Notes under the pieces: model-generated
The model's input: the letters and a program-made list of their open reading frames with translations, nothing else
Told to the model about the DNA's origin: nothing
Database searches by the model: none
Shown: positions 1-33,661 of the stretch, piece by piece
Layout: every line of letters begins with the position of its first letter
Position numbering within the stretch: position 1 is the stretch's first letter
From: a bacterium
GTDB lineage: Bacteria > Electryoneota > JAOADG01
Direction of reading: 5' to 3'
DNA: 33,661 bases
NCBI GenBank assembly: GCA_030247525.1
Contig: JAOTSC010000015.1
Location: forward strand, 1 to 33,661
Made by a program: the position numbers and the translations under genes

Positions 1-1172
1 AGGGGGTTAGCCGGGATGCGGCGATTTCTTATCTCCGTTCGCAAAACCTCCTGCCCATTCAAATCGAGGAGGAACGCGATACACCTCGGGTTACGATGGC
101 ACGCGATGGTGAACCTGAAGTACGAACACGAAAGAAGATAGGCAATAAAGAGATTATTGACTTTACTAAACAGTTGACGACTCTACTCCGGGCGGGTGTA
201 CCAATTCTTCCTTCTCTCGATACGATTTCTGGACAAACCGATAACCAGAATTTTTATGAAGCGATGCAGCAGGTTCAAAAAGATTTGGCAAGCGGCAGTG
301 ATTTCTCGACTGCGCTTGGAAAACACCCACACATCTTTAGTGATTTGTATGTTAACAGCGTACGGGCAGGGGAAGCCGGCGGTGTGCTCGATACGATCAT
401 GGCACGACTCTCCGATGTTTTAGCACGTGACGCCGACATTCAAAAGAAAGTAAAATCGGCATTGCGATATCCTTTGATCGTAACGATTGGCATGACGGTA
501 GCATTCATCGTGTTGCTCATTTTTGTAGTTCCGAAATTTTCGAAGATGTTCGTGGATATGAAACTTGAACTGCCGTTGCCAACGAAAGTCATTATCGCCC
601 TCTCACAATTCTTCTTAGGATACTGGTGGTTACTCCTTGCATTGGGAGTTGTGGTTTATTTTGGTTACAAGCAGCTTATTAAAAGTCAGACGATACAGAA
701 GCAAATTGATGGCTATTTACTTCAAATTCCGGTGGTGGGTAACCTTCTTCTAAAATCATCGATGAGCCGGTTTAGCCGGATGTTTGCTACTTTGAACAAA
801 GCAGGTCTACCAATTATCCAATCGTTACAAGTGGTTGCGCGTACTATTCCCAATGCAGTCATCCGGGATGAACTAATGGAGGTATCGAAAGGTATTGAAC
901 GTGGCCGTGGAATTGCCATGTCGATGAAAGATTCACCGGTCTTTCCGATGATGGTAGTCAAAATGATTCAAGTGGGGGAGGAGTCAGGAGCGATCGATGA
1001 AATGCTCCTACACATCTCAGATTACTTCGATGAAGAAGTCAGCGCTTCGGTGGAAGCGATTACGGACATGATTGAACCAATGTTGACCGTGATGATGGGT
1101 GGGATGGTGCTGGTACTCGCTTTAGCGATTTTCCTTCCAATGTGGAATTTAACTGATTTAGCGGGGCAATAA
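1..1172 (+). CDS. pilC: Type IV pilus/type II secretion inner-membrane platform protein (PilC/GspF family), 5' end outside window
   Basis: This is the inner-membrane platform protein on which the pilus assembly ATPases act. An ATG lies at 96, but the frame is open back to position 3 and reads GVSRDAAISYLRSQNLLPIQ, which matches the N-terminal region of this family. The true start is therefore upstream of the window and 96 is an internal Met. Counting from that Met, two T2SF domains are visible at about residues 23-147 and 225-347. The first contains TTLLRAGVPILPSLD and AGEAGGVLD, the second TLNKAGLPIIQSLQ and GEESGAIDEML, the usual duplicated pattern. Hydrophobic segments lie near residues 125-148, 175-190 and 334-353. 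Pilin genes follow 216 bases downstream, so this is the last gene of an assembly block before the structural genes. The choice between the type IV pilus and type II secretion name is inference; the pilins favour the pilus. Confidence 0.93.
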   Translation, partial: GVSRDAAISYLRSQNLLPIQIEEERDTPRVTMARDGEPEVRTRKKIGNKEIIDFTKQLTTLLRAGVPILPSLDTISGQTDNQNFYEAMQQVQKDLASGSDFSTALGKHPHIFSDLYVNSVRAGEAGGVLDTIMARLSDVLARDADIQKKVKSALRYPLIVTIGMTVAFIVLLIFVVPKFSKMFVDMKLELPLPTKVIIALSQFFLGYWWLLLALGVVVYFGYKQLIKSQTIQKQIDGYLLQIPVVGNLLLKSSMSRFSRMFATLNKAGLPIIQSLQVVARTIPNAVIRDELMEVSKGIERGRGIAMSMKDSPVFPMMVVKMIQVGEESGAIDEMLLHISDYFDEEVSASVEAITDMIEPMLTVMMGGMVLVLALAIFLPMWNLTDLAGQ

Positions 1173-1173
1173 T

Positions 1174-1213
1174 CTGTTCAGTTTTTGTACAATACATGAT
1201 GAAATCTGAACAG
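1174..1213 (+). repeat. Inverted repeat after pilC
   Basis: CTGTTCAG at 1174-1181 is the exact reverse complement of CTGAACAG at 1206-1213, with a 24-base loop. It starts two bases after the pilC stop. No T-run follows, so it is at best a weak terminator or mRNA-stabilising hairpin. Confidence 0.3.
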
Positions 1214-1316
1214 CTTGGGCAAATGATTCTATCGAATAATCGAAATGTGTGTACACTGCACTAATATAAAATATTATTACTAAAAAGGTTACCGCCGGTA
1301 TTTGTTAACAATTGTT

Positions 1317-1332
1317 TGGCAAGGTATTTGCA
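1317..1332 (+). promoter_or_regulatory. Sigma-54 (-24/-12) promoter of the pilin genes
   Basis: TGGCAAGGTATTTGCA matches the sigma-54 consensus TGGCACGNNNNTTGCW at every fixed position except one (A for C at position 6). The GG and GC elements have the invariant spacing. The predicted start, about 12 bases downstream, would give a leader of roughly 45 bases before the pilin ATG at 1388. Major pilin genes are classically driven by RpoN with an enhancer-binding activator such as PilR. No PilR-type activator gene is in the window. Confidence 0.75.
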
Positions 1333-1387
1333 ATTCTTCCCGGTAGTTATCAATTGGATACAATCATCTCAACCGATAGGAGAACAA

Positions 1388-1732
1388 ATGCGTAAGTTCA
1401 CGAATTCCAAGGGTTTCACCCTTATCGAATTAATCATGGTTATTGTGATCATCGGTATTCTCGCTGCTGTAGCAGTACCGAAGTTCGTCAATCTCCAAAC
1501 CAAAGCTAATCAAGCAGCATGCGATTCCAACGTGGGTGCTATCAACTCCGCGATTGCAATCCAGTATGCGAATCAACTGACTGGGGCAGCGCCTGATCCA
1601 GCATGGATGGACGGTATTGATGCAATCGGGGCAGTGCAAGCGACTTGGTTTGCTTCCGGTACGGTTCCGACATGCCCGCTTGCGGTTGCTTATGTCATCA
1701 CCAATGGCGTTTGCGCAAAGCATGTCCACTAA
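1388..1732 (+). CDS. Type IV pilin-like prepilin 1
   Basis: Short prepilin of 114 aa. The ATG at 1388 follows a good ribosome site (TAGGAGAA), and the leader MRKFTNSKG is followed by the prepilin peptidase site G^FTLIE with Glu at +5. The N-terminal helix (FTLIELIMVIVIIGILAAVAVPK, described by residues 10-32) is the canonical assembly helix with a Pro. The frame is open upstream to 1316, but that extension would cover the sigma-54 promoter. The globular part is small, about 80 aa, with three cysteines; two are shared with the next gene and could form the pilin disulfide. It is the first gene after the sigma-54 promoter and is followed by a hairpin, so it is probably the major pilin, made in excess. 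It is a paralogue of the gene at 1834. Confidence 0.93.
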   Translation: MRKFTNSKGFTLIELIMVIVIIGILAAVAVPKFVNLQTKANQAACDSNVGAINSAIAIQYANQLTGAAPDPAWMDGIDAIGAVQATWFASGTVPTCPLAVAYVITNGVCAKHVH

Positions 1733-1767
1733 GCTTTGATTTTCAATCATCGCCTTCGGCGGTAGTG

Positions 1768-1800
1768 ACCGGGGACTCCGTCGGGAGTTCCCGGTTTGTG
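1768..1800 (+). terminator. Hairpin between the two pilin genes, possible attenuator
   Basis: Arms at 1768-1779 and 1784-1795 pair over 12 bases with one G-U wobble and a small loop. The following stretch (TTGTGTTTCTTTA) is T-rich but not a clean T-run. A smaller UUC-loop hairpin lies just upstream at 1751-1761. Position after pilin 1 suggests partial termination or 3'-end protection, which would make pilin 1 more abundant than the genes downstream. Confidence 0.6.
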
Positions 1801-1833
1801 TTTCTTTACCAGTAGTTTTACGATAGGTTTTCC

Positions 1834-2175
1834 ATGAGATTTCGCACATCAAACGGATTTACACTGATTGAGATCATCATGGTGATTGTGATAATTGGAA
1901 TATTAGTCGCAACAGCAGTTCCCAAATATGTTCATTTGCAGGCGGAGGCAAACCAGTCGGTGTGTAATGAAGCGGTACACCAAATCGAGTCGGCGATTGC
2001 CATCCAGTATGCTAATCAGGCGGCAGGTACTGCCCCCGATCCGAACTGGATGGAGCACTTCGACGATATCTCAGCGGTGCAAGCAACATGGTTCGCTAAC
2101 AATGCGGTTCCGCATTGCCCTGTGAATGAACCATATGTCGTGAACAATGGTCAAATCGTCCGTCATAACCATTAG
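1834..2175 (+). CDS. Type IV pilin-like prepilin 2 (tandem paralogue of prepilin 1)
   Basis: Prepilin of 113 aa with leader MRFRTSNG and cleavage site G^FTLIE. It shares long identical blocks with the preceding pilin, including IMVIVIIGIL, SAIAIQYANQ, APDP and AVQATWFA, so the two arose by tandem duplication. Differences are concentrated in the C-terminal third. The third cysteine of prepilin 1 (GVCAKHVH) is replaced (GQIVRHNH), while the other two are kept, leaving one candidate disulfide pair. The ribosome site is weak compared with that of prepilin 1. It lies downstream of a hairpin and is probably made at a lower level, perhaps as a second or alternative pilus subunit. Function as a pilin is sure by sequence class; its role relative to prepilin 1 is inference. 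Confidence 0.92.
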   Translation: MRFRTSNGFTLIEIIMVIVIIGILVATAVPKYVHLQAEANQSVCNEAVHQIESAIAIQYANQAAGTAPDPNWMEHFDDISAVQATWFANNAVPHCPVNEPYVVNNGQIVRHNH

Positions 2176-2260
2176 TGCTCGTTGGCACACCAGGTGACAA
2201 GATGATTGCTATACTTATGATGTAAGTGAACCGAACAACAACAAGAAGCAGCAAAATCTC

Positions 2261-3034
2261 ATGAAGAAGCTCTGGAACAAAGGATTTAGTTTAGTCGAGT
2301 TAATCGTAGTGATTACGGTTACCGGAATCCTCGTGGGCGTCGCTGCCATCAAGTATAACTCCAATAGCGAGTATAAAGTTAACCTTGCCGCTCGAAAAAT
2401 CATTGCTGATATCCGCTACATTCAATCATTCGCGATGAAGAACGGAACGGAAGTCGATTTTTACATTGTGAATTCTCCAGTTCCTCCGAGTGGATGCTTT
2501 ATCGCGACAGCGGCATACGGCTCGGCTTGGGAGCCGCATGTGAACACTTTACGAAAGTTCCGCGACAATTACCTGTCTGGTACAACGATGGGCGACCGGT
2601 TCATCGTTCAGTATCAAACCTACGGGCCCAAAATCGCCACGTTTATTAATAAGAATCCAGTTTGGAAACCGATTGTGCGAGGTGCTCTAACACCTCTCGC
2701 GTATGTTTTAGAGATGGTTTTTGGTAAACCGGCTATTGCAGGCGGATGGGGCAGTAGCCCGGGAATTCCCGGAGAGCCCAACACTTATTATGCGAAAATC
2801 TCATCCTCGGGGGCATACTTAAAGAATCCGGATACCAATGCTGATTTTATCGTAAAACTTCCTGATGGGGTAGCGATAACCTCGGCGACTACTTCGATTA
2901 GTTTCAGTAGCCGTGGTATGCCAACTGGTGGTCCGTTCAATTCGAGTGGCAACAACAAGACGTTGTTAATACTGAACAGCACAATGTCGATCGTAATGTC
3001 GCGAGTTACCGGAACATGTTGGATCGAATCGTGA
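2261..3034 (+). CDS. GspH-like minor pseudopilin with an internal CFI-box domain
   Basis: Protein of 257 aa. Leader MKKLWNKG, cleavage site G^FSLVE, then a hydrophobic helix and the GspH-type segment AARKIIADIRYIQSFAMKNG (about residues 43-62), typical of minor pseudopilins that sit at the fibre tip. At residues 78-152 the fold is interrupted by CFIATAAYGS followed by EPHV, LRKFRD and a hydrophobic stretch ending in TPLAYVL. This is the CFI-box module usually found at the C-terminus of secreted proteins. A Gly/Pro-rich linker (about 157-173) leads back to a beta-rich region (176-257) with SISFSSRGMPTGG, the normal end of GspH-like proteins. The module therefore appears inserted between strands. 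The 3' end overlaps the next gene by 19 bases, so it is part of a minor pilin operon. Two cysteines lie at residues 79 and 253. Confidence 0.88.
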   Translation: MKKLWNKGFSLVELIVVITVTGILVGVAAIKYNSNSEYKVNLAARKIIADIRYIQSFAMKNGTEVDFYIVNSPVPPSGCFIATAAYGSAWEPHVNTLRKFRDNYLSGTTMGDRFIVQYQTYGPKIATFINKNPVWKPIVRGALTPLAYVLEMVFGKPAIAGGWGSSPGIPGEPNTYYAKISSSGAYLKNPDTNADFIVKLPDGVAITSATTSISFSSRGMPTGGPFNSSGNNKTLLILNSTMSIVMSRVTGTCWIES

Positions 3035-3441
3035 AAACATTACGATCCAATAGCTCTGCGGGTGTTAGTTTGCTGGAAACTGTTTTAGCAATGGTAATCA
3101 TGGCAATCGCATTTCCCGCGCTATCGAATCTGTTTGCCGGGTTAACTGTTACTTCGCAACGTCCAGCGTACATCACTACCGCGGAGATGCTGTGTGTTTC
3201 CGAAGCGGAGGTACTCGTCGCCGATCATCGTTCAAGGGATTCAGTTAATTACGGCTACAACAATCTTCTGAATGCAAGATATCCCGACCTAGCGATACCC
3301 GGGTACACCAATTATTCTCGACAGATTCGTATCGTAGAAAGTTCCGGTAACACCGTCAAAACCGCGACAGTGACAATTATTGGACCGTTTAATGTACGGG
3401 CGGCGATTGTAGTTCGTTTTTACCGGTATACCCAACCATGA
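3016..3441 (+). CDS. Minor pseudopilin (GspI/PilV-like)
   Basis: Protein of 141 aa with a 16-residue leader and the cleavage site G^VSLLE, Glu at +5, followed by the hydrophobic helix TVLAMVIMAIAFPALSNLF. The first mature residue is Val rather than Phe, which is common in GspI/PilV-type minor pilins. The remainder is a small beta-rich domain of about 100 aa ending RAAIVVRFYRY. It starts inside the preceding gene (19-base overlap) and its TGA overlaps the next ATG (ATGA), so translation is coupled. Assignment to GspI/PilV rests on position (H, I, J, K order) and size, since minor pilins diverge strongly outside the N-terminus. Confidence 0.82.
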   Translation: MLDRIVKTLRSNSSAGVSLLETVLAMVIMAIAFPALSNLFAGLTVTSQRPAYITTAEMLCVSEAEVLVADHRSRDSVNYGYNNLLNARYPDLAIPGYTNYSRQIRIVESSGNTVKTATVTIIGPFNVRAAIVVRFYRYTQP

Positions 3442-3995
3442 AACGAAACTTCTTATCCAAGCGAGGGTTGAACCGTGGCTTCTCACTGATGGAGATAATT
3501 CTCGTCATCAGTATTACCAGTTTGATCGCATTGGTAATCTCAAAAATTCTCGAGCAAACCGGTAATATGTATTTTCGGATGATTCGGAATGCCGATGCCA
3601 ACGCACAAATGCAGCAAACGTACTATACAATGATAAGCGATATTCGGGAGTCGGTAGGAGCTGGTAGCGTATCGGCATCGGTGATTGATTTAGATAAGAA
3701 GTACTACTATGACGTGGTTGGAACTTCTTTGTTTGCTCATGTGATTCAACCTTACAATGGAACAACGTATCAGCTTGTTGCAAATAAAATTAATGTCAGT
3801 AATTTTTGGGATCCAATTGAAGATGTTCCTTCAAGTACAACATACAGTTTTGCTATTCCAAGAATCGAGGCCGGGACAGCATGGAACTCCGTTGCTCGCG
3901 GTGGGAACTACATTTACACGGTGACCTTGAAAATCAACGTTAATGGGCAAATCGTGCAGTCTCAGTTTAAGTCTTCTCCAATGGTGGAAAACTAA
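3438..3995 (+). CDS. Minor pseudopilin (GspJ/PilW-like)
   Basis: Protein of 185 aa with leader MKRNFLSKRGLNRG, cleavage G^FSLMEI and the assembly helix ILVISITSLIALVIS. After the helix comes an amphipathic region with MQQTYYTMISDIRESVGAG, the arrangement seen in GspJ/PilW proteins. The start overlaps the previous stop as ATGA. The C-terminal half is beta-rich (TYSFAIPRIEAG, YIYTVTLKINVNG). In type II secretion and type IV pili this subunit forms part of the tip complex with the H/I/K-like subunits. The family call is by N-terminus, size and gene order. Confidence 0.84.
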   Translation: MKRNFLSKRGLNRGFSLMEIILVISITSLIALVISKILEQTGNMYFRMIRNADANAQMQQTYYTMISDIRESVGAGSVSASVIDLDKKYYYDVVGTSLFAHVIQPYNGTTYQLVANKINVSNFWDPIEDVPSSTTYSFAIPRIEAGTAWNSVARGGNYIYTVTLKINVNGQIVQSQFKSSPMVEN

Positions 3996-3997
3996 CA

Positions 3998-4480
3998 ATG
4001 ATACGGCATGTGGGTAACACTCGCGGTATCTCTGTTATCACGGTGTTATTTTTTATTGTAATACTATCGGTCTTTGGCACGACGGTTGTTTCGCAAGTAG
4101 TTCGCCAAAATTTAGTGGCTGCAAATAGTCTAAAAGGTCAACAAGCATATTATGGAGCTCTCAGTGCTTGTGATCGGGCATCCCGTGATATTGTGACTGG
4201 AGTTGTTACTGGAAATACGAATTATGCAGCATACTCAATTGGAAATGTTTCCATTGAACTACTTACAGTTCGATTGACTTACGTTTCACCACCCTATTTT
4301 TTGTTGTCGTTTGACTCGGAACAGGTTTGGAGGATTACCGCACAAACGAGAGTTGGTGACACATACAAACAAGTGGTGATGTACCGGGCACGGAATGCTA
4401 TCGCAGCAAAAGCGGGTTATTGGCCGGCGTATAGAAAGAATCAGGTTCTCTTTGTTACGGAAGAACGGAATTTTCGGTAG
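3998..4480 (+). CDS. PilX/GspK-like minor pilin lacking Glu5
   Basis: Protein of 160 aa. The leader MIRHVGNTRG is followed by G^ISVITVLFFIVILSVFG; the residue at mature position +5 is Thr, not Glu. Absence of Glu5 is the hallmark of the GspK/PilX-type subunit that caps the fibre. Downstream are VAANSLKGQQAYYGALSACDRA, close to the QAxYxAxAG signature of PilX/GspK N-terminal domains, and a C-terminal segment FDSEQVWRITAQTRVGDTYKQVVMYRA, which is the standard ending for pilus PilX proteins. The gene begins two bases after the previous stop. It is shorter than classical GspK (about 300 aa), favouring the PilX side. Confidence 0.82.
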   Translation: MIRHVGNTRGISVITVLFFIVILSVFGTTVVSQVVRQNLVAANSLKGQQAYYGALSACDRASRDIVTGVVTGNTNYAAYSIGNVSIELLTVRLTYVSPPYFLLSFDSEQVWRITAQTRVGDTYKQVVMYRARNAIAAKAGYWPAYRKNQVLFVTEERNFR

Positions 4481-4491
4481 GGAGTTTCTCA

Positions 4492-4725
4492 GTGTTGCTT
4501 AGTCTTGGACTGGTGATATTTATCGTAGCTTTATTGCTATTCTTTGCTCCACGGGTGTTAATCCGTGGAAATGATATTGGGAACCACTCGCTACGAACTG
4601 GGTGGACACCACCGGTTTCACGTATCGTTTACTTTCTGTTTCACTACCGCAAAACGTTTGCTGCTTTGATGATGGTTTTGGCACTTTACCTTTTGGTTAT
4701 CCGAGTCGCCGGAGTCGCTCTGTAA
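4492..4725 (+). CDS. Small two-helix membrane protein
   Basis: A 77-aa protein starting at GTG 4492, eight bases after a GGAG ribosome site and only 11 bases after the PilX-like stop, so probably the last gene of the pilin operon. Two hydrophobic segments are clear: residues 2-20 (LLSLGLVIFIVALLLFFAP) and about 55-74 (FAALMMVLALYLLVIRVAG). Between them is a short polar loop with RGNDIGNHSLRTGWTPP and a basic stretch. I do not recognise a family. The coupling suggests a helper in pilus assembly or anchoring, but this is position only. Confidence 0.7.
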   Translation: MLLSLGLVIFIVALLLFFAPRVLIRGNDIGNHSLRTGWTPPVSRIVYFLFHYRKTFAALMMVLALYLLVIRVAGVAL

Positions 4726-4774
4726 TAGCGTTAGCAGTGTAAACTCCCAAAATTTACTTAGCCGGCAATGCGAA

Positions 4775-4804
4775 TTGGTACAATCCCCTATTCTCACCTA
4801 TATT
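4775..4804 (+). promoter_or_regulatory. Possible sigma-70-type promoter for the YhaN-like gene
   Basis: TTGGTA (4775-4780) and TATATT (4799-4804) are separated by 18 bases. The predicted transcription start, about 4812, falls downstream of the TTG at 4803 and supports translation from ATG 4833. Confidence 0.4.
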
Positions 4805-4832
4805 GTGCTGTCTCCTACGATTCGAGTACAAA

Positions 4833-7685
4833 ATGCAGTTCCACCGATTGTTAACGAAGGGTTTTGGGAAACTTTCCGGAGAGTACCGCTTTGCTTCGGA
4901 AGGAATGACGCTCATCGTCGAGGACAATGAGCGGGGGAAGTCTACGCTCAGCAATGCACTCTTTTTTGCTTTGTACGGCGAACCGGATAAGAATCGCCAT
5001 GACCATCCACTATACCGCCAGTTTCGGTTGTACCGACCATGGAACAGTCCTGCCTACCAAACGACATTGGAAGTATCGGTAAACAATCGATCGATTGTTG
5101 TTGAGCGCGATTTTGGAGAGCGGCCGTTAGTTCGGGTTACCGATACCGAAACCGGCAAAGATATCACTGCGGAGTTCATGCAATCCGGCCGCGACGAAAT
5201 CGGCTACCGGATAACCGGTTTAAGTTATCCTGATGCTATCCGTACGATCTTTGTTCCGCAAGCGATGGCGCCACTCGGCGACTCAAATCGAATGACGCTT
5301 ACCCAAACAATTCAGCGCTTCGCCGACACCGCAGCTGGAGAATCAACCGCCGCAAAAGCAGTCACCGCGATCAACGATGCGTTAGCGAAGTATCCCTTTG
5401 CTCGTCTACCCGGTACGGTAAAAGTTACCGACGAGATCATGCGAATCGACCACGAAATCGCATCACTAACCCAATCGATTGACCGGATGGAACAGGAACG
5501 TGGCGACCGGGTAGGACTACTTTCAAAGATTGACAGCTTGGATCGTCACACAGTAACACTACAAGCTTACTCCCACGAGATAATTCGCCGGTCAGAGGCG
5601 AAAGAGCTAAAAGAGCTTAGTGCGAAACTGGAATCCGATGACTCGATTCGTGAAGAATGGCAACGCACCAAACAACTTTGGGACGAACTCGAACCGTTTG
5701 AATCGACTCCACTCGACCTCGAAGGGCCAATTTATGAAGCGCATACCGCTGTAACCCAGCAACAACAAATTGCCGAGACCTATTCTAAGCAAATCGATTC
5801 GATGCTGGAGCGGATAAATGCTCTGGGACAGCTGGATGCATCGGTTGATAGCGATGCATTGTCCGATTTATCCATTTTAGACGATTTGCGGCTCATGCAA
5901 ACACAGTTTCGCGACACTGAATCGGAAATCGACACGTTCTCAGTGCAAGTGGATGCTGAGAAGAAACGATTACGTGATTTGGGACTCGACCCGGTCGAAT
6001 TTGAACGGGAAGAACAACGCTGGGCATTGATTACAGTTCCGGAAGAAACCGCTGTTATTACGAGTGTCGATCAACTGCGAACGTTGACCCAATCAATTAC
6101 TACTACCGAAAACGACCGGCAAACAATTGAAAATGATTTAGAACGACTTAAAGAACGCGTGAATGCCCGTAGCAACCAAGTGAAAACACAAGCGACTTTA
6201 GGTGGCGTGTTACTCGGGTTAGGAGTATTCGTTAAGGCACTTGTAGCTGGAGTCGTTGGTTGGCTTGGCGGTTTTCTACTAATCGGTGGTGGCGCTGGTA
6301 TTTTGATTGCCACCTATCTGAATCAACGAAAAACGGCGCGTGAAACCGGTCAGGAAATTGAGCGCAAATCAATTCGCTTACACGAACTAACCAGTCAACA
6401 CAAAAAACTACACGATGAGTATGAACAACTTACCAGTTTGCTTCAGGCAATAGCACAAAAGGTTGGTTTAGCGAATGCGCGCGATTTGTATGCCGCGCAA
6501 CAGCGCCGACGGATGTTTGCACCGTCGATGTTCTCATTGCGTAACTTGAATGATAATTTACTGCGTTGGCAAACGAAGCGATCAGAGCTGGCGGGAAAAA
6601 TCGCTGCTTTTGCCCATAAAATCGGGATGCCGCTGCAAGCAAAGGATATCACGGTTCCGCAAATTCACGATCTTCGGCAACGGTTGGAAACTTGGTTCCG
6701 CGGACGGAAAGAGCGCGAAGAGGCGAAAAATAAAAGAGCGTTGCTGGAAGAACAGCTTACAAATTCAAAACGCGACTTAATTGCTGCGGAAAACAATTTC
6801 GTAACGTTATTGTTTCGCGGCGGTATTAGCGATCCGGTATCGATTCAACAACGGTTCGATTCCTATCGGAATGCCTGTAAACTTCGCCGTCGCCGGCAGG
6901 AAATTCAACAAAGCCTCTTGCCTTCATTAAATGCGAAACGGCTGCCTGAATCGGAACGTGAGCGTTACCAACAGCGTTCGACCGAGTTGCAAGAGCGACT
7001 CTACCGTCAAAATGCAGTAGACTTGCCATCGGAGTATGCCTCGTTAGAACCTGTGATCGGGGTTCAAAAAGCTGCTGAGGAACAGGAACTGATTCGTAAA
7101 CAACAAGAAACGCTGGCAACACAAGTGTTTGAGTATATGCAACGGGTGAGCCGCATCGGAACTACCCGACGGCAGCTAAAACAAATGCTCAGGATTCGCG
7201 AGCAAACACTTGCGTTTGAAGCTGCCGCAAAACTTGCCTGTGATGAGTTAAAATCGATGGCACAAGCAATCCATAGTGACTGGGCGAAAGCATTGAATCG
7301 AATCGCAACTGAACGGGCGAAATCCTTTACTGGGAGTGTGAAAGGAATTCGTTTTGGGAACGATTTGTCGATCCAAGTGGAGTTAAACGATGGCAGAATG
7401 CTCGACGAGCAAGCGATGCACTCGTTATCGATTGGCGCTCGCGATCAGTTGTATCTTGCTGTGCGAGTTGCAATTGCCGATTTCTTGAGTGTGGAACACT
7501 TACCGCTCGTTCTGGATGAACCGTTTGCACAAGCTGATGATACCCGCTTTGAATCGGGAATGGAGCTATTGCTTGAGGAAGCAAAAGCACGACAGGTGAT
7601 ATTACTAACATGTCATGCCCTCCGCCACCGCGATTGGATCAAGCGGCACGATAAAGAAGTGATGTTAGCTGGTTTGGCTGCCTAA
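4833..7685 (+). CDS. YhaN-type SMC/Rad50-like ATPase with membrane-spanning hinge
   Basis: Protein of 950 aa from ATG 4833; an in-frame TTG at 4803 is less likely. The N-terminus holds a P-loop (EDNERGKST, residues 30-38) like GPNEAGKST of YhaN/Rad50 proteins but with Glu for the first Gly. The C-terminus has the ABC signature LSIGARDQ (865), Walker B LPLVLDEPF (890-898), the D-loop AQADD and the switch His in LLTCH (928). Between lie long coiled coils rich in Glu, Gln and Arg, split by a glycine-rich hydrophobic hairpin at about 455-496 where soluble SMC proteins have a hinge. A membrane hairpin at this place is known in Bacillus YhaN. YhaN normally accompanies the SbcD-like nuclease YhaO; no such gene lies here. 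A role in DNA end processing at the membrane is inferred from the family. It has its own likely promoter and terminator. Confidence 0.88.
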   Translation: MQFHRLLTKGFGKLSGEYRFASEGMTLIVEDNERGKSTLSNALFFALYGEPDKNRHDHPLYRQFRLYRPWNSPAYQTTLEVSVNNRSIVVERDFGERPLVRVTDTETGKDITAEFMQSGRDEIGYRITGLSYPDAIRTIFVPQAMAPLGDSNRMTLTQTIQRFADTAAGESTAAKAVTAINDALAKYPFARLPGTVKVTDEIMRIDHEIASLTQSIDRMEQERGDRVGLLSKIDSLDRHTVTLQAYSHEIIRRSEAKELKELSAKLESDDSIREEWQRTKQLWDELEPFESTPLDLEGPIYEAHTAVTQQQQIAETYSKQIDSMLERINALGQLDASVDSDALSDLSILDDLRLMQTQFRDTESEIDTFSVQVDAEKKRLRDLGLDPVEFEREEQRWALITVPEETAVITSVDQLRTLTQSITTTENDRQTIENDLERLKERVNARSNQVKTQATLGGVLLGLGVFVKALVAGVVGWLGGFLLIGGGAGILIATYLNQRKTARETGQEIERKSIRLHELTSQHKKLHDEYEQLTSLLQAIAQKVGLANARDLYAAQQRRRMFAPSMFSLRNLNDNLLRWQTKRSELAGKIAAFAHKIGMPLQAKDITVPQIHDLRQRLETWFRGRKEREEAKNKRALLEEQLTNSKRDLIAAENNFVTLLFRGGISDPVSIQQRFDSYRNACKLRRRRQEIQQSLLPSLNAKRLPESERERYQQRSTELQERLYRQNAVDLPSEYASLEPVIGVQKAAEEQELIRKQQETLATQVFEYMQRVSRIGTTRRQLKQMLRIREQTLAFEAAAKLACDELKSMAQAIHSDWAKALNRIATERAKSFTGSVKGIRFGNDLSIQVELNDGRMLDEQAMHSLSIGARDQLYLAVRVAIADFLSVEHLPLVLDEPFAQADDTRFESGMELLLEEAKARQVILLTCHALRHRDWIKRHDKEVMLAGLAA

Positions 7686-7732
7686 GCAATTTATTTGCTC
7701 CGACATGAATGAGTTGCCAGTCTCGTTGTTTA

Positions 7733-7760
7733 GGCGCGCTCGCGGAGTGCGCCTTTTTCT
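7733..7760 (+). terminator. Intrinsic terminator after the YhaN-like gene
   Basis: GGCGCGCT (7733-7740) pairs with AGTGCGCC (7746-7753) with one G-U pair and a 5-base loop, followed directly by TTTTTCT. It lies 48 bases after the stop. Confidence 0.88.
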
Positions 7761-7800
7761 TGATTTTGAATGAAGTAAGTACAAGCAAAGAAAATGTACT

Positions 7801-8730
7801 ATGAATCCACCAATCGTTCTTGACCATCTAACAAAACAGTTCTCAGCGGGCGTATTTCGGAAATCGGTGACCGCGGTACGTGAGATTTCGTTTTCTGTTC
7901 AACCCGGTGAAGTCGTCGCGTTTCTCGGTCCCAATGGCGCTGGCAAGACAACAACGATTAAGCTGTTACTCGGTCTTTTGTTACCGACATCTGGATCGGT
8001 ACGGCTATATCACTCCACACCCGAGCAGCGAAGCATTCGCAAAAACATCGGATTCATCCCTGATCATCCTTTCTTCTATCCTGCTCTTACGGGGCACCAG
8101 TTCTTACAACTTTGTGGAGTTATTAGTGGTTTACACAACAAAGAAGCGGAAAAAACTGCATCTGAATGGTTAGAAAAGGTCGGCCTAAGTAAGGACGCTG
8201 ATAAAAAGGTCGGTGAGTATTCGCGGGGAATGTTGCAACGGTTGAATTTTGCACAGGCGCTACAGCATAATCCACCACTACTAATACTCGATGAACCGGT
8301 GTTAGGACTCGATCCGATTGGACATCATGATATGATGGAGCTGTTGCAAACCGAAGCTCAAACAGGTAAGACGTTATTCTTCAGTACCCATTTGTTGAGT
8401 GATGTTTCCGGGTTCTGTTCACGGGTTCTCATCATCGATCAAGGAAGCATTTTGGTCGACACATCACCACAGGCAATATTTTCTCAACAACGCGGAAAAA
8501 TCGACGTTAGAGTTCGTTTTCCCGGTGAAACTCCCATACCGATCCTAACCATCGAAGCAATGAACAATAAGTACGGAATTGTACACTGTGTTGCTGCCGA
8601 TCAAGCACAAGTGAACGAAATTATTCAGTGGACGCAGAACAACAGCGGCGAGATTATTGAAGTCCTCGAACGTAAACAATCGTTCGAGTGTGCCGTAATC
8701 GATCAGATGAAAGGAATCGACAAATGCTGA
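7801..8730 (+). CDS. ABC transporter ATP-binding protein (NatA/NosF type)
   Basis: Protein of 309 aa, the ATPase of an ABC-2 type transporter. Walker A GPNGAGKTT starts at residue 43, the ABC signature is YSRGM (140-144) in EYSRGMLQRLNFAQAL, Walker B LLILDEP (160-166) is followed by GLDP, and the H-loop is FFSTHLLSD. At the usual Q-loop position the sequence is FIPDHP, with Asp instead of Gln, as in several NatA-like proteins. A C-terminal extension of about 90 aa after the core is typical for this subgroup. The stop overlaps the permease start (ATGCTGA), so the two are translated together. The substrate is not shown by the sequence. The start has no strong ribosome site; ATG 7801 is chosen because the domain begins at once. 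Confidence 0.92.
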   Translation: MNPPIVLDHLTKQFSAGVFRKSVTAVREISFSVQPGEVVAFLGPNGAGKTTTIKLLLGLLLPTSGSVRLYHSTPEQRSIRKNIGFIPDHPFFYPALTGHQFLQLCGVISGLHNKEAEKTASEWLEKVGLSKDADKKVGEYSRGMLQRLNFAQALQHNPPLLILDEPVLGLDPIGHHDMMELLQTEAQTGKTLFFSTHLLSDVSGFCSRVLIIDQGSILVDTSPQAIFSQQRGKIDVRVRFPGETPIPILTIEAMNNKYGIVHCVAADQAQVNEIIQWTQNNSGEIIEVLERKQSFECAVIDQMKGIDKC

Positions 8731-9521
8731 ACCGTCTTCTCGCATTTGCGAAAAATACTTTTCTCGATTCCATTCGTAATCGCATTCTCTATTCGATCGC
8801 CTTGTTCACAGTTATTCTGTTGTTTCTTGCGATTCTGGTCAGCGATTGGTCGTTAGGGGAGCGGGGAAAGATACTACTGGATATCGGGTTGGCAGGTCTG
8901 TCGATATTTACATTAGCGGTCTCGATCTTTGTTGGAATAACCTTGATTAGCGGAGAGTTAGAGCGCCATACGCTGGCAGTCATATTAGCGCGGCCGATGG
9001 CGCGATGGGAAATCATTGTAGCAAAGTTTGTTGGTTTCTTTGGCGTTATCGCAGTATTACTGATTGGAATGACGCTGTTCTTAACCGTAATACTACTAAC
9101 ATTTGGTGTTTCGCTGTATCCGCTATTTTTTGTTTCCATATTGGGAATATTGTTAGAGTCATCGGTCGTTTTGGCGATTGCGCTATTCTTCTCATCGATC
9201 ACCAAACCTACCTTGGCAGCCTTGTCGACAGTCGCTATCACGGTTTCAGCGAAAATGCTGGCAACCGTTCATCTGTATCAAACACAACAACTCGATCTCG
9301 AACATGCTACGTTTCACATACCAGCGGCGTTACAGCCGATACTAACGATGCTTTACTGGACATTGCCGGACTTGAGCCGGTTCGATTTCCGAATGTATGC
9401 GGGATATGAGCTTAACGTTCAATGGGGGATAATGTTTGGTCTAATCGGTTACACAATCGGATATGTTGTTGTTATTTTGCTGCTCACTGTTTGGCGGTTC
9501 TCCCGGGTCGACCTTAGATGA
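8724..9521 (+). CDS. ABC-2 type transporter permease (NosY-like)
   Basis: Membrane protein of 265 aa from ATG 8724, preceded by AAGGA at a proper distance; a GTG at 8688 inside the ATPase gene is a less likely start. About six hydrophobic helices are visible. The region LISGELERHTLAVILARPMARWEIIVAKFVG, within the first cytoplasmic loop after helix 2, is characteristic of NosY-like ABC-2 permeases (gene family ABC2_membrane_2/5). The first helix begins after RNRILYSIALF. Its start overlaps the ATPase stop and its own stop overlaps the next start (ATGA). A half-size permease like this would work as a dimer with the ATPase. Substrate unknown; the NosFY relatives act in copper site maturation, and the His-rich partner downstream makes a metal link worth considering. 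Confidence 0.9.
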   Translation: MLNRLLAFAKNTFLDSIRNRILYSIALFTVILLFLAILVSDWSLGERGKILLDIGLAGLSIFTLAVSIFVGITLISGELERHTLAVILARPMARWEIIVAKFVGFFGVIAVLLIGMTLFLTVILLTFGVSLYPLFFVSILGILLESSVVLAIALFFSSITKPTLAALSTVAITVSAKMLATVHLYQTQQLDLEHATFHIPAALQPILTMLYWTLPDLSRFDFRMYAGYELNVQWGIMFGLIGYTIGYVVVILLLTVWRFSRVDLR

Positions 9522-10411
9522 ACAGGAAATATTTAATATTCGTACTGGCAATTATTGGATGCTTGTTGGTTACGTTTGTAATACGTACTTACTTCGAGCA
9601 CGCCTCTCCTTACCGGAACACGAGCGATCAGATTGAAACCCTCCCTTCGTCCATATCGTTACATCTCATGTCACTCGGATATCGAACTGCTCTTGCCGAT
9701 TTTCTATGGATTCGCGCTGTTTTGTATATGGGTGCAACGATTCCGCACGATCATGACCACCAGCATCAGCATGAACATGCGAACAATCATCATGATCACG
9801 AGACTGGTCACGAGCATTCTGGATCATACTCTGAAACCGAAAACCACGTACACACCGATTCATGTCACCATGACGAAGGGTTAAACAACCAATCTTTGCC
9901 AACAGAACCGATCAACCCGCGCACCTTTAACTTTCGTTCCCTGCCGGCGCTACAGAAGTCGCTCTACAAAAACGAAAACTCAGATTACGCTCCGGCATTA
10001 TTACCTTTGTTGGAACGAATTGTCGCCCTTGACCCGTTTTTTTTTCGGGTTTACGAAAAAGGGGCAATGAAACTGGCATTCTCTTGTGGTCGTTCGGAAG
10101 AAGCATTGGTGCTGATCAATCACGGTTTGGAAGTATTCCCAAACGCCACGCGGTTGTACTACTTGAGAGGTTTGATCTTGCTGTTTTATCAAGACGACTT
10201 CGATTTTGCCGTTGCGGATTTTGTGAAGGTTATGCGGCTCAACTCCCAACAGCCGATTGAGCTGTATTCGCAAGAGGAGATGACCAGCCCGCAGTTCACC
10301 CAGTTTGTTCGTGAGATGTTGGTAAACTTTCGAAGCTACTGCCCAACTGAAGAAATGAAAGCGGAAATCGATCAAGCGATTCGCGATGTGACAAAGCGCA
10401 TTCCGATGTAA
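9518..10411 (+). CDS. Membrane-anchored TPR protein with histidine-rich segment, ABC operon partner
   Basis: Protein of 297 aa, start overlapping the permease stop as ATGA. An N-terminal membrane anchor spans residues 4-22. The motif LGYRTALADFLWIRAVLYMG (residues 53-72) and the later LDPFFFRVYEKGAMKLAF and FPNATRLYYLRGLILL belong to a family of TPR-like proteins often found next to ABC-2 transporters. Between them, residues 77-118 contain 15 histidines with Asp, Glu and one Cys (HDHDHQHQHEH, then HHDHETGHEH, then HVHTDSCHH). Such loops bind Zn, Ni or Cu in metal transport and chaperone proteins. The insert is predicted to lie outside the membrane, just after the anchor domain. What the three-gene system moves is unknown; metal handling is inference from this segment only. 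Confidence 0.85.
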   Translation: MNRKYLIFVLAIIGCLLVTFVIRTYFEHASPYRNTSDQIETLPSSISLHLMSLGYRTALADFLWIRAVLYMGATIPHDHDHQHQHEHANNHHDHETGHEHSGSYSETENHVHTDSCHHDEGLNNQSLPTEPINPRTFNFRSLPALQKSLYKNENSDYAPALLPLLERIVALDPFFFRVYEKGAMKLAFSCGRSEEALVLINHGLEVFPNATRLYYLRGLILLFYQDDFDFAVADFVKVMRLNSQQPIELYSQEEMTSPQFTQFVREMLVNFRSYCPTEEMKAEIDQAIRDVTKRIPM

Positions 10412-10666
10412 ATCAGGTCGGGCAGCAGTTTTGCAACTTTGTAACAAGCAATTTTCTTGTATGGTCGAATTCTTGTGATATGTTGCAGAATATTGAAAAA
10501 AAAGCGATATTGATTGTCTAAGTATTCATCGAATGTCAGTAGGATATTCGATCAATTCACAACTACTGTTACGGTATTTGAGTTGGGAGAGACCCCTATC
10601 TACACTCCGCTCAAGTTCGCGTTAACCGCTTGGCATTGTTACGAATATTGTGCAATTGAAATTGTC

Positions 10667-12265
10667 ATGAAACCATACCTTGCAAAGTTTGCCGAAATCT
10701 CCGAGTATCTCCGAAAGGCACGGAGAGAAGTCGCCAGCTCAGGTAACCCACTGGTGGTTTCTACGGTGCGAAATGTTACTGAACGCCTAATTTCTTTTGC
10801 CCAAACGCACAATGCTCCCGAAGTCATGATGTATGCTTCGCGGGTTGCTGCAGCATCGGAAGCAAGTTTCCTGCCGGAATTGGAAAAATTAATCCAGTCA
10901 CTGAATGCTGTTATTGCGGGACAATCGTCTGACGGGCAGAGCATTTTGGTAATCGACGACGATGAAATGACTCAGCGATTGATTGAGGCATTCCTCCAAT
11001 CGACGCATCGACGATTACATTTTGTTGACAGTTTGCGGGATGCAGATGAAGCATTGGCAAACCAGCCGTTTTCTCTAATATTACTCGATTTAATCCTCCC
11101 AGATGGCGATGGGCGTAACTATTTAGCGCGTCTAAAGCAGGAGTCGGCTACTTCCTCGATACCAGTAATAGTTCTTACTTCAAAAGAGAATGAAGCCATT
11201 CGGATGGAGTGTCTTGGCTTAGGTGCGACTGAGTATTTTGTGAAACCGTTGCAATTGCAGCCGCTCGCGATCGCAATTGAACGCAACATTGCCCGTCTTC
11301 GTCCCGCCGAGCCAATGGTAGTTGCAAGTTCACCTGTTTCGACCGAAGAGATACCAACCTCGATCGCTGTAGCTTCACCACCGCGTGAGGATCGTCGATT
11401 ACAGCGGGAGTATCGGTTAAGCAGTCGTGCTGAGTTTCAGGAGTGCTATCTTCGAGAAGTTGCTGCTGCCCGTAAAACCGGAATGCCAATCTCAATGGCA
11501 GCGATGGATATTGACGATTTCACCCAAATCACGATTGATCACGGCACTACCGGGGGCGAGGACGCAATTAGGACAGTTGCATCGCAGTTAGCGAAAGCAC
11601 TGCAGCCCGGAGAAGAGGCCGTGCGCTGGGGATTGGATGATTTTCTCGTTTTGCTGCCAGGTCTATCCATCGAAGCGGCGAAGCTGCGCATCGAGAATTG
11701 GCGCAAGAGCTTCCAGGATTTGTTAGCAACCTCCATAAATCCAATTCACATCTCAGTGGGCGTTGCGGATGTCGCAAGTACCGTTGAGTTAGCCGAAGCG
11801 ATGGGACTTGCGAAACGTTATTTGTATGCTGCCAAGCAATTAGGGAAGAATAGCATTATAGCTGGTTCAGACGAATTGGATTCGCCCAATCGTACGATAA
11901 TCATGGCAGAAGATGATGAAGTTTCGGCGGCTTTGGTGGCGCATCGTTTGAACCGGGAAGGAATCGAAGTATTCCAGTTTAGCAATGGCAGCGAAGCGTG
12001 GAATGCCGCCCAAACGACCACACCATCGCTTTTCCTGTTAGACGTGAAAATGCCGGTAATGGATGGTTTTGAGCTGTTGCAGAAAATTCGCTCCGAGCAC
12101 AGATTCGATTCTGTCCCCGTGGTGATGTTGACAGCCATCGGAAAAGAGACTGATATCGTTCACGGATTAGAGTTAGGAGCCGATGACTACATCATCAAAC
12201 CGTTCTCACCGACCGATCTTGTTGCCCGCTTGAGTCGTCTGCTGGCAAAAAAACGTGGCGAGTAA
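10667..12265 (+). CDS. Response regulator: helical N-domain, REC, degenerate GGDEF, REC
   Basis: Protein of 532 aa from ATG 10667; the frame is open to a TTG at 10514, which would add 51 residues without recognisable domain content. Order: an alpha-helical N-terminal region (1-85) that may be Hpt-like; a receiver domain (about 92-210) with acidic IDDDE, phospho-acceptor Asp141 in LLDLILPDGDG, and Lys194 in VKPL; a diguanylate-cyclase fold (about 246-400) with MDIDDFTQIT; and a second receiver (411-530) with AEDDE, Asp459 in LLDVKMPVMDG and Lys511 in IKPF. The active-site signature GGDEF is replaced by GLDDF (322-326), so cyclase activity is doubtful; it may bind GTP or act as a scaffold. No histidine kinase lies nearby. 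It converges with galE, 4 bases apart. Confidence 0.9.
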   Translation: MKPYLAKFAEISEYLRKARREVASSGNPLVVSTVRNVTERLISFAQTHNAPEVMMYASRVAAASEASFLPELEKLIQSLNAVIAGQSSDGQSILVIDDDEMTQRLIEAFLQSTHRRLHFVDSLRDADEALANQPFSLILLDLILPDGDGRNYLARLKQESATSSIPVIVLTSKENEAIRMECLGLGATEYFVKPLQLQPLAIAIERNIARLRPAEPMVVASSPVSTEEIPTSIAVASPPREDRRLQREYRLSSRAEFQECYLREVAAARKTGMPISMAAMDIDDFTQITIDHGTTGGEDAIRTVASQLAKALQPGEEAVRWGLDDFLVLLPGLSIEAAKLRIENWRKSFQDLLATSINPIHISVGVADVASTVELAEAMGLAKRYLYAAKQLGKNSIIAGSDELDSPNRTIIMAEDDEVSAALVAHRLNREGIEVFQFSNGSEAWNAAQTTTPSLFLLDVKMPVMDGFELLQKIRSEHRFDSVPVVMLTAIGKETDIVHGLELGADDYIIKPFSPTDLVARLSRLLAKKRGE

Positions 12266-12269
12266 TCGT

Positions 12270-13280
12270 TTACCTTTTCACATATCCATCGGGATTCTTC
12301 AAGTGCCACTGCCATGCGGAGTGACACGCTTCGAATAGTGAGAGTTTTCCTGACCACCCCAACACCGACTGCGCTTTCGTTGGATCAGCAACCAGAATCG
12401 CTGGGTCACCCGCCCGCCGGGCAGTCGTTTCAAATGGAATCGGTTTCCCACAAGCTTGTTCAAAGGCCGTCCGGATGTCGAAAACGCTGCCACCGATTCC
12501 ATTGCCAACATTGCACATCAACCAACCGCGATTCTTTGTTGCCCACTCCATTGCACTGATATGCGCATCGGCAAGGTCCATGATGTGGATGTAGTCACGT
12601 AAGCAGGTTCCGTCCGGTGTTGGGTAATCGGTACCGAAGACCTGCAGCTTAGCCCTCTTCCCATCAGCGATTTCTAACAAAATGGGAATGATATTTTTCG
12701 CATTCTTCTGGTCTTCGCCAATCATGCCGGATTCGTGGGCACCGATTGGATTAAAGTAGCGTAACGCAACCGACGACCAGCCGCTGCCAATTGCGAGCCA
12801 CTGCAACAGTTTTTCCGAACAATACTTAGTGTCGCCGTAGGGATTCACCGGATCAGCGGACATTTCTTCGTGTAGGGCTGGAACGACTTTGTCGCCGTAA
12901 ACTTGACAGGTCGATGAATAGACGATACGTGACACACCAGCTTCCTGCATGGCATTACACAAAACAGCAGTACCCCCCACGTTCTCCGCGAAGTAATAAG
13001 CTGCTTGAGTAACTGAATCTTCCACCGACTTTTTTCCGGCAAAGTGAATCACCGCGTCGATTTTTGAAGCTGCAAACAGCTTTCGGAGTAGCACCCGGTC
13101 AGAGATATCACCGACATACAACTCGATTTTTTTACCGGTTAGCTGCTCGATTCGATCGACCGCTTCCTTGTGACCGCTCGACAGATCGTCGAGGATGGTA
13201 ACATCGTAGCCGGTTTCCAGTAAGCGGATTGCAGTGTGGGAGCCAATGTATCCAGCCCCGCCGGTGACCAAAATGCGCAT
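12270..13280 (-). CDS. galE: UDP-glucose 4-epimerase
   Basis: Short-chain dehydrogenase-type sugar epimerase interconverting UDP-glucose and UDP-galactose for cell-surface polysaccharides and galactose metabolism. ATG 13280 follows a strong GAGGAG site; the open frame upstream to 13511 is not coding. Of 336 aa, residues 6-13 (TGGAGYIG) bind NAD, D31/D32 bind the adenosine ribose, HFAGKKSVEDS (79-89) and YSSTCQVYG (121-129) are GalE signatures, and YGDTK (148-152) contains the catalytic Tyr148 and Lys152 with Ser123/Thr124. RYFNPIGAHESGMIGED and GTCLRDYIHIMDLADAH are diagnostic for GalE. Length equals the E. coli enzyme (338). It is a single gene, convergent with the regulator at 12265 and divergent from the gene at 13479. 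Confidence 0.95.
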   Translation of the reverse strand: MRILVTGGAGYIGSHTAIRLLETGYDVTILDDLSSGHKEAVDRIEQLTGKKIELYVGDISDRVLLRKLFAASKIDAVIHFAGKKSVEDSVTQAAYYFAENVGGTAVLCNAMQEAGVSRIVYSSTCQVYGDKVVPALHEEMSADPVNPYGDTKYCSEKLLQWLAIGSGWSSVALRYFNPIGAHESGMIGEDQKNAKNIIPILLEIADGKRAKLQVFGTDYPTPDGTCLRDYIHIMDLADAHISAMEWATKNRGWLMCNVGNGIGGSVFDIRTAFEQACGKPIPFETTARRAGDPAILVADPTKAQSVLGWSGKLSLFEACHSAWQWHLKNPDGYVKR

Positions 13281-13478
13281 GATTCTCCTCAGAGGTTCGG
13301 GTGTGATAACAAAGTAATACATCGGTATAAGGAGGCAAAATTTGTTGTATTGCTGTCTGGTATCTGTAGTGAATTCCGCAATATTGATGAACCCTTTTAC
13401 TCGAAATGTTATCTTTGGTTTTGCAGAAAAGCGTTTCCTGTAATACGTTCGGAAATATTGGATGCAACGGGAATAGGG

Positions 13479-14501
13479 ATGAACGACACTAATAGGATAG
13501 AGATCGATCAAGACAGTTGCTCAATTGCTGGAATTGTTGTGCAGAAACATTTCAAGAGGATCGTTGGTGACCGCTGGACGTTATGCACTACAATGCTCCT
13601 GTTGCTTCTGGTGGTGGAACGGAACGTTTTGGCGACAGAGAATCCGATTGAGTCGCTGATTCAGGCGGAACGTTCGTTTTCTGCCATGTCTGAGAGAGCA
13701 GGAGTCAGCCAGTCTTTTCAACACTGGTTTGCTGATAGCTGCATCGTTTTACGGCCGCACCCAACCAATGGAAAGAATTGGTACAAAGACCGCGAGATTC
13801 CGGTTCATTTGAGTTGGGAACCGAATGTCACTGGAGTTTCAGTGAGCGGTGAATTCGGATATTCTTCGGGACCTTGGCTCATGAAAAAGTCGGCTTTTGA
13901 TACCGTTGTTACCGCTCGTGGGCACTTTGTTTCGATTTGGAAAAAAACGACAAACGGGGAGTGGCAGGTCGCATTTGATCATGGAATTTCCTACGAATCT
14001 CCATTCGATGCAGTGCCACTGATGAAAATCGTGTCACCGAAAATTATAGATTCACTTTCGCAACAGAAGCGGCTACCCCAACATTCTGCGAGGCTCGATT
14101 CGCTGCTAAAGCGGGATCGTCAGTTTCATGAGTTACTTCGATCAAAAGGCACTGTTTTTGCCTATGAAAATGCCACGGCGAGAAAAGTCTTGATGTTGCG
14201 GGAAGGTTTTACCCCGGTGTATAGTTACATGCTTGCCGAACAATTTATGCGCAAGTATGGTGTGATGTCTTCGCTAACACCGCTTGGCGGCGATGTTGCA
14301 GAATCCGACGACTTGGGTTACACCTATGGAAAACTGCACTATAAGCCGCGCAAAGAAAGCGATTCGCTTGCCGGTGACTACTATTACTTGCGAGTTTGGC
14401 AGCGCAACCACCAATGGCGGTGGCAAATCGTGTTAGAAATTGCAACGCCGATTCCACCAGAGAGAATTGAATCTTCTTCACACCCATCGGAGTCAAAATG
14501 A
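13479..14501 (+). CDS. Exported protein with two NTF2-like (DUF4440-type) domains
   Basis: Protein of 340 aa if started at ATG 13479 (GGGA just upstream). GTG 13539 or ATG 13593 would give a more compact signal peptide: basic KHFKR, hydrophobic LCTTMLLLLLVV, likely cleavage after NVLA. The frame is also open further upstream across the galE promoter, which I take as chance. The mature protein has two NTF2-like units. The first (AERSFSAMSERAGVSQSFQHW, WEPNVTGVSVSGEFGYSSGPW, GHFVSIWKKTTNGEWQVAFDHG) is typical of DUF4440/SnoaL-like domains. The second is weaker (RDRQFHELLRSKGTVFAYENA, DDLGYTYGK, YYYLRVWQRNHQWRWQIVLE). No catalytic function can be deduced. Its TGA overlaps the ATG of the M16 peptidase gene (ATGA), so the two products probably work together in the periplasm. 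Confidence 0.82.
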   Translation: MNDTNRIEIDQDSCSIAGIVVQKHFKRIVGDRWTLCTTMLLLLLVVERNVLATENPIESLIQAERSFSAMSERAGVSQSFQHWFADSCIVLRPHPTNGKNWYKDREIPVHLSWEPNVTGVSVSGEFGYSSGPWLMKKSAFDTVVTARGHFVSIWKKTTNGEWQVAFDHGISYESPFDAVPLMKIVSPKIIDSLSQQKRLPQHSARLDSLLKRDRQFHELLRSKGTVFAYENATARKVLMLREGFTPVYSYMLAEQFMRKYGVMSSLTPLGGDVAESDDLGYTYGKLHYKPRKESDSLAGDYYYLRVWQRNHQWRWQIVLEIATPIPPERIESSSHPSESK

Positions 14502-17500
14502 AATACTCAATTCGCAATGTGTTTCTTGGATTGTTCATCAGTTCGCTCGCCGGAATTTCCTTTGCGAACGAATTCGATGGTTTGAAACCGGATGGGGAAG
14601 TTGCCGGATTTCGACCAGTGGCAGTGTATGAAAATGCCAACGACGCTCCAATGGGTGCGCGTTTTCAATCGGTGCGCCACGGCTTTATCATCGATTTACT
14701 TCGCATCGAATCAGTACCACAAGGTTTCTTCTGGGTGAAGTCGCCACCGAAGTGGGACAAGGGCGAACCTCATACCTGCGAACACTTGTTGTTGGGTAAA
14801 GGGAATCGCGGAAAAGCGGTTGCTGCTTTGGAAGACATGGCGCTTGGCAGCAGCAGCGCTTACACTGAGCAGTTGTACACTGCCTATCACTTTAACACGG
14901 TGGCTGGTACCGAGACCTATTACAAATTATTCGAAGAAAAATTAATGGCGCTGCTTCATCCCGATTTTACCGATGAAGAGGTGCGACGCGAAGTGTGCCA
15001 TGTTGGAGTAGTCATCGATCCGAAAACCGGAAAACGATCCCTTGAGGAAAAGGGGACGGTCTACACGGAAATGGTCAGTGGGTACGAAAAACCGTGGTCC
15101 TATCTCTGGAACGTGATGGATGATATTGTCTATGGCGACACCCATCCCGTTGCGAATGTTTCAGGGGGAGAACCAGCGGCGATACGCACGATGACGCCAC
15201 AGGATATGCGTGAATTTCATCGTGAGTTTTACCATCTCTCAAATATGGGAATCATCGTCGCTTTACCGGAGAACATTCCGCTACAGGATGCGTTGCGAAA
15301 ATTCTCGGAGATATTGGATCGATGTCAAACCGGTACCGATTCTTCTCCGCATCCCGGAATGAGTGGTTTCGATTTGCCGCCGCCGCAACCGATGTTGCCA
15401 GAAGGGTCGATTAAGATTGTGGATTACCCCAGCGACAATCCGCAGGATCAATGCGACATGTTACTCTCGTGGCCCGCCCAATTGACATACACCGCTCAAG
15501 ACGAGCTGTTGCTCAATTTGTTTCTCGGTGCGTTTGCCAGTGGTTCCACATCAAATTTATACGCCTTATTAATCGACTCGAAAACCCAATCGCTCGATTT
15601 AGAAGCGACCTCGGTGTATGGTAGCAGCAGCCGTTACTTGGGACATCCCATTCGCATCAATGTTGGTGGAATGCCACCATCGTCGGTTACCGATGCGAAG
15701 ATTCGGGCAACCCGCAGTGCCATTATTAAAGAGCTGCAGAAAGTAGCTGATTTACCTGATAATTCTCCTGAGGTTAAGAAGTTTAACGAGCAAGCGTTAA
15801 GCTTGTTGACAAGCACGAAGAAATACTACGAAGACATTCTGAATAAACCCCCGATGTTTGGTTTCCGTGGCGGTCCCGGCGGTACATGGCAGCACAATCT
15901 CAATTGGTTAGAGCATGAACCCGGCTTCCGGAAATCGTTGGTTTGGAAAAAGCAAATCGCATTTGCCGACTCACTTCTGCGTACTGGGAAAAATGTTTGG
16001 AAAGGCTACATCCAGAATTGGAAGCTGCTCTCGACACAACCGTTTGTCGTGGCGAATCAACCATCACCCGCAGTGATGCAAAAGATGATTGATGACAAGT
16101 CATACCGGATTGCTGGATACATCGAGCAATACAAAACCAAGTACAATGTGAAGACCGCAGAAGAAGCGATACTCGCTTATGAGAAAGAGTTCGATTCCAA
16201 CACGAAGCAACTGGAAACCACCTATGCACAGCAGGCGATGCCGAAGTTCATCGAGAATCCCCCGCTAACGTTAGACGATCCACTTAGATTCGATTCAATG
16301 AAACTGCAAAATGGCTCACCACTTGTTGCATCGACTTTCGAGAATATGACTTCGGCAACGATTGGCGTCGCATTTAATCTGAAAGCAATCCCTGAATCAT
16401 TACTGGTGTATGTTCCATTCCTACCCTCGCTGATAACCGATATCGGCGTTTATGAGAATGGAAAACCGGTAACTCACAAGGAAATGAATACTCGATTGCG
16501 ATCCGAGGTGCTCAACTATTACGCTGACTTCGATCATGGCGTTGTAACTGGTCGTTCTGAGTTCATAGTCCGGGCAGCTGGAGCGAACCATAACGAAATG
16601 ATCAACGGATTACAGTGGATGACGAACTCACTGTATTCCCCTTACTTGGCGCTTGAGAATCTCTCACGTATACAAGATGTAATTGACCAAATACTGAGTT
16701 ACTACCGATCGACAATGAAGGGTGGCGAGGAAGGGTGGGTCGATATGCCTGCCGACGCTTACCGGTTCCAAACCGATCCGGTGTACCTTGCGACCGATTG
16801 TTTTCTCACCAAGACCCATTTGATGCAACGGTTGCGTTGGCAATTGACTACTGCCGGCAGTAGTGCGGAACAAAAAGTCATCAATGAATTTCTTGCCAAG
16901 TTAGCCAAAACCGGTGCTACCAAACCGCGTAGTGATTTGATAAAGTGGGTGAATGAGCAACCAATTCCGGAGCAATCAGACGTAACGAAAACCGTCTGTA
17001 AACGAATTGTCGCAGAGCTGTTAGCGACGTTGTCGGAGATTCCCGATGCAAACCTTGCGCAAGATTGGAAGTATCTCTGCAGCGAGATCGAAGCCGATTT
17101 AGCAGTAACGCCGACTGTCGCGATGAATCGAATGAAGGCAACCCTTACATTGCTGACCCATTCCGATAACACGCGCTTCTATCTGATTTCGAATTCGGGA
17201 GAACGTGCTGCAATTATGCCGACGCTTGAGTCGTTTGCGAAAAAGCTCTCGTCGGAGAAAACCAGTGTGCAGAATTTCGCGACAATTCGACGGATCGATC
17301 AACGGTTGGCATCTCGTCATTCGGGGATGATGACACCGGTGTATGTCGGATTAGTAAACGACAATACCCGGAGTGGTGTATTGCTGTTCTCCGCAAAGAA
17401 TGCCGAACCTTATGATGTAACCTCCGAAAAAATGCTGGACGCATTGGCAGGGAATCTTTATAGCGGCGGTGCTGGACATGGTTTGTTTATGCGGACATGG

Positions 17501-18016
17501 GGCGCGGGATTGGCGTATAGCAACGGTTATCGCTATCGCGATCACGCCGGGCGTTGTAACTATTATGCTGAGCGATGTCCCGATGTCGCGGAAACGATGC
17601 GTTTTGTCGTAAGCGTTCTGAAAGAAGCGAAATACGACGAGTCGCTTGGGGAATATGCCATTGCCTTAGCATTTGAAAAGTCAAGGGCGGGATCGAATTA
17701 CGAGGAACGCGGTGAAGCGATTGCCTCCGATTTAGCAGATGGATTCCCGCCGGAGCGAATCGCTGCCTACCGCAAAAAAGTGTTGGGGATGCGTAACACG
17801 CCTGACTTAACCAAAAAGCTGTTCGCCCGGATGGAGAAAGTGTACGGGAAAGTGTTGATTGGATATGGCGAATCCGCCGAGCAAGTCGAACAGGGCAATT
17901 TTTTCCTAATTGGGCCGGAACGACAGTTCGCTTCGCTGGAAACCGAAATTGCAATCTCTGATACCCCCCAACCGGTGTATCGACTCTATCCCCGTGATTT
18001 CTGGTTAACCAAGTAA
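14498..18016 (+). CDS. Exported M16-family zinc metallopeptidase (insulinase/PreP-like)
   Basis: Protein of 1172 aa with a signal peptide (MKYSIRNVFLGLFISSLAGISFA). The inverted zinc motif HxxEH is HTCEH at 92-96, in the context PPKWDKGEPHTCEHLLLGKG. The third ligand is probably Glu165 in EEVRREVCH, and EEKGTVYTEMVSGYEKP (183-199) matches the region after the zinc site in M16C enzymes such as PreP. Near the C-terminus, GGAGHGLFMRTWGAGLAYSNGYRY resembles the substrate-binding Arg/Tyr region of the second M16 half, so both halves are joined in one chain as in M16A/M16C. The protein is longer than PreP (about 1000 aa). Such enzymes degrade peptides inside a closed chamber. It is coupled to the NTF2-like gene upstream and followed by a hairpin at 18066. 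Confidence 0.9.
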   Translation: MKYSIRNVFLGLFISSLAGISFANEFDGLKPDGEVAGFRPVAVYENANDAPMGARFQSVRHGFIIDLLRIESVPQGFFWVKSPPKWDKGEPHTCEHLLLGKGNRGKAVAALEDMALGSSSAYTEQLYTAYHFNTVAGTETYYKLFEEKLMALLHPDFTDEEVRREVCHVGVVIDPKTGKRSLEEKGTVYTEMVSGYEKPWSYLWNVMDDIVYGDTHPVANVSGGEPAAIRTMTPQDMREFHREFYHLSNMGIIVALPENIPLQDALRKFSEILDRCQTGTDSSPHPGMSGFDLPPPQPMLPEGSIKIVDYPSDNPQDQCDMLLSWPAQLTYTAQDELLLNLFLGAFASGSTSNLYALLIDSKTQSLDLEATSVYGSSSRYLGHPIRINVGGMPPSSVTDAKIRATRSAIIKELQKVADLPDNSPEVKKFNEQALSLLTSTKKYYEDILNKPPMFGFRGGPGGTWQHNLNWLEHEPGFRKSLVWKKQIAFADSLLRTGKNVWKGYIQNWKLLSTQPFVVANQPSPAVMQKMIDDKSYRIAGYIEQYKTKYNVKTAEEAILAYEKEFDSNTKQLETTYAQQAMPKFIENPPLTLDDPLRFDSMKLQNGSPLVASTFENMTSATIGVAFNLKAIPESLLVYVPFLPSLITDIGVYENGKPVTHKEMNTRLRSEVLNYYADFDHGVVTGRSEFIVRAAGANHNEMINGLQWMTNSLYSPYLALENLSRIQDVIDQILSYYRSTMKGGEEGWVDMPADAYRFQTDPVYLATDCFLTKTHLMQRLRWQLTTAGSSAEQKVINEFLAKLAKTGATKPRSDLIKWVNEQPIPEQSDVTKTVCKRIVAELLATLSEIPDANLAQDWKYLCSEIEADLAVTPTVAMNRMKATLTLLTHSDNTRFYLISNSGERAAIMPTLESFAKKLSSEKTSVQNFATIRRIDQRLASRHSGMMTPVYVGLVNDNTRSGVLLFSAKNAEPYDVTSEKMLDALAGNLYSGGAGHGLFMRTWGAGLAYSNGYRYRDHAGRCNYYAERCPDVAETMRFVVSVLKEAKYDESLGEYAIALAFEKSRAGSNYEERGEAIASDLADGFPPERIAAYRKKVLGMRNTPDLTKKLFARMEKVYGKVLIGYGESAEQVEQGNFFLIGPERQFASLETEIAISDTPQPVYRLYPRDFWLTK

Positions 18017-18065
18017 CGCGAAGCTCAAAAACTCCGGGCGGAGTGAAATCGAGTCAAGCAGTTGG

Positions 18066-18090
18066 AAGGGCGGGCATGGTGTCCGCCCTT
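18066..18090 (+). terminator. GC-rich hairpin after the M16 gene (palindrome family member)
   Basis: AAGGGCGG (18066-18073) pairs perfectly with CCGCCCTT (18083-18090) around a 9-base loop, followed by TCCTT. It lies 50 bases after the M16 stop and is probably a terminator. Its right half GTGTCCGCCCTT is identical to that of the palindrome at 19821-19842, so it also belongs to a repeat family. Confidence 0.65.
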
Positions 18091-18257
18091 TCCTTGGAGT
18101 CTCCCGCCCAAAATGCCGTATTCCCCGACTTGCACTCGATAGGGAAAATTCCCGAAATTATAGACTGCGAAGAGCAACACAAAACCTTCCAGTGGGTACC
18201 GGATCGTATTTGTCCTACCCCAGCAACCTCAATCATGCCAACGAAAAGGAGTAGTTC

Positions 18258-19748
18258 GTGAGCGAAAAATTTCAGAACTTGATCGATGGAGTATGGTGCG
18301 ACGCCGACTCCGGTAACACCTTTGAAAACCGCAATCCCGCCGACTGGTCGGATTTGATTGGTACCTTCCCGAAAAGTGGTACGGGCGAAGTTGATCGTGC
18401 AATTACCGCAGCTAAGCGCGCTTACAACGCATGGCGACTGATGCCGGCGCCGGCACGCGGCAACATCTTGAAGAAAGTCGGCGACCTGATGACCGAGCGG
18501 AAAGAATTTCTTGCTCGCGAAATGACCCGTGAAATGGGCAAAGTATTGAAGGAAACCCGCGGCGACGTGCAAGAAGGCATCGATACCGCCTACTATGCCG
18601 CTAGCGAAACCCGCCGGATGTTCGGTCATAACACGCCTTCCGAATTACCCAACAAGTATAATCTTTCGATGCGACAACCGCTCGGCGTAGTGGGCGTCAT
18701 TACCCCGTGGAATTTCCCGATGGCAATTCCGACGTGGAAAATTTTCCCGGCGCTGGCATGCGGCAATACCGTCGTCTTCAAGCCGGCAAGCGACACCCCG
18801 CGTACCGCCACCGAATTAGTAAAGATTCTGGATGAAGCTGGCGTACCAAAGGGTGTAATCAATTTAGTCCACGGTGGTGGTTCGGTTGTCGGAAATGCTA
18901 TCGTCAATGATAAGCGAGTTGCGGCGATTAGCTTCACCGGCGGCAGCGACGTCGGTAAAAAAATCAACGAGTTGGCAGGCAAGACCTTGAAGCGGGTATC
19001 CCTCGAACTCGGCGGCAAGAACGCCGTTATCGTAATGAATGACGCCGACCTCGACAATGCGCTCGACGCGGTGATTTGGGGCGCGTTTGGTACAACCGGA
19101 CAGCGTTGCACGGCAACCTCCCGCGTGATTTGCCAATCCGGCATTCACGACAAATTCGTGAAGATGCTCGTGGAACGCGCCAATACCTTGAAGTTAGGTG
19201 ACGGTCTCGACGAGAATAATGAAGTCGGTCCGTGTGTCAGCGAATCGCAGCGCAACTCGGTGCACGAATACACACTCATTGGCTTGAACGAAGACAAAGC
19301 GAAGCTCGAATGCGGCGGTGAAGCGGCGCTGGGCGGCGATCTCGATAAGGGTTGGTTCTATAAGCCGACGATTTTCAGCGGGATCAAACCGGGTATGCGG
19401 TTAGAACAGGAAGAGGTGTTCGGTCCGGTGCTTAGCGTTATCAAATGCGAAACGTTGGAAGAAGCGATTACGATTTTAAACGATACGGTGTATGGTCTAT
19501 CGAGCGCGATTTTTACGCAGGATGTCAATGTTGCGATGGTAGCGATTCGCGATATCGAAGCAGGCATCTGCTATATCAATAGCGCGACGATTGGTGCGGA
19601 AGCCCACATGCCGTTCGGCGGCGTGAAGGAAACCGGTAATGGTCACCGTGAAGGCGGCTGGACGGTTTACGATTTCTTTAGCGAATGGAAATCGGTCTAC
19701 ATCGACTTTAGCGGCAAACTGCAAAAAGCGCAGATCGACAACAACTAA
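18258..19748 (+). CDS. NAD(P)-dependent aldehyde dehydrogenase
   Basis: Protein of 496 aa, GTG start at 18258 after AAAAGGAG. It oxidises an aldehyde to the acid with NAD(P)+. Catalytic residues are present: Asn152 in TPWNFPMA, Lys175 in FKPAS, Glu250 in LELGGK and nucleophile Cys284 in GQRCTA; the Rossmann motif FTGGSDVG starts at 227. The ending GAEAHMPFGGVKETGNGHREGG, then EWKSVYIDFSGKLQKAQID, places it with the uncharacterised Kuenenia/Thermus-type ALDH subgroup rather than with classical betaine or succinate-semialdehyde enzymes. Substrate unknown. Codon choice here leans to C-ending codons more than in most neighbours, as expected of a well-expressed gene. It is monocistronic: hairpins lie on both sides. 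The 241 bases upstream hold the M16 terminator and no other gene. Confidence 0.94.
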   Translation: MSEKFQNLIDGVWCDADSGNTFENRNPADWSDLIGTFPKSGTGEVDRAITAAKRAYNAWRLMPAPARGNILKKVGDLMTERKEFLAREMTREMGKVLKETRGDVQEGIDTAYYAASETRRMFGHNTPSELPNKYNLSMRQPLGVVGVITPWNFPMAIPTWKIFPALACGNTVVFKPASDTPRTATELVKILDEAGVPKGVINLVHGGGSVVGNAIVNDKRVAAISFTGGSDVGKKINELAGKTLKRVSLELGGKNAVIVMNDADLDNALDAVIWGAFGTTGQRCTATSRVICQSGIHDKFVKMLVERANTLKLGDGLDENNEVGPCVSESQRNSVHEYTLIGLNEDKAKLECGGEAALGGDLDKGWFYKPTIFSGIKPGMRLEQEEVFGPVLSVIKCETLEEAITILNDTVYGLSSAIFTQDVNVAMVAIRDIEAGICYINSATIGAEAHMPFGGVKETGNGHREGGWTVYDFFSEWKSVYIDFSGKLQKAQIDNN

Positions 19749-19760
19749 TTTCAGTTGGAA

Positions 19761-19790
19761 GTTAGGCACTCTTGCCTGACAATTCTTGTT
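19761..19790 (+). terminator. Probable terminator of the aldehyde dehydrogenase gene
   Basis: GTTAGGCA (19761-19768) pairs with TGCCTGAC (19773-19780), one G-U pair, 4-base loop, then AATTCTTGTT. It begins 12 bases after the stop. Confidence 0.6.
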
Positions 19791-19820
19791 AAGTCGCGAC
19801 TTTCTTGGCGTCATGGGTAG

Positions 19821-19842
19821 GGGCGGACCATCGTGTCCGCCC
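19821..19842. repeat. GC-rich palindrome (family member)
   Basis: GGGCGGAC (19821-19828) and GTCCGCCC (19835-19842) form a perfect 8-bp stem with a 6-base loop, preceded by GGTAG and followed by TTTG. Shares GTGTCCGCCCTT with the hairpin at 18066-18090. Confidence 0.7.
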
Positions 19843-19911
19843 TTTGCATTGTAACGTTGGGGCGAATGGCATACGCCGTTTAGGAGGAATCCTGCTTAAC
19901 ATAAATTTATA

Positions 19912-19933
19912 GGGCGTACTATCCAGTACGCCC
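19912..19933. terminator. Palindrome between convergent genes, possible terminator for the asparaginase-like gene
   Basis: GGGCGTACT (19912-19920) and AGTACGCCC (19925-19933) form a perfect 9-bp stem with an ATCC loop. It lies 44 bases past the minus-strand stop at 19978 and is followed on the plus strand by CACTTTTGTG. It could serve both strands. Confidence 0.55.
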
Positions 19934-19977
19934 CACTTTTGTGCATCACTGCACTTACTAAATAAAATCGGAATTAT

Positions 19978-21018
19978 CTAAAACATCCTCACTGGTGTCG
20001 TAAACTTCTGGAGTCCTTGCAAGAAATCTTTGCTTGGACGAATTTCACCCACCGCACGTCCCGCCCAATTCTTGACCGTACGAGCGCCCCATCCCGTCTT
20101 AGCGCCCCAACCGTGCTGCAGGAGTCCTAACGTTTCCAGTAGAATGCATGAGACGACGTTCCGCGGCACTTCCTCGCCATCCCACATCTTGATAGCAACG
20201 CCAACCCCCATCCCCGTAGCAGCATCGTGCCAGCCCATCGAATAGTATCCTGCCGCGCCGGCTTTCGCAATAAGTCCTTTACAAGCGCGCATGAGATCGG
20301 TATCGATTCGTTTCCGGGTTCCTGCAATAATTTCCGGATGAGTTTGCATGGCGTCGCGAATTCGACCAACATCGTCACCGAAGCGTCCCGACTGATCGGC
20401 GATGCGAGCAAACGCCGTCGCCATCCCGCGGAGGGTTGGACCCCATGTCACAACTGAACAGTGATCCATTCCGGTCGCAATCTCATCCATCGCATCGTCG
20501 CAATACCGGGCAATCCGCGCTTTGATCCGCTGCTGTACCGGATGTTCAGGTAAATAATACCCTTCTAAACTCTCGCCGTAACTGTTAGCTGTCGCCAACA
20601 TTGCGGCATGTTTTCCCGAGCAGTTGTGGTGTAGTACAGTAGGCGTTAATCCTTCGCGAATCAATTCGCGACGTGTCTCCTCATCGTGGGGAGGATGCAC
20701 TCCGCATTGCAATTGGTCGGGTGTTCCACCAAAGCGATCGAGCAACCGGGCAACTAACCGGCGGTGCATGTCTTCGCCACTATGCGACGCCGATGCAATC
20801 GCAATTTCTTCCAGCGAAACCCGATCAGACCACACTTCCACAAACGGCAGCGCTTGAATCGGTTTCATCGATGAGCGAGTGAGCGGACGTGCTTCGGAAT
20901 TACCCATGGCAAACAAGAGATCGCCATTGGCATTTGAAATCGCAATCGAACCGGTGTGATACGTTTCCAACGAATCACCACGCATCTGTTCGATCAAAAT
21001 GGGGGGACGAGAATGCAA
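19978..21018 (-). CDS. Asparaginase II-type protein (PF06089 family)
   Basis: Protein of 346 aa. The family usually begins shortly before an RG-containing strand; here RPPILIEQMRGDSLETYHTG. The best start is TTG 21018, because GAGGT (21030-21026) sits 7 bases upstream; the longer open frame to 21222 has no family similarity, and ATG 20985 would cut off the first strand. Signatures: RSSMKPIQALPFVE, IASASHSGEDMH, CGVHPP, HHNCSGKHAAMLA (with the conserved NCSGKH), ATGMDHCSVVTW and the C-terminal GVAIKMWDGE. The family is annotated as L-asparaginase II, hydrolysing asparagine to aspartate and ammonia, from the Rhizobium enzyme; it is unrelated to the E. coli enzymes. Cytoplasmic, no signal peptide. 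Single gene between convergent ALDH and the divergent LVIVD gene. Confidence 0.9.
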   Translation of the reverse strand: MHSRPPILIEQMRGDSLETYHTGSIAISNANGDLLFAMGNSEARPLTRSSMKPIQALPFVEVWSDRVSLEEIAIASASHSGEDMHRRLVARLLDRFGGTPDQLQCGVHPPHDEETRRELIREGLTPTVLHHNCSGKHAAMLATANSYGESLEGYYLPEHPVQQRIKARIARYCDDAMDEIATGMDHCSVVTWGPTLRGMATAFARIADQSGRFGDDVGRIRDAMQTHPEIIAGTRKRIDTDLMRACKGLIAKAGAAGYYSMGWHDAATGMGVGVAIKMWDGEEVPRNVVSCILLETLGLLQHGWGAKTGWGARTVKNWAGRAVGEIRPSKDFLQGLQKFTTPVRMF

Positions 21019-21237
21019 GGGTTGTACCTCGGAGAATCTAAAACAAACTGCAAGCAATATGCATTTACGTTTGCAAGCAAGCAAATCCTTCGCGAGTGGG
21101 ATCGGCAATTTTCCCGACAAGTTGAGTACAGTTAAACAGAAATGATATCGATGATAAAACGAAACGAAAATATTGAAACAGACTATCACACGAAAACGGT
21201 ATGTATAAGGATTAAATTGCAAACTACGGAGTATCTA

Positions 21238-21266
21238 TTGAGATATTATTCACGAGTAACTACATT
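21238..21266 (+). promoter_or_regulatory. Possible promoter of the LVIVD-repeat gene
   Basis: TTGAGA (21238-21243) and TACATT (21261-21266) are 17 bases apart in an AT-rich stretch, placing a transcription start about 43 bases before ATG 21316. The 297-base divergent spacer otherwise shows only short direct repeats of GCAAGCAA near 21050-21090. Confidence 0.4.
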
Positions 21267-21315
21267 AATATATGGGTTCTTTCGGAAAGTCAATCACTAT
21301 AAATTGGAGGATACA

Positions 21316-23466
21316 ATGAAGCTATGTCGTACTTCCCGGATGCCGTATCATCCCATGCCCTTGCTCAGTATTGTGGTTCTACTTATTGCAGGTTCGGTAA
21401 GCATCGCGCTCGCTCAGTACGATACGCTGGTTCCCACTGGTCGTTTTACTATGAACTGGGGAACCACCCGTAACATGATTGTCCATGGCAATTACTGTTA
21501 CCTTGCCACCGGGTCGACCGGACTACAAATCGTCAACATCCAAAATCCCACTGCAATGCGTCCCGCCGGTGAATCGTATGCTTATGGCTATGTGGAGAAC
21601 ATCGCCAAAGTAGGTAACTACGCCTACATCACTTCATCGGATAGCGGTTTTCACATACTCGATCTCCAGAACCCAATATCTCCCGGAGTCGTGCTTTCCG
21701 ATCACAACCGTTTTCAATTTGCTCGGGAAATCCTCGAAGAAAACGGATACGTTTATTGCATCGAATACGAAGGTTACGATTCCTTGCAACTTACTGTTCT
21801 TGGTGTCTCCATTCCCAGTTCTCCCCAAACTATCAGTACAACCAGATATCAGGCTACTGAGTTCCGAGGTGTCGCGGTTTACAATCAATTCTTATATCTG
21901 ACAAATGGCGATTCGACCATTTCGATCATCGATGCCAGGCAACCTACTGCTCCAGTGTTAACAATCCGGATGCGAGTTGCCAGTTGGACGAGTAGCATTA
22001 CTGTTGCTGAAAATTTTGCGTATGTGATGGGATATGAGCCTCGGTTTAGCGTTTTGAGTCTGACGAATCCAGCTTCGCCAACTATTATTGCTCAATCGGA
22101 TTCGGTTCTCGGATATGCAAATCTGGCTGTTTTTGGAAATCGATTATACTCTTGTGACAACGGGGAGGAGGAATCGTTTCTATACATCTACGACATTACG
22201 AATCCGACTCAGCCGCAATTTCTACAGCAGTTTGAAGATTATGTCTTTGACTATGCGGTAACTTCCGACAACAGTGTCGTTTTCACTTGTGGAGGTAACG
22301 TAAACGCATACGCAAACACGAATCAACCACAGTTGATTGGATCGAGTCGATCACAGCACAGTTTAGTCGAACAAATAAAAATTCGCGGCGACCGCATGTA
22401 CCTTGGCGAATGGTACGGCATGTCAATCCTTTCTCCCGCCAATCCCGGCACATTGGTTCAGATTGGGCGAATCGACTCGATAACGAATGGACAAGTGTAT
22501 CACTTTGATTTTCTGAGCGATCAATTCATCGTCACTGCTTGTGATACAACTATGAAAGTTTATAACATCAGCGACCCGGCTCATGCGTCATTAATTGGCT
22601 CCTTGCATTTTCCCTACTTCCTTGCTGGTGTATCGGTACGAGGCAACTATGCGTATGTATTTGGATGGAATGATGGCAGTGTGATGAGGGTTGTCGATTT
22701 GACGAATCCGACTATGCCGATCCTCGTGGGAAATACATTCACTTATGATTGGGGTTCGATGGTTTTTGAAGGGAACTTCGTCTACTTGAGAGGTCATTCC
22801 CAACTTTACATTCTGGATATGAGTAATCCGGTGAATCCTGTCTTAATCTCTTCAACCGAGATATCTCCGCAACAATACTGCACTACAAACGATAATTGGG
22901 CAAAAGTTGGTAACTATGTGTTTGCTGCTGGACAACAGGGTCTATCGCGTACTAATGTTACGAATATGACGAGTCCACAATATACCTCAGACGCGATACC
23001 GGGAAATTTTACCGGAGTATCGAGTAGCGGGAATTACTTGTTTGGCAATGATTACTTCGTTGGATTGAGGGTTTTCCGGATCCAACCAAACGGCACGGCG
23101 GTCGAAGTGGGGCGCAGTCGAACTTGGGGAGCTGGTTCTGTACTCGCACAGGATCAAATTGCCTACGTCAGTACTTATAATCATCTTCTAACCTTCGATT
23201 GCTCCCATCTCATGGATGTCGGAGATCCAATCGGTAACACGGCTTTACCGCAATCGATAACATTACATGACCCTTATCCAAATCCCTTCAATGCAGAAGT
23301 GTCGATTCGATTCGATGTTCCCAGCAATTCGATGATTGCAATTGATGTTTTCGATGCCTTAGGCCGACAAGTGAACGAGTTACCAACCGTGTATACTTAC
23401 CAGGTACTCACCAGATTGCTTGGAATGGAAATCGATTCACTTCCGGTTTATATTTTGTTAAGTTGA
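21316..23466 (+). CDS. Exported LVIVD-repeat beta-propeller protein, C-terminal sorting domain frameshifted
   Basis: Protein of 716 aa as it stands, start ATG 21316 with GGAGG 5 bases upstream. A signal peptide ends near SIALA|QYD (about residue 33). The body has roughly a dozen LVIVD-type units of about 45 aa, each with a GNYAYI-like strand and a later L.I.D..NP..P motif, for example VGNYAYITSSDSGFHILDLQ and LYILDMSNPVNPVLIS. Such repeats form propellers on secreted or surface proteins. The C-terminus starts a PNPFN-type sorting domain (DPYPNPFNAEVSIRFDVPS, then IDVFDALGRQVNEL) used for type IX-like export. After ELPTV the frame is lost and the protein ends in an unrelated tail at TGA 23464-23466. 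The proper tail continues in another frame to 23513; with one base restored, the product would have 732 aa. Function beyond surface location is unknown. Confidence 0.88.
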   Translation: MKLCRTSRMPYHPMPLLSIVVLLIAGSVSIALAQYDTLVPTGRFTMNWGTTRNMIVHGNYCYLATGSTGLQIVNIQNPTAMRPAGESYAYGYVENIAKVGNYAYITSSDSGFHILDLQNPISPGVVLSDHNRFQFAREILEENGYVYCIEYEGYDSLQLTVLGVSIPSSPQTISTTRYQATEFRGVAVYNQFLYLTNGDSTISIIDARQPTAPVLTIRMRVASWTSSITVAENFAYVMGYEPRFSVLSLTNPASPTIIAQSDSVLGYANLAVFGNRLYSCDNGEEESFLYIYDITNPTQPQFLQQFEDYVFDYAVTSDNSVVFTCGGNVNAYANTNQPQLIGSSRSQHSLVEQIKIRGDRMYLGEWYGMSILSPANPGTLVQIGRIDSITNGQVYHFDFLSDQFIVTACDTTMKVYNISDPAHASLIGSLHFPYFLAGVSVRGNYAYVFGWNDGSVMRVVDLTNPTMPILVGNTFTYDWGSMVFEGNFVYLRGHSQLYILDMSNPVNPVLISSTEISPQQYCTTNDNWAKVGNYVFAAGQQGLSRTNVTNMTSPQYTSDAIPGNFTGVSSSGNYLFGNDYFVGLRVFRIQPNGTAVEVGRSRTWGAGSVLAQDQIAYVSTYNHLLTFDCSHLMDVGDPIGNTALPQSITLHDPYPNPFNAEVSIRFDVPSNSMIAIDVFDALGRQVNELPTVYTYQVLTRLLGMEIDSLPVYILLS

Positions 23467-23513
23467 GCACAGGGAATTTCACAGCCACGAAGAAGATTCT
23501 ACTGTTGCAGTAA
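23403..23513 (+). pseudogene. Out-of-frame end of the sorting domain of the LVIVD protein
   Basis: In the frame beginning with GGT at 23403 the DNA reads GTHQIAWNGNRFTSGLYFV, then KLSTGNFTATKKILLLQ and TAA at 23511-23513. This is the exact expected continuation of a PNPFN sorting domain (G.h...WnG....SGlYf..l......kk..l.), so one base has been lost between about 23385 and 23403. It ends 24 bases before the palindrome at 23537. Confidence 0.9.
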
Positions 23514-23536
23514 CTCTAATTAAAGAGCAAATAGAA

Positions 23537-23566
23537 AACAAGGGCTGACAGATGTCAGCCCTTGTT
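23537..23566. terminator. Perfect 14-bp palindrome, bidirectional terminator between convergent genes
   Basis: Arms 23537-23550 (ending GGGCTGACA) and 23553-23566 (starting TGTCAGCCC) are exact reverse complements with only GA between them. Read on the minus strand it is followed by TTCTATTTG, on the plus strand by CGATAG. It lies between the LVIVD gene and the lamin-tail gene and resembles the GGGCGGAC/GTCCGCCC palindromes. Confidence 0.75.
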
Positions 23567-23659
23567 CGATAGTAGCGGGCCGGTTGAACAGGTTCGGACA
23601 AACACACCATCCGGTTGTTTTCCGCCGCTCAAGCCGGACCCATAGCCGGGATCAATCGA

Positions 23660-25195
23660 TTACGGTAAATACAGAATCTTCTGTGTCAACGCAACCGAGC
23701 GGCCGGTCATCCGAACGATATACAATCCACCGGCAGCCGTGATACCATTGGTATTACGACCATTCCAAGAAACTTTACCCGCTTCGCGAACATCAGAACC
23801 GAGTGTAGCCACCAAACGACCCATAACATCATGGACTGTTATCGTCGCAACTTCACCACGGGGGATGCTGTATCGAATGTCAGTCGAACGATTGAAGGGA
23901 TTCGGATACGCCATTTCCAAAGCGAAGCCATTAGCGACAGATGGCGCAGGGCGCTCACCGACTTCAGATGAAACGACATCGGCTTGACCGCGCGGAGAAA
24001 TCTGGAAATACTCGGTATAAGGTGAGTTGAAATCGTACTGACCGGCGATTCCGGTAACCGTTATCCGGTCACCAGGTTGCGGCGGGTTGGTCCAACCGTC
24101 TAAATCGGTACCCTTTTCGATACGCAGGGTAATGATACCGGTACCGTCATCGAGATTGATACTGGCAGCGCTGTCAAGTAACGGCCAATTTTGATTGCTG
24201 CCAAGAATTGCACCAACGATTTGAACAAGCATGCCTTCGTAGGATTCACCGCTGTTGCGAAGTTCACCTGTTGTACAAACAATTGGATCCGGCAAGGCTA
24301 TGTGTGCAGCGCCATGGTTCGTTACCTGAAAATACGGGGGAACGATCTGGGTCTTACCATTATAGATCGAGACATATCCTTGTGCAGTAATAGAATCGCC
24401 AACAGCAACGGTTGTGCTGTTAACGCCACGAAGCGTGACACCGGCATTCAAACCGTCTTGGATAGAAATATCCAATAATCCACCCGACTGCCAGAGACCG
24501 GAAGGAACATTCGCTACACCGTGGACGCGAACGTAAAGACCACTATCAACCGGAATGCCATTGGTGTTATTCGTGCGGATTTGCAGTAAGGTGCGATCTA
24601 CTGGAGTAGGTACCGTTCCGCCATTTAATGCGCCGGGAGTCGGAGGATTGTGTACTTGGAAGTCAGCACTATTCACGTTGGTGTCGGTGCCATCGGGGAT
24701 GCGGGCAATCGATTCGCCAGAATACGGATCCGGCGCACTAGCCGTGCGATTGTCGGTAGGTTCACCCATCCAGATTGCACCCGGATCGGCAAAGGAACCA
24801 TAACCAACGGCATCGATGATTTGACCGGAAGGATTTTTCAAGAGAAGATTGTCACCATGTCCACCTGTTGCACTCGCGGCATTTTGCCAATCACAATGAG
24901 TGGAAACTTGGGTAACGTTTACAACCTGCGCGTCCTGACCGACCACGAAGTAACCTGATGCAGGAATCACTCCAGACAAAAGGACGCTGTCGTAAGCGCC
25001 TGTCGAACCAACATTACCATTAATACCGACTAACCGGTAACCAGTAAGGTCAGTACCAGGTGTCCCTTTAATTTCAGTGAAGCAATGTGCATCGGTACCG
25101 GGCGTATCGTACAGTATCTCATTTATAACAATCTGCGCATTTGCTATGGCAGCAAACAGCAGCACGGATAACAGAACCATTAACCGAAGTTTCAT
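23660..25195 (-). CDS. Exported lamin-tail-domain protein with OB-fold region and C-terminal sorting domain
   Basis: Protein of 511 aa, ATG 25195 with GAGGAG 7 bases upstream; the open frame to 25321 is not coding. Signal peptide MKLRLMVLLSVLLFAAIANA. Residues 21 to about 190 look like a lamin tail domain (IVINEILYDTPGTDAHCFTEI, GTDLTGYRLVGING, GDNLLLKNPSGQIIDAVGYG), the Ig-like fold of many secreted proteins. Two OB-fold-like segments follow to about residue 415 (VGDSITAQGYVSIYNGKTQIV; GDRITVTGIAGQYDFNSPYTEY), as in extracellular nuclease-associated domains, but no nuclease motif is visible. The end is a complete sorting domain (YPNPFNRSTDIRYSIP, VHDVMGRLVATL, WNGRNTNG, GGLYIVRMTG, ending KILYLP). 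It probably is surface-attached or secreted by a type IX-like route. It converges with the LVIVD gene. Confidence 0.88.
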   Translation of the reverse strand: MKLRLMVLLSVLLFAAIANAQIVINEILYDTPGTDAHCFTEIKGTPGTDLTGYRLVGINGNVGSTGAYDSVLLSGVIPASGYFVVGQDAQVVNVTQVSTHCDWQNAASATGGHGDNLLLKNPSGQIIDAVGYGSFADPGAIWMGEPTDNRTASAPDPYSGESIARIPDGTDTNVNSADFQVHNPPTPGALNGGTVPTPVDRTLLQIRTNNTNGIPVDSGLYVRVHGVANVPSGLWQSGGLLDISIQDGLNAGVTLRGVNSTTVAVGDSITAQGYVSIYNGKTQIVPPYFQVTNHGAAHIALPDPIVCTTGELRNSGESYEGMLVQIVGAILGSNQNWPLLDSAASINLDDGTGIITLRIEKGTDLDGWTNPPQPGDRITVTGIAGQYDFNSPYTEYFQISPRGQADVVSSEVGERPAPSVANGFALEMAYPNPFNRSTDIRYSIPRGEVATITVHDVMGRLVATLGSDVREAGKVSWNGRNTNGITAAGGLYIVRMTGRSVALTQKILYLP

Positions 25196-25222
25196 TCTTA
25201 ACTCCTCACTCTCAAGCTGGGT

Positions 25223-25244
25223 AAGGCGGACAAATGTCCGCCTT
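25223..25244. repeat. Perfect palindrome in the leader of the lamin-tail gene (family member)
   Basis: AAGGCGGACA (25223-25232) and TGTCCGCCTT (25235-25244) are perfect complements around AA. It sits 28-49 bases upstream of ATG 25195, just before the ribosome site, so as RNA it could affect initiation. Core GGCGGACA is shared with the palindrome at 19821. Confidence 0.75.
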
Positions 25245-25445
25245 GATTTATTGATAAAACAATTGTTTGGGCAGATTTGGTCAGTTTCTCTCAAACACCA
25301 TGCGAATCTACCCAAATTCACCGAAATGGAAGGGGATATCAGGATCGCTGCTGGGTAATTTGAATCTAACTCGATGTTTTTCTACAATGTGCCGCAACGA
25401 AACGACTACCGCTTTAAATCCGGTACAGCGTCTTTTTCTGGAACA

Positions 25446-25465
25446 ATTACCTGAAAACAGGTAAT
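25446..25465. repeat. Perfect 8-bp inverted repeat with AAAA loop
   Basis: ATTACCTG (25446-25453) and CAGGTAAT (25458-25465). Sequence unlike the GC-rich family; could be an operator or weak terminator. Confidence 0.5.
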
Positions 25466-25571
25466 GATAACTTCCCAAAGTAAACATACAAAGTACAATT
25501 GACATTCGCAACCGGATTGAAAACATACTCACACTGCATGAAAAAACTGTGAGGATACACTATAGTTTGTT

Positions 25572-27236
25572 TTACTTACCGGCAGTGTCCATCCAACGTA
25601 CTTTTTTACTCGGGGCAATCGGCGACGACTTCTCGATGTACTTAACTAACGCATCGGAAATCCGCATTCCCAACCAATCGACTTGATCCTGCGGAATCTC
25701 GGTGAGTATCTGCATCCCGGAATTCCCCATCAACAGATAATCCGAGGTCGAAACCGAATACATCGAGTCGGGATGAAACACTTTTCCAGAGTGAAACTCG
25801 ATTTTGGAAATGCGCTCGCCTTGTGGTTTGGAACCATCGAACGTAACCGTTGCGCCGCTTAATCCCATTCCCAACCGGGTAGAGGATGCTCGCCCTTCCA
25901 ATAGTTTTTGCAGAAAGGTGCCCTTCACTTTGAATGATACCAGCTCGTTGCCGAATGGTTCAATGTGGAAAATCTGGCGACGGGTAATATACCCCGGAGC
26001 GACATTTTCCCGGACACCACCGGAATTTTGTAAACCGATATCTGTTTGGGCGTAATCGCGCATCGCATCGGCGACTAACGAGACCATCGGTGCATTTCCG
26101 TCACCGCGAATAAAGTCGGCGATTGATTCGCCGATTACTTCATCCATCCCTCGTTCAACGGTATCGACAATCGCTTGAATTTGCTTATCGATAACCGGAT
26201 CACGTCCCCACTGTTCCTCTTGCAACAACATCAGCATCGATTGATCAGTTGGCATTGCATAATCAACCAATCGTCCAGTGGTTTTATCAACGAAGAGATC
26301 AACTGCGCCGATGTTGCCGCCGTGACCATAGTTCTGTAGTAAGAGGGTGTGATGTTTCGGATGAACCCACCCCTTCGGTTTACCCACATGAATATGACCG
26401 CAGAACATTACATCCACGCCCGGTACCCGTTGCGCCAATTCCTGCGCGTCACCGACATAGGGTTTGGTGAAGCCGCCACTCTGTTCGATGCTGAGTAACC
26501 GTTGGTAATTCGCTTCTTCGTCGAATTGAATGCCATGATGGAACACCACCCAGATTGCTTGCGCGCCATCCGCTTTGGCTTCCATAATCGCATGTTCCAG
26601 TGCCGGGACTTCGTCAAGAAACTCGATGTTAGCGATGTTTTTCGGAAACGACATAAACTTAGTGGAAGTGGTCGCCAAACCAATAATAGCAATCTTCACA
26701 CCCGCAAAATTCTTCATCAAATACTGCTTCGTACCGGGATACTGCTTGTTTGTTTCGCGGTCATGCAGATTTGCGGAAATCCACTGAAAATTTGAACGCT
26801 TGATCATCGAATCGAGTGCCCAGAATCCGTGATCGAGGTCGTGATTCCCTACTGCCACGGCATCCATCCCAATTAAATTGTAGTAATCGACAATCGCCTG
26901 TCCTTTAGTGACGGTGCCAATCGGAGCCCCTTGATAAATGTCGCCGGCGTCGACCAACATGAAGTGCTGCCCATCGCGCTTCGCACGTTCCTTCATCGCC
27001 TTCACAAGACGAAACTGACTCGATGCGCCGCCTAACGTCGGAGGAAACTCCGGATTGAGAAATTCGGCGTCGCTCCGCATGATCCCGCCGTGTACGTCAT
27101 TCGAGAAGACGACGGTGATTCGAGCGGTATTCTTCGGTACCGGTTTCGATGGCCAATCGTCGGCGGTTACCGCGAAAACAGCGGTACAAAATACTGCGAT
27201 GAGTATCAGAGTAACGATCTGGGTAAAGCGTTTCAC
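25572..27236 (-). CDS. Exported 5'-nucleotidase/2',3'-cyclic phosphodiesterase family protein
   Basis: Protein of 554 aa, GTG start 27236 overlapping the stop of the 59-aa gene upstream (GTGA). Signal peptide at residues 1-26. The N-terminal metallophosphoesterase domain has all metal motifs: SNDVHGG (Asp47, His49), VDAGDIYQG (Asp99), GNHDLDHG (Asn131, His132), FHHGIQ and CGHIHVG. The C-terminal 5_nucleotid_C domain (from about residue 355) contains NSGGVRE, IEPFGNELVSFKVKG and SDYLLMGNSG, for nucleoside binding. Members such as UshA, YfkN or CpdB hydrolyse nucleotides in the periplasm to salvage phosphate and nucleosides; the exact substrate cannot be told. It is the last gene in a coupled string after two small membrane proteins. 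Confidence 0.93.
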   Translation of the reverse strand: MKRFTQIVTLILIAVFCTAVFAVTADDWPSKPVPKNTARITVVFSNDVHGGIMRSDAEFLNPEFPPTLGGASSQFRLVKAMKERAKRDGQHFMLVDAGDIYQGAPIGTVTKGQAIVDYYNLIGMDAVAVGNHDLDHGFWALDSMIKRSNFQWISANLHDRETNKQYPGTKQYLMKNFAGVKIAIIGLATTSTKFMSFPKNIANIEFLDEVPALEHAIMEAKADGAQAIWVVFHHGIQFDEEANYQRLLSIEQSGGFTKPYVGDAQELAQRVPGVDVMFCGHIHVGKPKGWVHPKHHTLLLQNYGHGGNIGAVDLFVDKTTGRLVDYAMPTDQSMLMLLQEEQWGRDPVIDKQIQAIVDTVERGMDEVIGESIADFIRGDGNAPMVSLVADAMRDYAQTDIGLQNSGGVRENVAPGYITRRQIFHIEPFGNELVSFKVKGTFLQKLLEGRASSTRLGMGLSGATVTFDGSKPQGERISKIEFHSGKVFHPDSMYSVSTSDYLLMGNSGMQILTEIPQDQVDWLGMRISDALVKYIEKSSPIAPSKKVRWMDTAGK

Positions 27237-27412
27237 TTTCTTTTTCCTATCCTGCCGAACAAGAAGGGCAGAAAAATCAAAAATCCGAATAATCCAATCT
27301 TACGACCGAGTAACGTAAAAATCGCCGATGCCAATAGTCCAAGGCTAAGCGTCACCAACCACTTGGGAAGTTTCACCCCTTCCGGTTCAATCGGTGTGTT
27401 GGGTGTCTCCAT
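27233..27412 (-). CDS. Small membrane protein, 59 aa
   Basis: ATG 27412 directly abuts the TAA of the gene upstream (TAAATG), and its TGA overlaps the GTG start of the 5'-nucleotidase (GTGA), so it is translated within a coupled string. The protein begins METPNTPIEPEGVKLPKW, then a hydrophobic segment WLVTLSLGLLASAIFTLL (about 18-35), a short GRKIG turn, a second FGFLIFLPFLFG (42-53), and a basic end RIGKRK. Two helices with a basic tail suggest an inner-membrane hairpin with its C-terminus in the cytoplasm. No family recognised. Confidence 0.8.
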   Translation of the reverse strand: METPNTPIEPEGVKLPKWLVTLSLGLLASAIFTLLGRKIGLFGFLIFLPFLFGRIGKRK

Positions 27413-27748
27413 TTACTTAAAGTATCCAGTCATGCGAATCGTATCCGACTTGCTGCCATCGAGCCCTTTGTATCGTTTTGAGTTCCATAGCCAAAGCATA
27501 ATCATCGGAATTGGGATAAGTATGTAAAACAACAAACGCGACCATTCTCCAATTCCGAAAATTCGAAAAACAAAATCGATGATAAAATAGGGAACGTAAA
27601 TCGCTAAACCGTATGCAAAAAGATAGACAAAAAGGTTAAGTGGAATAGGTAGCATATCAGATGCTGAGAGAATACCATCCGAAATCTTTTGCCATGTCGT
27701 TAATGGTTTACTCAGTATCTCGTCCGGTGTCGGTTCCCGCTGTTCCAT
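27413..27748 (-). CDS. Small membrane protein, 111 aa
   Basis: ATG 27748 is chosen because GGGAG stands 7 bases upstream; a GTG at 27772 would begin in the heptamer array. The N-terminus (MEQREPTPDEILSKPLTTWQ) is polar, then come two hydrophobic segments, about residues 36-62 (PLNLFVYLFAYGLAIYVPYFIIDF) and 69-87 (WSRLLFYILIPIPMIMLWLW), and a polar basic tail (NSKRYKGLDGSKSD). It is followed without gap by the 59-aa gene. The family is not recognised. The coupling to the phosphoesterase suggests a joint role at the inner membrane, but that is position only. Confidence 0.78.
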   Translation of the reverse strand: MEQREPTPDEILSKPLTTWQKISDGILSASDMLPIPLNLFVYLFAYGLAIYVPYFIIDFVFRIFGIGEWSRLLFYILIPIPMIMLWLWNSKRYKGLDGSKSDTIRMTGYFK

Positions 27749-27759
27749 CGAAAAGCTCC

Positions 27760-27801
27760 CTTCACCTTTCACCCATCACCTATTACCTATTGCCCATTGC
27801 C
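27760..27801. repeat. Heptanucleotide tandem array, six units
   Basis: Plus strand units of exactly 7 bases: CTTCACC, TTTCACC, CATCACC, TATTACC, TATTGCC, CATTGCC. On the minus strand the consensus is GGYRAWR. The array fills the gap between the reductase stop (27808) and the ribosome site of the membrane protein gene starting at 27748. Confidence 0.85.
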
Positions 27802-27807
27802 TGTTTT

Positions 27808-28842
27808 TTACACATCATGCGGGCTGGCATGTTCGATCCAGTCGCGCGGTCGGGGAGAAGCGTTGAGATACTTCGCAATTGCGTGTTCTATCGCCATCGC
27901 CGCTTCGCCGTTTCCCGCCGCGATCAAATTTACTTTCCCATCGTATTTGGCGATGTCGCCCACCGCATATACTCCGGGCATTGCCGTTTGCATATACCGA
28001 TCGACCAGTAATCCATTCCATTTGACTTGTAAGCCCCACGACTCAATTGGACCAAGATTTGCCATAAGTCCGATCATCAAGAGCAGATCGTCAACCTCCC
28101 ACGTATTTTCTTCGTTGGTGTCGGTGTTGACCAGCGTTACAGCTTCTAAATGCTCTTCGCCGTGCAGCGCTTTCACTTCCCACGGTAACAATAATTCCGT
28201 ACTGGTATCGTGAATCATTTCATCGACATTCGCTTCCAACGCTTTGAACTGATGGCTGCGATGTACTGCCCAAATCTTTTTCGCGACGCCGTCCAGATTG
28301 ATCGCCCAATCGACTGCGCTATCGCCGCCGCCGACAATCATCACCCGCTTATCGCGAAAACGTTCTTTTGACCCGACGCTATAATGCACGCCGCGGTCTT
28401 CCAATTGGGCGAGATTCGGCAGATCGAGTTTTCGCGGCAGATATGCGCCCATCCCGCCAGCAATGAGTACACATTTCACAAGCACTTCCCGGCGCGCAGT
28501 ACGCATCCGGTACAAAATCTCTTCCGGAAAATCGAGGTTGACCGGTTCCCGGACAATCCACTCAACCCGTTCATTAAGTCGATACACCGGTTGGAAGGGA
28601 GCCGCTTGCTCGATAAGCGAATTGATGTACTCTTTTGCGAAAATTTTTACATGTCCGCCGACATCGAAAATCCACTTCTCGGGATATAGATTGATCAGTT
28701 GTCCGCCAAGCTCCGGCAATGTGTCGAACGCAATCGTTGAGAGCCCGTGGTATCCCGCATAAAACGATGCGTACAGACCTACCGGTCCCGCGCCAACGAT
28801 CCCGAAATCATAGATTTTCTTATCTTCCAACGTCATTCTCAT
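27808..28842 (-). CDS. Type-2 ferredoxin-NADP(+) reductase (thioredoxin reductase-like, YumC family)
   Basis: Flavoprotein of 344 aa moving electrons between NADPH and ferredoxin. ATG 28842 or 28836 starts just before the FAD-binding strand; the longer open frame to 29004 overlaps the next gene and is excluded. GAGPVG (17-22) binds FAD, ELGGQLINLYPEKWIFDVGG (44-63) is characteristic of the YumC subgroup, GGGDSA (171-176) binds NADPH with HRSHQFKA following, and YAVGDIAKYDGK (292-303) is the second FAD motif. The redox-active CxxC of thioredoxin reductases is absent, separating it from TrxB. Length matches the family (about 330-350). It lies 70 bases downstream of the barrel-protein gene and may share its transcript. 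Confidence 0.92.
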   Translation of the reverse strand: MRMTLEDKKIYDFGIVGAGPVGLYASFYAGYHGLSTIAFDTLPELGGQLINLYPEKWIFDVGGHVKIFAKEYINSLIEQAAPFQPVYRLNERVEWIVREPVNLDFPEEILYRMRTARREVLVKCVLIAGGMGAYLPRKLDLPNLAQLEDRGVHYSVGSKERFRDKRVMIVGGGDSAVDWAINLDGVAKKIWAVHRSHQFKALEANVDEMIHDTSTELLLPWEVKALHGEEHLEAVTLVNTDTNEENTWEVDDLLLMIGLMANLGPIESWGLQVKWNGLLVDRYMQTAMPGVYAVGDIAKYDGKVNLIAAGNGEAAMAIEHAIAKYLNASPRPRDWIEHASPHDV

Positions 28843-28912
28843 ATAAAATTCGGTAGGGGTCAATTTTAAATCGACCCGATTAAACACCCGCAAACATTCG
28901 TAAGACTTGAGA

Positions 28913-30190
28913 CTACTCCTGTCCAAACTTGTAACTAACACCAAACGCAAACCGGAAATAACGATCTTGTACGTTGTCCATATCGTTACGTGGAAGCCCG
29001 CCAAACAGATTATCCGCTACCGGGTCGGCACCCTTCGATTTCAAATGTCCGAATTGCAAAGCAAAGTCTGTTGCCCATGCGCCGTGATCATATCCTGTCC
29101 CTACCGATAAATATGACAAGGCATATTCTTTATCAAACGGGGAGGGAGAATAGCGGTAACCGAAACGAACTGGCACTTCCGGTAACACGCGGTGTTCAAC
29201 GCCCACTCGGAACTCCAACGTATTCTCCAGATTCTGTGGAACGCTGCTCAGAGTCGCTTCCTTCCAATTCGTCCATTCAATTTCTGCTAAGAAACGCGAA
29301 CGCAGCATCTGTCCGGGAAGATACTCGAAACCGGCGCCAATCGACATCGGATACGTCCGATTCACGATAAAGGATGTATTGCTGTGGTACGTTGCGGTGG
29401 TTGTATCGATGGTGACTTTATCATTCCAATCGCCACGGTGCGTTACTTGCAATCCCGTAGACAACCGGTCATTGATCTGGTACGTAAATCCAAGACGGCT
29501 CTCTAATTGAGCATTGTCCGGATCGCTCGTCATTTCGATGATGCCGGTGCTATCGCTTGGCAGATCGCGGGAGAAAACCGATTTCGATTCGATGGAGCCG
29601 GAAACCATCCCCACAGAGATACCAGCTGTCAAGGATTTCCATACTGGAGCGGCGACAGCGATTCCTGTCCAACGCCGGGTACCGTCGGTTTTGTCTTCCA
29701 CACGACCGAGTACGCGGTCTTGTTGACCACCGGTCGAGAACCGGTCGCGAATCTCTTCATAATACTTGTAATCGTAATCGACCAATGGTTTGGTAGCGAG
29801 TGCGACTGTCCAAATTTTGCCCGATTCGCTCTTCATCGTGAAAACGCCGCCGGCAGCGAATTTCGCATTGCCCATGCTGTTCGATACATATTGGTTGTAA
29901 TTCAAGATGCCGTCGAAGGAATCGTAGATCGGGAATGAACGCGATTCGATATTTTGCGGCACCATGCCGGTTACCTCAAACCGTAACCCTTTTCCGAACA
30001 GGGCATACTGTGCGGGATTGGCTAACGCGTCAAGGGGACTGGTCGATCCTATAAGTCCGGTCTCACCCATCGCAATCGAGCGCGGCGTGATACCGACCAA
30101 CAGTTCGCCAGTGGTTCTGGTTTGACTACTTGCTGCCCAAGTCGGCATAGTGCAAGCGACGATGATAAAAAGGATGAGGGAGCGCCGCAT
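28913..30190 (-). CDS. Outer-membrane beta-barrel protein (PorV/FadL-like)
   Basis: Protein of 425 aa, ATG 30190 with GGAG 8 bases upstream. Signal peptide about residues 1-19 (MRRSLILFIIVACTMPTWA). The mature N-terminus TTGELLVGITPRSIAMGETGLIGSTSPLDALANPAQYAL is the pattern at the start of PorV, UPF0164 and FadL-like barrels (a short aligned motif ending in NPA). The rest alternates hydrophobic and polar residues in many short strands, for example SLTAGISVGMVSGSI, LGFTYQINDRLSTGLQVTHRG and SIGAGFEYLPG, ending in the strand FRFAFGVSYKFGQE. It may be a porin or, as PorV does, serve type IX-like secretion; two sorting-domain proteins are encoded nearby, but this link is inference. Confidence 0.85.
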   Translation of the reverse strand: MRRSLILFIIVACTMPTWAASSQTRTTGELLVGITPRSIAMGETGLIGSTSPLDALANPAQYALFGKGLRFEVTGMVPQNIESRSFPIYDSFDGILNYNQYVSNSMGNAKFAAGGVFTMKSESGKIWTVALATKPLVDYDYKYYEEIRDRFSTGGQQDRVLGRVEDKTDGTRRWTGIAVAAPVWKSLTAGISVGMVSGSIESKSVFSRDLPSDSTGIIEMTSDPDNAQLESRLGFTYQINDRLSTGLQVTHRGDWNDKVTIDTTTATYHSNTSFIVNRTYPMSIGAGFEYLPGQMLRSRFLAEIEWTNWKEATLSSVPQNLENTLEFRVGVEHRVLPEVPVRFGYRYSPSPFDKEYALSYLSVGTGYDHGAWATDFALQFGHLKSKGADPVADNLFGGLPRNDMDNVQDRYFRFAFGVSYKFGQE

Positions 30191-30435
30191 CAGTTAGCTC
30201 CAAAGCGATAATGTAAAACAAACCGTGAATGGATAACTATGGCTGTAACCAACTAAAATAGCGAATCTCCAGTGAAAACTCAATGATGAAAACCCTCACG
30301 TTGCCGGAACGCACACAGATTCGTAACTTGCTGTGGTTGAAATTGCCTGGATTGCCGGTGTAACCGAACATCTGTGGGCTTTCAACGTGTTACTCACACC
30401 AGATTCATAATTGCGATGTACCCCGGAGTGTTCCC

Positions 30436-31644
30436 ATGGAGCCGATTCAGCCCGCTACCCGTTCCCACGAAATCTTTTATGCCGTTCGCGATGTCCTGTT
30501 AGTTGCCAATGAGGCTAAGAGCCGTGGCATGAAGTTATACTATTTGAACATTGGTGATCCCAACCAATACGACTTCGATACGCCGCAACACTTGAAAGAT
30601 GCGGTTAGCAAGGGAATGGAAACCTGGGCACATAATGGCTACTCGCCGAGTTCGGGAATCGAAACCGCCCGCGACGCGATTCGCCGGGAAGCGCATCGCA
30701 AAGGGATCGACAATGTCCTCGATATCTTCGTCACCTCTGGCGCCTCCGAAGCAATTGACATTAGTTTGACAGCGCTATGTAATCCCGGCGACAACGTCCT
30801 CTGCCCGACTCCCGGTTACCCGCTTTACTCCGCAATCCTTGCGAAACTGAATGTCGAGTATCGCCCTTATTACTTGGTGGAAGAGAACAACTGGGCACCC
30901 GATGCGAATGAAATAGCCAAATTGATTGACGACCGGACACGCGCCATCGTTCTTATCAATCCGAACAATCCGACCGGCTCGCTATACTCACGGCAGACCT
31001 TAGAGCGCATCGTTGAGATGGCGCTTGATCACAATATTGTCGTCTTTGCCGATGAGATATACGACAAACTGCTGATGGATGGCTTGCAACATACCAGCAT
31101 CGCCTCGTTATCGCAAAATCTACCGTGTATTACGTTCAACGGACTCTCGAAGGGATATATCGCGCCCGGTTGGCGGATTGGCTGGGGCATTGTGTCTGGG
31201 CCAGAGGCGCGGATGAAGGACTATGTCGATGCGATTAATAAATTCCTGCGGGCAAGACTCTGCGCCAGTCACCCGATGCAATTCGCTATCGCACCGGCGC
31301 TTGATGGTCAACACGATTTCCTCGAGGCGGCAAAAGCGAAACTGCAACGTCGTCGCGACCTCTCGGTGAAGAAACTCTCGGAAATTCCCGGAATCACTGT
31401 GGTAAAACCGACCGGAGCGTTTTATAGCTTCCCGCAACTACACATCGAGGGTGAGGATGAGGATTGGGTAAAAGGACTGATTCGCACTACCGGCGTTGTC
31501 GTTGTCCACGGCAGCGGGTTCGGTCAGAAACCGGGTACTAAACACTTCCGGTTTGTTTTCCTCCCCGATGAGGAAACCCTGAACACCGCCTTCACATTAA
31601 TTGATCAATTCCAGCGGCAGTGGCTTGCCGGGAAGAAATTTTAG
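30436..31644 (+). CDS. Class I/II aminotransferase, alanine transaminase-like
   Basis: PLP enzyme of 402 aa, ATG 30436 after CGGAG. Motifs of fold type I aminotransferases: LNIGDPNQYDFDTP (37-50), NGYSPSSGIETARDAI (67-82), the cofactor phosphate loop TSGASEA (100-106), substrate-arginine partner NPNNPTG (175-181), Asp206 and Tyr209 in FADEIYDKL, and Lys239 for the Schiff base in NGLSKGYIAPGWRIGWG, with Arg247. The SKGYIAPGWRIGW form is found in archaeal and bacterial alanine/glutamate aminotransferases (AlaA-like). Its product in the cell is probably alanine from pyruvate, but related enzymes act on aspartate or aromatic acids. It is divergent from the barrel gene (245-base spacer). The end overlaps the STAND gene end by four bases (TTAG). 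Confidence 0.93.
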   Translation: MEPIQPATRSHEIFYAVRDVLLVANEAKSRGMKLYYLNIGDPNQYDFDTPQHLKDAVSKGMETWAHNGYSPSSGIETARDAIRREAHRKGIDNVLDIFVTSGASEAIDISLTALCNPGDNVLCPTPGYPLYSAILAKLNVEYRPYYLVEENNWAPDANEIAKLIDDRTRAIVLINPNNPTGSLYSRQTLERIVEMALDHNIVVFADEIYDKLLMDGLQHTSIASLSQNLPCITFNGLSKGYIAPGWRIGWGIVSGPEARMKDYVDAINKFLRARLCASHPMQFAIAPALDGQHDFLEAAKAKLQRRRDLSVKKLSEIPGITVVKPTGAFYSFPQLHIEGEDEDWVKGLIRTTGVVVVHGSGFGQKPGTKHFRFVFLPDEETLNTAFTLIDQFQRQWLAGKKF

Positions 31645-32987
31645 AGGTAAATATCATAGTTTGTCAAGTAATGTTCTTCATAGTATTGATCAATTTGGCT
31701 TTCTAATTCATCAGCTCTTTGTTGATATGAAAGCAATTCTTTACTGTCGAATAATCCTGACTCAACTATACTTTTGAGAATATCTCGCTTAATTATTTTA
31801 TAGTGTTTTGAGTTGTGATCACTCATTCTCTCGATATTTATCAGTGCATCTTCAAACTCATTCTTTGCAATTTTGAGTCTGCAGAGTAATCCGATTTGAA
31901 TGTCTTTTCTAATGTTTCCGTGCTTTTTCTCTAGATCAGCAATTAAATTTGATGCCTCATCGATATTTCCTACAGCGATTTCACAAAGTATTAGTTGTGC
32001 TTTCGCCTCGAATGGTATAGTTTTCTTGTATTTAACTGCTCTAGAGGCTGCTTCTCTTGCAGCTTTAATGTTGCCAAATGCAAATTCTACTCTAGATAAT
32101 CTATGAAAATATTTACCCTGATCTATGATACGAAGTTTCTCTAAAGCTCTTCTTGCCTCATGTTCATTTTTCATATAAGTTGCTACTAATGCAATTAAAT
32201 CAATAACATAGCTATTATCTGGCTGTAATCCAATTGCAAGATTCAGGTATCTAATTGAGTTATCCAAGTCACCATTTAACAGATGACATAATCCCATTTC
32301 CCTAAACAAAGCCACACCATGCTTACCGTGTCGCTTTGCATCATCAAAAAACTCAATCGCTTTGTCAATATTATTTCGTTTCCTTTCGAGAAATCCTCTT
32401 AAAAACAAAATATCCCGCTGAGGGGCAAACTGCTGAAACTGTGTAATTGCTTCAGAAGCCAAGCCATACTTCTCTAAATGAATCAGTGATCTTATCAAAA
32501 ACCAATAAGCGGAGCCACTGTCGGGTCGTGCTTCGATTATTAACTTGGCCAATCTGTAAGCTTCCTCATAGTTGTTTTCAAAGTAATGTTTTTGGATAAC
32601 TGATATTATGTCACTGTTTAACTCGAGAGTTTCGTCAATCATTTCATTATAGCCAGATAATCTAGCAGCTTTGAACATAACTCGCCACAAATCATAATTT
32701 CTTTCTTGAGGATTAGAATTCGTTATCGAATCGTTGATGATATTACACAATCGATAGTGATCATCTTTCCCAATTGTACCATAATAGCTATATGCTGATT
32801 CGCTTATTGGGTCTGCGATTTTGTAATACCCACTCTCGGTTATTTGTATTAATGACATATCTATTAAAGTAACCATCGTTTTTGATAAGCTATTAATATT
32901 GATCGAATAATAATTACTGATAACATCAATCGGCAAGGGTGATAAATTGCACAATAGCTTCAAAATGGCTTTACTTTCCTCGTTCAA
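31641..32987 (-). CDS. C-terminal part of interrupted STAND NTPase: winged helix and TPR repeats
   Basis: Open frame of 448 aa read from TTG 32987, but no ribosome site precedes it and it lies in the same frame as the fragment upstream, so it is the second half of one broken gene. Residues 1-75 look like the winged-helix region of STAND proteins (ESKAILKLLCNLSPLPIDVISNYYS, LIDMSLIQITESGYYKIADP). From about residue 125 to 400 follow TPR-like units (YEEAYRLAKLIIEARPDSGSAYW, DKAIEFFDDAKRHGKHGVALF, LDNSIRYLNLAIGLQPDNSYV, EASNLIADLEKKHGNIR). TPR arrays in STAND proteins sense a ligand. The DNA is clearly AT-rich compared with the left flank, with Asn/Ile/Lys/Tyr-rich protein, which suggests transfer. 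Whether the piece is translated alone is doubtful. Confidence 0.75.
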   Translation of the reverse strand: MNEESKAILKLLCNLSPLPIDVISNYYSININSLSKTMVTLIDMSLIQITESGYYKIADPISESAYSYYGTIGKDDHYRLCNIINDSITNSNPQERNYDLWRVMFKAARLSGYNEMIDETLELNSDIISVIQKHYFENNYEEAYRLAKLIIEARPDSGSAYWFLIRSLIHLEKYGLASEAITQFQQFAPQRDILFLRGFLERKRNNIDKAIEFFDDAKRHGKHGVALFREMGLCHLLNGDLDNSIRYLNLAIGLQPDNSYVIDLIALVATYMKNEHEARRALEKLRIIDQGKYFHRLSRVEFAFGNIKAAREAASRAVKYKKTIPFEAKAQLILCEIAVGNIDEASNLIADLEKKHGNIRKDIQIGLLCRLKIAKNEFEDALINIERMSDHNSKHYKIIKRDILKSIVESGLFDSKELLSYQQRADELESQIDQYYEEHYLTNYDIYL

Positions 32988-33035
32988 TCCGAGTCTTTGG
33001 ATATAGTTTATGAAAACACTAGTTCGAAATTCGAT

Positions 33036-33661
33036 TTATTTGCTCTTATCTGCTAAAATAAGTTCAATTCCATAAATGTGGCAAATTTGAGCAGCATAAA
33101 AAGCAGCAGGCGGATATCCAGCAATGTATTCAGAAAGTTCCGATATCTGCCCCGGGTTAAAGGATAGATTCAAATTTCTAAAATGGAGAGTTAACAATTT
33201 TTTAGTATCATTATCATTCAAAGGCTTAAGATAATACGTTGGCGCATAAACCTGATAAGGTATATTTTGTGGCTTTCTATTAGATATAATGAACAAATAT
33301 GCCTGACCATCGCATGGAAAGTTTTGTAGAAATGTAATCATATGAGACGAAAGATACCCCTCATCATCGAGTAGACCGCCTTCGTCAACAAATATAAGTA
33401 ACTCATTCTTTTGATTTAGCGATTTAATGTTATTAATTATTCGAGTTATAGATTCATCAATATTTAATTTCTTTACAGTTGATACTAAATTGCTTAACTC
33501 GCTCTTATTACTATAAGGTTCCGACATTGTAGTAAGTTTTATACAAATGTCATTTATATTATCACCGTTTTCTATTGTTAAAATTGAAACCTTCTTAAAG
33601 TTGAGAACATTCTTTAATGAGTGTTGAATAAAAGTTCTTCTACCAATTCCGGTAAGACCAT
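33036..33661 (-). CDS. STAND-type NTPase domain, cut by window edge, ending at an in-frame TAA
   Basis: The frame is open from the window edge; the ATG at 33527 is internal. At the edge it reads GLTGIGRRTFIQHSL, a P-loop (GxxGxG) with Arg-Arg-Thr where Lys-Thr is normal. Walker B is ELLIFVDEGG (in NELLIFVDEGGLLDDEG), a sensor-like strand is AYLFIISNRKP, and YYLKPLNDNDTKKLLTLHF with the later SEYIAGYPPAAFYAAQIC match the helical and GxP region after the NTPase core of STAND (NB-ARC-like) proteins. About 208 residues lie inside the window. The frame ends at TAA 33038-33036 after ELILADKSK, and continues in the same frame with IEFRTSVFINYIQRLG into the next fragment. An N-terminal effector domain, if any, is outside the window. 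Confidence 0.78.
   Translation of the reverse strand, partial: GLTGIGRRTFIQHSLKNVLNFKKVSILTIENGDNINDICIKLTTMSEPYSNKSELSNLVSTVKKLNIDESITRIINNIKSLNQKNELLIFVDEGGLLDDEGYLSSHMITFLQNFPCDGQAYLFIISNRKPQNIPYQVYAPTYYLKPLNDNDTKKLLTLHFRNLNLSFNPGQISELSEYIAGYPPAAFYAAQICHIYGIELILADKSK

Follow-up and report, generated by a model that had tools for sequence, protein, structure and literature searches.

This study identified a complete CFI box within the head of a GspH-like minor pilin from a bacterium of the phylum Electryoneota, with pilin sequence on both sides of the box that is conserved across genera. The gene lies in a window of 33,661 nucleotides, the whole stretch of DNA that was analysed (contig JAOTSC010000015.1 of assembly GCA_030247525.1). 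We consider the protein to be a modular minor pilin of the GspH/FimU kind, which would be cleaved at its leader and built into a type IV filament, with the four-helix CFI module inserted after the first strand and displayed at or near the tip as a binding (adhesin or docking) module; we put the probability of this reading at roughly 0.55.

A CFI box inside a prepilin

The CFI box in this pilin is real and far beyond chance: the profile NF041770 (CFI_box_CTERM) was matched from position 1 to 68 of its 69 positions with 81.1 bits (E 3.6e-23; cut-off 40 bits), and the profile search counted a single CFI box in the whole 3.59-Mb assembly. The matched residues, 79-146, fall within the interval 2490-2720 where the original prediction had placed the module, and the pattern CFIATAAYGS..EPHV..LRKFRD that it named is present.

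Concerning the host protein, a class III leader, a hydrophobic helix and Glu at +5 characterize it as a type IV prepilin, and the prepilin motif (Pfam N_methyl, above its cut-off) occupies about residues 6-29, ahead of the box. Pfam GspH matches weakly after the box, at residues 198-229 (17.3 bits against a cut-off of 21), and TIGR01708 reaches 30.4 bits, against a cut-off of 80, on the N-terminal part only. The protein is thus a prepilin carrying a domain that is not pilus-specific, which is what defines a modular pilin. Since five orthologues and four CFI-less paralogues share a conserved C-terminal part with it, sequence comparison indicates that the pilin head truly resumes after the box, in agreement with the original prediction. 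The chain continues for about 100 residues beyond the module and does not have the tripartite layout of MYXO-, GlyGly- or PEP-CTERM sorting signals, in which a signature motif is followed by a membrane helix and a terminal basic tail; 179 residues separate the CFI-box Cys from the C-terminus, and no hydrophobic helix follows the box (best 18-residue mean hydropathy 0.66).

Table 1. Features of the CFI pilin gene and of its neighbours, in positions of the window; residue numbers refer to the CFI pilin.
Feature	Position	Strand	Basis
GspF/PilC-like platform protein	96..1172	+	Pfam T2SSF 4e-60
GspG-like prepilin 1	1316..1732	+	True start probably further in
GspG-like prepilin 2	1834..2175	+	Profile match
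Modular minor prepilin with internal CFI box, 257 aa	2261..3034	+	NF041770, Pfam; 5 intact orthologues
Class III leader peptide MKKLWNKG	2261..2284	+	TIGR02532 and N_methyl over cut-off; predicted cleavage before Phe9
N-terminal helix alpha1, residues 11-60	2291..2440	+	AlphaFold2 helices 11-32 and 37-60, moderate confidence
Probable first strand EVDFYIV and linker NSPVPPSG ahead of the CFI box	2450..2494	+	Orthologue alignment; strand presumed from GspH-like layout
CFI box, residues 79-146	2495..2698	+	NF041770, 81.1 bits
Predicted four-helix fold of the module	2498..2722	+	AlphaFold2, residues 80-86, 92-105, 109-131, 135-154
Conserved A-x-A (AIA, residues 158-160), end of module	2732..2740	+	7/7 family members against 3/121 other CFI proteins
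Gly-rich linker returning to the pilin head	2741..2779	+	Sequence; poly-Gly longer in orthologues
GspH-like C-terminal part of the pilin head	2780..3031	+	Weak Pfam GspH; conserved in orthologues and CFI-less paralogues
PilV-like (I-type) minor prepilin	3016..3441	+	Weak matches; gene order recurs in orthologous loci
PilW-like (J-type) minor prepilin	3438..3995	+	Profile match; gene order
PilX/GspK-like (K-type) minor pilin	3998..4480	+	PilX_N and GspK weak matches

The first strand, a region where AlphaFold2 confidence was low, was placed from the GspH-like layout, and the linker between it and the box is Gly-rich in several orthologues, as revealed by the alignment. AlphaFold2, run on the CFI pilin with a 53-row alignment, predicted the module as four helices with a block-mean pLDDT of 91-97 over residues 81-150, and left the linkers unstructured and the head at a pLDDT of about 40-57, so that strand positions are approximate. 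Prediction of the full protein, which had been proposed as a check on the insertion, accordingly delivered a compact four-helix module, but a head of too low confidence for strand placement. For a canonical C-terminal CFI box, the same four helices were predicted, followed by a long helix covering the membrane segment. Since the box stands inside the pilin without this usual membrane helix, the result suggests a four-helix core able to stand alone as a unit. It had also been reasoned that an internal module must fold with its ends close together; the Gly-rich linkers beside it weaken this need.

No PDB chain better than E 0.7 was returned by a profile search with the module, and the fold search against solved and viral structures gave nothing at E below 0.001, the best viral match being a phage auto-processing chaperone protein (E 0.37). 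The A-x-A in Table 1, found at the same place in L003-L008, lies directly after a hydrophobic helix that is preceded by basic residues, and resembles a signal-peptidase site.

Relatives of the CFI pilin and their operons

Intact, full-length orthologues occur in five genomes of another family of the phylum, each representing a different genus; they aligned over residues 5-256 with 33-43% identity, and all five carry the CFI box at the same position, usually flanked by Gly-rich linkers. A sixth relative (G028 C30, L198:4706-5572) carries a frame-shift and runs on into the following PilV-like gene, through either decay or an assembly error. This is the sole split copy; the possibility that the second half is a separate gene found no example among the intact orthologues, which rule out both an assembly artefact and the misreading of two genes as a single one. 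Among the matches listed from a search of 386 genomes with the family profile, pilins with a CFI box were confined to two families of this phylum. The GTDB collection, when scanned, yielded at least 79 CFI loci, with one pilin among the matches listed (L057, matching the G031 copy). An earlier genome scan with a single sequence as query had given no matches, and GspH-like matches in another family of the phylum (f3/f8) turned out to be GspG-type pilins.

The motif of the relatives in the other family (L003-L008), and so of five of the six intact pilins, has a second Cys (CFVATVCYG and similar), and that of the CFI pilin is the canonical CFIATAAYG. In a tree of the flanks alone, CFI carriers and the other pilins fell on two sides of one branch (support 100/98), and the hypothesis that the CFI boxes of these pilins arose once was not rejected (p-AU 0.91). 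From these trees, one acquisition of the box by the pilin family is likely; the CFI-domain tree is poorly resolved.

Four paralogues in the same type of operon (G002 L197:2611-3279 and 3349-4218; G028 L196:2696-3556 and 3827-4537) have flanks that match the family profile, e.g., 5-80 at 8e-17 and 180-261 at 2e-16. At the CFI-box site they carry a Cys-bracketed insert rich in Gly, His, Arg and Asp (e.g., CGGCED...HHCDESC), with the common core RGHGYGYGHxHH..C, which is possibly metal-binding. Because the flanks are homologous and the insert in the same place is a different one, the CFI box is, as judged from these alignments, a true insertion at an exchangeable site of the pilin. These sister pilins without the box rule out the suspicion that some known minor pilin family might normally include the CFI region.

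The CFI pilin gene is the first of an H-I-J-K-like cluster, here and in relatives, with the subunit assignments taken from weak matches. The order CFI pilin - I - J - X is repeated across genera, with GspG-like genes mostly upstream, and the same pilin gene order is found where the insert is of the Cys-bracketed kind. PilT is encoded in the genome, and the cluster could serve a secretion-type pseudopilus, not pili. A search for PilY1 gave no match and likewise none in control genomes, and this absence is hence uninformative. Between the two GspG-like genes, a terminator-like hairpin (1767-1796) could limit expression of the downstream pilins; the scan that detected it found 2 such hairpins against 3.3 expected, which is in the chance range.

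In the proposed mechanism, based on pilin biology, prepilin peptidase would cleave the CFI prepilin after Gly8, and the mature pilin would enter a type IV filament via its N-terminal helix, with the complete and presumably independently folding four-helix module occupying the loop after the first strand of the head. As the gene heads the H-I-J-K-like minor pilin cluster, the pilin would most likely join the priming/tip complex, and the module would be displayed at or near the fibre tip, where it might bind a putative ligand as an adhesin or docking module, by analogy with ComZ and Streptococcus PilB. The earlier idea that the module is presented outside the cell at a fibre tip is plausible; an H-type subunit may also sit below the tip, within the fibre.

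A wider proposal, which we hold tentatively and at somewhat less than even odds, is that H-type minor pilins of this phylum use the loop behind their first strand as a dedicated cargo site. The loop would exchange unrelated modules, namely the CFI box in one lineage and Cys-bracketed His/Gly/Asp-rich, perhaps metal-binding, inserts in another, and the CFI box would be a compartment-independent binding module, not a sorting tag. If this is true, a fibre tip can be re-tooled by exchanging a single loop while the pilin and the operon stay unchanged. As the paralogues show in outline, a single loop of a minor pilin seems able to accommodate very different inserts, and such loop-swapping would be a simple route for fibres to new tip functions.

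CFI boxes in other proteins and rival explanations

In total, 132 distinct CFI domains were compared, a sample biased by the searches behind it. C-terminal placement, taken as no more than 125 residues from the Cys to the end of the protein, was found in 114 of them, and a hydrophobic helix follows the domain in 86 of these 114, often together with a basic tail. The other 18 comprise seven from this pilin family (six pilins and the broken copy), nine with a membrane helix and a further part, and two weak matches. The count of internal against terminal placement that had been called for hence singles out the pilin family, which, besides the two weak matches, is the only one among the 132 with an internal box and no subsequent membrane helix.

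The hosts include a secreted-type protease and Ig-domain proteins, and zinc-ribbon-like proteins that look cytoplasmic; a plasmid-borne cold-shock protein (L209:2153-2731), which contains a zinc-finger-like stretch and ends in a CFI box, has neither signal peptide nor membrane helix. CFI boxes therefore do not look confined to secreted proteins, and in the description of the module as normally C-terminal in secreted proteins the position stood, while "secreted" was too narrow. Since the boxes are also terminal in cytoplasmic-looking proteins, this distribution argues for a general contact or binding module rather than a dedicated export or anchoring tag.

Several further observations were made on CFI genes. 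A CFI gene lies one gene downstream of pilQ (TIGR02515, over the cut-off) in L059, L068, L071, L084 and L107, i.e., 5 of the 79 canonical loci among the matches listed, and gspD lies downstream of the CFI gene in L126; CFI proteins are recurrently linked to type IV filament machines, mostly in related taxa. The CFI protein of a viral contig (L137:1564-2412) resembles along its length that of a 5-kb Acinetobacter plasmid (L210:1333-2184), with a similar N-terminus and an NIQHNLK stretch before the box in both, and the two are perhaps a mobile-element family. None of the papers searched mentions the CFI box or its CFIATAAYG motif; the box is a widespread domain whose motif is strictly conserved, and as far as could be found, its function and structure have not been described.

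An alternative to a binding role is that the CFI box serves for sorting or processing in the manner of MYXO-CTERM, with its invariant Cys, membrane helix and Arg-rich tail, and that the pilin has co-opted it and would undergo cleavage or modification at either the Cys or the A-x-A. The Cys, present in 46 of 47 profile-found domains, would fit such a signal, as would the membrane helix and frequent basic tail after most terminal boxes, and the A-x-A followed by Gly in all seven pilins against 3 of 121 other CFI proteins. However, the module of the pilin has neither helix nor tail after it, boxes are terminal even in proteins that lack both a signal peptide and a membrane helix, the cold-shock protein among them, and the membrane orientation of a pilin should be unsuited to signal peptidase cleavage at the A-x-A. 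Furthermore, no shared partner gene was found near the 79 CFI loci among the matches listed, a distant processing enzyme being possible. We regard this alternative as improbable; the suggestion that the domain processes, anchors or cross-links its host likewise finds no support, given the missing helix and tail and the cytoplasmic-looking hosts.

The module might otherwise be a structural spacer or assembly element, governing how the priming complex packs or holding the subunit fixed at the tip, with no outside ligand, which we consider a serious though less probable possibility. GspK, which remains at the pseudopilus tip and has an inserted alpha-domain whose function is unclear (PMC8179133), agrees with this, and the low complexity of the paralogue inserts implies that bulk, not a specific surface, might matter; against it, the pilins retain the key polar residues of the box (Cys, LR..RD), a sign that bulk is not all that counts. 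A recent accident, in which the module would be a fragment that transposition or mis-assembly brought into a decaying gene, is scarcely credible: the frame-shifted, fused G028 C30 copy and the 305-contig assembly of the source genome would suit it, but five intact orthologues in five genera and independent assemblies contradict it, and the identity of the orthologues to the CFI pilin is as high in the box (32-44%) as in the flanks (26-45%). Display of the CFI module as a binding module at or near the fibre tip is the reading we prefer, and the CFI pilin offers a small tractable system for the CFI box, in which the module can be in, out or swapped.

Comparison with known systems

Modular pilins as a kind are already known, with 264 architectures (PMC8179133). 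As far as checked, three features are new here: the CFI box as the module, its placement behind the first strand in a pilin of the H type, and the different inserts that this loop takes in paralogues. Like CFI-box-CTERM proteins (NF041770), the CFI pilin has the complete domain with its key residues, although the domain is terminal in the former and internal in the latter, without subsequent membrane helix or basic tail. As in the MYXO-CTERM/myxosortase system (PMC11980579), the Cys of terminal CFI boxes is invariant and a membrane helix with a basic tail is often present, whereas the CFI box is a folded domain of 69 residues and its pilin version has no helix and tail.

Among modular pilins, PilB and PilC of Streptococcus sanguinis have an extra domain fused at the C-end through a short loop (PMC8179133, PMC9934059), whereas the extra domain of the CFI pilin lies inside the head and is a CFI box. 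In type II secretion, GspK has a domain inserted between strands 3 and 4, as cited in PMC8179133 and PMC6561018, and is similar to the CFI pilin in bearing an all-helical domain inserted in a minor pseudopilin head; on the same sources, it differs as a K subunit with the insertion at strands 3-4, while the CFI pilin is an H-type subunit whose domain has its own database family. ComZ of Thermus thermophilus, a proposed tip DNA receptor, has a domain inserted before the last strand and resembles the CFI pilin in that a domain is inserted into the beta-sheet of a minor pilin (PMC6561018). Its insert is a beta-solenoid before the last strand and that of the CFI pilin a predicted four-helix module after the first; the two are likened here by layout.
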